NCBI GenBank assembly: GCA_963556145.1
Contig: OY744463.1
Coordinates: 7,750,001-7,814,000 of the forward strand
Origin: Hygrocybe punicea
Lineage: Eukaryota; Basidiomycota; Agaricomycetes; Agaricales; Hygrophoraceae
Reading direction: 5' to 3'
DNA length: 64,000 nucleotides
This document shows, in pieces, positions 1-64,000 of this stretch (positions are counted from its first letter, which is position 1; every line of letters begins with the position of its first letter). The position numbers were made by a program, and so were the translations under genes. A model generated the notes under the pieces. That model was given only the letters and a program-made list of their open reading frames with translations. It made no database searches and had not been told where the DNA came from.

Positions 1-489
1 AATCTGGTGATATCTATTTAACTTGTTTAGTGGTTCGGATCATGAATCACAACAATTAACATGCCGAGTTTGATCATATGATATCGCTCCATTTGTATGG
101 CTCTGAAACTGTATATTGTGCCCGAAGGCTGTGTTTATTCCCATTTGGTTGCTTCCCGTGATGCAATGATTTCGTCATTGCCTATTCTTTACCATTAGCA
201 AATTAGCAAATTACCAAGATAGCATTGGTCTAGGCTGCAGTGGTGTGTTTTGTATGTGACGTTTGACTGAGATTATAATTAATAATCTACAAGAAAGAAT
301 TTGAGCCTGAACATACATTATATGTTTTAATTGATAACATTTATTGTATTGTTGAATTCTCTCCTTATTTTAGTCATAGATCATTCAAAGCAACAGATAA
401 ATTTGTTTTAATACAAGTACAAAAAATGTTGAATTCAAAGGCGATGGTAGAAGCATGTAGAAAGGAGCATGAAAGAATTTGAGCATAAT
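1..489. other. AT-rich intergenic stretch, no gene seen
   Basis: No reading frame with coding character and no recognisable domain was seen on either strand. The sequence is AT-rich and leads into the first hairpin-repeat copy. Confidence 0.5.
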
Positions 490-650
490 TGTTGCTGGAT
501 AATGTAATGCAACATAGGACATTCCATTCTGCCTGGTATTTGGGCAGCAACATTTTTTTTTGAAGTTGTTGTGGCTTGCCGAATGGTTGACGAACGAATC
601 GAACGCCGTTCGGCAAGTGTTTGGTAAGCCATATAAGCACTATTTATAAA
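490..650 (+). repeat. Hairpin-core repeat (family A), single copy
   Basis: This is one copy of a dispersed repeat found at least nine times in the window. It reads from a 'ttgctggataat' segment through 'tatttgggcagcaacat' and a T-run to the core. In the core, an arm like GCCGAA(C/T)GG, here with one change, is followed by GACGAACG and TCGAACG and closed by CCGTTCGGC. It continues 'aagtgtttggtaagccatata'. The core is better conserved than the flanks when compared with the copies near 5760, 5967, 11340 and 11730. It was probably spread as a MITE. No coding role is supported. Confidence 0.7.
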
Positions 651-1078
651 CGCCGGTCAGCAAGTGCTTGTTAACCTGTCACAAACATACTGATACATGC
701 TACATAGCTAGACAATTGCCACCACAGATGAACTGTAAGGTTAATCTTAGCCTGTCGATTTCATAACTAGCATTCGATCAATGATGCATATAGTAACATA
801 GAATACAGAATATTTGAATCAACTTACCAATCACTAGTGACTGTCATTCTCGGTTGTTTGACTTGGGATATTCTCTTATCTCAGTTCATGCATTAATCAC
901 AGCAGGGAACCGATCGATTTACGAATATAACAAGAAATACAAATTTCGCGATGGTAAATACATATGAAGAGGCGCACGAAAGACCCAGTTCCTAAAGCCA
1001 CAACCAACCAACATCTGACGGAAGAAACCATTAGTAAAATATGACACAGATCGTATCAACCTATGGACTCACTTCGAA
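651..1078. other. Intergenic, no gene seen
   Basis: This lies between the repeat copy and the 3' end of the minus-strand gene. Nothing recognisable was seen. Confidence 0.5.
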
Positions 1079-2957
1079 TTACAATCCTGGATCCAATTTG
1101 GATGAGGACGGCTTAGGGGGTGGCGTCGCGGATTGCACTGGAGCGGCCGAGGTGTGAATTTGCGGCGGGACAATATTGCCCCAATCCATCTCCATAGGTG
1201 AGACGCTTGGCTCCGTCGGGGTTGTTGACGTGTTTCGCGAAGACGCACATGTGCCAGGACGCAAAGCTAGACGTAGATGGGAGATATATTAATGTATATA
1301 ATGACGTGATGCTGAACAAGTTACCTAGAGTTGACAATTTCGTCTTCTTTTTTGCCGGCTTATTGCGATCCTCCATGTCGACGTCAAGATCCAATGCATG
1401 TGCGGCTTTGGCAAGTCTTTGCCTTTCCGTCTCCAAAACACTATCCTCAATTTGCTCACCACCACCTGGAGACGTTTTCGGGCGTTCATCAGACATGAGC
1501 TCATCCCGCACCTCACTCTCGGAGTCCTTGGTCTTATCATTCGAATCCAGCGGTCCAGATGTCCCGATATCCTGTTCCGAGGAGTCCAGCGTCACGGTTT
1601 CCAACTTCGACTTTTTGGTCTTCAATTTCTTGGAGACCTTCGGGACTTCAACAATGGCTGTCCATACCTTAATGGATATATTACGTTGGATAATGGAACT
1701 TACGTTTTCGAAACTTGGAATCATGGTCGTCCACCTCTGTTTTGATTTTCTCCATCTTTATGTCCTCTATGAATGGACATTGTAAATTATAAATCTCATA
1801 TATTGCGTTCAATCACTTACCACCATCGTCCTCTGCGATCTCTGATGCTCTTGTGCGCTCTATAGTGATGAAGCTTGGATATTATTAGCAGGGTCAAAGA
1901 AACGTGGCTTACTTGACTTCGGTTTGGGTTTGGGTTTGCCCTTCCCCTTTGTCATCATTTCATCTGGACAGGGCAAAGATCAATGTCATTATATATATAT
2001 AAAGTGGAAAATGGTAATGCAGACCAGTTACATGATCCTTCTTCTTGTCCTCCGAAACCGCCTTTGCTTTTCCTTTTCCCTTACCAGATGGGACCGAATC
2101 CTCTGTAGGTTATATGAAGGTACTGCTAAAATGCAATCTCTGTTGTGGATCCTACCGTTTTTAATGGAGATATCGTGTTCTCTACACCATGTGATGACCC
2201 GAGGGATAATTGCACGCTTGGTGGCATCGTCCTGTCCATTGAACTTCCATCCAATAACAGTACCATTGTGCCATGACGGAACGGAGTCATCGTATTCGCC
2301 CCAGTCTATCAAAAGCTATATTTAATTTATCTGTTGTGATGCGGATGAACACATACCGAGATCCTCTGGCATTATGTCTGTATTGATCGCACCATGTTGT
2401 ATCAATGCCGCAGGGGAATGTTTCTTCACATAATATTCTTTGAGAAGCCACTCATCGAAAACCGTACTGCGCCAATCGCTATTCATCTCCTTTGCCTCTG
2501 TTGCCTTCAGCACCTCATCCCATACTTCATCCATCACGACGTCGGTGTATTTCAGATAACATCGAAGAATATCGGTAGCCTCTTGATCTCGTTTAACATA
2601 TTCTGGTGAATATTGAGGTGCCTTCTTGTCAGCGATGGCCATTGTTACATATATATACATGTTCATGCGATATATGATGCGTCGTAGTGCTTCCTCATAT
2701 CAAGACGGCAGTTCGCGCCATACTTCACCTCGAGCGGCGACATCGTGAGGATGAGCTTTGATCATATACAGATTGCGTGATAAGACTGGAACGGTACCAG
2801 AAGTCTTGTATTCCGCTGGTATCTCATCAGGAACCATATATTGAATCTGGAAAATCGCGTGGAGTTCCTGCATCTTCTTTGGCGCGGTATCAGGCCAGTA
2901 TTTAAAGGCAGATGGGTTTATGGCAGGGGTGGAGACTTTGATGACAGGAACAGCCAT
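1079..2957 (-). CDS. Hypothetical multi-exon protein with basic, disordered C-terminal half
   Basis: I do not recognise the family. From an ATG at 2957 the protein begins MAVPVIKV. It continues through an exon around 2640-2340 (KYTDVVMDEVWDEV) and one around 2312-2160 (IDWGEYDDSVPSWHNGT, then an ITWCREHDISI segment). After short introns (for example GTATGT at about 2357) follows a Lys-rich low-complexity part with GKGKGKAKA and KGKGKPKPKPK runs. The last two exons (about 1724-1325 and 1264-1079) are rich in Ser, Glu, Lys and Pro, which suggests a disordered, possibly nuclear tail. The junction near 2700 has no clean GT donor, so the first exon may belong to a separate model. The layout resembles the minus-strand gene at 6438-8479: a conserved folded part next to a charged tail. 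The gene call is fair, the exact exons are tentative and the function is unknown. Confidence 0.5.
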
Positions 2958-4005
2958 TGGAGGAGCAGAGTTTAATGCTTGGGCAGAATGGAGAGAAAAT
3001 TTCGGGTAAGTGGAAAAGGGCAAACCTCGTGTGCCAAATGGAGACATAAATAACAACCGGAATCACCTGATCCAATTTGACAACGTTTTAGGGCACATGT
3101 TCGCCGCGTCGTGGATGACATGCAGAATACAGCCATACATAGAAGAAAACATACCCAAACATACTTTGCTATCTGTTTTTATTACGGTTTTGCTCACGAG
3201 ACGGATATACAAGGGGTGTTGAACACACCATTATGAAATATATCAGGATGGATACTCAGTCTTAAAGATTTTCCTGTGTTCGTGATATTTTCAGTCTGAC
3301 ATAAACTGAAGGCTCACACACATCGACAATGTATCTATGTATCGCGGTATTCTCATCTCATATATCTGAACGCAACTGAAAGGTTAGTTGAATTTTTTTT
3401 GGTTCATTCCTTCCAGACTCTCCGTAGCAATTAGTTTCCATCCAACATTAGACAATCTCGATTTTCTTTAATCTATTCGGAATGTAAGGGTTAGTATACT
3501 TCTTACTGTTTATTGTTCAAGGAGATTGCAAGTCATGTAGAGTACGATTTGAGTTCTTCTTAATCGTAGTATAGATTGCAATCATTGCTGGACATTGTCA
3601 TTCAATGTAGGACAATCCATTCTGTTAGTCTAACATTGGTAGAATATCATTATAGAGGTATTTGAGAGTCAGTGACATCAGATATTAATACTGGGCAATG
3701 TCTTAAGTCACAGTTTAAGTCACATTAAGTCACGTTAAGTGGAAAGGTGTTTTCCTGATGTTGTACAAATTTAGAATTACACCTATCGAATGTATTTGGG
3801 CAGTTTGATGTCTGTCTGAGTAAATATATCTTCTAAGCAATATCCGACAGATTTTCAGTGAATAAAACTATTGAATGATGATACGTAGTCCAATTGTCTG
3901 AAATATTAGCATTGCACCGCTGTGTTCTAAATAGTTGTTTGATACACTTACTTAATTTACATCTTATTACTCGATTGTAAACATATAATATCTTATACAT
4001 ATACT
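2958..4005. other. Intergenic with a small relic of repeat family A
   Basis: No gene was recognised. At about 3574-3624 there is a degenerate piece of the family A repeat ('attgctggacattgtcattcaa...gacaatccattctg') without its hairpin core. A short stretch near 3705-3740 repeats 'aagtcaca' three to four times. Confidence 0.5.
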
Positions 4006-4351
4006 ATGTTCTTCAACGAAGCTCAACGCCCGAAGTTGCATGAATGCCAACTAAATGACGTCGGAGGAGACCAAATCAATATACGTAAGTTTTATTATTT
4101 GATATGAATTCAAATTAATATGTTAGTAGTGATTGTAAACTGATCAAATGACCGGTCCGAGGCAAGGCGAGAGAGACGGTTGAGACGGGCCGTGGAACGG
4201 CGTGAGGTGCGTTTCAGATACGAAATCAAACGGTATGGTCTAGAGAATTGTTGTAGGTCGATGGCTAATAATTCAAAACAGGGTTATTTTAGTTGTCGTT
4301 GGTTTTGCATTAGGGTTTGCGTTGGCGATGTGGCGGATGAGGCTAGAGTAA
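4006..4351 (+). pseudogene. Small tail-anchored membrane protein, paralogue with one premature stop
   Basis: Three exons give a protein parallel to the gene at 12230-12574. Exon 1 (4006-4084) encodes MFFNEAQRPKLHECQLND and ends in DQINI. Intron 1 (4085-4129, 45 nt) has the same length and position as in the paralogue. Exon 2 encodes a very basic helix (SEARRERRLRRA). Intron 2 is 4233-4281 (49 nt). Exon 3 encodes one hydrophobic segment (VILVVVGFALGFALAMW) and ends at TAA 4349-4351. In exon 2 a TGA at 4141-4143 stands where the paralogue has TTA (Leu), so this copy is probably dead unless read through. A transposon with an 8-bp target duplication starts at the base after the stop codon. The function is unknown. 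The architecture (basic coiled helix, then a C-terminal membrane anchor) suggests a tail-anchored protein. Confidence 0.7.
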
Positions 4352-4497
4352 TAGTGATGCCGAAGTTCGGTTCAGAACCGGTCCTAACCCGGTTTGAACT
4401 GCAAACCGATAGATACGATTCTTCCCGTCATTTTAATCCACTGATCATCCAAAACGGTCAAGTATTGAGTGAGTTATGATTAAAACAACTTTGACTC

Positions 4498-4850
4498 AAT
4501 ATATATATATATTTGATTTTAAAAATGGCAATAACATTATAAATAAAATAGATAAAATTACCAAATTATTTGAGTACATTGCCCACACTAAATGATAATT
4601 GGTCCTCTGCTAAGATTAGTTAATTTAACCAATATCTGGTCACTCATCAAACTGACTTCAATTTGTAACCAATTATGCAGAAATTCCAAGTTGGTCCAAC
4701 AGGTGAGTGGATATTGATTATATTAATTAATGTTAACAGAGAACCCATTACCTTTTGATGAGGGTAATGTACTCAAATAATTTGGTAATCTTACCTATTT
4801 TACTTATAATGCTATTTTCATTTTTTAAAATCACAATCTATATATTGGGA
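4498..4850. mobile_element. Nested palindromic MITE (family B)
   Basis: This inverted repeat sits inside the hAT-type element. The left arm contains 'aaaatggcaataacattata' and 'ttaccaaattatttgag'. The right arm contains their complements ('ctcaaataatttggtaa', 'ataatgctattttcatttt'). The same terminal sequence, ATGGC(A/T)ATAACATT, recurs in the MITE split between 17331 and 19415, so both belong to one family. No coding content was seen. Confidence 0.65.
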
Positions 4851-5200
4851 GGACATCCGTAATGATAAAAATATTCTGGGCAATAAACAGGGTGCCAGTT
4901 GGGGTTGGAACCGCTTTGCTTATATCAGGTTGGGATCATTGATGGAACCAATAGATGACATGCCAGTGATCGGCATAGCCCACTTCAGGAGGTCAGACCT
5001 TGAAAATAGTTTTTGTAGTCTATTCAGGGGGTCGACCCCCTCCAATAGATATCACATCTCTGTATTATATCTGTACCCCGTTTAGGGTGGGGAGTTCAAA
5101 TGTTTTTCTGGGGTCTTTGCGGTGTTGGAATCTCGTCCCAACATGGGGAAACTATATCCGAATAAAAGATATGTTATGGATGTCCTCCCATTGTGAATAA
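4848..5200. repeat. Second nested inverted-repeat segment
   Basis: The segment is bounded by 'gggaggacatcc' at about 4849 and its complement 'ggatgtcctccc' at about 5180. It holds a GC-rich palindrome-like stretch, 'gggggtcgacccc', near 5028-5040. It is probably a small insertion within the hAT-type element. It has no recognisable genes. Confidence 0.45.
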
Positions 5201-5724
5201 AAGTTATTTTAATCATAACTCACTCAATACTTGACCGTTTTGGATGATCAGGGGATCAAAATGAAGCTGACAGGTAGGAGAAGCTTTAAATCAAATCGGT
5301 TCGGCGTTTGAACCGGGTTTGAACGCGAACCGAACGCTAAGAAACGGTTTGAAGCGGTTTTGGTTTTGGTTCGTCATTTTGCTGAACCGAACCGGCGGTT
5401 TCGGTTCAGGTTTTTGAAAAAACCGAAAAAACCGAACCGAACCGAACTTCGGCATCACTATAGAGTAAACGAATAAGAATATCCGATCATCATATGCTTC
5501 AGAAATATTTGGCGTTTACCAGTATCATAACATGGGTACTAGTTTCAGTCACCTTTATGTGAACCTTACTAAAATACTAAAATTTATCATTACAATTCAA
5601 AGCCGTCTGGCAACGTTATGGTGATAGATAAATCCTCTTCAGGCGTAGAACATTGATGCTGACGTGATTCAGATATCACAAAGGTAGTAGAAAATATGGA
5701 ATTTAGTTGAACAAATACTAAATT

Positions 5725-6245
5725 TAGGCAGCAGCATATTTGTTACAATTGTTGTGGCTTGCCGAACGGTTGACGAACGAATTGAACGCCGTTCGGCAAG
5801 TGTTTGGTAAGCCATATAAACACTCAAACATAATCCAGTGCTAGTAGATAATTGTTATATAAGTATTGCTCGGCATGCAGTACAATGGCTTGCTAGACAT
5901 TGTCATTCAATACAGGACAATCCATTCTGGCTGGAATTTGGGCAGCAGCATTTTTGTTACAATTGTTATGGCTTACCGAACGGTTGACGAACGAATCGAA
6001 CGCCGTTCGGCAAGTGTTTGGTAAGCCATATAAGCACTCAAACATAATCCAGTGCTAGTACACAATTGTTGAATAAGTATTGCTCGGTAGGCAGCACTAT
6101 GGCCACATTTGTTGCTGGACATAGAACAGTCCATTCTGTCTCATAGTTGGGAAGCAGCGCTTTCTTCACAATTGTCATGGCTTGCAGAACAGTCAGTAAA
6201 CAGGCCGAATGCCGTGCAATAAGTACATGGTGAGCCACCTAAGCA
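5725..6245 (+). repeat. Three tandem copies of repeat family A (about 207-bp period)
   Basis: Two near-identical units and one degenerate unit follow head to tail. The cores start near 5760, 5967 and 6181, giving a spacing of about 207-214 bp. Each unit runs from 'gacattgtcattcaata' through 'ggaatttgggcagcagcat' to the GCCGAACGG / CCGTTCGGC core, and on through 'taagccatata' and 'taatccagtgctagta'. The third unit has lost the right half of the core. Confidence 0.75.
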
Positions 6246-6437
6246 ATATATTGGCAACCATGCTAATCCTTAACCACCACTGTACATGACATCAACACTA
6301 CCTTGACTAGGTTGAGCAGTCATAATACGTTGTTGCCTTCGGTACAATTTTCTAGGCTTTCAGGTGATTCATAGGGCACATATCGACGTTGACGAGGTTT
6401 ACAGATTACAAAGCGATGATATTTGATGTCACCAGGA

Positions 6438-8479
6438 CATCATTTCGGCACTCCCAACACCATGACCCATTGAACATTGAGGGAGATGCTCTTTATCAAG
6501 TCCTCCGCACACTTGAAAGTACTAATCGTATGCCCAACAACGACACAGGAATCAGCTGGAATGTCATGCGGGAAATGTGGAAGCTGTTGGAGAGTCTTCA
6601 GCGTTGTAGCAAAGTCCGTTTTGACCTTTCGTCCATCGAACATGGGCACTATCATTCCTTTAAAACACAGCTATTCTGTATCCATGAGCACTTACCAATA
6701 TCGTGAAAAGAAAGCGCTGCCTTTTGATAGGATGGCGCTGCCCGACGAGTGAAGGGGCTGAGTTTCCCCGATTTGGAAGGCGATGCCTCTGTACAACCCG
6801 ATTTAAGTTATTCATCAAAAGTTAATATTAGACGTACTACTCGGAGATATGTCCATTGCACTTGCAGAAGTGGTTGCGAAGGACACAAAGTCCTTGAATA
6901 GTAGTGCTCGAAATTCCACCTCACTGATTACCATTCCAATTGCACCAATATATCGCTCCCACTCGCCTTGGAACAGTGCGCCCTGGATAACCTTGACAGG
7001 TTTCGTGTTACTACCCACCTTTGGTTCGTCCAGGTAACAGGATTCCACCATGATGACAGATGTGAAGATAGTTGGATCGCCTCCTCCAACAGCATGGAAG
7101 AAGTTTCGCCCAAATCCACCTGTAGAGATTCGGGCTGGATCATCTCGAGAAAGATTCGAATATTTGCCAGAGCGAACGAAAGTGATGGCGGAAAACAACA
7201 AACTGCATTATACGAAATTTAATCACTATAATCATTCTGAAGATATCGAAACAACTGACTCTCTGTTGATCTTATAAACGTTGGAAAGGATTTGGCTAAA
7301 CTCCGGATTGCCATTTCCAATGGCACTGGACCAAGATACCATTGCCGCCGCCCTGAATTCGCTTCAGTATATCATGGATATATTGAATGAAGTACATATA
7401 CATACTTGATGTTTACACACTCCTGATAGGTATCGATAAGCTGTGCATCTCGATTTCCAATATCGGACTCATCGACATCCGGAGATGGTAAACTTAATAC
7501 AGGATATTCATCATGAAAAGACTAGGTCAAACGCACCTGGTGATCCGGTGCTGAAAATAATTCGCCTCTCCATCATTGCTACTAGACTCTTTGTTATCAT
7601 CACTGTCACCAACCACCGCAGTCTTGGTAAAGGTAGATGTCATAGCTTTGGAGGTGCTGACATCATTCACGTGTAAGGAACGCCCACACCAATGCATAGA
7701 TAATTTCACAATACATACCGGAACACATCATCAGACCTCTTGGTCAAACTGAATTTGACCTTGGTATGAATCCTAGAATGTCCAGCATAAGCTAGATGTC
7801 ATCAAAGGCGGACAAGTCAACTCACTTGGAATCGCCGTCTTCATCATCATCAGCGTTTTCAAGGTCGTCCAATTTATGATGACTGGATTTCTGCTTCTTG
7901 GAGGGAGAATATGTATCACTAACGATGAGAACTGAATGATGAACGAGACAGATAGGTAATAACATGATATTTACATATCATTGTCGATGTCTATAATATT
8001 GGGCGATGGTGAAAGATAGCGTCGTTTTCCTCTGGAAAAAAAAGAAAAGCAATTAGCATCATAAGACATACATGTCATATTAAATGACTTACTTCGCTTT
8101 GGTTTCGGACAATTTCTTGGTAGGCCTAATTAACGGAATATATTAACAAAGCAAAGTAGAAATGAAGAATTCTACAAACGTTTTAGACGCTTTGGAAACT
8201 ACAACACTGCCAATGCTTCAAATGCTAATAATATCATCCTCTGCCTCCGATAGAGCGACACTGTCCAAACGTTAGGAGAATGTAACACAATTCGTATGTA
8301 CATACACATCATCATCAACCCATTTGGCAGCGGCATGTTTCCCCTTTTTTCCCACTGCTGCACGCCTGTTATTTATACAGATCAGTGACGGAACAGACAG
8401 GAAACATATGAGGTTACATAGGAGCCCTCGATCTGAGCTTTGAATTCGGTTTAGCGGTCGCAGACTTCTTGGGAGGCAT
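6438..8479 (-). CDS. Conserved mushroom-type hypothetical protein
   Basis: The start at 8479 reads MPPKKSATAKPNSKLRSRAP, a basic nuclear-like N terminus. Short exons follow (RAAVGKKGKHAAAKW, then Ser/Asp/Lys-rich pieces from about 8100 to 7530). The C-terminal exons at about 7201-6830 (AVGGGDPTIFTSVIMVESC, EWERYIGAIGMVISEVEF) and 6655-6438 (ADSCVVVGHTIS, SLNVQWVMVLGVPK, stop) are the best conserved part. As I recall, a pattern like 'pxDSCVVVGHTIS...lNvQWVMVLG' recurs in many Agaricomycete hypothetical proteins, but I cannot name a function. The inner exons between 7500 and 8250 are guessed from GT-AG pairs. Charged, disordered first half and folded second half. Confidence 0.5.
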
Positions 8480-8629
8480 TGAAACAAGAGGAACTAACGC
8501 ATAGCCAAATGTTTCCTCGACTTTAAATCCACCTGTATGGAGGATGAACAATAGAACATATGACATCCCGATGACCAATCACCTGATATGCTGGTGTATG
8601 CTACAACACCACAAATATGGAACCTTTTG

Positions 8630-9035
8630 AGTGGAAGAAATGATGGACGGACGTGTTATCAAAGCCGGGATAACCGGGATTCATGAAAACCGGATATCGT
8701 TGACTAAAGGAAATGAAGGATTAACATGTGATCAATGTCATGGTGGCCGGGTCTCAATAAACACGGAATATCTTGAGCAGGCGGAGGGTGCGTTAGCTCC
8801 TAATCAATGTCGGGATAACCAGGTCTCAATAAACCGGAAACAGTCTGAGCGGGAGAAATGATGGAAAGGCTGTTAACCAATGCCAGGATGACCGGACTTC
8901 GATGAAACAGCAACCTCTTTGGCGAAAGAAATGATGAATGAGCTCGATCAATGCTGGGATGACTAAGTTCATTCATAAATAGAAATTCGCTAACCAAAAG
9001 GAGATATTGCCAGTTCGATACATATCGGCTTGGCT
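8630..9035 (+). repeat. Decayed tandem repeats, about 80-90 bp units
   Basis: Four to five imperfect units share the order 'aaatgatg(g/a)a...gttaaccaatgccaggatgaccgg...cg(a/g)tgaaac'. Variants of '(g/c)caatg(t/c)(c/t)gggataacc(a/g)gg(t/a)' and 'tctcaataaac(c/a)cgga' recur near 8670, 8740, 8810, 8880 and 8960. Divergence between units is high, so the array is old. Confidence 0.5.
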
Positions 9036-9300
9036 GACAAATACAATCAAATCGGTACAGGGGCTACAACAACAAAAGGATCAAGATATTGCGGCACCGT
9101 AGCTGGCTGTGCAAACATATTCTGTTTCAAACGTAAATGCAGAAACACTAAACGACATCCACACAATACCTATAATCAGAAGATTGAGAATGAAAATGTC
9201 ACATGTGTATTTTGTGCTGAAGCATGTGATCAGGATATACTTGTACATTCCGAGAAAAGTATTTCTCTATATCAATCAACTTTTTCTTCCATATTCAACG

Positions 9301-10482
9301 ATGGACGACCATTATAATTTCACAGACGCATGTGAGCCATACATACACATACATTCACTCATCCCTGATATGACATTGACAGCCAAATACTTGGAAAGCC
9401 TCATAGCCACACGATTAAATGACGATGATACTCAACTAGCGAATTCCGCAAATGTCAGTAATCACACTGAAAAGATTATCATGTTGATCATATGCACAGA
9501 TTTCGAATGTCAATGTCATACATAACAATTGCCCAAACTGCTGGAGATTTACATTGCTGGCGACAGATACAACGGAACCAGAAGAATTGGTCTTAAGCCT
9601 GCAAGCAATATTGGCAAAGAAGGATCTACCACCCATCACAACAATGTAAGGGTAATATATCTTATATGACAAGAATACTTTATAGAACTCCAATAGTCCA
9701 CCCAAACGCCAAATCCCATTTATCCGTCAAAGCGTTATCGTTACAGGTCTTAATACCACAGGCTTCAATTCCTTTATCGATAACCTTCATATTCTGCATC
9801 GGAAGCTAGCTCGTTATTTCCCCAAACGTGCCATACAGGACTTTATGCCAGCTACCTACATGGAATACACCGCATTAGCAATAGGAACCCGATATTTTAC
9901 TGATCGCCGATCCAATGACACATCCCGTGAAATCCCATTCGACCGCAATGTTGATCCCAAAGGCATCCTAACGTCCATGGCCAATGCACGATATTTCCAT
10001 GGAATGGACAACCGGGTTCTTTATTTCAAGTTGGAGTCAAGTGGGAATTGATCTCAGTGAGTGTTTGATCATTATGATACAAATACCCGGATTACAAGAA
10101 AAAACATATTAGCTTTGTGCCTGGAAATCCTATTTGCTTCAGAGTTGGTGATATCGTTGAGGTTCAATTCACGGTATCGGCGGTTCCTGTGAGGGGAGAC
10201 AAGTTCAAGATGATTTTATGCCTGCGATCATTGGCGTTGGTTGAAAGTGACTTTACAGAGGTATCGTTCATATCTTTGCTGTAATTCAGATGTCCACTAA
10301 TTTGTACACTCTCTCAGGATGTGGCCATGAATCGAAAGAACACAAATGTATACGCGCCCACTCCATTATCCAGAATTTCAATCAAACGCAGAGTAGGCTA
10401 CGACTATCTAGACGATAATGCGGACGATATCGTGGAGACAAGGAGGCATCTCAAAAATATGAATATTGAGCAAAGGGATTAA
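9301..10482 (+). CDS. Conserved Agaricomycete hypothetical protein
   Basis: ATG at 9301 gives MDDHYNFTDACEPYIHIHS. Later exons encode LLATDTTEPEELVLSLQ (9543-9650) and LHRKLARYFPKRA followed by YMEYTALAIGTRYF (about 9790-9900). Next come IPFDRNVDPKGIL, then CFRVGDIVEVQF and KFKMILCLRSLAL (10105-10260). The last exon (10319-10482) contains ISIKRRVGYDYLDD. The blocks 'yvEYTALAIGtRYF', 'iPFDrnVDPkGiL' and 'FRVGDIVEvQ' look like a family I associate with repeated hypothetical proteins of mushroom genomes, but I know of no biochemical role. The intron between about 9470 and 9540 is unresolved. No signal peptide or membrane segment is evident. Confidence 0.55.
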
Positions 10483-11034
10483 TGGGGTATATGGATTCTG
10501 TTCCAACATCCACAGGCCTTTGGTATTCGTATCTATGAAGACTATCTCACAATATATTTTGTACTACCACCGAAACTTTTGTAATACTTACTGTGCCAGG
10601 ATTTTCGTAATAGGATGTCAAAGTATTCCTCACAGTAGTTTAAAACATTTGTAGAAGTCCATCAAAGGAATGCGGAATATACTTGAAAGAATTTGTTGGA
10701 GTGCTCCTTCAGGTATTTGTAATACCGCAAGAGATTTGTAGCAGTTTTCAAAAATTGTACAGGTTCATGGTTTTTATTATGCAGCTTATATAGATGTGTA
10801 GTAGTACTTAAAACCTTTGTGGTACTCCTCATTAACACATAATGCCTTCAGGTATTTGTAATATTCTATTATACAGACGATGTCAGCAGGCGAAATTCCG
10901 AAAATCCCATTGTACATGGCTTGTCAGATATATGTCAAGTAGGGAGTTGTATAATGGTCACAGAACATGCATACCAGCATCCAAACATATGACAAGCCAT
11001 ATTTAAAACTGTTAGTGCAGCGACATTCTTATTA
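10483..11034. other. Intergenic with short dispersed direct repeats
   Basis: No gene was seen. The phrase 'ccttcaggtatttgtaata' occurs at about 10708 and 10848, and variants of 'atttgtagtagt' recur between them, suggesting an old repeat. Confidence 0.4.
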
Positions 11035-11170
11035 AAATTGTTTGTTGCTGAATCTTATCACCAATTGTATGAGAATGTATTCTATATGGGATTTGGGCAG
11101 CAACATCTTTTTGAGAATTGTTGTGGTTTGCCGAACGGTTGACGAACAGGTCATGGAAGCACCATTTGGC
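11035..11170 (+). repeat. Partial copy of repeat family A
   Basis: The stretch 'gggatttgggcagcaacat', T-run, 'ttgccgaacggttgacgaac' matches the left half of family A. The closing CCGTTCGGC half is missing or diverged. Confidence 0.6.
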
Positions 11171-11287
11171 AGATTCTCATTAAGCACAAGTACACTAATG
11201 CATGGTAAATGGCTTGGTGAACGATTGCAAAATGGGTATTGCTCCGTATGCAGTACTATTGCGCAATCATTGCTGGATAATATAATC

Positions 11288-11693
11288 CAATGTATTATGC
11301 CTGGTATTTGGGCAGGAACATTTTTTTTGAAGTTGTTGTGGCTTGCCGAATGGTTGACGAATGAATCGAACGCCGTTCGGCAAGTGCTTGTTAAGTCATA
11401 TAAATATGTATTAATTCCAAAATCTTGTCTTACATGTCTTATGGGTTATCACACACCTGGGCGAAGATTTACAGCAATCATTGTGTCGATGGTACTGTAT
11501 ACTAAGCAATACACATTTGACAAGTATCTACTCAGACATGTAAGACAAGACTTAGGCATTAATATATTTGTGACTGCTTAGATGGCTTTACAAGCACTTG
11601 CCGAACGGCGTTCAATTCGTTTGTCAACCGTTCGGCAAGCCACAACAACTTCAAAAAAAATGTTCCTGCCCAAATACCAGGCATAATACATTG
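11288..11693. mobile_element. MITE built from two inverted family A arms, copy 1
   Basis: The left arm carries 'caatgtattatgcctggta' and the hairpin core (about 11345-11382). The right arm (11585-11693) is its inverted complement and ends 'ggcataatacattg'. The middle has a second inverted pair, 'ttgtcttacatgt' / 'acatgtaagacaa', so most of the 406 bp could fold on itself. No coding content is believable, although long open frames run across it because both arms lack stops. Confidence 0.75.
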
Positions 11694-12044
11694 CAACATT
11701 TTTTTTACAGTTGTTGCGGCTTGCCAAACGGTTGACGAACGAATCGAACGCCGTTCGGCAAGTGCTTGTTAAGTCATATAAATATGTGTTAATTCCAAAA
11801 TCTTGTCTTACATGTCTTATGGGTTATCACACACCTGGGCAAAGATTTACAGCAATCATTGTGTCGATGGTACTATATACTAAGCAATACACATTTGACA
11901 AGTATCTACTCAGACATGTAAGACAAGACTTAGGCATTAATATATTTGTGACGGCTTAGATGGCTTTACAAGCACTTGCCAAACAGCGTTTGATTCGTTC
12001 GTCAACAGTTCGGCAAGCCGCAACAACTGTAAAAAAAATGTTGC
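11693..12044. mobile_element. MITE, copy 2, directly abutting copy 1
   Basis: This has the same structure and nearly the same internal 250 bp as copy 1, including the 'ttgtcttacatgtcttatgg' segment. The arms run from 'gcaacattttttttacag' to 'ctgtaaaaaaaatgttgc'. It follows copy 1 with no spacer, so the pair is a tandem duplication or one element inserted at the end of the other. Confidence 0.75.
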
Positions 12045-12229
12045 TGCCCAAATTCCATGCAGAATGGATTGACACACACTTAACTTTCAAACGATCCGGA
12101 CCGATCGACAAGGCATTGTCGGTTTTCTTTGTTATTGCTACAATAGTTGCTTAGTATCGTTTTATAGGCTATTGTAAAATTATGTACAATAAAGAGTAAA
12201 GCTGACATTGTGATAGAATTTCCAGTCGT

Positions 12230-12574
12230 TTACTCCTGCTTCAATTTCCATACAGCAACGAGGAACCCCAAGACAAACGCCAGGACCATCACGATAACAC
12301 TATCGGGAAGCGTCAACCGTGGTCTTGGAACGTTTGTTACGACATACCTCTCGATCTCTTGTTGCAAAGCCCTTTCATGCCGTTGCGCCGCCTTTCGCAA
12401 TCTTCTTTCCCGCCTCGCCTCGGAACTGTCATTTGATAATTCGGTGATTGCTAAAAATATGTTAATACGATGCCATAAATGGTTAGTAAACTTACTTATG
12501 TTTATCTGATCACCCGCAATGTCGTTCAGGTTGCACCGAGTGAGTTTAGAACGTTTGGCTTGCCCGAAGAACAT
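12230..12574 (-). CDS. Small tail-anchored membrane protein (intact copy)
   Basis: ATG at 12574, stop TAA at 12230-12232, with introns at 12451-12495 (45 nt, GTAAGT) and 12300-12347 (48 nt, GTATGT). The protein of about 80 residues starts MFFGQAKRSKLTRCNLND. It has a strongly basic helix (SEARRERRLRKAAQRHERAL) and ends with one hydrophobic helix (VIVMVLAFVLGFLVAVW) plus a four-residue tail. There is no signal peptide, so insertion would be by a C-terminal anchor. Intron positions and sequence match the broken copy at 4006-4351. The family is not recognised. The two related copies support this being a real gene. Confidence 0.7.
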   Translation of the reverse strand: MFFGQAKRSKLTRCNLNDIAGDQINISKFTNHLWHRINIFLAITELSNDSSEARRERRLRKAAQRHERALQQEIERYVVTNVPRPRLTLPDSVIVMVLAFVLGFLVAVWKLKQE

Positions 12575-13365
12575 AATACTGGGTTGAGATGATATACGAG
12601 AAAACGTCTATAGACTACAGATTGAAATTACACAGAAACGATTGTAATTACACAGAAAAGATCAGGCTCTCAGGATTCGTGCTACATCTGATGTTACACT
12701 ACATTTCAATGCTCTCCTGATCATACTATTTGCCTGTCTCTGCAGTGAATGCCAGAAAATACTGTTCAAGATGTTTTCAGCGGGCCAATCCAATATGAAT
12801 AACAATGCTAAGTCCTAAAACAACATCTACATAGCTAACTTAACAATATTCTGCTTGTCCAATAGGCATTCATTCATGTGTATCAGCTACAATAGGTGAA
12901 TATTGTTATGTCTATCATTTATAACCCATATAAAGTATAATTCCAACATTAGCATTCCTCTTGATATTCATATTGATGGCACTAGATGACATATCAAAGA
13001 TCAGAATAATAATATTTATTTACGGCAAATCCAACGGATTTCTCTTGACATGCCCTTGCATGAGATAGTTGAGAAAAATTTCACTGAGATGGTTGAAAAC
13101 ACTTCAAACCTACCAAATATCGCTCGACATGCATTTTGTCAAGCTAAATCTTGATTCACCATACTTTACCTATTATAAGCACATTACCTGTTATGTTATT
13201 GTCACGTGACCTGGTTCCGATCATTATATAGTCAGCAACTTTAACTTAAACTTGCATAACACACTTCCTCGTGACGAACTCCAGCAACAAATACCCGTAT
13301 CTGGTACCTTTCATAGTTCACATTATCAAATCATTTACACACCTTCATTTCTGTAGTTTTGAAAT
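12575..13365. other. Intergenic region upstream of the 13366 gene
   Basis: No gene was seen. A TATA-like 'attatatag' at about 13222-13230 lies roughly 135 bp before the ATG at 13366 and could be promoter sequence. Confidence 0.35.
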
Positions 13366-15151
13366 ATGCCTAGAGCTCAGGAATTTGGCTATGAAGTTTG
13401 CGCCCATATCTGTCCAGGACGAAAATGCACATCAGTACAGACACAAACCATCCTTTGGAACAAAGAAGGGAGCTCCTGTCAGCGACATTGTGGATCAGCA
13501 TTGAAACACCCGAATTGTATCTCATCTGGAATCTGCCCACAGTCTGTGTGTCTTGGCCGGAGGTTCATAGAGAACTCTCAAGGCGTCCGAAATCCTACGG
13601 ATGAGGAGCGTTCGCTATTGCCACCATCCCGCTCACCGTCTCCCTCCGATGTCGAAATGGATTATACCCCAATGAATACAATAGTGCCAACTGCAAACGA
13701 CAACCGAGTCTTCCGAATTATCTTTGTTCTTGATCCTACAACATGCGTTGTTAGCAAAGCTGCCGCAACAAACGACCTGGCGTTTGTTACAACCACAATA
13801 TCAAAGAAGGAATACGATACCGTTTCACACCTTGAAGGGTTTATACATAGCATCAAGAACCACAAGTCTCGTTATGGGGTTTGCATTCAGGAATGGGTAT
13901 GTACTCTGCCTTGGTGATCTACATAAGTTTATACGTGATGCAATCCATAATCAATAGGTTTATGTGGCCATGCGAATGCAGCATTGGCAATGCGATGATC
14001 CCAGTACACCAGCACAACGATTCCAGGTTAAATACATGTTTTGGCCAGAATTTCATCGTGCGATGCTCCAATACAATCGAAAAAACGAAACATGGGAAAA
14101 GTTCAAATCAGCCGATTGTGTCTTTGGTGGTGTCGACATGGGAATGTCATACATGTGAGGGTTTAAATAATTGCCATCCGGTCTTTGATTGATGGAAGAG
14201 TTTATAGCGGTAATCAATATGGTATAACGCTGGAAAATGTGTCAAACTTCTTGGCTGGAATCGAGGAACTTTGTCGAACGGTCCATGTGTGGCCACCACC
14301 GAAACAAATGAATACCGTTCATCTGAAATGGACGCAGATGCAGAACCTGCTCCACATAGCCCTTATGAAGACAAACACAATACGCCCGCAAGCGAGGTTG
14401 TTGATGGATGGAGAACCATTTCCGGCAAATATTGTGTTGAAAAGAACGCATAGCAACACCGGCCACCACGTTTTATTCCCGGGTGATCCAAGACGTAATT
14501 GGGATTATATGCGTCAGAATAGTGAGGTGCCCGGTTCACGTTGGTTCGGTCAAACCTACGTTGAGCCGCTAGCCAAAATTGGAGAATGGCAGGTGTTTTT
14601 GGTGGGTGGAAGGGTCATCTATACGGTCCACACACATTGCAACAAGGAAACAAAATCATGGAAGTGGGACATTGTAACAACATTTTATACGTTGGAGGAA
14701 TTGAGGTCAGTACAAACGCCCTCACACCATAAACCTTAATCCCTCATCTCGTTTAAGATCATTCCAATCACAAGGGATTTTGTTGAAAACAGATGTCTGC
14801 AATCCGGACCAAGGCTCCATTGCGATTCGAGACCAAGGCAAACAACAATTATTCGACTTCGTTCGAAGCACATACGAGGGCCTATATGCTATTGAGTCAA
14901 GCATGATTGGTGGAAAGCCTTCAATGAGTGTATTTTGTCGGATAGACATCTCACTCATTGTTGATTCACAAACCAACCATGTTTGCTATTTTGTGAACGA
15001 GGTTGAAAGGTATCATACCACAAGCTTGTGGTCCAACATGAAGCAAGGTGTGAAGTCTGTTCGTGCTCCACTCGGATCTTTTGCGGACACGTTTTCGAGT
15101 GTATTCTACAAGTACCTTGTAGACATTACAAATCCATATCTGTATCTTTAA
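13366..15151 (+). CDS. Hypothetical protein with ATP-grasp-like C-terminal region
   Basis: Four exons join cleanly in frame. Exon 1 starts at ATG 13366. Introns begin with GTATGT (about 13896), GTGAGG (about 14154) and GTCAGT (about 14714), and the last exon ends at TAA 15149-15151. The N terminus is Cys-rich (CAHICPGRKC, CQRHCG, CISSGICPQSVC). The second half has ANIVLKRTHSNTGHHV, a candidate nucleotide-binding Lys strand. It also has GEWQVFLVGGRVIYTVHT, like the ATP-grasp strand pair 'E.rv.vvgG.vv', and CRIDISLIVD with YFVNEVER, like the terminal acidic 'R.D...g..y..NE' motif. This assignment is inference from motif order. The substrate is unknown. A decayed copy of its 3' half lies at 15900-16205, across a fold-back repeat. 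Confidence 0.6.
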
Positions 15152-15250
15152 ATATGTCACTAACCACGATTTAATCGAACATTATTGCATTGGTTGTATT
15201 TATTGTCTTGTCCACTGGCTGTAAGGAAATTCCGCAACCATATTTGATGC

Positions 15251-15897
15251 ATGGGCCTGACATTGGTTGTATTGATTCTCTTGCACACTGGCCATAACTC
15301 AATTATACAATTATCTACAGCGTATTCGACAGATGTCGACGACATTTCTTGTATTTATTTAAATTTTGTGACTGAGAAACCTCTGCCGAACGGTTGACGA
15401 ACAGATCGAACACCGTTCATCAGGGGTCTGGGAGCTGTGACACATTTTGTTTTCCTACAAACTACCGTACAACAGTTGTACGACCCACTACAGCATATTT
15501 GACACATGGCCATGACATTGGTTAGGTTGATTATCTTGCCCACTGGCCATAATAAAATTCCACAGCCATCTACACTATGGCTGTGGAATTCTTTTATGGG
15601 CAGTGGGTAAAGAGAATCAACACAACCAACATCAAGCCCATGTGTCAAATATGCTGTAAACGATCGTACAACTGTTGTATGGTAGTTTGTAGGAAAATAA
15701 AATGTGTCACAGCTCCCAGACCCCTGACAGACGGCGTTCGATCAGTTCATCAGCCATTCAGCAGAGGTTTCCCAGTCACAAAAAATGAAATAAATACAAG
15801 AAATATCTTCAACATCTGTCAAAAACACTGTAGATAATTGTATAATTGAGTTATGGCCAGTGCGCAAGAGAATCAATACAACCAATGTCAGGCCCAT
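15251..15897. repeat. Large fold-back inverted repeat (arms about 320 bp)
   Basis: The two halves are near-complementary about a centre near 15573. The innermost stem is 'attccacagccat' with a 7-nt loop and its complement. The outermost pair is 'atgggcctgacattgg' at 15251 and 'ccaatgtcaggcccat' ending at 15897. Each arm contains a diverged family A core (for example 'gccgaacggttgacgaac' near 15387). Open frames crossing it are by-products of the symmetry. Confidence 0.85.
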
Positions 15898-15899
15898 AG

Positions 15900-16205
15900 T
15901 CTGGTTTGGTCAGACTGACATTGAGTCACTCATCTTTTTTGCTGAGTGGAAAAGACATGTCCACACATATTGCCACCAGGACACAACTCATGGATGTTGT
16001 ACATTGTCAGAACAATTTTGGATGACTTGAGGTAAGTGCACATGCCCTCATACCATGAATCTTAATAATACCTCATGCTATCCAAGATGATTCAAAACAC
16101 AGGGGATTCTGTTGAAGACAGATGTTTCCAAGCTGGATGAAGCTTGATTGCAATTCAAGATCATAACAAACAAAAATTCTTCAACTTCATTCAGGGCACA
16201 TCAGC
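15900..16205 (+). pseudogene. Decayed copy of the 3' half of the 13366-15151 gene
   Basis: The bases align over about 300 bp with 14540-14880 of the upstream gene. Examples are 'ggtttggtcagac', 'gtccacacatattgc', 'tggatgacttgaggtaagt', 'cacaggggattctgttgaag' and 'acaaacaaaaattcttcaac'. The intron 3 region is also recognisable (GGTAAGTGCACATGCCCTCA), so this came from genomic DNA, not cDNA. Many substitutions and indels destroy the frame. Confidence 0.75.
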
Positions 16206-16339
16206 ATCATGTGAGTGTCAGACTTTGTTACTATTTTATATTTCTGAATACACTTCTTTACCAAACAACTTGTGAGAGTGGAGCCATTCACAATTCCAAG
16301 ATCAGCAGCTCTGATCAGACATTCTCACCATTACAAATT

Positions 16340-16562
16340 TGGCTCCGACCTTATTGTTCACACTGATTAGGACAATAAGTTCTCACAGTTACAAGAGGGA
16401 GAAGGTCACACGGTTTCATAATTATTCCCAGGGATTCGAATTTGTTCCCACAGTTAGTTAAATTTATTCCCACGGTAAGGCGAATTGGCGTTTGTGGCGT
16501 TTTCGACCCTGAACTGAAAACTGACCATATACAAAACGATTCCCTTATAGGGACTCGTAATG
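16340..16562. repeat. Dispersed repeat, second copy near 57035-57230 in inverse orientation
   Basis: The sequence here runs from 'aataagttctcacagttaca' through 'attcccacggt' to 'cgattcccttatagggac'. It matches the inverted stretch at 57035-57230 ('gtccctataagggaatcg', 'ctgtgggaacaatt', 'ttgtaactgtgagaatttgtt'). The two copies are 40 kb apart, so this is a mobile or dispersed family. No coding role. Confidence 0.6.
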
Positions 16563-16564
16563 TA

Positions 16565-16790
16565 TAATACAGGGAGAAATTGTAAGGAGCAGGGAGAATG
16601 CAGGAGACAAGGAAAGAAAAGGGAGCAGGGAGGAGTGAGTGGGGGAGGGAGGCAGTGGGGAGGCAGAGAGGGAAGGAGTGGGGAGGGTAGGAGGGAAGGA
16701 GTGGGGAGGGAGGGAGTGGGGAGGGAGGGAGTGGGGAGGGAGTGAGGGAGGGAGTGGGGAGGGAGTGGAGTGGAGTGGGGCCTCCATGGT
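16565..16790 (+). repeat. G-rich purine minisatellite
   Basis: About 220 bp consist almost only of G and A, with GGGAGG(G)AGTGG units repeated many times. The tract could form G-quadruplexes. Pro/Ser-rich open frames on the other strand are by-products. Confidence 0.85.
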
Positions 16791-17024
16791 AGGTCCAATT
16801 TTTGGACACCACACCCATACCAGCAGTACCTGCAGATGGGTACACATTGTACCCAACAACAGCAGGTATGGCAGTAGACCACGGGTACTGGGGATACCGA
16901 CGGTGCCACATACTTTGCGCAGGCCAGACACACAGCAATTGTCACCATTGTCACCCTTGCGAGGTAGATGGGGGCTTCAGGTGGAAATGGGAGCAGAACC
17001 TGCACTCCCGTTGCCATCACACTT

Positions 17025-17172
17025 TGTGAACTACATCTACATGTCAGTTGACATGTCTGCATGCATTCACGAGGTGTGTTGGCAAGGGGTGGCAGCTGGA
17101 CATCTCGTGAATGTTGTCTACATGTCAGTTGACGTGGCTGCACACATTCGCAAGGTGTTGCAGGTTGGGTTT
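17025..17172 (+). repeat. Two direct repeats of about 75 bp
   Basis: The block 'tctacatgtcagttgac(a/g)tg' followed by 'ctgca(t/c)(g/a)cattc(a/g)c(g/a)aggtgt' occurs twice, near 17035 and 17115. No gene was seen around them. Confidence 0.6.
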
Positions 17173-17645
17173 GGCACCAGCGTGGTCATGGTTGGATGGT
17201 GTTAGCCAACGACGACAGGATGGGGTTGGTGGCACATACCTAGGCCGTTTGGTGGGCGCACCACCTTCCCGGCCATTTTCCATTGTCGCCATCATCTTGC
17301 TGGCAGTAGTGTTGCCTCAGCTCAAGCTGATGTTTTTTGAAAAATGGCTATAACATTGTAAATAAAATTAGATATGTCGAACAAGGCCACATTTGTGGCA
17401 AAGCCCGCTACTGGGGCTTATTCAGGCTAATAATTCAGCATTAATATTGACATGTCCATCACTTTCAAGTTCTCTGAACAGGTCATCGTTCAAGAAACAG
17501 GAGTAAGGCTCAGAAGAAAGGCTATGATGTGATTTCTTAATGGAGACATAGGCGGCAACTACATGAAGGTTCGAGGAAGAATAGAAGGTCGCGAGCATTA
17601 AGGAACAGTGCAGGTGAGATACAGGTCAGTTACATGTTAGTATTG

Positions 17646-18080
17646 TTACAGATTATTTACATGCCTGTTGGGCGTACGCGTGGTGTTGGATACAAAATCA
17701 CGGACGGCATCTTCACGTTCTATTTGCAAAAGCATGATCATATGACTCGGACTATGAATTCCAGCATCTCCACACAGGGCCTTCCAGTTCATGCCCAGGA
17801 TAGCATCTGCAGTAGTAGGAGTAGACGTTATGCAGAGGTCAAGAACAGTTGTGAAAGAGCCATGGAGAAGCGGCACAGAAGCTGGGAATATGCAAGTATC
17901 ACCAGACATGAGGAGACGGTGCTGATGAACGAAAGATGCAGAAACAAGCAACATAGGCAAAGAAAAATCGTATGCAATGTTGGCAGGGATTCCATTCACG
18001 AGAGACACAAGGTGGAGAGAACAAGCAGAGGAGGCGATTTGAGGGTCCTGTGACCGCACATGAGGCAGACTCAGGACCAC
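17646..18080 (-). pseudogene. Possible retropepsin-like fragment
   Basis: A 144-codon open frame contains VNGIPANIAYDFSLPMLLVS and, about 50 residues later, ADAILGMNWKALCGDAG. This order resembles retroviral-type aspartic protease domains in fungal retroelements, which have a D-S/T-G active site then 'DVVLGmDWl'. Here the active-site position reads DFS, not DSG, so it would be inactive. It could also be an unrelated frame. It lies within the block inserted in the family B MITE. Confidence 0.3.
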
Positions 18081-18139
18081 AAAGCACAGCCTTGCACAGC
18101 ATGCACAGAAAAATTATTTTTTGGCAGTAGATCCACAAC

Positions 18140-19115
18140 CAGATCGTTAGTGTATATCATGGGTACAGGTAAACCCATGGGTTTTGCCGTGGGTTTTGCC
18201 TTGGGTCCAGGTCCGGGTCACACTTTTGTGACCCGCGGCTGTACCCGCACCCGCAACGGGTAACCTGTGACTATAGGTCACACAAGTCACATATTGCGTT
18301 CAACTTGAACGCGACACGTTGAACGACCAAGCAGAGACCAGCTTCATACTGGTCTCTGCTAAAGGTAAGGCTCGTTTTTCCTTTACCTCATTACTAATGA
18401 AATTTACAGGTACCACTACAACTTGACACGGGAAACGCAAACACAAACGCAAATGGCCAAATGAAAATGACAACGACTATAACAACAACAACAATGACTA
18501 TAACGACAACGACAATGACAGCGACGGCAAGGGCAAGGGCCACGGTGGCAACGCCAAGCAAAGCAAGACCGGGGGGTGGTGCACCCACCCCCTGGTCGCC
18601 AGGTGAGTCGGTATATAATTGGATTCGTTTGCCACTCACGGGCAATCCCCCCTGCCCAGGACGCCTTTAACAAGTACGGCCCATGCGTCCAACGACGCCG
18701 CCTCTGCCCATAGACAGGCACAGCCCACGTGTCCAATGACACCGCCTCGTAGATAGGCACGGCCCACGCGTACGTCGCCTCCATCTGCCCGCCAATGCAC
18801 CCAACTACACCAGAGCACGCCCGAAGACGCCCCCAAGCCCATTCCACCTCGTGAATACACGGCGACGCATCAATTGACGCATGTCCGGTGTCGCGAGGTC
18901 AAATGGGTGATATGGGCCAGAAAACAGGAGAGACCCGTGGGTTACCCGCCGCGGATATGGGTCCTGGGTAACCCCAGGGTTGGAAGATACACACCCGCGA
19001 CAAAACCCGTACCCCGAGGGCGGGTATGGGTTTTCGACAGGTACAGGTATGGGTACCCTCAAAAAAACCTGAGGGTTACCCGTGAAGTTCACTACAGATC
19101 GTTAAATAAGACCCA
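18140..19115. repeat. GGGTA/TACCC-rich block with hairpin and short tandem repeats
   Basis: Runs such as 'gggtacaggtaaacccatggg' (about 18160) and 'gggtacc', 'gggttacc' (18935-19085) dominate both ends. A 12-bp perfect stem, AGCAGAGACCAG with a 7-nt loop, lies at about 18331-18361. An ACA/ACG trinucleotide-like tract lies at 18470-18530. About three imperfect 40-55 bp repeats (cggcccacgcgtccaacgac type) lie at 18675-18775. No gene is supported. Confidence 0.45.
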
Positions 19116-19573
19116 CTACCTAAAGGTAGCGGGAATAGGGATAATTACCAAAATATTTGAGGACATAGATCACACCAAAAGCCGATTTGTCCTCTGCCAA
19201 CATTAGTTGATCTAATCCATATCTAGTTACTTATCTGACTTGGAATTTCAACTAATCAAGCTGAAATTCCAAGTCAGATAAGTAACTAGATATTGATTAG
19301 ATCAACTAATGTTGGCAGAGGACAAATCGGCTTTTGGTGTGATCTACATCCTCAAATATTTTGGTAATTATCCCTATTTTATTTACAATGTTATAGCCAT
19401 TTGTTTAAAAACATCGGCTTGCAGCGCTTGTTTGTACCGGTGTTCATCTTATTTGTTCTTAGTTATATCGTTTCAAACTCAGATAGATCGAGTTGGCGCT
19501 ACAATTATAGTTCAAGTGCCTGTGTAAGTGCTTATCAATTCTCAACTCCGCCTGGATATACCGGCGCCTCCCC

Positions 19574-19830
19574 GATTTCCCGATGTTGGTGTCGACTTGG
19601 GCACCACATATTCTTGAGCATATATCGTTCAATGTCTGCAGTTCAATTGTTCACATTGACACCTCCGTAGTTGTGTTTGTGTCTGGCAAATGATCGCATT
19701 GGGGTCACTGCCAACGACCCTGGAAAGCGAATTACTCCCTCATATGTTTCCTCCTCAACGAGCGGTTGATTGGTGACGCCGCCAAGAACCAAGTCGCAAT
19801 CAACTCTCAGGACACGTATGTCCTCTGCTC
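19574..19830 (+). pseudogene. HSP70 (BiP/Kar2-like) N-terminal fragment, broken
   Basis: The frame reads DVGVDLGTTYS and then hits TGA, where HSP70 has TYSC. Further on NDRIGVTANDPGKRITPSYV appears, and after another frameshift NERLIGDAAKNQVAIN. These are the phosphate-binding loop and the following conserved strands of the HSP70 ATPase domain, in the right order and spacing. At least one stop and one frameshift disrupt it, and nothing of the rest of the about 650-residue protein follows. A hydrophobic stretch just upstream (VFILFVLSYIV, about 19440) could be a relic of an ER signal, which would favour the BiP type. Confidence 0.75.
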
Positions 19831-19902
19831 TTGTTCCGTTTATACAATCCTTGCTCATGCAAGGATGCGTTTATAGTGCTTTTGATGTGCGGGTACCGGC
19901 TG

Positions 19903-20751
19903 TAAATTCATGACACCTTCAGGTCGTGAATAACGGCGGGAAGCCGTACATCCAAGTCGAGCACCGCTGTAAAGGCGAGGTCGGGGTGGCTGCGGAATAA
20001 TAATCCTAAGCCTGTGGGGTCAGCGTAGAAGTGACTAGGAATAGTCTAACAAGCTTCAGTAAGATAATAGGATATAAAAAGTAAGAAGCCGCCGAGTAAA
20101 CTACTGAATTCTATCGAGACCGATCGAAGCCGACGATGTCAGGTACGGCGGGTCGGGTGTCGGGTGACGAGAAACGTAGAGATAAAGGCGGTAGAACGAC
20201 GGGGAGGGCGTCGAGGAATCCGACGAGCAATGTGTGCGATGGAATTTACTGAGAGACTAATTCTCAGAGAGAGGAAATGGGGGAACTGGTTTCTTATTTT
20301 GAGACGGTGCTTGGGCACCGTTTTTATACTACAAAGTTCTGTACCTAGATTTGGACGAGAGTCCTCGGCCGATGAGAGGAAACAAAGGAGAATAAAAATG
20401 GGGAAGTAGGAAGAGCGTTGCGAGGCGACGATGACAGGGAAAATGGGTGGAAGATATAAAAAACCGTAAAAGATGCAAAGTACTTTACTATATCCCCATA
20501 AGGGAGACGCTAGGCGTGAATAAGGCAAGTCTGATGTCGGGATCCCAGTCCGATGAGATCTATCTTTGATATTTGAAGTTCCGCGAGTTTAGGGGATAGA
20601 CCGACCAGGTACGTGAGCGGCCGTGCTAGTCGGTATGCATCGGATTGCGTCGGGTTGCGTCGGGTTCGAACGTAGATTGCTAGAGACGTCGGGTTCGAGC
20701 GGATTCGCTAGATATCGATGTTACGGCCTCAGAGGGTCGAGGACCCTCTAC
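19903..20751. mobile_element. Candidate solo LTR or retroelement remnant
   Basis: A GC-richer, gene-free block begins TGTAAATTCATGACACC and ends CCCTCTACA. It contains a TATA-like 'ggatataaaaag' near 20069 and several 'gtcgggttgcgtcggg' repeats near 20650. The TG...CA boundaries fit an LTR of about 850 bp, but no second LTR, target duplication or coding region was found. This is a guess from composition and ends only. Confidence 0.3.
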
Positions 20752-20825
20752 ACCGCGGTGAGTTGAATATGTTAAGGTTTTGAATCTCGTATCTGGTGAT
20801 TCTAACACTGAGTTCTTGGTTCGGT

Positions 20826-21140
20826 CATAGCCCTACATTCTGGCACTCTATCGGCGTTTTATATTTATAAAACAGTTGCGCAATGCTCTTAACACCTATT
20901 CTCATGCAATCCGCATCAAACCACGCGTATCTGAGGTCTGGTTTGATCTCGGAAGTCTCTACGAAAGCCGCGACAATCAGATATCTAAAGGCTATCGATG
21001 CTTATCCCAAAGCGAGCTCGATCCAAGTAATCCTATCACGCCTCCGGCTGTTGAAGACTGCAGAGGCTACTGGCGGCCAACTTCCAGCTGCCCCTGGTCC
21101 TCAGAACGGCCATCCTATGGCGTACGCAAGTGCCGTTGTG
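20826..21140 (+). pseudogene. Ssn6/Cyc8 TPR corepressor fragment, broken
   Basis: Successive frames read FWHSIGVLYF, NALNTYSHAIRIKPRVSEVW, FDLGSLYESRDNQIS, AIDAYPKAS, SELDPSNPI and LKTAEATGGQLPAAPGPQ. These follow, in order, the last TPR repeats and adjoining linker of the fungal general corepressor Ssn6 (Cyc8). At least two frameshifts separate the pieces. No start, other TPR units or C-terminal region are present, so it is a captured or relocated gene fragment. It lies about 275 bp left of the KDZ element. Confidence 0.75.
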
Positions 21141-21413
21141 CTCCCCCTCTCTCAAATATTCCTTTTCTTTCTGTGGCTTCTTCACTCTTGTCAGATTCTC
21201 GTCTAGTCTTCCGCAGTGACTCCAGAGGTCCTTCCCGCAGACAGAAATATCTTGCTTCTAGGAAGTTTCCGACAAAAGCCCAACGAAAACAACCAGTTTT
21301 CCAAGCGTTCGCAGTTCGGCTTTGCCCATGGCTGATGTCAATGCGAGCGCGAACGCTGAAGTTCCGACTATCGCTCTACCTCCAGCACCCCTCAAAAACG
21401 TAAATCCATATGA

Positions 21414-21700
21414 CTTGTGATTAAACAATGTACATCACAATGCAAAATCCGTTTAAACACATGTTGTTTAAACACACATTCATGAAGATTCCATTTATTC
21501 TCTCTGCTCCAATCAGCATGTTTAAACATGCAGGTTTAAACCATTTACACAGATTTAAATGCTTAAACAGACATTCTCTGTGCTCCAATCCATGTGTTTA
21601 AACATACAGGTTTAAATATACAGGTTTAAACCATCAGCAGAAATTCAGATGATTAAACAGACATTATCCAATGTACTGTTTAAACCGTTAAAACATCAAC
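21414..21700. repeat. Left terminus of KDZ element with GTTTAAAC cluster
   Basis: Terminal inverted repeat (21414-21458) followed by about six to eight GTTTAAAC or GTTTAAA sites and related 'ttaaacagacatt' repeats, up to the transposase stop. This pattern is typical of subterminal transposase-binding sites. Confidence 0.6.
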
Positions 21701-21701
21701 T

Positions 21702-24700
21702 CTAGATAATATCACCTTCCAAGGACTTTGTAAATGATATCAGGTCCTCGGCGCGCATAGCAGCTACATAATCAGACAAATGGCCCTCAGTCAATCTTAC
21801 ATGCATATATCCAGCCTCGTCAAGTTTCTTCTTGCAGTCATTCTCCATTCGTCCATACATGTCCGCCTTTTGCCTTGCATAAGCAACATGGCCATCCGAA
21901 GAACCTGTCCACAAGACTGAGAGCTGGGACCAAGCTTGTGTCATCCTCTTGAAGCTCCTTATAACTCTTAGAAACTCTGCAAGTTTTTGCTCGACCTGTT
22001 CCTGCCACCGTTGCATTTCGGCTTCTGCACGAAACCACTGCACACGGTCACCTGTGTGTTGAAGCAAATTTATGAGTAACCATCTTACGTTTTGTAACAG
22101 CCTTACCTTCAGCCTCCCACTCCACCATCTCTTTCGCTGACATTTTACCCCAACCCCCCATGTGCCAAAGCCATCCTTCCTTTCCCTCTTGTGCTGTCGG
22201 AACTACTGTCATATTAAGCATACACTTTGAAAGAATAAATACGTCCATACTGGTGGTACCACTGATAAGGTTTCCATCTTGTTTCCTAGCTGTAGTCTTT
22301 GCTATTATGGTTGAGCATTACCAAATGCTATACTGATGAAATTGTCATTCATTACCTTTATTTCGTCGACTCATTTGTGTCCCACTAACTGAAATAAGAT
22401 GTGTGAGCAATGCCCAACAAGAAACAATGACATCGGCAACACTCACTTGGCAACAGTTCCATCTCTCCTTGATTGGATACTTGGCTATCCACATGCACCC
22501 CGTGCAGGGTTAGATCACCCGTACTGGCCATTTGTCCATGCATCTGCCACAGCTTGCCATCTGTCCGACATGAATCACCCAAACCACGGCCGCGCTGTCT
22601 TGACTTCATGAAAGTGTCCTCGATGGTGAGAGGAGGAAACGGTGACTCGGGATCATTGCTGTCAACAGCCCCAAGCAATATCAGAGCAAGGTGGGCAGAT
22701 GCATAAGTTTCCATATGATGATCTCGTCGACTCTGGGCATCTCTAATATAAGATCCTGACTTGGTGTTTTCAGCCTGTCCACGTGCATTCTTGCGTTTCT
22801 GATCCTGGATTGCCGTCAAGGTCTTGACTGCAGATTGTATTGCACGTAGCGCATCATATGCTTCGCCTTCTCGCAACTTTGCCTCTTCGATACCAAGCGC
22901 TATGGCCTCGACGGTCTGTTGCTCTTCATGCTCGAAATCTGACGGTAGGAAGAGCTTCTCGTGTTCAACCTCACATGAACGTTGTCGAGCCACTGCATCT
23001 CCAGCCTTGGGCATCAGAAGTCTCTGATCATCACGCCATTTCATGATGCGCAGTCGCAACTTCCCTCGCCGAGTGCCAATCTCCTTTTCAAGTGACGCAA
23101 GGTGGTGTTCACGATCCTCCGCAACTGTTGCTCTCAGTTTTCGTCTAAATACAAATTATCAGCAGTCAAGCGAAACACCACTGAAACGTTCAGACTCACT
23201 GTGCATCCTGAATTCGAAGACCCTCATTAAGAAAGGCAGCGATGGAACCTTGGGGAATGTCAGTCTCCGAGAACTTGGACTCCTGTGCAAGCATATGCTG
23301 ATAAATTGCTGCCTGAGAAGGCACTACAGTATACGTGAGTTTGTGAGTTCCAAGTGCTATCAATGTTACGAAAGACTCACCCTTTGACTTGCAATGTCTG
23401 TATACACTCTCCGTCTCTTTCCCCTTTTGCCTGGGCTTACGATCCATTTGATCCCATGCGTCTCGCTGTTCTGCATATAAAATACATAGCCCTCGAAAAT
23501 GATCACGCTTTTGAATGTATAATGCTTTAGCAAGGTTGAGGTCGTGTAACAAAGTGGACGCTATTGCCACCAGTCAATGAAGGTAATGTTAAAGTTCGTG
23601 AGCCACTCACCCATTTTCATTGTCTTGAGCCAGTTCCAATCGCCGTGGTGGTCGATCAATGTGTCTTGGCGATGGCCATTGTTCATTTGTCTGACATGAG
23701 GACCAAGTTGATTTGCTTCAGGCCAGTAGTGTTCAGCTGTCTCCCCGTGAAAATGGCCAACACAGGGCATATATGCGGTTGCAAAGGTGTAGAGACACGT
23801 CTCTTTGTGCCCCTGGACATGAAGGGCTGGAACTGACCACCACATCCTACGCACAAGAGGTGCCATATCTGGAAAGAACTTCTCAAATCGTTTGATGACG
23901 TGGACCGAGTATGAGCAGTTGCTGTCGTAGGAGCAGATATGGTCAACGTCTGCCTCCTCATCCTGAAGGTTGATGTCTGTTTCCTCCGGTGAAGACCGTT
24001 GACGAGCGCCATGTGCAAGCGCAAAGTCAGTATTCGCAAATCTGTTCATAATGTAGGGTAGCGAGTGGAGGAATTGTAGTGAGACACTGCCACATACCTT
24101 TCACCAAATTGCATGTCAACTGACGACCAGATGAAGACGTGACTGCATTGACAATTCACTGTCCCAGTGATATCCATATTCTTGAATTTCTTCTTATCTT
24201 GTTTGTTGACGGCTTTCAGATATGTACATGTTGATTTCTTAACGCCATGTAACCTAATCAATAAAGAGTTGCACGTTCATATTGTATAATGGTCTAACCT
24301 CCTCCGACTTTGGGACATTCCTTAAGTATTCCTTGTAGAGATCGTCCTTTGGGAAATACGCATTTCCCTGAAAAAGCGATATGTCATCGGGATCACTGTT
24401 CTTCTTCATCTTGTTGCACTGGAAGTTGCCGTCAAGGGTCTTCTGTGATTGGTTGAGATGCCTGTGGCATCTCCTATCAGCAAACATATTCGTCAACACT
24501 GCAGTGGGTCCCACCTAAGCTCAAATGGCGTTGGTTTCCATCCCTGCTCAGTATTGAAACCCGGCTCTGGGCATGCTGGGCAGTGCACGATAAGGTTTCC
24601 CGGTCTACGATGTGGTAGCACACGATCGATGCCATGGGCTTGTCCAAGACGCTTGCGAAGGGTGAGCCACCGCCAAACTCGGACAACACGGAGGAAATTC

Positions 24701-25649
24701 GCATAAGGATCCTGGAGAATAGCATGAGACGTGAATATAATAATGTCTTTAAACGCACTGGTACGTCTGCTGTAAACGCGTTGTCCGTCAGGCGCCTGAG
24801 AGCTCCAAAGTAATCGTAGGCTGCCTTTTTCGATTCTAGATTGTGAAGATGGAACTCTTGGAGAACCTTGAATGTGAAGGCAGTCTTCGTGTCGCGAGTA
24901 GTTGCAGGAAATAGCCGAGCCCGCATGAGCTGCTCAACCTTCGTACTAGCCCCAAGGCAGCCACAGACAGCCAGTCGTGTGGCGTGAATGCCATTAGTGT
25001 CAACAACAGTGAAGAGAATATTGCTCTTGGGGTTGGGGCAACGAGCTCCGTTGTGACCAAGGTATATGGTGAAACCCAACGATGAGATATCATGGCGAAT
25101 GAAAAAGCCCCGTTCAGCATCCCAAACTTCAGCCCAATGGAACGGCAAGTTCTGGTGCGCTTGAATAAAACAATCTGTGCACGATGCACAGTACTGTGTA
25201 CAATCGTGGCATTGTGTTGTTCGGACGCCATTGTTGCATGAGCAAAGCGAACCAACTTGGGGATCCGCCTCAAATTCGATGATAAGCCGTAGAAAATTGT
25301 CAAAGTGCCCATCGAAGTCCTCCAGGAGCCGTGAATTCTAGTAGTAGAGTTGTAGTTATACTTTTAAGCGCTAACATACAGAACAAACCTGTGTCTGCTT
25401 TCTAGGCAGGTCATCTTTGTCATCCATCAGGTCAGGCTGGTGGCTGGCATCATCGGTGATCAGGGGAGAGAGCGTAGTGATCCCCGTGGTACTCGAATCG
25501 GATCTGTGTGTCGTGGTGCGTACTTCCATACCAGAATCTCCAACGGTCCGAAAGTGTGCTTTATGGACGTGTGGGTTTCTAATTCTTGCAGCCTGCCGGG
25601 AAAATTGCAGTTCCTCTTCTTCCACAGAAGCTCTCCGTTTTTGGCTCAT
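21702..25649 (-). CDS. KDZ-family transposase with CxC2-type cysteine cluster
   Basis: ATG at 25649 (MSQKRRASVEEEELQF), many exons, end at 21702. The second exon has the cysteine cluster CSCNNG, CHDCTQYCASC, CF, H and HWAEVW (about 25265-25130). It is followed by LGHNGARCPNP, VVDTNGIHATRLAVCGC and LFPATTRDTKTAFTF, the typical order of the CxC2 domain in KDZ transposases. Next come KRLGQAHGIDRVLPHR and CPACPEPGFN, then DGNFQCNK. The catalytic block has SSVDMQFGER (about 24100-24125), CSYDSNCSYSV (about 23920) and GHFHGETAEHYWPEAN (about 23740), which supply the two Asp and one Glu. The C-terminal part (GDRVQWFRAEAEMQRW) is also family-typical. No clear disabling mutation was seen. It would cut and paste DNA in the nucleus. 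Confidence 0.85.
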
Positions 25650-25859
25650 GTCTCTGGGCCTAATATTGAGAATGATGAGTATGGAACAAACACCACCCCA
25701 GTCAATCACGGATACGCACTAGGGATGGGCAATCAAGTGAGGTGACTGAAATCAATGGGTTGAGAGTACGATGCAAAACGAGGAACAATAGACTCAACAG
25801 TATGTGGCTTGAGGTGGGTAAACGGCGATCCTTAGATAACATGGCCACGGCAGTGCAGA

Positions 25860-27210
25860 AGAAATGACGCAAAGTCCAATCTCTTGTGAGAGGGAGCAAC
25901 AGACGCAAAGTCTAAGTCACCGCCAACCAGGATGACGCGAAGTCTACTTCCTGAGTGTGCATAAGGAATACAATGTCCACAGCTTCGTCACCTGGCGAGG
26001 TTTGTATTGCCCTCCCAACCTCGAGGGGTGGACAGCCATGTCCATTGACGTGGGTCTGGCCCTCCCGAGGTAATGAGTGCACACCCAAACTTGCCATTTT
26101 CCCTGTTACGGTTGTTCGGGAGGGCGCGCGACGGAGGTCATACGGTTCCTGTGGTTGCTGGTGCTCCTTCCCGATTCTGATGATCCAGGGCAAGACCCGG
26201 AAGGCGAGGTCAAGGGTGTCGAAGTGGAGAGTCTCGCACGTTTGCGATGAGACGATGACGGCGCATACGTTGACGAACCAGAGTTGCCCGATGCGCGAGA
26301 GGCTGTTTTGCGGAGTCAGTGAGTGGAATGTTTAACGGTTGATGTAATAGAATACAAATAGCGTTGGTGGTTCGAAACAAGTAGAGTCGCAGGACGACTA
26401 CAATGGGGTTGCGAGTGGACGAAGGAGAGGGCTTAAGGGTACAGGGAGCGTGTAGAGTTGTATTGTAGCGACGCATACCGATGATCGCGCAAAGACGAGT
26501 TCTAGAATGAAGTGTTCGTCAGTAGTGAATGGATATATAGATAGAAATGAGACGACACGAAGTCTAATCTCCAGCAGAGCCAGCAACTGACGCAGAGTCT
26601 AAGTTGCTGCCGTGGCCCATCCAGATTGACGCAAAGTCTAGATCCAGGATGTGCCAGTGCACGAGAATGAGTTTGACACTTACCAGCGACGGTTGGCTCC
26701 TCTGAGTCGAAGACATAGTGAGTGACTACAAATGCTACATGACCGAATCCGGATTACAAATTCTGTATAAGCCTTTTTTCGTCAACAAATCAGCCCGTCG
26801 ACTTCTACGTTTCCATTCAAGTAACAGTAAGTCATACCCGTCTTATCCCAGTCTTCATACCCAGAACTAGACTCTGTGTCATTCTGGTGGAGTTGAGACT
26901 TTGACTTTGCGTCGGTCTCGACTCACAGCGAGAGATTTGACTCTGCGTCGTCTCTTGCACGTACCTCGCAAAGCTGTTCAACATAACTCACAATCATTAT
27001 TCTAGGTTGCCTTGTGGTTCACCAGTACGCCATGTCCCGCGGCATCCAGTGCAAGACAAGTTTCGAGGTGGTAGTTTAACGGTTAGTCCTTTTATTTCAT
27101 CCAACTTTGTGCAATCCCGGAATTCGACTATGCGTCGTTCCAGCAAAGTAGGGACTTTGACTTTGTGTCAGTCTTTACTCACCGCGAGAGATTAGACTTT
27201 GCGTCGTCTC
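25860..27210. promoter_or_regulatory. Divergent array of twelve GACTTTGCGTC motifs (six per orientation)
   Basis: Six GACGCAAAGTC-type sites start at 25866, 25902, 25934, 26554, 26589 and 26628. Six sites in the opposite orientation (GACTTTGCGTC type) start at 26870, 26903, 26939, 27126, 27159 and 27195. Spacings of 32-39 bp recur inside clusters. Several sites are preceded by GAGAGATT. The array fills the space between the divergent transposase and the 27234 gene. Each gene therefore sees six copies in the same sense orientation upstream of its coding part. They may be promoter sites, transposase-binding sites or RNA-leader elements. Confidence 0.6.
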
Positions 27211-27233
27211 TAACCCTCTTCCTTGAATATTAG

Positions 27234-29502
27234 AGTGACTGCTGTCTCAGATTCTGCCGTTAAGTTCATTGGTCCTCAATGTCCATCGATCCGCTGGAAC
27301 TCCTTCAACAACGCCGACCTAATGGTACAGGTTGTGTCTATGACAAGAGCTTATACTTATTCATATCATCCTACAGAACCTATAGGCCCATTTGATGCTC
27401 GTGTTGCTGCAATCATAGATGGTTTCCAGCCCGGAGTAAATGACATGATAATCACATCACCCAACATGGACATCATCTATAAGCCTCCATTAGGTAGACG
27501 CCTGGTTCGTTTAAGAAATGATTGCCGCTACGCAGACGACGATTACATGTTATGGCCGCAACCTTTTATGGAGGAATATTGCTGGTTGCCCGTTATTCCT
27601 CGCTGTCCCGAGGATCCTGCTGATCCACTTTCGATCATGTGGTGGAATCCCACTGCTGCTGACTTTATCCCGACAAGTCGGCAATTTGTAGAGGGTCTTG
27701 GTAAGCTTGAAATCTCAAAGGCGGTGAAGTTGCGGGTTGTGTGTGAGGCTCTTTTTGCAAGGATTATGGATTACCAAAAATCAGGCGGAAATAATCCCGT
27801 TGTGCTGAATCTCCAAGTTGCTTTGCGCCACTCAATATGTCGTTTGGAATCTCTCACGACGTTTTACAAGGAGATGGTGTTTGGTGTCACTGAAACTCAA
27901 TGTTGGTACCTGGAACTAGTCGCTGTCGTGGACTATATCACGATTTTCAAGCCACGAATGGAAGGCAGTCTCCCGAAAGCCGAGCGTGTGGCTTTTGTGG
28001 TTGGCGCATTCACCGAGAACCCGCAATATGTTCAGGCCGCCTTTGATGCTGGTATTCCTGTGTGGTTCATGCGACCTCTTCAAACTTTATCTTTGAGTGT
28101 GAACATTATGTCTGTTACTACCCTTCGATCTCCCGAAGATTTTCTCACAATGACCGATTGGACCGAGAGCCCATCATTCCCTGTCATTCACAATGGGTCA
28201 AACAACGTTGAAAAGGTCAGGCAAATCCACAATTACGCCCGCACACGCTTCCAGTACCCAGACCCTTTCGCTGTCATCGACGATCCATTTCTTGTAGGAG
28301 GGAGTGTACCAACAGTTACAGCAACGGTACCAATGGCTGAGCTCAAACGCCCTCGCACGGTTAATGGAGAGAGTGTACCGATGGTTACTGAGAGAGTATC
28401 AGTGGCCGAGCCCGAACACCCTCGCACCGTTAAGGTCACCAAGAAAGCTCGGAAACAGTGCAGTGCCATTAGTTCAGGTATATTATCAAGTCTCTTCATG
28501 TATCAATGCTTATCGCTTCCTGCAGTGGGAACCAAGAAATCTAATTCTAGCTGGAAGCCCGTTCAAGCCAAGTTTCGAGACCCTGACAGTGACCTCATCC
28601 CTCCGTCAATCTTCACATGGGCCAATGCCCTTCTCCACGTTAATACCGAACCTTCTCGACTGAAGGCTCTGTGTAAGAGTAATCCACACGATGGACACTT
28701 TGTTTTCCCTGATCCCAGGCTCTTGGTGGGCCCGAACACCGAGGCAAGGCAAGCCTTGTACCTCGTCAATTGGTTGGACCAGCGCCAACTATGGATATCT
28801 CGCGTATCTCGTGCAGACTCTGCTGCTCGAGCTTTGTCAAATCAAGAGTGGCGCGACTGTCTATCAGGTCTATGTTCAGAGCGTAACAAACAAATGACCT
28901 CGACTCGGGCTAGCCAACGCCGTGCCGACATCATCACACTGATCGGCCATTTGTACAAGGGGTCCGGTTTGGTTGCAGACATGCCCCGTACCCAAATCTT
29001 TTGGAAAGAGCAACAACTGATGGCGCCTGACGGGATGTTGCCTGATCGCAGGATTGTCCAAGAGGTGCTGTGGGAGCTGTATGAGCTTAACTTTCATTTC
29101 GAATTCCTGGCCCTGGATGGCCGAGCCCATAAACCCAGAATGCCCTCAGGGATCGAACAAGAACCAGAGTTTAGCACCCGCCAATACAAACTTATGGCAT
29201 GCTTCATGGCATCCAACTCTGGTGACCCCAGTTTCCTCGTAACTCAGATCCCTTCGAAGAATGGTGGTCTCGCTGCGGACGACTGGCGTGAGTGTCTCCA
29301 ATATCTTTTGGCGATGCACAAGGTAATGAGAACTTGGGATTGCCAACCACCAGATGGGTTTGAGCTTGGGTTTGGAGCCGTTGATACTTTCACAGAGCCA
29401 AGCGTCTCATTGCTTGAAGAAGCGATTGCCACTTTCTACACACAGACTTTTTTTGATTACTTTGGACGTGCGGCCACTATTCCTCACAAACTCCCGTTTT
29501 AA
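27234..29502 (+). CDS. Large hypothetical protein of KDZ element (second gene)
   Basis: The open frame of about 755 codons opens at a splice acceptor (attag, 27229-27233). An upstream exon is likely, perhaps from the ATG at 27031, and the first in-frame ATG is 27322. It ends at TAA 29500-29502. The N-terminal half has IIDGFQPGVNDMIITSPNMD, YMLWPQPFMEEYCWLPVIPR and VGAFTENPQYVQAAFDAGIP followed by VWFMRP. I associate such blocks with repeated hypothetical proteins of Agaricomycetes. The middle (about 28260-28470) is a variable Val/Thr/Glu linker with two diverged repeats (VPTVTATVPMAELKRPRTV type). A 48-nt in-frame stretch with GT-AG ends (about 28480-28527) may be an intron. No catalytic motif is recognised. 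It lies between the transposase and the third gene inside the same termini. Confidence 0.65.
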
Positions 29503-29917
29503 CTTTTAGCTGATGCCATTGTTTCTCCCCATCTTCGTGTAATGTTCTCGTCTCGTAATGTGACTATTCATGACTTCTCATGTGTGGCATGTGAATTGTC
29601 TGCTCACGGTCATCTTTCACCACAATGGTTTGCAACTAACGAAGATGAAATGAACTGATGTCTATCTTCGTCTGCAGAACTGCCTGTAAGTAATATTATT
29701 TGCTTCGTGACATCATCTACTGATTCAAGGTACATTTGCTGTCACATTACAGAGGGAACAATAACAGTTACAACAGTGCATGCAATGTCTGAAGGAGGTT
29801 TAAACAAGCGGTGTGGCTTTCTTCGATGAGTGGCCTTCACATTGACTTCAAGGTCAGTTCATATAAAGGTTCTGAATCATTCCTGTTTCATCAAATCCAC
29901 ACCATCCTTTCGTTACT

Positions 29918-32093
29918 ATGGTCGGACGCAGATCACAGTTTACTCCTGCTCAGGACGCATATATTAACAGCTACATGCAAGCATTCGAGGCCAAGGTGTA
30001 CGAGCTTGATCCTGACTTGAAAGGAATGAAGGGTGCTTCCTTAACAAGGTGGAAGCAGGACACTGCGGAAACTATCAAGTCGTCATCTCTGTTTCAAGAC
30101 CAACTGCTTTGCGAAGGGGATGTGACTCTGACGACCTGGACCATGGTATGTCAATTCACGTCATGATTCAGGGGATTGATTGGTTCTTCAGCGAATCATC
30201 CGCAAGTTCACAAACCGCTTCAGCACTATGAAACGAAAAAGCCAGTCCACGTCAAACACTCATGGAGATCAATTTTTTATCAATCTCTCCTCAAGTGTTA
30301 CTGGGCGCCAGCTCTATGAACAAGAACGAAAGAACGAGATCAATACTGAGGCTGCGAAACGTCGAAAGGATGCTGATACTGATGGGGGGCATGCAGGGTT
30401 TTACCAAGTCGTTTTGAAGGAGATGTGGGAGGACGAGGAGGATCAGCAGGCATATGAGAAAAGGGCTGAGGAAGTTGAAAGTGATATTCCTCGGTGTGCA
30501 TTTCTTGATCTTTCCTATGGCTATGATTTAACACAACCGGGTCACCTTAGAAATCAGAAAGAGTTTATGAAAGCAGCATGGTTTGCCCTCAAGACGCTCT
30601 GCCAGAATGGTAAGCTTGGCCCTGCCGAGATGATGCTGTTCTTCGCATTCCGTGATGAACATGGCGATCTCGATAGTGGCGTGTAAGTGCACCAACCGGC
30701 CCTCTGTAGTGCCACACCTAATAAAATGACAGAGTCAATGCCCATTCAGTCCATAACAAGCTTGATATGAGATCCCAGCTCAAAGACTTCACAGAGCATT
30801 TCGAAACGCCATGGTTTCAGTACGCCGAAAGGGTCCTCCCTCGTGAGTTGCTGCATGAACTTGGACACGCTATGTTGCCTTAATCAATTCACCAGGACCC
30901 AGCATCAAGAGTGATGACTCCACAGACCTTCAAATTCCTCGTAACTCTGCAGGAATACCTTTGTTCCCTGCTGTCGAGTTCAACAAGATGATTTTGGGCG
31001 ATATTCGTGCCATTCTGGAAAAATACTTCAGCACATTGTGGTGTAAGTCAGTCCAGTACAGCCTTCTGCTGGATTATTTCGAGTGATTACACCTAGGTCA
31101 TACCTGGCCAGCCGATCAGCATTTTGCTGCAATACCTTGGGCTGATATTTCCGTTAACCCTTCCGACTATTATGATGTGCAAAGTTTCATCGTCCCAGTC
31201 AAACTGCAAGCGCCAGAGCTTATGTCACTTGCCCACATTATCATTCTCTCGGAGTATCTTGCTTCGACAGCTTCCAGAGACACTGATGAACAACCATTTA
31301 TGTTCCTGCAGAAGGCTGAGATTCTTAGATGCATTGGTGACCGTCAGGCTGACATTGAAGCGCAGCACACAGCTGGTGATGAAGAAGACAGCGACGATGA
31401 TGACACAGAACTTGGGGCCATTGCTGCTGGAGTGCACGTCCCACTTGTGCATGAGTTGCAGCGCAAGGACATGACAAGTGAGGCACCGGTGACAAGTGTC
31501 AGTGAGGCAGAGGATGGTGAAAATGCAGAGGAGAAAGTGGTAAGTGAGAACAATACTACAGAGAGGGTGCTGATGCAGAATTGCAGCATGAGAATGCCAC
31601 AAGTGAGGCTGCGGGGACAAGTGTTGGTGAGGCAGGGAACAGCAAAAACGCAGGGGAGAAAGTGGCAATAAGTGAGAGCCCTACTGCCAAGGAGACACTG
31701 AGCAACGGCAAGGGTGGACAGGTAGGACATAATTCGGAGGAGATTGAATGCGAAAGCAAGAAGTCGAAGACACAGAGAGGCAGGACAACTGGCGGCATTC
31801 TTTTCAGTACACGAAGGACACGGTCTTGCGTTGCTGAGAACTCACGAAAGACACGATCTTCTGTTGCCGAGAACTCACGAAAGACACGATCTTCTGTTGC
31901 CGAGAACTCACGGAAAACACGGTCTTCTGTCACCGAGAACTCACAGAAGACACGGAGCGCTCATGGTACGAGTGATGGGACTGTGACTCGTGGGACAAAG
32001 CGCAAAGCGGCAGGGATTCAGGAAAATCTAGAGTACGCTATCTCCTCCTTTTCCTGCAGCAGCAGCAGAAAAACTGAACTACGGGTTGTTTAG
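29918..32093 (+). CDS. Hypothetical protein of KDZ element (third gene), repeat-rich C terminus
   Basis: ATG at 29918 (MVGRRSQFTPAQDAYINSYM). The N terminus, ending ASLTRWKQDTAETI, looks like a small helical DNA-binding or homeodomain-like region, but this is inference. Introns interrupt it at about 30146, 30685, 30842 and 31042. Central exons encode CAFLDLSYGYDLTQPGHL, PWFQYAERVLP and FIVPVKLQAPELMSLAHIII. The last exons are acidic and low in complexity (EEDSDDDD) and hold two diverged copies of an about 115-bp unit. They end in about five copies of an 11-residue repeat, SRKTRSSVAEN (31810-31960). The function is unknown. The charged tail suggests a nuclear, DNA-associated role. Confidence 0.6.
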
Positions 32094-32199
32094 GGGTAGG
32101 CCAAGCAGCAAACGTGCGAATACACAAAATAAACGCAAGACGAGACACTGTATGCTTTAATCCTGTGTGGCATTAACCTGCTAACTTTCCAATTGTGCA

Positions 32200-32440
32200 G
32201 GTGGCTAGGATTGTGTTTCATCCGATTCAACAATGTTTAATCTGCTCAATGTATTTAATTTAAATCACTTCAACCATGTGTGTTTAATCCACTGAGCTCT
32301 GAATTTCGGATTCCATTAAATCCAAGTTTCATTACCCACTACTTAAATTACTCCTGTTTAAACACATAAAATTAGCTGTCTGTTTAAACAAAGTTCTGTT
32401 TAAACTTGATTTGCATTATAAAGTACATTGCTTAAGCAAG
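32200..32440. repeat. Right terminus of KDZ element with GTTTAAAC cluster
   Basis: Repeated GTTTAAAC, GTTTAA and TTTAAAT sites (32220-32405) run into the inverted terminal repeat that ends CTTAAGCAAG at 32440, mirroring the left end. Confidence 0.6.
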
Positions 32441-32984
32441 ACTCCTAGGGAGGCTGCAAAAACCTTGTTAATTTACCACCTACCCCTCAGGGTTCCCCAG
32501 TACACGGTGACTTAGTAAGAGCGACATACTACGCCAAGGACATCTTGCTATCTGAAGGTCATTCTCCGTCTACTTTATAGCCAGACAAATTCTAAATTGC
32601 AACATTACAGGCTGTGGCACCGCATCTGCGACCAAAGTGTTAGTTCCTGTCGACAAGCTCTCATTAACAGTATGTTATTTATTATCATGCTAGATAAAGC
32701 CTTGTCCTTGATACGATGAGGCACATCCATCGTGCATGTATTGGGGAAACAGGAAGTGAATTACCCTCTGATCAGTTGAAGCTGATACTACCTATCAGGG
32801 TTAGGGCAACGCACAAAGCCAGTTCTGCGACATCGTCCACACAGTATCCCGACATGCTAACCCGCTAGCAGATGTCATCATCAGCTTTGAGACGCATCAA
32901 TATTCGTCATGCAAAACAGAAACACTAGGGTCAACGTGTTATCTGTACGCAAAAGTCAAATTTTGATTTGTAATTCACAAACTA
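32441..32984. other. Intergenic, nothing recognised
   Basis: This lies between the KDZ element and the repeat-protein gene. No coding frame or repeat structure was recognised. Confidence 0.4.
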
Positions 32985-33939
32985 CTGCCCGATCTTCACT
33001 ATTTTATTGCCGACACCAACATTACCCTCAAACTCATCAAGCTGGACTGCTCTAGCATGAAAACAAACGGGGGGTGAAAATTAGGGAAAAGACTCACGGG
33101 TATGTGCCCAAACCATGCTTATATATGATTGCTGACAACCTCCGCTGTAGTTGATTATTGGTCTCCACAGGGAAAACCGAGGGTTGCTCAATTTCCCTCT
33201 TGCTTTCGCCTTCGGAGTCAAATGGTTGGGGGGGGGATTGGCTGTCCTGGTTTTCTATGTTGAGGAGTTGCAGTAGGCATGCCGGCAAGCTGAAAGACCT
33301 GAGGAGGAGGGGAAGTGGGGGCAACTCCCTGTGATCATTTTCAGCACTTGGAAGTGGTACAGGGGTGAGTAGATGCGCTGAAAAGTTGGAAGACCTGACG
33401 GAGGGGGGAGATAGCTCAAATGGATAATCTTCGACGCTGGGAAGTGGCACGGGGGCGAGTAGACATGCTGACGGGTCGAAAGACCTGAGGGAAGGGTGGG
33501 CTATTTCAAGTTTCCCATCTTTGGCGGCGGGAGGTTGTATGGGGGCAAGTAGATGTGCCGGTGCGTCAAAATGCCTGAGGGAGAGGGAGAGTCGAGACGG
33601 ATCCCTGTTCCCATTTTCATCGCTGGGAAGCGGTACGGGAGTGAGTAGATGTGGCGACGAGCCGAAAGACCTGAGGGAGAGGGAACTTGAAGACAACAAT
33701 TGGTGCTCATTGGGCACAACTTACATGGAAGTGTCCAGGATCAACAGTGACTGTGGCGTGTCGCTTGGTATTTCGGGGGTTGGCATGGGTGTTGAGGGTA
33801 GTTCAGTAAATGGGAGCACAACCCCAAATGTATAGAGGTAAAACTGCAATATAATTTCTCTTTTATTTACTACATAGTGACCTGGTAAACTAAATAATCC
33901 CATGAAAGTGAGACCCTGGTGTGCCGAGAGTCCGATCAC
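32985..33939 (-). CDS. Protein with five tandem 30-residue repeats
   Basis: The main exon (33717-33094) holds five diverged repeats of about 30 residues built on LSLRSFxxxxHLLTPVPLPS, followed by a charged linker: LRSFGSSPHLLTPVPLPS, LRHFDAPAHLLAPIQPP, LRSFDPSACLLAPVPLPS, VRSSNFSAHLLTPVPLPS and LRSFSLPACLL. The units differ in DNA but keep frame and key residues, which argues for a translated protein. An upstream exon ends PTPEIPSDTPQSLLILDTS before a GTAAGT donor near 33730. A GTGAGT donor near 33094 could join a last exon encoding AVQLDEFEGNVGVGNKI (about 33055-32985). The family is unknown. The gene lies just outside the KDZ element. Confidence 0.5.
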
Positions 33940-34692
33940 CTACTTGCTTCCACGACCTTGCCAGACTTAGTAGGAATTGCCCAATGCGGTTTGACGGCGG
34001 GAACTTGAAACATTAATATTGCATGAGCGGTAATATTACAAAATTTCCCACCGCTAAGTATATGCCAGTGTTGACCATTTCTTTGTCGTTGAGAATCAAT
34101 ATACTAAATTATTCTATAATTGACTTCAATTTGCCCGCATGAACTGCAGCTTTCAAGCTTGAAAGCTGCAGATGGCAATAATGGCCTAATGCTGATCCGA
34201 TCAGAAACATGTGCCATTACCGTTACTATAGTGCTTCACATGATGGGCAACAGCGGAAACACTGTGCCAGAATCCGCTGTTTTTGTGGACCAATAATCCT
34301 TTCCGAACAACAATCCATTGCTGTCTTGTGTGATAGGTGTTTCCTGCAATGTCTTGAGCCCAGGCTGGTGATGATGGATCTGGCAAATATCTACGTGTTA
34401 CTGCAATATTTCCGTGCAACCCGTGGGATCATAGCTTTGCAGTGAGACCCACCAAACATAGACATTCTAGCCAATCAAAATGGTGAGTCAACATCAAAAA
34501 TAATTGTATCACTGACCAAATGGTTACGGTGAGCACTAGCCATTTCAGTACCTCCATTTAAAATGCTTTATCCGATCAATTTGCTTCCGTGGCGCTGGCG
34601 CGCTAATCTAGGCATGTTTCGGCCAGACGCGATGGTGCATGTTCTTTCGTGCCTGGTGAGTGTTATAACAAGGGTGTGACTATTCTAAAGAT
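33940..34692. other. Intergenic with a 28-bp perfect palindrome
   Basis: No gene was seen. A loop-free perfect palindrome of 28 bp, centred on AAGCTT, lies at 34144-34171. Confidence 0.5.
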
Positions 34693-36567
34693 ATGCCCCC
34701 ACAACGAACTACAACTGCTCAGTCCACCGCCGGTACTCGGACACCGCGTGGGCGACGCTTTGTAGACCCCAACGTTCCCCCACGTCATACCAACCACCAA
34801 CATACCCGCCGGTCCAAAGACGATGAATCATTGGTCACCCCTCTTATCCTATGGCAAAGGCCTGTAACAAATACTGTCGATTTTGAACAATCTGATGGCA
34901 GCACCGGCAGCATCGAGAGTATGTTTTAGATATTTCTACAGAGATATACACTAATGGAAACATTACAGTGATGGTATCTCCGACGCATTCAGGTAAAATT
35001 CTCGTTCACTTGATCTCAGTTTGATGACACCCTAAACAGACGAAATATCAATCCCTTGTGCACAACCTCCTAGCCGTAGGAGCTCAAGCCCGACGTTCCG
35101 TCGCTGCGGTAATATTACATGGATTTCCCTTCAACTTCGGACTCATGGTTAAACGCCAGACACCGAGGCTCAGCATTCTAGCCATCAAAGCTTAAGTCCA
35201 ATATCCGATTCATCAGGTATGTTCAGCTGCTCGCTCAGGTCGATACTGACAACCCTTTCTCAGATGTAATATCCCACCCTTATACGCAACCTTCCCACCA
35301 CCATAGTGCCATCCCAGAGATAACTTCGCTAGTGCCAGTCGAATATTCCAACGAAATGCTTTCTGACATTATCTCTTGGCTTGTGAATCTGCAAGGACCA
35401 TACACCTCCCTGCCCTCGGCTTTTCCAACCCCTCCACCCCAACTGCGCTCGCATGGTTTGGCTGTCCTGCTAGTTGGAATCCAGGTCCAAAGCACCGTCT
35501 CATCCTTTATTGAGCGTGGTTTGCTTGTTGAACGCACGCCCCTTCTCCATGAGGTGTTCGCTCAGATCAAGAAGGACAGTGCCCTCCCTAAGACACTGGA
35601 GAACATTATTTCCCAATCTACCATGACAGTGTTTACTGGAACCGAGCACTGGGAGACAGTGGTACAAGCGTCCACTGGCAATGAAACCAACAAATGTGAT
35701 TATCGGTGGCATTGGAACCGATTGCAAGGCTTAGTGACGTCATGGACGATGCACGCTCTCTGACCGATATACGCCTCCAGCCTTGCCCACTCTCTGTACA
35801 GTTACTTGAGTGGAGAAGACAAGAGTCACTCCAAGGTTGCTTGATTTTTACAGTTTATATCATTGATGAGATTTCGGCAAGTCTTGCTCAAGCGTTCTTG
35901 TCTGATGAACAACTAATACATGGCACAGGCTAGAGGTGGTAATCTGACCTCACTGGCCGCGCACTCAGAATCCTCTTTGCACACTCACCATGCCGGCCCA
36001 TCTGGCGCCCAAGGGAGTCCCCATGCTAACACGACATCTCAGAACAATCTCATACCTGCACATGGCTCGGACGCTAGTGCATATCTCACACAGTTGTATC
36101 CAATGCACACCGCCTCAATTGCCACCTTGCTTCACCAGGACTACCCAGAAGGCGCATACAAGACCTGTCTATGAGTTTGCATCTTTAAAGCAGTTGTTTC
36201 CGACCTTCCCGCAGATGCACCGGTCAGCGAGCAGGACATGTGGCGGTGGTTGGGTATAAGAACGCTTAAAATGTGGCAGAAAATGAATACTCGCTTCAAT
36301 GCAGCCATGACTACGCTCGTTTGGCTAAAATCTCATTATCATTTAGATGAACAAGATATCCCAAGTCTCGAGCTGTTCAAGATTTTAGTCGAAGGACCGC
36401 TGAACCCTTTTCCAGCTGCCATGAAGGAACCAGAGGGCAGCTATTCGCAAGCCGTCTATGATGCACAGTATTGTGCCGGTATCAAATTTGATCAACTGCT
36501 CAAGTCATACAAGCAGCGCATGAAGGTGCTTCATGGTTTATTCAGCTACTGTTTATGTCGCATCTAA
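34693..36567 (+). CDS. Hypothetical multi-exon protein
   Basis: ATG at 34693 gives MPPQRTTTAQSTAGTRTPRG, a basic, disordered start. Several short exons (34970-35280) lead to a long one (about 35265-35730) with VPVEYSNEMLSDIISWLVNL and GLAVLLVGIQVQSTVSSFIE. The final exons read AYLTQLYPMHTASIATLLHQ and SEQDMWRWLGIRTLKMW, through SLELFKILVEGPLNPFP, to the stop at 36565-36567. I do not recognise the family. It lies upstream of and in the same direction as the zinc-finger/HECT-like gene, and similar gene neighbours may travel together. Exons between 35760 and 36150 are uncertain. Confidence 0.45.
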
Positions 36568-36809
36568 CGGAACTTTGTAGGCTACTTTATAGGTCATTAC
36601 GCTGCCGGAAGTATCTGTAGAGAAACTTGTCCAAGTATTTGTATTTGTTCTCAAGCCATGGAATCTACACGTATCGTGTCAGTTGTATACAGGAGCAGAT
36701 GCATCACAGTAATTAATCACTTGGTTGTGTTGGTCGCGTTGTTGCTGTTTTCGGACTATTCCTTGTTCTTCGTACAAGTTATCATAATTCGGCTTGAATT
36801 CCTGCACAC

Positions 36810-39800
36810 ATGTCCCAACAGACTCAACTTGATGCTAGGGAGACCTGCCAGTTCCCTGGTTGTATATGTGGGGGCTTTGTTACTGACGACGTTCGAATGG
36901 TCATACAGTTTTGCATCTCTCTCGAGAGTTGATACTGATCCAAGTTACGCGCAGTGACCTACAGGCCCCACCGAGAGCTGCTTTTGTGGGCATCGATGGT
37001 GGCAACACTTGGCAAAAGTTCCGAACCAGTACTCCAATCTTCGTGGAGGTTTGCATGTTTCAGGATGCGGGGGCTTCTATCCAGTCCGTCCTGCGAATGC
37101 ACCTTGTTCTGAGTGTATCTGAGTTGTATTGAACAGTTGAACACAGACAGCGCTCCTCCATTCAACCCCCAGATGATATGCATTTGTTCCAATCCATGGT
37201 TGTCTCATCAACTTCTCTCGTGAGTCATGCGTGTTTTTCGCTGCTGTACATTCGACAGAAACCAAAACTCTGTAACATTCCAGTGTGCAAACCATGGCTA
37301 CTTCCACAGCCGCTGTGCAGCAAGTTGGCATCACTACTTCTGCCATTTCTGCTGGGGGCAGGACTTACAGCCACGACGTCGCCCCTGCTACCACATCCCG
37401 ACCTCCCATTGGAGCGTTCTTCAATCTTGATCACAATAATAATGCTCTCGCTAATCGTGAGGCATCAATACAAAGAATGCATGCCAACAGTTCCAATTTC
37501 AGGCACGGCTTCACAAGGACTGGACAACCCATCGCTGGCCAACCTGGGTCAAGAGCGGGAAATCGTCAGGGCTACGAGGCAACCAATTCTCGACGCGGAG
37601 GTGGCGGGTGCCCGACGGGGGGCGGACGTCGCGCGATCAGCTCAGGCTCTCATGTGAACCAAATGCAAAATACACTCTCGTCAATGACTCAGTTCTTGGC
37701 CCTTCTGTTACCCTTTCAAGTAAGACACGATCCTTGTGTCCGTTGTAACGCTCATTGCGCCAAAGGTTATCAACGACCGGAGCGACCCCCAGTATTGTTT
37801 CGGTCTACACGATGTCCCGCAACTCATCGAGACCTTGCGACGGTATAATCTTGCATGTGCTTTGTCACTTTCGCATGCTGGCGAAGTGTGGCATCAAGTT
37901 GAAGAGCAAATTTTAACCCATCTCCGCAGTTGCAATATCTTAGCTGCTACGACCGAACGTTGTCCTAATGATGTTTACTTCAACAGCCCAATGTTTCTCA
38001 TACATCCATCTCGAAGAGGCCGACAGGTCCTCCGTCGCCCTTTCGTTGAATCTGACCTCACTTCTAGTACTTTTACTACTTCGGAGCTAGAAAAGGCGTC
38101 TGAAGCGGTCAAGAATCCAGAAGGGGATGATAACCTTCTTTTTTTTGGTTAGTTTACTGTCCTGTGACACCCTACCTAATAACATCGGTGTCCTTTGCAG
38201 CACCTCGGTATCGGAACCTATGGGCTCCCATCTTGGTTCAAGGCCCCGCCCATCCGTGCTTTCCATGGCGGGTTTGGAGCAATCTGCAGGCTATGTCATC
38301 TACTAGTCGAAATCCTCAAGGTTCTTGCGTCGTTGGCTGTCCAGGACATATGCAGGTGAGATAAATGTATGGTCTAGTGTGCCGCTGTGATAATTCATAT
38401 CCTGACAGGAGAATTCTGGGCATGTTTCGGCCAAGATACTGTCTAATAGTTCGAACTCGGTAGGTGACGGCAATGCATATCAATGTGTTTTAATAGCCTT
38501 CATCTAGAATGGTACAAATGGGAGTCCGCCGAGAACTCCTGTAAGAATGAGGCTGAACAGCGATGCTGGTTGACATCGGGAGATTACTAGCCGTGTCAGT
38601 TACTTCTTCTCTCGAGCTATTCTCTTCTTTAATTGCATGCCTCGTTTTATAGACCACTACAGTCCCTTCACAGCTACAAGTTGATGGCAATGACACGAAC
38701 ATGGACCACTACAGATTTGAGCCCGCATCTCGAGCACCCGTAGAGCGACAGAATGTAGCGGAAAGGGTTACTAATTGTCCTGTGCCTCGACCAGTCATCG
38801 CAATCCCAAAAGCCAGTGTTATCGACATAGACTTCTGGCAAAACACAGTCTATTCTGCAACTGCTGAGGACCCATTCAACATGGGACTTCAAGTTTCAGG
38901 CCCAATGACAGAAGCAGTTGTCGAGATGCTGCAAATATTACTACAGTCTCATCGGTCTGGAGCTGAATTCGCGCCAATAACTGGTGTAACGTGTGAGAAA
39001 TCTTCTCTGTGCTCATTCATTCAAGAGTGGCATAACATTCGACTGTACGTGAACTGAATCCTGCAGTATATCACTCGAGTTGATTTGTTGATCATGGCAG
39101 TGGACATGAAGCTGGAGCGGCTGTCGGGAATGGTCCTGTCTGCTCTGTTTTACGAACGGGAATGATGAAAATTGTACAGAATGAGATCTTCGGACTTCGC
39201 AACAACTTCTACCATCCAGTTTTTCACTCGGCGACTTCATCTTTTCACACAAATCTTTTTTGGGTTGCTGGCTTCTGGTGTGCATGGCATTTGATCACAC
39301 TTCAACTTGCCCCCGACCTGATAACGCCATGGTTCCTCTATGCAATTGTATATGGAAAGGAGGGTTTCCCCACCGATCTAGGGTATATCCACGCTCTGGA
39401 CCCTGAGTTGGCAGAGGACCTTGAGCCCTGGTTTGACTTCTGTGCAGAAGACAGTCTCGCTGAAGGGGTTTTCGGTGCATTGCCACAACTGCTCATGGCA
39501 CATCTTGATATCGCCGATGTAAGTGATAATATATCTTATGTGATTGCCTCTGATATTTTCAGCGTAGTTTAGCGCATTCACCCATCCCCGAACTGCTGAC
39601 GAACACAACACTATCACAAAGCAGCTTGTTGCCTCAGTACTTTTAGGAACCCCTGATCCATGGGATTACCCAGAGTTCCATGCATTTCGGGAGGGTTTCA
39701 ATATTGATCTAGGGGCGAAAAAGCTTTTGATGTATGTCCTGCACCGTCTGTTGTTGCAGGTTTCATTCTTACTTTATTTTTAGACATTTAGGTTGCAGCA

Positions 39801-40110
39801 GGATCCAGAGTTTTGTCGCAGCCTATTTGTGGCGATGAGCAACCGACAACTCACTGATGTCTCTCAAGTTGTGACAAAGCTCATGTTTGAGACATCTGAT
39901 GAGGTCTTCTCAGAATTGCATACCCTCTTACGACAAAGTTTCCAGTTGCGCTTGGTTTGTTGGCTGAACGGAAAGGGTCACCCCATCCAGTTGAGAGGCG
40001 AATACATTCCTCCCAGTGTCTATGATTCCAAAAAGGATGACCCACTTGCCTGAGCCAATCTCCTTCTTCTTGCGTTATCTGAGATGGGGCTTGTGCCCAT
40101 TAGTGACTTC
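36810..40110 (+). CDS. Zinc-finger / HECT-like protein (mushroom lineage family)
   Basis: ATG at 36810 gives a Cys-rich start (TCQFPGCICGGF). After an intron comes CFCGHRWWQHL, then GCGGFYPV with CSEC (36960-37125), and then ICICSNPWLSHQ (about 37165-37215). These patterns fit a zinc-binding N terminus seen in large mushroom proteins. Disordered Ser/Thr/Gly-rich exons follow. The C-terminal half (38870-40060) has a 'LCSFIQEWHNIRL' segment, then GNGPVCSVLRTGMMKIVQNE, GFWCAWHLITLQLAP, LDPELAEDLEPWF and finally RLVCWLNGKGHPIQL. This order resembles a diverged HECT ubiquitin-ligase fold (G.GP..., WC..HL..L..P, DPEL...L), but no catalytic Cys can be assigned. A TGA at about 40051 may end it or be a decay mark, as the following frame (LLLALSEMGLVP) looks related. 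Confidence 0.45.
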
Positions 40111-40429
40111 CAACTTAAGGTGAGAGATTCTATATGCATTTATTCCCATATTGTAACAGCTACGTTAGGCGGATCGTGCATGGATCAATTTTGTAAACAT
40201 TTACGGTAGAAGCCGATGGAATTTCTTGGTTATATGATATGCCTCAGCGCTATTCAGTGTTCAGTAACATTGTCTAGCATAAAATGGTACTAGGTGTCAC
40301 TATATGTACAGAGTTGTATCTAAAGCACAACAGGTAGGCGGCAGTTGGAGACAGTAATATTGTCCAGCATAAACAATGTGGTAACTACATGTACACGGTT
40401 GTATCTAAGGTACGACAGGGAGGGGAATG

Positions 40430-40770
40430 CGATAAAATGAGCCAGAGGGCGAGCAGGGGTGGGACACTGGCAGGTGGAGGTGACAGGAGAAGGGGCAGTG
40501 CGTGATAGAGCAGGCTGGTTAGCATGGATAATTGGGGAAGCAGGCAGGAGGCAGGTGGGAGAGCAAGGTGGGCAGGTGAGCTGGCAGGCAGGTAGCAGAG
40601 CTGGCAGGCAGGTAACAGAGCAGACAGGCAGGTAGCAGAACAGGCAGGCAGGTAGCGGTGCAGGGTAGCCGGTAGCTAGGGCGGGCACGGGCAGGTGGCA
40701 GAGTGGGAAGGGCGGATGGCAAAGTGGAAGGGCGCACAGGGAAGAGAATGGAAAGCTGTGGAAGAGGAAA
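40430..40770 (+). repeat. Minisatellite, about 20-22 bp units (GGCAGGTAGCAG type)
   Basis: Units of 'gcaggcaggtagcagag(c/a)' recur about six times in 40570-40670, with looser GGCAGGTGG copies on both sides. Cys/Pro/Leu-rich open frames on the opposite strand are by-products. Confidence 0.75.
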
Positions 40771-40894
40771 CACTTACGATTGCCCCTCCGAGTTCGAGTC
40801 ACTCCTAGCTCCTCAGTTTACATCCTAAGCCCACTGATGATTAAAAGCATCATGGGCACTTAGCGAGGGCCTTCCAAGTTTGAGGTAATAGAAC

Positions 40895-41167
40895 TTACTT
40901 CATTAGCATGATAGGGATGGAGACGTAAGGTGGGAGAGTCTCCAAAATGTCCAGCTGACTCCAGCAAGCTTCGATGCAGCTATATGGAAGTGTGGTGAAG
41001 ACATTGAGTTCTGCAAATGAGTAGTAATGTGTCAAGTGACACGTATTTGTCAATAAAGCGAAACACTTATACCTGTACAGTTGTGTCTTATGCCCAATCC
41101 TATTGGTAGAAACCAGCATGGGGAAAAACGCTGTAGGCATTTCTCGCAAAGCAAAGGCCTTTAACAC
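40895..41167 (-). other. Possible exon pair of an unrecognised minus-strand gene
   Basis: Two segments, MPTAFFPMLVSTNRIGHKTQ (about 41143-41085) and FTTLPYSCIEACWSQLDILE (about 41008-40940), are separated by a plausible GT-AG intron (GTATAA to TTGCAG). The second ends at a GTAAGT donor near 40900. No downstream exon was found. Real or not is open. Confidence 0.2.
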
Positions 41168-41180
41168 TGATATACTGCAG

Positions 41181-42698
41181 ATCCACCTGATAGTGAGCTC
41201 TGTGCAGTTTTAGAACAGTACGGGCAAGAGAAGAATGGAAGCGGTCTTTCTGCTTCGGAGCAGCTTGTAAGACTCAATAATGATTTCCCTCAACTCGACA
41301 TCAAGTTTGTCACACATCTAATTCTGTATACATGTTACCTCACTGACATCATGATGCTTGGAACATCATCAAGAGAAGGAAGTTATTCGTGATCAGAAAG
41401 AGGCTGAATATCTCCAGTGTACGAAAAAACCTCTCAACGCCTGAAGAGCGTGCCCAGGCACTGCTCGATATCAAAGTGCACGATCGTGTGGGGAAGTGGG
41501 GAGTGGCTCAAGTGCATCAGCGGTTGGCCAACCAAGGAGTGTTCATTTCTCGATAGCATTTCCATTTGTTTTCTGCTCCGCTTACTGACAATGAGGTTCA
41601 ATTCAGGGACGAGACGCGGCTCCACTTACATGACCATTTTGACGCCGAGTTTGATAAGCGCTTTGTTGGGTCGAAGGATGGTATTGACTGTGTACCGTTG
41701 GATTGCCTTGGACCATGGCATCAATTACATTTGGATGGGCATGAGAAACTTGGCGCGCAAGCTCTAGATATGGGTGGTCTTGACCTTCCGATATATGCTG
41801 GCGAGGATCAATTCTCAAGCTTTGTACCCGTTATGTGGGTTATTCCCAATGTGCGTCTCACAAATACCATCGGCCACTTCTTCCTGGATGTAGTGGAGGA
41901 ATATGGTTGTGCGTACTCTCAATTTCAAAGGCTGGCTAGGTAACCATTCATTTGAATAGGCATTTCACTTCAATCAACAACAGACAAAGGCTCTGAGATT
42001 GGGGAGATGATTAGGATGCACGTAAAACTAAGGTAGATTCAATTTATCTCCATTTACTGCTTAATAACAAGAGATCAGGCTGGAAGCGGCTCCTGAATTC
42101 ACTATCGAGGAATGGCCCCCAGAGGTTCAAGTGCAAAGCAAGCATAATACACCAATTGAAGGTTTCTGGCGGTGGAAACGCCAAGGTGAAGGGCACAGTA
42201 TTCGAGACGCCATAATGGTTGGCAAAACAGATGGCTTATTCAACCTGAACAACGAGCTCCACATGTACGTTTGGCTGAAAATCTCTATCATATCTAACAC
42301 TTTACAACAGGAATGTTTTCCGTTGGCTTTGGCCACCTCTCGTTCAAGAGCGACTGGACGAGTTTCATGAGTATTGGAACAACCACCGCCTTTCTTCACA
42401 GAAACACAAGATCCTACCTATGGGGACTTCTCCTGGTCATATGTGGCTTGTACCCGAGGCTGTGTGTGCAACAGCTCGTAACTGCTCTGTTTTCATTGAC
42501 ATGAACACTGTTCATCAATTACGAGAGGATTTGGGCGGAGTTGAGGCATGGGAAGAGGCAATGCGTTTCGTGGATGCTGAATTCGAGGCTCAGGCAAACG
42601 AAGCATATGGGGAGCTGAAGTATCCTGCGATAACACTCGCAAGTGCATGGGATGTATTTGTTGCCATAGTTGACATTCTCTCTGGAGACTATGTGTAG
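41181..42698 (+). pseudogene. Integrase-core (DDE-type) protein, with a premature stop
   Basis: Exons read ASEQLVRLNNDFPQLDIK (41181 on), then LFVIRKRLNISSVRKNLSTP and AQALLDIKVHDR...GVAQVHQRL. A TAG follows at about 41555. The frame continues past it with FDAEFDKRFVGSKDGIDCVP, GPWHQLHLDGHEKLGAQALD, LPIYAGEDQFSSFV and NTIGHFFLDVVEEYG, then DKGSEIGEM, HNTPIEGFWRWKRQGEGH, VFRWLWPPLVQERLDEF and YWNNHR, to the stop at about 42696-42698. The pattern 'DGHEKL...a.d..TDKGSE...NTPIEGFWR' is that of a mushroom integrase-core family: Asp in the first and second blocks, Glu in IEGFWR. The premature stop suggests a pseudogene, unless that piece is intronic. Its usual role, inferred from the fold, is DNA strand transfer. 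Confidence 0.65.
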
Positions 42699-42784
42699 AT
42701 GACTCAAAAAACTTTGGTATAGCGACATGCACATGACGGTGTCGAGAAGAGTAAATTTGTAACAGACTTGAGTACACTTAGATG

Positions 42785-43657
42785 CTACACAACTATGGTA
42801 CAACCAATTACCCTCCCAATAGCCTTCCTCTGTGGACCGACTTGCCCTATATTACCCAAGCCATAGCCAGCAGCGTATTCGGCAGCTTGAGCAGCCATTA
42901 GCGATTGAACTGCTATGACATTGGTGAGAGCCGGGAGGTCATGCTGCTTTGCATTGTATCAGCGATATTGAAAAATAACTATGGACTCACAGGGTCATCA
43001 GTAGGTAGAATACCATCATTGAAAGGGACTATTTCGAATGGACGGATGCTCCCATCGCCACATTGTAAATTGTGTGTCTGAGAGATGTTAGTCATATTGG
43101 TGATGGCGAACAGTAATACCTACCTTGGCTGCAAGTTTGTGGATCGGAGCAAGAGCTTCCGGCAATGCTCGATGCAGTGCTAGTTCAAGAGCCATTGGGA
43201 GGACTGCTTCAATTGCTGCCTGCAAAGTTGCTTCAAGGGCTGCTGGAAGAGCGGCTTCAAGGGCTCCTGGAAGAGTGGCTTCGAGGGCTGCTGGAAGTGC
43301 TTCAGCGATGCCTGCTCCAACCAAAGTCGGTGCTATGACTTCGCCCAGTTAATCAGGCTAGTGATGGGGAAAGAAGGGATACAGCATACCTGCCGCAGAA
43401 TGTGTTATAATGATGTTTGTTTTGTATATACCTGCCTGAGCAGCATCGATTACCGTTGGTTTTCTACGCTGCTGAGTCCCTGTTGAGTCGTTATACAATG
43501 TATATTGCTGCGTAATCTGGGGGAATATCGTGCCTGCTCCGATGTTCACGCGATCTTGGAATGCTCTGGCTGCGACGACATCAGACAGAATCGGAGGATT
43601 GGCAGGAATAGAAGGCAAAGCGATCCCAGCAGGCTTGGGGGGGAGCGGGATTGGCAT
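42785..43657 (-). CDS. Conserved Agaricomycete hypothetical with Ala-rich helical repeats
   Basis: ATG at 43657 (MPIPLPPKPAGIALPSIP), stop TAG at 42785-42787, about four exons. The N-terminal exon contains DVVAARAFQDRVNIGAGTIF. The second (about 43330-43130) encodes five 8-residue repeats of the type LPAALEAT, amphipathic and probably helical. The last two exons read RPFEIVPFNDGILPTDDP, HDLPALTNVIAVQSLMAAQ and AAEYAAGYGLG. 'FE.VPF.DG..PT....LPaLt' followed by 'a..Y..GY' is a block I know from many mushroom hypothetical proteins of unknown function. It is divergent to the alpha-kinase gene starting at 43974. Confidence 0.6.
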
Positions 43658-43689
43658 GTTGTGTGTTATGTAATACGCACAAACTCCTC

Positions 43690-43885
43690 CGGTGGTTTCT
43701 TTTTTTCCCCTGACATGGCAAGTATCCTCCTTCGTCTTCTCTTCCATTCCGAAAACTTCTCATTCATTTTATTGTTTCCTCTCTCACATTCCTTTACTAG
43801 AAACTTCTCTTTCACTTTATCGCTTCCTCTCTCACATTCTTTTTCCATCACTTTATCGTTTCCTCCCACATCTCGTGTCCCTCAT
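43690..43885 (+). repeat. Pyrimidine-rich tandem repeats in a divergent intergenic region
   Basis: The phrase 'ttta(t/t)(c/t)g(t/c)ttcctctctcacattc' recurs about three times with a period near 50 bp (43760, 43811, 43850), between two divergent genes. It may be promoter sequence. Confidence 0.45.
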
Positions 43886-43973
43886 GAACGCTGAACCAGA
43901 TTATGAACCGGATTGTCCTCCCTGTGGAGGTTTTGAGAACGAGAATGATGGATGTGGTGTTACCTTCCCCTGA

Positions 43974-46329
43974 ATGGCCACTCATGTTTTGCATTGTGCA
44001 TTGTGCAAGAAACTGAAGGCACCAGGTATATCTACTGCACAGCGAGCAACGATCAAGGCATGTGCCGCTTGACTTTTTATCAACTATTACTGATTCATTG
44101 GGTCAGGAGATGCTCACACAGTGTTCTGGGTGTGGGCTCTGTGGTACGATGCTGAGTGATCCTTGTGGGACTTGCAAGCGCAAAGGTAAACTACATTCAG
44201 TCTTTCTAGGATGCCACCACCACTCACTCTGTTACAATATGAAGCACATATTGAAAATGGCACAGTTGACGCAGAATCTCTCGCTAGTCAGAACCTGCGT
44301 CGGCGTCAGATGGACCGGCGTCTTTTCCACACAGAGCCTTCTGGTAATACAGCCGGACCCACTACCCCTGTTACTGAACTTGCAAACCTCCGAGCAAATG
44401 TCGGGAAACCCAGCAGCTTCACCGTCTTCATCGAAGTCCGCCGCAGCACTGCTGCCACATCCATTGACAAAATTCTTGGTAAAACTTGTGTTCCGTATCC
44501 GGAGACTACAACCTTTCATGGTGAGCTCTCGCATTGCGTGCTACATGTTGAAATATGTACTGATCAAAGGCTTGAGGATAGCTTTGAAACAATTTGTGAT
44601 CGACAATATTAATCCACGATGGACACAAACCCACACCTCCGACCTGCAGCCATATGTGGCTCTTTTCATCAATATGCCAGGTACTAATCCGTAATCAGGG
44701 ATGAGGTTGAGCTTCGGGGATGGAATAATATCGCCCTGCCACCAGACATTGACTTTGTCAAATTGCAGCAATGGTATGACTCACACAATGTCGCAGGTGC
44801 CAAAGAAGTTTTTTTGAAAACTCCTCCTGATATCAAAAATGCAAAAGGCTCAGCATTCTGTCTCGAACTCTTCATCCACGAAGACAAGGTAAGCTACAGC
44901 TGCCAGCTTTGTTTATATTCTAACTGTATGTTCTAGTACTATGATCAAACAGGTGAGAACGACGTTGACTCTGAGGTTGAAAATTCCGACGACGAGGTGG
45001 CCTTGGACAATATTACCAATATGAACAAAAAGAGAAAGCTGAAGAGCAAGCGTGGGGGCAACAAACGTGGCAAAGCTAAGCATGCGCGAGGTGAGTCTTT
45101 AAACTTTCAGTGTTGCCATTGTTTATTTCGGTTCTCAGGTGATGGCGCCAGCAAACTGCAAAGCAGTTTTGTGCCAGATATTGAGCCCAGCACTGCAGGT
45201 CTCAAGGTCTCATCCGCAAAACACGTCATAGTCCACCGAACTGTTTGTACAGTTAATGCTGAGACCGGTGCTTACTCACTTGTGGAAAGCAGTGAACCCG
45301 AAGAGGGACTTCTGAACAAGGATACCTTATTCCTCTCGGCGGCTGAGCGAGGAAAGACAAAAGATGTTTATGGAGTAAGTAATAAAATTCACTCCTTGTC
45401 AACGTCTGATGACCTGAATAACACTCAGATGGTTATCGGAGGTCAAGAATATGTGGCAAAAAAGTTGGTTGATGCTGGTCGTGGTTGGGGTAATTTAACT
45501 TTGGATGAAGAGGCACAGTTGCTATCAGCCAATCTTATCCGACTGAAGCGAATGGAATATTTTGCCAAGGCTTTTGTTGCTCACGCAATGGAAGGGTCAG
45601 CCGAGATAACTTGTAAGGTTCATGATCATCGCGTCTGAATGCTCTGCTGACGAATCTATCAGCGTTCCAAATTTCTCATGGGTTTCTGATAAAAGTTTAT
45701 AAGAATGATGTTGCACCGACTGCAGAAGATGTCGACCCCACAGATCTACTAGCCGCTCATGTGCTCATCTCTGTGTACCTTGTTGAGCCCCGATGTGCAT
45801 CATCTGCTGTCTTGAAATTTTCTGGAACTTTGGGCATGCACAATCGTACTGAGAAGCGCTCTGCGACAATCATGGCATTCAGTCACTTCGTTGTCGAAAA
45901 TTCAGCATGTCACTATATGTTCACGGATGAGTCTGAACTCCGGCCATCCTGGTGCAAATTGGTTTGTTGATGAATTTGCAGGCTCTATGGATCAGAATTC
46001 TATTGTGCCGAAGGAGTCGATTTTGACACTCTTTGATCCTATGACTCACACTCCGCCAGGGTAAGTGATCAATATCTCTCTGGTAACTGTTGCCGCCGTC
46101 CCTAACTGCACCCCATAGCAAATCTGGCCTCGGTGACCATGGTGTGAATGGTATAACCGACTTCGTCAAGTGTCACAAGTGCACTAACATTTGCGTGGCG
46201 ATGAAATTATGCCAGATGTCTGTTCTGAAACAGACGTTGCAGGATATTGTGAGCAAAGACTCTGAGCTGCCCGAAGCTGTCAATGGGGAGCAGCCTGAAG
46301 CCACTGATGAAGAGTTGGCAGAAGAGTAG
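43974..46329 (+). CDS. Atypical alpha-kinase family protein
   Basis: The N terminus from ATG 43974 has paired Cys motifs (HCALCKKLK, then CSGCGLCG and CGTC), a likely zinc ribbon. The first intron (44058-44106) seems to be of GC-AG type. A variable, basic middle (KKRKLKSKRGGNKRGKAKHA) follows. The kinase region has EYVAKKLVDAGRGWGNL (about 45445), NLIRLKRMEYFAKAF, VYLVEPRCASSAVLKFSGTL, ATIMAFSHFVVENS, LTLFDPMTHTPPG, GLGDHGVNGITDFV and CHKCTNIC, ending at 46329. 'lFDPMTHt..G.sGlGDhG...i..F...H.C...C' is characteristic of alpha-kinases (MHCK/EF2K type), which are strongly expanded in mushrooms. It would phosphorylate Ser/Thr in unknown proteins. The splice junctions near 44186 and 45930-45985 did not resolve cleanly, so a decayed copy is possible. 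Confidence 0.7.
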
Positions 46330-47130
46330 ATTACCAGTCTCAGTTTTTATTTTATATCTTAGAATAGCTTGGCTGAGTATGTCTCATCGTAATAGTTTGG
46401 TTGTTTACTGTTCAATGCATTTGATTTAAAGTTACCCTAAAGAGTTGCCTCACGCCATTCAGTACAATAGATCCCGCGCTGGTCACCCCTCGGTACTTTT
46501 CCCAAACTCGACCCAGTCGAAACCTTATGGTTTATCAAAATTGATCCATGCACTATCCGCCATTCGTAAACAGCCCTTTTCGTGCAGTTCATGCTCAATG
46601 TGCGTCAGATGGCAGCTCAGAATTCTGATGACTTAGTTGGCATGCCACCTCCAATTTCAATTCATACATGTACAAATTCTGCCATTGTCACGATTGATTG
46701 CTGGGTCCAGAATGCCTTATGGGAGGATTGCCGTATTGATGATGGGAAGACCACAACATTCGACATTTGGTTGTATTCCCAGTTTCTCATGACTAGCTAC
46801 AATTGTGCTTGATTATGTTGCTAGCCAAGGTTACTACCCGTCTTTATTGAAGCCAAATGTTCAGGACATCCAACAGGTCCAATTTCTCTGACCCCTTGAC
46901 TATTTTCTTTGGATCTTTAGAAAACCAATGAAATTTGCCTTATTTCACACCACTAGTGGTAGTCTTGTCTTGTGCATAATTTTAGCTGCTATCCTTAAGG
47001 TGTGACACCAGATATATACTGTGGGTCTGAATTCTGGACACTGCACCCACACCATACCTGTCACCTGCACCAGCCCACACTGTACCAATCATGTGTGGGT
47101 ACCCATTTTCATGTCAAGTACCTTGTGAAC
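46330..47130. other. Intergenic, weak coding relics
   Basis: A short frame (about 46582-46812) with ALWEDCRIDDGKTTTFDIWL could be a relic of a transposon or host gene, but no family was recognised. A GTACC/GGGTAC-containing stretch near 47030-47110 resembles the one at 18140-18260. Confidence 0.35.
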
Positions 47131-47131
47131 A

Positions 47132-47375
47132 ATAGGGGGTTTTCAAACACACATCCCAACTCATGCCCCAACTTGGCAACTTTGACCCCAACTTCAATGA
47201 GGTCTTTTTAGGCACTCTTTGTCAAGTTGGGGCAGAAGTTGGTGCATGCAAGCACGATTTCAAACCCCAACTTTGTATGTCCCAACTTTGACCCCAACTT
47301 GGCTGGAATTGCCTAAACAGGACTCTGCAACTCACCAAGTTGAGGCCAAGTTGGGGATGCATGAAACCCCCTAAT
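47132..47375. mobile_element. MITE with TAGGGGGTTT ends, TA target
   Basis: The left end is TAGGGGGTTTTCA and the right end is TGAAACCCCCTA. Both are followed inwards by repeated CCAACTT / AAGTTGGGG motifs (at least eight copies). The TA at both edges fits a TA target duplication, as in Tc1/mariner-type (Stowaway-like) MITEs. It has no gene. Confidence 0.75.
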
Positions 47376-47835
47376 GTCTGGGCATCAATTGATGCAGTCT
47401 GCATGTGTTTGTGAGGTAAAGATGGGGGCAGGGACTTCCCATCTGTGTTCTGTTGTTCCAATTGTCATTGTTGCTGTCCCACCTTGCTAGTGTTGCCGCG
47501 GCTATTGGTGTGCCCAGCCCAGCCTCAGGCTGTGAGCCTGGCCAAGCCGGGCCAAAGGTAGCGGCTGTCAATGGCTTTTGGCCTGGCTTGAGTTCTCAAA
47601 GCCGGAGCCAAGCTGTCAGGCCATGGCTTTTGACCATGTGACCAGTGACTCGTGTCGCGACTCTTCATTTAATGTCCCATGCTTACATGTAAATACACGC
47701 TGCTTCAATCTGTACTCCATACCTGTCAAATATGCCAGACTTCAAGGCTCTGTCTGGTGTTTATCTACCTGTGCGCCACCCCTTTTTTCCCCCCCTTTAC
47801 CCTCCTGACTGACAAGATATAGCACAGCCCAAGTA

Positions 47836-48264
47836 ATGATGACAATCGCTGGGATCAAGCAACTCATCAAGAATATCACTGCCCTCTCTAGCTGCTTGCC
47901 CCCCTCTGTGCCAAAGGGAACAACCAATGACAAAATATGGGCCGTCATGCATCTACCAGAAGGTGAAATGATCTACAAGACTTTTAATAGAAGGTTTGAT
48001 GCGCTCTTTGCCGAAGGCCATCATTGTCATGATTCAGCTGGTCGCCTGCATCACATTTGCCAGGGAAAGAGTGGGATGGGATTGGTGTGCTTGTACCTCA
48101 AAAAAATTGAATGGTCGTCTGACCTTCCACTTGATCTTATTGAGATCAAACTCTCTCGTCTCTCTGTGGAATTAAGCCATATTGTGTATGTATCATTCAC
48201 TGAGTTTTTGCGCAATGCTAACCATTGTACCCAAATCTTAGTGGTTCTACTACAGATGAGCTGA
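47836..48264 (+). CDS. Small open frame at the 5' side of the hAT element
   Basis: This is a 142-codon frame from ATG 47836. It contains AVMHLPEGEMIYKTFNRRFD, CRLHHICQGKSGMGLV-like segments (exactly GRLHHICQGKSGMGLVCLYL) and DLPLDLIEIKLSRLSVELSH, which look like real globular protein sequence. It precedes the transposase in the same direction and inside the same termini, so it is a candidate second gene of the element. It may have a further exon after 48185 (GTATGT donor). The family is not recognised. Confidence 0.45.
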   Translation: MMTIAGIKQLIKNITALSSCLPPSVPKGTTNDKIWAVMHLPEGEMIYKTFNRRFDALFAEGHHCHDSAGRLHHICQGKSGMGLVCLYLKKIEWSSDLPLDLIEIKLSRLSVELSHIVYVSFTEFLRNANHCTQILVVLLQMS

Positions 48265-48305
48265 GACAGGCACGTTTAACAAATCCAACAACAAAACTCA
48301 CATCA

Positions 48306-51300
48306 ATGGCCAACACCGAACCCACACAACTCTCATTTCAACGCCAAGCTGTGCAAGATTTCCATACTCGCCAAGATCAGCCTGGCCCTCAACACGAGAC
48401 CCCACCTGGCTCTCCTGCCAACACATCTCTTCAGCTGCCAGCCCTCACCTCAGCCTCCACAGAGAGAGACTTCACCCAATGCTCCCCCCATTCCACAATC
48501 CAAGCGCTCACATTCTGTCATTATTGACATTGACAACAATGAGGAGGATGAGGAGGATATCCAGCCAAAACCGGGTATGGCATAGATTCTCCATCTCATT
48601 TGAAACATCCTAACCACTAAGACAGCCAAATGGACACATGCAATGCTAGGGAATCCTGTAGCCGTTGACTCAGATGGATTTTTACTCGATGTGGTTGTCC
48701 AGCCAGTCAATAACGAAGATCCCCCACGCCAAGACAAGTGACAGGACGTTGACCAGTTTTTCCACCCCCCGAGTGTGAAGGTCGTCAATGGCAAATCAAA
48801 CAAGTATTGTATCTGCAAGTTATGCCCGTGAGGTTGCCTATTCAGTGTATGATATTATGCTAACGTCAATGCTCCCAGTAACAAGAAGTCATTGGTTGAT
48901 GAAATCACAACCCTTCATCGTCATCTAGAGGCACACCATTCAGTACATGCTCAGTCCAAACCGTCATCCGTAATCTAAAGCAATTCCAGGGAAAATACCG
49001 AAATTGGGCCAAAAGTAACAACTTCCAGTCAAAGCCTCCTGGTGATATTAAAAAGTGTAAGGAGGCAGCTGAACAGGCGAGTCAGACCCTGGACCGTGAC
49101 CTCACAGAGATAAAGCTTGCTGAGCGAGTTGTCCCCTACAGTGACAAACTCTTTCGTCAAGCTGCAGTTGAGTGGCTTGTCGCCACAGATCAGGCCAGTA
49201 CGATTACCTTGTTGGCTAAGCCTTGTTACTATCTTCTGTCCTGTAGCCAATACAAGCTCTTGAACATCCACAGTTTAAAGAAATGATTGACGTCGCATCT
49301 TGTGCAACCAATGGAGTTAAAATCCCTGGTCGGAAGGCTACGCGAGCTGAAATCAAGCAGAATTTTAAGGATCACCTTATGAAGTTAAAGACTCGACTAA
49401 ATGCAAGTCATTGTTATTGATATTTGCCTCTTGATCTCATAGTATTTAGGGTCCAATGGTCACAGGGGAGGTCAACATGACATGCGATGCATGGCAAGCT
49501 AGCAACACTGATGGCTATTTCGCCATCACTGGGCACTGGATTGAGGAGTCAAGTCCCACCAAATGGGAACTTAAAAGCGCTCTTCTAGGCTGCACCCAAG
49601 TCAGCAATGCACACAACAGTGAACGGCTTGGTCAAGCCTTGTTTAAGGTACTTCACCAAGTTGGCATTGAACATCAGGTATATGATTTCATTGTACATCT
49701 CGGCATGCTCACATTTGCCTCTGTAGGTTGGTCAAATAACCTGTGACAATGCCTCGAACAATCCTCCAATGCTTCAAGAGTTGGCAGCACAAATCAGGGC
49801 TGCAACAGGCAAGAAGTATAATTGGAAAAAGAGAAAAATCAAGTGAGATCAAACCATTCAACCTGTGTTTGTGACTTATTTCGAAATAGCTGTCTTGCCC
49901 ATGTGATTAATCTGGCTACACAAGCTCTGATCGGAACGTATAGCAAGTCACCACACTTCGACCCCAAAAATCCCGAAGCACATGTACCAACTGACCGTGA
50001 CGAGGTTGGCTTGGTGAGGGCTATTGTACTTAAAGTATGCATCTATACATCATTATTCTGCAAGACCTTAATTTTTTGCCAGGAACATTCATCGGCAAAA
50101 TGAAAAGAGATGTGGAGGACAATACAAACAAAGGCAAACCTCTTGCTGGTTCAGCTTATGATTGATATGAAAGTATGATGGTCGTCAACCTATGTCATGC
50201 TTGACCATGCAGAACGAAAAAAGGAGGTATGGTGCAATGTTATCCTTATTATCTTTGGGATTGGTGCTTATTACCAGTATCACAGTGTATTGATACTTTT
50301 GTAGATGAGCTACAATGGGAAGAAACAGACTCGGCCAGCCGTGACAAAATCCATGGACTAAAACTTGACAACGAGGAATGGGGTCGAATTACACATTCTT
50401 CGGTCTCCTTAGTGTGAGTTTAGATTACTTTTGATCAGACTGCCAGTGACATTGACATCATTTTAGCATGCCGATAATGTGCAACAAGCGTTCTCACATG
50501 ACAAAGCTGCCACTCTCCCATATGCCATCCCCACTCTCAAGGCCCTGCATAAAGCATGGTCATCTTGTGCTGAGTGCCCAAAATATGCATGATTCGCTGA
50601 GGCACTAGACAGTGCATGTTCCAAGATCAACAAGTATTACAAGAAAATGTCTGATTGCCCTGCGTACATAATGGCAATGGGTACACTATCCTATTTTCAG
50701 TTTCTTACCATACTGATGTTTATTAGTCCTTGATCCTCGGCAGAAGATGACACATTTCAAGAAGCAGTGGGAAGCCGAACTCCAAGATGACATTGAAAAG
50801 TGTATTGAGGAAATAGTGTGTTTGTGCTTGAGGTTGTTTAGCTGGCACTAATATTACATTCCCAGTTCAAGGAACACTTTCTATTGTTACATGGCCAACT
50901 GAGTATCAAGCAATTGGGGCCATCACGCAAATCAGCACTCAGCACTCCTCTCCAAGAGTTGAGTGATGACGAAGATGTTACAAATACTGATACAAGTCCA
51001 ACAGCACCTGAAGATCCTCACTGGCCATGGCTGCATGAGTTCTGTGCTTATCTGGATGTCGTTGAGCATATCCCAGAGGGTTGGACCATCATTGAATGGT
51101 GGGGTGTAAGTTTTAACTCATACAGTGCCTTGAAAATCCACTAATATGGTCTGGAAGGTCAACTCTCACTGTCATCCTGTCTGGGCTTCATTAGCCCAGG
51201 ATTACCTCTCAATCATGGCATTGTCCATTTCAAGTGAGAGGGCTTTCTTGCATGGTGGGATTACCATTAGCAAACGCCAAAGCTGTTTCAAAGGAGACAT

Positions 51301-51520
51301 TATTGAAGCTCTTCAGTGTGTTAAATGTGCTATATGACACGACTTACTGTTTCGTGAAGCAGCTCCCTCATCAACTTTGGAAGTAGAGCTGGAGGGTGAC
51401 GAAGATCCTGGTGATGAAGAGGATGTTGCTGAGTTGGGAACAGATGAGCAAGGCTGGGATGAATTGCTGATTGAGGAAGACAATGATATCCGAGTCATGT
51501 CCAGTGTATGCTCTGATTAG
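48306..51520 (+). pseudogene. hAT transposase, broken
   Basis: The order of parts is a Pro/Gln-rich N terminus (MANTEPTQLSFQRQ), then a BED-type zinc finger with YCICKLCP and TLHRHLEAHH (48805-48941). DATFAC-type core blocks follow: MTCDAWQASNTDGYFAITGH (about 49480), ITCDNASNNPPMLQELA (about 49735) and CLAHVINLATQALI (about 49890). It ends with a dimerisation block (LAQDYLSIMALSISSERAF, 51180-51250) and an acidic tail to 51520. Several in-frame stops (for example TGA after GSAYD near 50163) and at least one frameshift near 48480 show that it is dead. An active relative would cut and paste DNA and leave 8-bp duplications. Confidence 0.8.
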
Positions 51521-51706
51521 TATAGACCAGAATATCATACAAAAGCCATGGCTTTGTTTGGCCCAAGCCCCAGCTAAGCCGAAGCCATGGCTTTTGGCCT
51601 GGCTCAAGTAATTTTTAGGCTGGAGCCCCTTCAAGCCAGGCCAAAGCCGGGGCTTTCAGGCTGAGCTGGGCCAGAACATCAATAGCCGTGGCTTGGCTAG
51701 CCACTA

Positions 51707-52074
51707 GCTGGCTACCCTCAAGCTGGTTGGGCTGCTTATTCAGCTGTTAGGAGCCATAGCTGAGCTGTGAATTCATTCACAACTGCAGTTTGAGGCTCGG
51801 ACAATAAAGCACAATAACTACAAAGGAAAATACAACACTGTCTACATAACAATCCAAAAGGTCCTTGGTACTGCAAATGAGTACAGAATATGCCAGACAG
51901 AACATATAGACACTTAGTGGCAACTTCAAAACCTCATGCATCATGGGCAGCCTGAGTCATTGTCAAATAACAGGCAGCAGTAGAAACAACAATGACAGGT
52001 GATTGTCACTGACCAATAGGAGCCATCACTGAAGTGGTTGAGGAATGTCAATGGATTTGTGAGTGAAGCCTAAG
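51707..52074. other. Intergenic, nothing recognised
   Basis: This lies between the hAT right end and the 3' end of the CK1 pseudogene. No feature was recognised. Confidence 0.4.
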
Positions 52075-53198
52075 TCAGAAGATTGCAGTCAGCTGTCTGC
52101 AAGTGGCCCACAAGGGTGAGAATGTTACTGACACCCTGTGACTAACACTAGGTTCTATCTGGTGCCCACAGCTCTTTGTGCTGATGTTTGCAATCTCATC
52201 TTTGGGAATAGGCCATTTGAATGCATCACCAGGCAGGTACCCTTCATGTACAAGGACACCATGGAAGAGGTTGCATAGGTATGTGTAGTCAGGTTTACTG
52301 TCAAACTGTAGAGTGCAAGTGTAGTTGAGAAATATCTTCAGGCACAAACAACAAAGAACATCAGGGGAGGTCATCCTTTTGAGCATGACATTAAGTGTGG
52401 ATTTCCTGTTTCTGTTGTCGAGGACATGGCAGGGAAGAGGACCACAGAGAAGCCATATGAAAACAGAGGCAAGAGATTTCAAGTCATTGCAACATGACTG
52501 TTCAATGCCATGATGGTTGTTGATCGAGGCAAAGGCAGCGGTTCCTGTAAGGGAATATTCATCTCTACAAGAGATATGGAGGTGGGTCCTAGCATTGCTG
52601 TACCTCTTTGCAAGACCAAAATCAATGACATAGACTTGATTGTCATGCTTGCCAAGACCCAGCAGAAAATTGTGTCATGGTGAATGAAGTTGTGGGGGTG
52701 GATGGACTGTAGACATGAGATCTGTGTATTTAGACATTTAGACCAGCCTCACAAATATGAATATAAACCAAGATTTACTAGTTGGTCTGCTAAATGGAGG
52801 ACTGTGTTCAAGCTGAACTTGTGGTTGCAGTGATTGAAGAGCTCCTCGATGGATGGGTCAAGGCATTCAAGAACCATGACATTGTAGCCACACTCTGTTC
52901 CAAACCAACATACTGTGGGGACACCAACACCACCAGCAAGGCTCTTGTAGGCCTCAATCTCATTCTTGAGCTGAAGGTGCTGTGCTTTGATGGGCTCAAG
53001 CTTGATAGCCACTTTCTGTTTTGAAATGATGTTGGTTCCAAGATAGACAACTCCTACCATGAATTTGAGCCATATATCGTTGCGCTTTTCAAAACTAATA
53101 ACATTTACAAAAACAAATATCTATAAAGTCATGAGAACATAAGCGTGAGAATAATATTTTATAGTGGGATCTGCAGTCAAGCTACTCAATTTTATCAT

Positions 53199-54405
53199 GG
53201 CGGACAATGAGATGATGCCAATGATGGCCATGAGCCAATTTTCTCTCCAACATGTCAGTCTGCTTACAATCATACAGGGGTCAAAGCAACTACAATGACG
53301 GAAAAGAGATATCAATTACTGCACAATTCATTGCACTCCGCAAAGCTGGTACAAAGCGTTGGAAGAGTACTGCTGCTCCTAAGGCTATATCAAAGATCCT
53401 TTTTGTCCACAAGGACATGAACTTTCATGCTGTCATCACAAAAGTCATTGCTACCCTCAAACGTGAGGATCTATTCCATAACATGCAGTTTTTGGGTGGT
53501 GACATTGCTCAAGCACCCTTCAATCTCCACTATACAATTGCCTGCATGGCATCCAAGAATGTTGAACTTCAAACTAAGAGAGATTTTGACATGATGATGG
53601 AAGAGGTCATAGCAAAAGGATGACCAGCAATTGTCCTTGCTATAGTGGAGAAAAAGGTAAGTTTATCTTCTCAAAACTTGGTCAAGGTGTTATCTGCATG
53701 TCTCTATAGGTTATACCTAAGAATGGCCAAGATTCAGAGAATGAGGATGATGAGGAAGAAACGCCAGTGAAGAAGAAGACAAAGGGGCCATCCAAAGAAG
53801 AAGTCACCCAGGACAAGATCATTATGAATCTTCAAGTTCTCTATCGTTGTGAGGACCATAAATGCTTATATGATATCTGCTGGCTGGATAGTGTCAATGT
53901 GAAACACATCCATTTGACTCACCTTCACCTATGTACTTGGGCAGTGGCTTTGGAGGTGAAGGAGGTAGACATGGAAACCCCTCCCAATGTCAAGTTTTTT
54001 GATGCCACTTTCGGTGGAAATGCAACCGACATGAACGGTCTGGCAAGACAACGTGTGGCATTGCAACTGCAAAGCCAAAACTCCCCCACAGTTAACTTTG
54101 AAGGGCTCACCAATGTTAACAAGCAACTCAACCCTGCTTTTGGCCATGAAAATGCATCAATTCCAGCTACTGCCACACCTGCACATCTCCTTCCTCCCCC
54201 AAAAATGTCTATCTCCAACTTTTGTGCTCAGTTCGATCTCTCTCTGGAGATTGAGGATAAACTCCTTATGATCAATATGACCGGCCCCCATCTCCTCTGC
54301 CTTGTTGATGACCTCGCACTTCAGGGGGAGGCAGAGTTGGATCTTGGACAACTTGCTGCAGTTTGCGATGCTGAGGAGCGTTGGATGAATGATGTCCTGC
54401 CATAG
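53199..54405 (+). pseudogene. Passenger gene of the mariner element, one premature stop
   Basis: ATG at 53199 (MADNEMMPMMAMSQFSLQH). After a short frame change or intron near 53250 it continues with ISITAQFIALRKAGTKRWKS, KILFVHKDMNFHAVITKVIA and DMMMEEVIAKG. A TGA at about 53620 is followed by PAIVLAIVEKK. Then, across an intron, come an acidic/basic linker (EDDEEETPVKKKTKG) and YRCEDHKCLYDICW, HIHLTHLHLCTWAVAL, ending at TAG 54403-54405. The HxxxC...C and HLxLTxxHLxxWA pattern looks like a small metal-binding module. I believe related proteins are common in mushroom genomes, but I know of no function. Being inside the inverted repeats, it moves with the element. Confidence 0.6.
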
Positions 54406-54514
54406 TCAGTGGATACTCTGGCATTTTGCTAATACATTTGTTCTCCTGTCTCAGAGCATGTAGCAAGACAACAAATGTTATTACACATCACAGCAAGGGG
54501 CACACAACAGGTAA

Positions 54515-55606
54515 CTAAGGAGACATACAACTGATCATATGAAGTAGCCTATAAGTATCCAGCATGGGAAAAAAAAAACAGGTCATCTCCAGCATGATGA
54601 CTTCACAACTACAATACATCTCATAGTATAATGATTCATTGGTAAAAAAACTAAGCCCCTGATGGCAGAGATGGGCCTTGATGGTTGAAAATGTGAGTTC
54701 AATTGGGTTGTAGTCAGGGGAGTATGATAGTAGGTATTCAAATCGGCAGCCTTCAGGATAGTTAGTTTGAATGTAATAGAAGGAGGTGTACTCAGCATAT
54801 CCTTCTATCAATTGAACTACCTCATCTGAATGGTGGATTTTTGCATTGTCCAGTACCAGTACACTTCAAGGGCCAGGATAAGGGTTTGTAAGCGGCAGCT
54901 AGTAACCATTATATCAGAAATAGACTCCTTTAGTAAATAGAATACTCACCAGGTCATTGTGAAGATACTCCATGTAAGTCTTCTGTGTAAACGATCCTTC
55001 AACAACACGCGATGCAATGATTCCTTTATACAATGCCATTGCTGCCAGCATGGAAAGGCAATGTTTCCTCATGAAAGGATCATGTTTTTCTACTCTCACA
55101 CCTACTGGTGCCCAACCCCAAAGCCGTGCATACATTTGATTGTCCTTCGAGACCTCATCCAAAAAGATGAAGTATGGGGTTGGATATTGGCCTATCCTGC
55201 ACACAAAGTCAGCACGCTTGATTGGATCATGCTCTGCTGCCAGCTTTTGTGCACATTTGATACTGAGCCTAGCTCTCTCAATGGACTGGTGGAGTGTTGA
55301 GAGTGATGTTGGCAGATAACGCCACTTCTAGAGTCGTTTTGCATACTCATTGAGGAACAATGTAGGATTGTGCTGTGTCAAGGCAATCATATAGCGACTG
55401 TCAGCAGAGAGGAGACATTGTGGCCATCCTGTGCGGATTGCAGGTGCTCTTGAAATGTTGCCTGTTGAGTGATAATGACAACAAGTGTGGGAGAGGGTGG
55501 AGAGAAAGAAACCCATGATATGGCAGACCTCTTTGTCAGAATCTCCACAAGCTTGGAGGCGAAGAGCAGCTGCCTTTAGGTCATCACTGATCTTCCGGTT
55601 ACCCAT
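54515..55606 (-). pseudogene. Tc1/mariner transposase, two premature stops
   Basis: ATG at 55606 (MGNRKISDDLKAAALRLQAC) starts a helix-turn-helix part. FLDEVSKDNQMYARLWGWAP (about 55170) supplies the first Asp, VLVLDNAKIHH (about 54855) the second, and SYSPDYNPIELTFSTIKAHL (about 54710) the third acidic residue. An intron with GTGAGT lies near 54950. TAG at about 55330 (after EYAKRL) and TGA at about 54868 (before SVLVLDN) interrupt the frame. The stretch between the second and third acidic residues is longer than usual for the superfamily (about 44 residues to the SPD Asp). Confidence 0.8.
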
Positions 55607-55799
55607 AATGTTGTCGATAGGTTGCGAGAGTACCACTATAAAATATTATTCTCATGCTTACGTTCTCATGACTTTATAGATATTTGTTTTTGTAAATGTC
55701 ATTAGTTTTGAAAAGTGCCATAAGAAATGAGTAACATATTACTCACCAAATGGCCCAAAACCTATTTTTTTTCTCAACCACCAACTCTAACTATCTTGA

Positions 55800-58165
55800 A
55801 TCCACCTGAATTTTGTAATAATTTTGAGTCATCTGTGGGTGTCGAAGTGGTTGATGTGGGAGAGCCAACTATCATGTGATGTGATTCCCCTTGGTTGAGT
55901 TCTTGACAATGCATTCTGAAATGAAATGAGCCAGTTTACCAGCTCCATGTAGAAATAGCAAGATCCAAGCCCAGTATGCAGTGAAAATCATATATTGAGC
56001 GAGAGAAATATACAGTCCTCAGTATGCAACAGTGAAGTGCTGAGAAAAATGTCAGTTATGTAGAAGGTTGTCTTCACTGAGATCCTGAATAATTGTGTCC
56101 AAGATGTCCTCATGATCACTCTTTGAGTAGCAAAGCAAGAAGGTCTACACCCTCATCCAGTTCCTGATTGCCCATGACAGCCTCAGGGGTAATCCAGCTC
56201 TGTGTGAAGCTGAGGTGATCCTTCTTCAATGTCACTGGATGCAAGTCATAGCATTTCAACTCAAAATATCTTAAAGTTATCTTGAAATTAATCCATGTTA
56301 CTTTAACACATCATTGTAAGCAAAAGTTTAAAAACATTTTGAATAATTTCTGTTTATTTTAAAGGAAGTTATCATAACAAAATGTTGAGTGCTATCTTAA
56401 AAGAAATTCAATTTCACAGTCTTTGAACATCTTTCTTTTTTTTATAATTTTTATCATATCTTTATCATACCTTTTGAAGAAATATACCAAAAATATGCCC
56501 TATATATCTTAATGTTTTCTGCAAATGACATGTTGAAATAATATGGATTAATTTTCAAACAATTTCATGATATTTTTATTAGAAATATTATAGTTTGCAT
56601 CCAGTGTGTGAACTTCAACATCTGCAATGCTTACATTAGTGTAGGATTGATGCGGTTATGTTTCTTGGTATCCATCTTGGTGCTGAATGAGAAAACCCAT
56701 TCAGTGGGTACTGCAGATGCCTGAATAGGAAGGTAGTCCATTGCCATCCTGAAGAGTGTAGGGAATATTGTCCCATTCAGCTGTTTACAGGGGCTTTGGC
56801 ATTAATGAATGCACCATGTGTTCTTAGAATCATGTACCTCCCAACACTTAATGATGTTGATTGTGGGATTGGAACTGGGGCAGTGATGTATGCTTGGAAT
56901 ACCTGCTCAACTGTTTGATGGTCTTGAATGTCAGGGCCAGCAATGACATGTCGTCAGGTAACCCATACTACTCTCCAAGGGTTACATATGCTGGAGTTTG
57001 ACCAATGAAATCAGTGTATGAAAGGCCGGAGGTTGTTACAAGTCCCTATAAGGGAATCGTTCTATATGGTGGGTTTTTCAACTCAGGGTCACACTCTAAT
57101 TTTCCAAGCTGTGGGAACAATTGTTGCAAACTGTGGGAACAATTTTCAAGCCCTGTGAATAAATTTGAAACTGTGTGACTTTGTAACTGTGAGAATTTGT
57201 TGTCTCAAATGAGCAAGAACAATACAGTCACCAGATCAAAGGTGCCAAGTTGGGAAAGGGTAGTCTGCTGCTAAGCCGACTGCTTCATGACAATAATCGA
57301 ATTTGTTAGTGTAATGTGCACATTATGACATATAGGTGAGTTGAAAACCTGTCTGAACAGTACTGAGAGTTCTGTATTGTCCAACTAGTATCCCTGCTGT
57401 GTTCTGAGGAATTGCCAGTGCAATATAGACTGGATGAACCAGATATTATATCTTTGTCTACAGATACATATAATAGCTATGTCCATTGGAATCACAAGGA
57501 ACAGGTTGAACACTGGTTTAACTGGCCGGTTCAACATTTTTTGGCACAAAAATAATAGCAGAAACAAAAGTATGGATAGTTGTTGGATGTGCATTATGTG
57601 CTGCATTTGACCTCCCATATTGCAGCAGAGAAAATACAAGCAGAACTATCAACATCGAGAAACTATGGAGTTCACACATTGGTACCTCAGATGCCATTTC
57701 AATGTATTCATTGAATGGGCTCATAAGGGTGAGGTTTATAATTTGTTGATATTTTATCAAAGGACATGAAAATAGTACAATAATGCAGTCAACTGCATAA
57801 TGATTCAAGATCAAGACAAAAGGACAAGGAACATAATTAGTTCAAGAGAAGCTCCAATCAGGCCAGAACAAACTAATATGATGGGAAAGCAATTATTAAA
57901 TAGCAAAGCATCATATTTATGGCAGGATGGGAAGAAGTGAAGGTTGGGCCAAGATACAATCCAATGGTATCAATGCAGGAACATAGCAACATAGGCTTCT
58001 CAGTACAGCAGTGAATTTCGTTATCAATTTAGATATAAAGGAGTAAATATGCTTGTTGCACCTGCAGATTTCGTCCAGTTAATATGACACATCCTTGAAC
58101 AAAAGGTTATGCATCACATATGAGAAGTAAAGGTAGTTTGATTGAATTTGTACAATGAATCGTAA
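55800..58165. other. AT-rich intergenic region
   Basis: No convincing gene in 2.4 kb. The CK1 pseudogene would have its upstream exon(s) here, but none was recognised. 56300-56600 is very AT-rich. A copy of the dispersed repeat also found at 16340-16562 lies at 57035-57230. Confidence 0.45.
57035..57230. repeat. Dispersed repeat, inverse copy of 16340-16562
   Basis: It begins 'caagtccctataagggaatcg' and contains two 'ctgtgggaacaatt' units and 'ttgtaactgtgagaatttg'. All have counterparts on the other strand at 16340-16562. Confidence 0.6.
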
Positions 58166-58197
58166 CTAGTGGGGTGTGGGCCATTGCTTTGCATGGC
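58166..58197 (-). terminator. Helitron 3' terminal hairpin and CTAG end
   Basis: Minus strand: stem-loop GCCATGCAAAGCAATGGC, then ten bases, then CTAG and a T outside. Spacing and order match the known Helitron 3' signal. It lies about 70 bp after the stop of the last coding block. Confidence 0.75.
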
Positions 58198-58234
58198 ATG
58201 TTACTCATTCCTTTTTTTAGCAAGAGAACAAATA

Positions 58235-59880
58235 TTAAGAGTGAGCATATATAAACAGTACAGCATTATTACCATTACATGACAATAAATTAATATTTGA
58301 AAAGTCATCTATATCACCTTCATTAATACAAATTGATCTGGTTGATATACCATCATGAAACCATACCATACTGTTGATGAATATGCGGGCAGTAAAATGT
58401 GCATCATCATAGTACACAATTCCTCTCAATGTGAAAGCAGTGGATATGTCATCAATTGACAAGTTTATAACTTGACTAACTATTAAATTCTCAATAGAGT
58501 CAACTGTAAACATGATTAGAGGTGGAATTTTGTTAAATGCAATAAATTTAGTAATCTCTCCCAACACAATTGACATTTGTGCCGTTGTCTATTAACTATG
58601 ATTTGAGAAAGACATGCCGAGATTGTTCCAGAAAATAAATATGAACAATGAAAGATAGCATCACATCTATCATTTTCCAGAATGGTTATGTTTTCACAAT
58701 TCATACATTTACAGCCGTTTTCAGCGAGTATTGGAAACACGATTTCTAAATGGTGGCTGTGCATTTCTGAATAAGGAAGCTGCCGAGAACCCGAGGTTTG
58801 ATGAGTATATTACATAAGATAGATGTCATCCATATATGGCTACACCACATGACTTAGCGTGACAGACAGTAAAATGACAATAGATAATGGTTAAGGACAA
58901 TAGAAAAAAAGGTGTTGCAGAGAAAGATTTAGAGGGCACTTCAAAAGGGGTTGTTGTATTTAAAACCATGATTTTCTATCAGGTGAAGGAGGAGGTTGGT
59001 AGTTTAATCAGGAGAAGCTGGTGTGATGCTTTGTGACGTGCTGTGTAACATTGGAACTGAATACTTATCTCCTCCTTCATCTCATAGAAAATCATGGTTT
59101 TAAATACACCAACCCCTTTTGAAGTGGCCTCTAAATCTTTCTCTGCAACACCTTTTTTTCTATTGTCCTTAACCATTATCTATTGTCATTTTACTGTCTG
59201 TCACGCTAAGTCATGTGGTGTAGCCATATATGGATGACATCTATCTTATGTAATATACTCATCAAACCTCGGGTTCTCGGCAGCTTCCTTATTCAGAAAT
59301 GCACAGCCACCATTTAGAAATCGTGTTTCCTATACTCGCTGAAAACGGCTGTAAGACAAGTTGAAGTCATTGGTTCATTTGCTTTCATTATATAATGGGC
59401 CAAATCACTTATGGCAATGCCAACTTGACCATAAGAAAATATTTCAGGTTTATCTTGATGTAATAAATGTCTGATTGTATTTCTAACTGTTTCTAAATCT
59501 GTTGTGTTATTCTTTGATCATTTGAATCCTAAGCTTAAAATTTGTAATATTTCATTGATGCTATTGAATCTTTTGTTCCAACTTGATGCATCTTCATTCC
59601 ATATTGCTAGTAATATTGTAAAGAGTGAATCATAAGCACAGCTCCAATCTTGCACATCTCATATAAACCCTTTTGGTTCATTTAATTCAATAGTACTTGT
59701 TTTTCGTCCTTTTTTCACTATGGAAGATGAACCTACAACTTGTTGTAATTTTCGTTTTTTATTTTGCAATACATTGGCTGTGGAATTTTTATGAGTGACA
59801 GTGATTGGAACAGTTCCTTTTGCAGGAACAAAGTTGAGGTTTCTGAAATCTGCCTTTGATTTTTGTTCATAGGTTTAATT
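58235..59880 (-). pseudogene. Helitron cysteine-peptidase-like domain, interrupted
   Basis: After the helicase stop a GT-AG intron (GTAATT ... GGCAG, about 59897-59850) could fuse this part to the helicase. The frame then reads NLNFVPAKGTVPITVTHKN and a basic linker, then DWSCAYDSLFTILLAIW (about 59620-59655), a candidate catalytic Cys block. A Cys cluster CKCMNCEN and, near the end, LRGIVYYDDAHFTARIF and MVWFHDGIS (58355-58410) follow. The latter resemble the His and Asp/Asn blocks of papain-like ubiquitin peptidases (USP/OTU type). Two TGA stops (near 59648 and 59520) and a 640-bp fold-back insertion break it. OTU-type peptidases are known in some Helitron relatives. The assignment here is inference from motif order. 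Confidence 0.55.
58710..59353. mobile_element. Fold-back MITE with CAGCC ends, TA target
   Basis: Near-perfect inverted arms of about 280 bp (58712-58995 and 59067-59351) surround a 70-bp spacer. The ends read T-TA-CAGCCGTTTTCAGCGAG and its complement, with TA on each side. Removing the element and one TA joins flanking codons in frame (TSTCL to KCMNCEN on the minus strand), confirming the borders. Confidence 0.8.
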
Positions 59881-59882
59881 AA

Positions 59883-62293
59883 TTACCATGGAGAGGGCTG
59901 TGTTGTGTATTGATTTAGTTGCTCTGTGGCTTTCCATGCAATAGCATGATGAATGTTTTTTGGAATATATGACTTTCCTTTCCATTTTCTAAATCGATCA
60001 ATGATAGAATTTTGCTGATCTCCCTTGACATGGTCTGATAATAGTCCTTGATATTTCGGTTTGGTAATCTCATCAAGCAGTTCTAATTCTCTGAATTCTT
60101 GCCTGAGATATCCAGAAGCACCCCCAGTAATTACTTTAGGATCAAAAATTTGTATGATGATAGTTCCTGCTGCAGAAGCACTTTTTGATAAGCAAGTATA
60201 ATAGGATTGGTGGTTTTTATGACTACTGAGGTCGACTACATTGTTAGGACGAGTACGTCCTTGACATGCATAATCAGTCATTGCAAAATTAGGCAGTACC
60301 AACACTTGTTCTCTTGATAAAGATATCACATCATCATTGGGTATTATGGGTAATGAGCACATGGTGGAAGTGACATGTTTTGTAATCAGCACCACATTTT
60401 CAGGAAGTCCTTCTATGTTAATTTTTTTTGGAGGATTCAATAATCTGACAAATAAAGTGTCCAGTACAGTTTGTTGCTCAGGACCTATTGTACTCTGCCA
60501 ACCCACAACTATGCCCTCTGCTCCTTTGGTAATGCAGCACTCTGTTGCATCATTGTTTCTCAGCATCACTGGCATGCCTACACATAAGTCCAATCTTCCT
60601 GGTATATGATCAGAGGACGATGCATGTGGTTGGCTCCAAAGTAGCTTTTGGAGTGAAGGTTCCAATATCTTTGTGTGTCGAATAGGATCCAAAATTGTTG
60701 ACATGTGATGAGATTTTCTTTTGCTATTGGAACTAGTAGGATCATTCCATCTGTCTATGGAATAGAATGATGTTAATGGTCTTTTATTTTCAGCAGCAAA
60801 ACGTTGAATACCAAGTTCATTGATTTTGTCTTTTTGTGCATTCAATGCAGTTACAACTGATACATTCCTGAATTTCTTTTGGGCTAATTTTGGATCATTT
60901 GGACCTTTTCCTGCGATGCGAGTACGAAGAAATGCAATATCTTCTTGAGTACATGCTTTGTATCTCATGTTTTCCAACGCCTGTCTCAGTTGGACATCTT
61001 CTTTTGACTGATTGGTTTGTCTCATATTTTCATGTAATATAACAACTGTTGTAATCTGATGCCAAAGAGCTTTGCCTATAGCAGCTTCCTGATTTGCTAT
61101 AGTTTGACTGGAATTGATTTGGACACCAACGGTTCCGGAGTACAAAGGAGCACCACTCATAGCTGGTGGAAGTTGGCCAAAATCACCTGCAAATATCATA
61201 TTAATGCCACCAAAGGGTTCATCATAAACATCACGTGCTTTTGCACACTGAGCACTGATTTTGTACATATCTCTGCAAGATAACATTGACACCTCATCAA
61301 TGAAAATGTAATCCACACCATCAAGATTAGCATGGACTTGTGCAAGGGAACGAGATGAACCCCCATGAATAATTCCCAGAATTGAGTGATATGTAGATCC
61401 ATTGACAAGGGCAGCAGCACCACCAGTTGGTGCAAGAACCACAAACCGATGATTTTCGTTGTGTTTACCAAAGAAACTAGTCAATGCTTTGATGACTTGT
61501 GATTTCCCTGTGCCTGCCATCCCACCAAGATACATGCGTAGCTTATCAGAACTGTTAATCAAGGTAGAGTGATTGGCAATGATATGAAATGCTCTCTTTG
61601 GGTCAGTGTTCAACTTGTAATCCTTGATAGTTACATCAATAAGATGACGATCAGCTCTGTTTGCAGGAATAAACATATGGTTGATGTATGCTGCATCCAC
61701 TATCTTGACATCATTATATTGAAAATTTCCCAATTTATTTATGGTTGCTGTGTTTGTTGGTAAATTTTTATTTCTGTCATCGATGATTTCCTTTTTCTTT
61801 GCAAGGACTGCAGTTCTCCACAATTTTGCTGATTGTACTACAGGTGGTTCTATAGGTATCAATGGTCCTATATCTGGGGTACCATCAATACAATCATCGA
61901 GCCACCCTGACCTTTTCAAAGTTCTTTCAGCTATCAGCATTTGATCTTTCCTCTTTTGTCCTTTTTGACCAAGTTTCAGGAGTATTTCTGTGTCATTATT
62001 GTCTTCATCAATATTGTTGTTGAAGTCATCGCCATTAAATGCAAATTCAGCATTGTGCATGTCATCCAGTTCATCAAGACCATTTGAAGTCACCCATGAA
62101 TACCTTACATCTGCAGTATTATTCTTCTGATGTTTAGCAGAGAAATCATCTCTTGCATCCAAACACTCATACCGCAGACCAAAGTATTTCATGATCTCCA
62201 GCTCTCTTTTAGAAAACTCATGGTCCATAAAAGCATTATCCCATGTTTGTAATTTACATTTGAGTTCTTTGCCACTTCTCCATGGCTTGAAAA
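59883..62293 (-). CDS. Helitron Pif1-like helicase, N-terminally truncated
   Basis: The open frame is about 800 codons with no in-frame stop. It starts in Helitron sequence at about 62293 (PWRSGKELKCKLQTWDNAF), upstream of the first ATG at 62228. Motifs include GMAGTGKS (Walker A, about 61520), FIDEVSML (Walker B, about 61300), FAGDFGQLPPA (about 61180), GAEGIVVGW, TDYACQGRT and YYTCLSKS (about 60200). These are superfamily 1B Pif1-type helicase motifs as found in Helitron RepHel proteins. The HUH nuclease part, expected about 700 residues upstream, is absent. The helicase would unwind the donor strand in rolling-circle transposition. The intact frame implies recent activity or recent truncation. 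Confidence 0.85.
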
Positions 62294-62299
62294 ACGTTG

Positions 62300-62455
62300 T
62301 AGAGGCTCCAAGCCGTCTGGACCCGAATCCTCTTCATATCCCACTTCGTCCCCATCCATTCCCATTCATGTATCGTCGACTCCGCCCAATTCCGGTCCTT
62401 TCCATCGATTCCGCTCCGGATTCCACCTCCGGAATCATTCCTACTCAAGATGCAA
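62300..62455 (+). other. Ser/Pro-rich gag-linker-like fragment
   Basis: This 150-bp piece (PSIPIHVSSTPPNSGPF in one frame; 'attccggtcc', 'tccacctccgg') resembles in composition and short phrases the linker after gag at 63650-63840. It may be a fragment of an older related retroelement into which the LTR at 62456 inserted. Confidence 0.35.
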
Positions 62456-62895
62456 TGTCTCTAACGACCCGAAATCAGTATGTATATAGTTACATATGAT
62501 ATATCTTCGTTTCCCGTTACTTAGTACATAGCACCATTCCTCCTATACTCCACTCCACTCGTCTCCTATCAGTTACAGCCTTCGGTTGTAGTACATAGTT
62601 ACTACAGCACAGGATCACTCCCAGTAGTATAAAAGATGTACCCTTATACTACAATCATATTATATCCCACCATATCATATTTCATCCCTTCAGTTCTATT
62701 TCTTAGTCCTCGCTTCGTATCGTCTCCATATTAGTATTCGTACTCCACTCCCTTCACTTCCCCTCTGATCCGGAACCCTGGATTCGGGTTGGATTGACTA
62801 GACTACATAGACACTAAACTCCTCTGATCACTTCTTAGCTGATCACACTTTCCATAGATTCCCATTCCGGGTCTACAACAGAACTCGCCGTCACA
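62456..62895 (+). mobile_element. 5' LTR of a Ty3/Gypsy retrotransposon
   Basis: It begins TGTCTCTAACGACCCGAAAT and ends GTCACA, about 440 bp. It contains TATAAAAG at about 62628. Two bases later a primer-binding-site-like TGGAGCCCACCGTGAGGG follows, then gag. The other LTR lies beyond the window, so the target duplication cannot be checked. Confidence 0.65.
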
Positions 62896-62897
62896 AC

Positions 62898-62915
62898 TGG
62901 AGCCCACCGTGAGGG
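62898..62915 (+). promoter_or_regulatory. Primer-binding site of the Gypsy element
   Basis: TGGAGCCCACCGTGAGGG starts with TGG (complement of a tRNA CCA end), two bases after the LTR. It resembles the TGGCGCCCACCGTGGGG-type sites of fungal LTR elements. Confidence 0.6.
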
Positions 62916-63073
62916 GTTTAGTTCTTTTGTCTTTTCATACCCTCCCCACCATCGGGTTTGACTTTCATGACATTTTTCCTTTGTTCCCGACTCTAATCGC
63001 TCAGCCCTGCTTACGACTTCGACCCCTTCCTCGTACATCCCTGACCCGCTTCCCGATTTGGAAATTCCCGAAT

Positions 63074-64000
63074 ATGACGCACCGATTAAGGCCTCTCCGA
63101 GGTGATCGTTCAGCCCCAATGTTTCACGGTGACGAACACGACCTTCCCCGCTTCTTTGACAAAATTGACATGCTCGGTTCCGACTGTGGACTCACAGACA
63201 CTATGAAGATTCGCTACAGTACCTCAATAACGACGACTACGAACTTTGGTCTACCCTACCCGCCGCTTCAGCAAAGGACTTCATCGCTTTCCGACATGCC
63301 ATTTTCGCCTTCTATCCCGGTGCCACGGACAGTATTCGGTATATGATTGCGGATCTCAAACAATTGGTTAGACGACAATCGGCTTATGGTATAGAGAACA
63401 AGACGGACTTAGGGCAATATTTCTGGGACTTCATACGCATATCCGGAGTACTATACAACAACGGCCGTTTATCGGACAAGCAGCGGAATGAGTATTTTGC
63501 CAACGGATTTGACTTAGATCTTCATCAACGTGTTGAAGAACGACTTCATTACCTTCTTCCCAGTCATTACCACAATGATCGTATCCGGTTGATATTTTCC
63601 ACGACGCCGCATTGTTTCTCCTTTCCGGTTACCATTCCATTCCAGAATCCGTTGTCACTGCAGCCCCCATTGCCATTTCCAGTCCCGATTCCGGTCCCGC
63701 ACCCGTACCAGTCGCAGTCATTTCACCTCCGGAACAGATCCTGTCCTCGATCCCATCCTCGATCCCGCCCACTGTCGTTCGTTCCGTCCCCCACGTTCAT
63801 TCCGGTCCTTTGTATACTCCGTCCCCGTCATCGTGTTCCCCATCCCCATCCATTCTGGTGCCTGTTGAGACCATCATTTGTTTACAGGTATTGTCGTCCA
63901 GTCCCGTGTCGTCCCCGTCCGATCCCACTCCCGATTTATCGATGCCGGTCACCGATTTATCCATTTCATTTCCTATTTCGTCCACGTCGTCTCCAGATTC
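63074..64000 (+). pseudogene. Ty3/Gypsy gag, frameshifted, runs off the window
   Basis: ATG at 63074 (MTHRLRPLRGDRSAPMFHGD) leads into DLPRFFDKIDMLGSDCGLTD. At about 63215 the frame shifts, then YLNNDDYELWSTLPAASAKD, IFAFYPGATDSIRYMIADL, LGQYFWDFIRISGVLYNNGR and LSDKQRNEYFANGFDLDL follow, the typical order of mushroom Gypsy gag capsid domains. A second shift near 63572 is followed by DIFHDAALFLLSGYHSIPES and a long Ser/Pro-rich linker. A zinc knuckle, protease and polymerase would lie beyond 64000. Two frameshifts suggest that this copy cannot make Gag. Confidence 0.7.

Follow-up and report, generated by a model that had tools for sequence, protein, structure and literature searches.

What is the function of an 11-bp motif that occurs twelve times, six times facing each way, between two divergent genes of a KDZ transposon of Hygrocybe punicea? 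We analyzed this locus within a stretch of 64,000 nucleotides, here called the window (C3:7750001-7814000 of the 92.2-Mb genome in 42 contigs). All twelve motifs counted in a preliminary description were located, on the minus strand at 25866, 25902, 25934, 26554, 26589 and 26628 and on the plus strand at 26870, 26903, 26939, 27126, 27159 and 27195, and the spacing of 32-39 bp that it gave within clusters agrees with our measurement. Five of the copies are exact, five carry one mismatch and two carry two; the latter (26554 and 26870) still keep GAC-N5-GTC. The array consists of four modules of three motifs each:

25852..25958, minus strand: hairpin module D, cores 25934-25944, 25902-25912 and 25866-25876
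26541..26655, minus strand: hairpin module C, cores 26628-26638, 26589-26599 and 26554-26564
26855..26965, plus strand: hairpin module A, abutting hairpins with cores 26870-26880, 26903-26913 and 26939-26949
27110..27217, plus strand: hairpin module B, cores 27126-27136, 27159-27169 and 27195-27205

With at most one mismatch, the 64 kb contain 11 matches, ten in the array and one isolated at 6882. Only 0.77 are expected, and 11 matches were reached in none of 100 shuffles. In the motif scan of the whole genome that had been suggested, the exact 11-mer occurs 111 times versus 16 times for the reversed control, and among 100 exact matches listed, 82 fall into 15 element clusters and 18 are isolated. 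A looser motif pattern gave 447 genome matches versus 221 for its control. The array is present in the window and in all ten other young copies of the element that were aligned. It is absent from the closest further KDZ family detected in this genome (three 4.5-kb leader stretches), so that the hairpins are not a general feature of KDZ elements, and the comparison with related KDZ elements proposed earlier holds for the young copies only. Near another KDZ copy, five 24-nt repeats of the GATGGTGACGTGGC type were observed about 150 bp apart (L030:595-1241). The motif array is real and clusters in this element only, and most likely, with considerable confidence, it is an array of RNA hairpins.

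The element which carries the array has the following parts:

21400..32456: whole KDZ transposon, 11,057 bp, ends located by comparison with ten other copies
21393..21399: left target-site duplication CAAAAAC, identical to the 7 bp at 32457-32463
32457..32463: right target-site duplication CAAAAAC, matching the left flank
21451..21685: left subterminal array of seven GTTTAAAC octamers
32356..32405: right subterminal array of three GTTTAAAC octamers
21702..25649, minus strand: KDZ transposase gene, conceptual 13-exon model of 1,102 aa with CxC2 and KDZ domains
27279..29502, plus strand: partner gene with one short intron, encoding 723 or 725 aa
29918..31671, plus strand: third gene, conceptual 516-aa model

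Twenty 10-kb stretches were fetched for the ten other copies, whose main blocks are 99.3-99.6% identical to the window; some shorter blocks at 98.4-99.2% adjoin a tandem repeat or an interruption. Both ends fall at the same places in 8 of the 10; the remaining two are interrupted or extend past the fetched stretch. Of the 9 copies with both flanks readable (window included), 6 have the same 7 bp on their two sides, and three have unlike flanks. Comparison of the element ends revealed no clear terminal inverted repeat, as the tips differ; a loose inner similarity, judged by eye, lies within the first 45 bases. The termini read GT..TG on the plus strand and CA..AC in the transposase sense. The subterminal octamers, of which one further copy lies internally at 29798, are likely to be binding sites of the transposase. 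A leader piece of 576 bp has 17 matches in the genome, two of which seem to belong to a single interrupted copy, and the partner reading frame has 14 full-length matches, three with one stop each.

Several further observations concern the copies. An open frame (31581-32093) extends past the third-gene model; a 33-bp minisatellite within it (31810-31974) codes for basic repeats of 11 residues. In two other copies the element is shorter by 33 and 35 bp overall (11,024 and 11,022 bp), with a BLAST break at the minisatellite. On contig C6, two copies lie about 17 kb apart in opposite orientation, and GGGTGCT flanks one of them on the left and the other on the right, which resembles an inversion by recombination between the copies; the remaining two flanks are unlike. 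In the copy on C34, the element sequence adjoins stretches about 96% identical to positions 58164-62298 of the window, as if another mobile family had inserted there. Differences among the eleven copies over 25642-27288 are mostly C>T or G>A and most are confined to a single copy, a pattern as from cytosine deamination.

Conceptual splicing of the minus strand gives an intact transposase of 1,102 aa with the KDZ transposase domain (PF18758; E 2.3e-24 on 23561-24049) and the CxC2 domain (Pfam; E 2.1e-35 on 24477-25148). Among the best 120 of 166 relatives, most belong to Mycena and other Agaricomycetes, and the best has 55% identity with 93% of the query covered. The preliminary description had spoken of divergent KDZ genes, which is right for this gene and not for its plus-strand partner, in which no Pfam family was found at E≤0.01 (one match below the cut-off, E 0.22). 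The two lengths of the partner result from two possible donors for its short intron. It is related to unnamed proteins of Grifola, Marasmius and Pleurotus (27-29% identity) and to metagenome proteins with 88% and 65% identity over about half its length. The partner protein is a member of an Agaricomycetes family without known function. Its N-terminal part was modelled with a helical bundle of uncertain kinship, and no RNA-binding fold could be recognised in this protein. The tested pieces of the third gene have no Pfam match, and ahead of this gene a hairpin was not found. Each of the two divergent genes has six sense copies of the motif upstream, as described before.

What these copies share becomes apparent from their surroundings. 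Each motif is a GAC-N5-GTC with complementary bases around it and caps a hairpin, whose tip is a GAC/GUC helix closed by a UNYGY loop. Beneath this helix come a U-N bulge, with an invariant U and any base in second place, and then an outer stem. The outer stems differ between hairpins and yet pair, for example CCAGAA/UUCUGG, CAGCAACU/AGUUGCUG and AGUAGGGACU/AGUCUUUACU. In the minimum-energy structures of the sense 33-mers, the GAC/GUC helix and the five-base loop are present in all twelve cases. The loops are UUUGC (5), UCUGC (2) and UUUGU, UUCGC, UUCGU, UCUGU and UAUGC (1 each); positions 1 (U) and 4 (G) do not vary, and position 5 holds a pyrimidine in every loop. A GAGAGATT prefix, previously taken to be common to all copies, is found in only one hairpin per module, the third; 26939 and 27195 have it exactly, 26554 and 25866 in shortened form. 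The common feature is the hairpin.

Module A folds as three touching hairpins (z -4.2 in sense), so that the motif spacing of 32-39 nt corresponds to the size of a hairpin. The sense fold of module B is slightly better than shuffles (z -1.7), and module D as a whole is no better than these (z +0.85). Among the single hairpins, 4 of 12 have a z below -2. In the search of the element (21400-32456) against Rfam 15 at E≤5, no match fell into the arrays, and two matches elsewhere were below the gathering scores. All twelve motifs have the potential to pair as the hairpin.

Run with no structure supplied, RNAalifold arrives at this hairpin, and double changes are seen in 6 of 9 pairs. With the structure given, 86.4% of the cells are paired versus 69.4% in shuffled alignments, and the covariation is 0.577 versus 0.252 (as high in 0 of 500); pairing falls to 29-48% when the partners are slid by 1-3 columns. 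For pairs 2-7 of the outer stem, 66 of 72 are paired, compared with a mean of 43.3 of 72 when the 3' flanks are dealt among all hairpins; 66 was reached in 0 of 20,000 such shuffles, and p remains ≤1e-4 with any one module omitted. The 14 other GACN5GTC readings in the window (both strands) have a mean of 3.1 of 6 pairs, and at least 5 in only two of them.

These values cannot be read as twelve independent cases. When 3' flanks are exchanged within the same module place, 61.2 of 72 still pair (p=0.03; places 1, 2 and 3 separately 0.16, 0.08 and 1.0). As the hairpins are paralogues and pairing within a place is only weakly above chance, about three independent stems are present. What is strongly supported is one tip on about three unlike stems, whereas compensatory change inside one stem type is weakly supported. 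In the young copies, 10 of 52 variable sites lie in hairpins, which make up about 23% of the columns, so there is little less variation there, and an older copy has decayed evenly, with no clear difference between hairpins and elsewhere.

A shared origin of the modules is also the basis of a reading in which the array is a mutational by-product, one module having been duplicated and its pairing maintained by template switching with no function. Modules A and B contain a 96-nt duplication at 79% identity, the pairing within a place exceeds chance only weakly, and the hairpins vary about as much as other parts in young and older copies; template switching is described to create and repair stems (PMC8794818). 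On the other hand, the same bulge, helix and loop sit on three differing stems, the apical tip is kept in module stretches that are otherwise 73-81% identical, and G-U pairs would not be expected from template switching. We regard such a by-product as very unlikely.

Among the 17 non-Watson-Crick cells of pairs 2-7, 11 are G-U, 2 are A-C and 4 are others (one-sided p=0.011), which favours the sense RNA of each downstream gene, even though this excess is not independent either, the hairpins being paralogues. It bears on DNA hairpins, cruciform or single-stranded, that would serve transposition or replication. The stems are inverted repeats in DNA as well, and the antisense strands of the modules also fold (z -2.65 for A, -1.40 for B, -3.08 for C and -0.09 for D), but the ratio of 11 G-U to 2 A-C indicates the sense strand and the arrays occupy the centre of the element rather than its ends. 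In addition, KDZ enzymes are held to be of the cut-and-paste type, and 7-bp duplications are present here. Hairpins acting as DNA are highly improbable.

The preliminary description had left the choice between DNA sites for a regulator and a repeated RNA-leader element. As double-stranded DNA, the motifs would be sites for a transcription factor of the element or host, or for the transposase, in a two-way promoter, with the flanking complementarity being incidental or the site being a long imperfect palindrome. The arrangement of six motifs each way around a short centre with a TATA-like box suits this, as does a second TATA-like box between C and D, and arrays bound by protein would be normal in an element that already has subterminal GTTTAAAC arrays. 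However, such sites have no need of a fixed asymmetric core with differing self-complementary flanks (66 of 72 pairs in the true arrangement versus 43 of 72 in the shuffled one), of a loop that varies as UNYGY around its fixed positions 1 and 4, or of a single orientation towards the gene kept at every site. We consider DNA sites unlikely. The RNA reading is favoured, because a stem-loop with conserved bulge and loop has a variable but paired stem, and all twelve copies are sense to the gene.

Candidate transcript signals are found on both sides:

26678..26683, minus strand: GTAAGT, candidate 5' splice site, about 30 nt upstream of module C
26827..26832, plus strand: GTAAGT, candidate 5' splice site, about 30 nt upstream of module A
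25660..25663, minus strand: AATATTAG, candidate 3' splice site just ahead of the transposase ATG (25649)
27230..27233, plus strand: AATATTAG, candidate 3' splice site, with branch-like CTAAC at 27210 and start codon at 27279
26684..26826: compact inter-array region, candidate two-way promoter, TATAAG at 26766 (plus strand)

The minus strand of the 11-kb element has a single GTAAGT and the plus strand has five, of which two besides the candidate are donors in the coding models. Since GTAAGT precedes the first hairpin by about 30 nt on both sides, the arrays may sit in first introns, and the signals suggest candidate introns of about 1.0 kb (26683-25660) and 0.4 kb (26827-27233). In the predicted folds of these whole introns, the plus side retains 5 of 6 hairpins and the minus side 2 of 6. 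Eleven ATGs (26740 to 25842) precede the minus-strand start codon. Nine of them lie inside the candidate intron, which is compatible with an intron or with transcription beginning further downstream and is awkward for an unspliced leader; an ATG at 26716 is upstream of the candidate donor. Between modules C and D, the minus strand carries a TATATA (26539), so that a transcript could start after module C; this would weaken the RNA reading for this module.

The same signals could also point to a cis-acting splicing structure without a dedicated protein, where the hairpins would bring the ends of a long first intron effectively closer together or cover its branch site, with the result that the intron is removed slowly and both genes stay low. 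GTAAGT before and AATATTAG after both arrays are symmetric, and the CTAAC branch-like site overlaps the end of hairpin 27195. Structure alone, however, gives no reason for bulge, apical helix and loop to be conserved twelve times, and as the coding introns of the gene models measure 41-61 nt, introns of 0.4 and 1.0 kb would be unusual here. This explanation seems to us distinctly unlikely.

We propose instead that the motif forms the upper part of a short RNA hairpin with a bulge. Six copies (two modules) precede the transposase in sense orientation, and another six precede the divergent partner gene in the same way. The U-N bulge, the GAC/GUC helix and the UNYGY loop would form a recognition surface, while the stems would be free to vary. 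A fixed tip on free stems, repeated and common to two transcripts, would have the look of one protein's binding site. One RNA-binding protein, encoded by the element or the host, may bind the arrays in both pre-mRNAs and thereby set the output of transposase and partner gene together, probably by way of removal of the hairpin-bearing first intron or use of the long leader. Here we infer transcription through the arrays, splicing, the binder and the direction of control. That the array acts in cis as RNA, is bound by one putative protein and co-regulates both genes has, in our view, about an even chance of being right. Counting against it are the paralogy of the hairpins, the poor folding of module D and of the minus side in their context, the near-equal variation of the hairpins among copies, the possible transcript start after module C, the failure to recognise an RNA-binding fold in the partner protein and the absence of hairpins from the other KDZ family. 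A bolder version is that the transposon encodes its own RNA regulon, one of its proteins binding the hairpin in first introns or leaders and switching both genes; this is a tentative idea and rather doubtful. Comparable feedback is known in retroviruses and RNA phages, and to our knowledge not from eukaryotic DNA transposons.

In the usual view, what limits DNA transposons is transcription, small RNAs or a single spliced intron. If the proposal is true, the twelve-fold hairpin tip would be a countable and mutable RNA switch that sets the transposase level, and could serve as a handle in the search for its binder; a role would then also be suggested for the partner protein, which comes from a family without known function. 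Bulged hairpins like TAR, the IRE and the phage coat-protein hairpins are each recognised by one protein, and some of them are located in leaders. They usually occur in one or few copies and, compared with the hairpins described here, differ in bulge, helix length and loop.

Based on its features rather than on a tree, the element can be filed as a KDZ element that is Kyakuja-like. With the Kyakuja group as described in the main text of PMC12730594 it has in common the KDZ transposase, 7-bp duplications, the lack of clear terminal inverted repeats and extra genes. CA..TG termini are reported there for two Laccaria families, whereas the termini here are GT..TG. Further differences are that no TET/JBP match was found in the reading frames tested, that the partner gene belongs to a family without known function, and that hairpin arrays are present; the word "hairpin" is absent from the main text of that paper. 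For the loop, the coronaviral SL2 offers a likeness. This leader stem-loop has a YUUGY loop, the 3' pyrimidine of which flips out (PMC7925004). Six of the twelve loops here fit YUUGY and all twelve fit UNYGY, an analogy of loop shape only; SL2, as described there, is a single stem-loop with a 5-bp stem, in contrast to an arrayed 3-bp apical helix over a 2-nt bulge. The third intron of the Drosophila P element is controlled by an exonic silencer with pseudo 5' splice sites, to which PSI and hrp48 are bound (PMC7776569). According to this account, the output of a transposase is set by RNA-binding proteins on its own pre-mRNA at an intron, which is what we propose for the present element, where twelve structured hairpins lie ahead of two divergent genes, the binder is putative and the introns are represented by splice signals.
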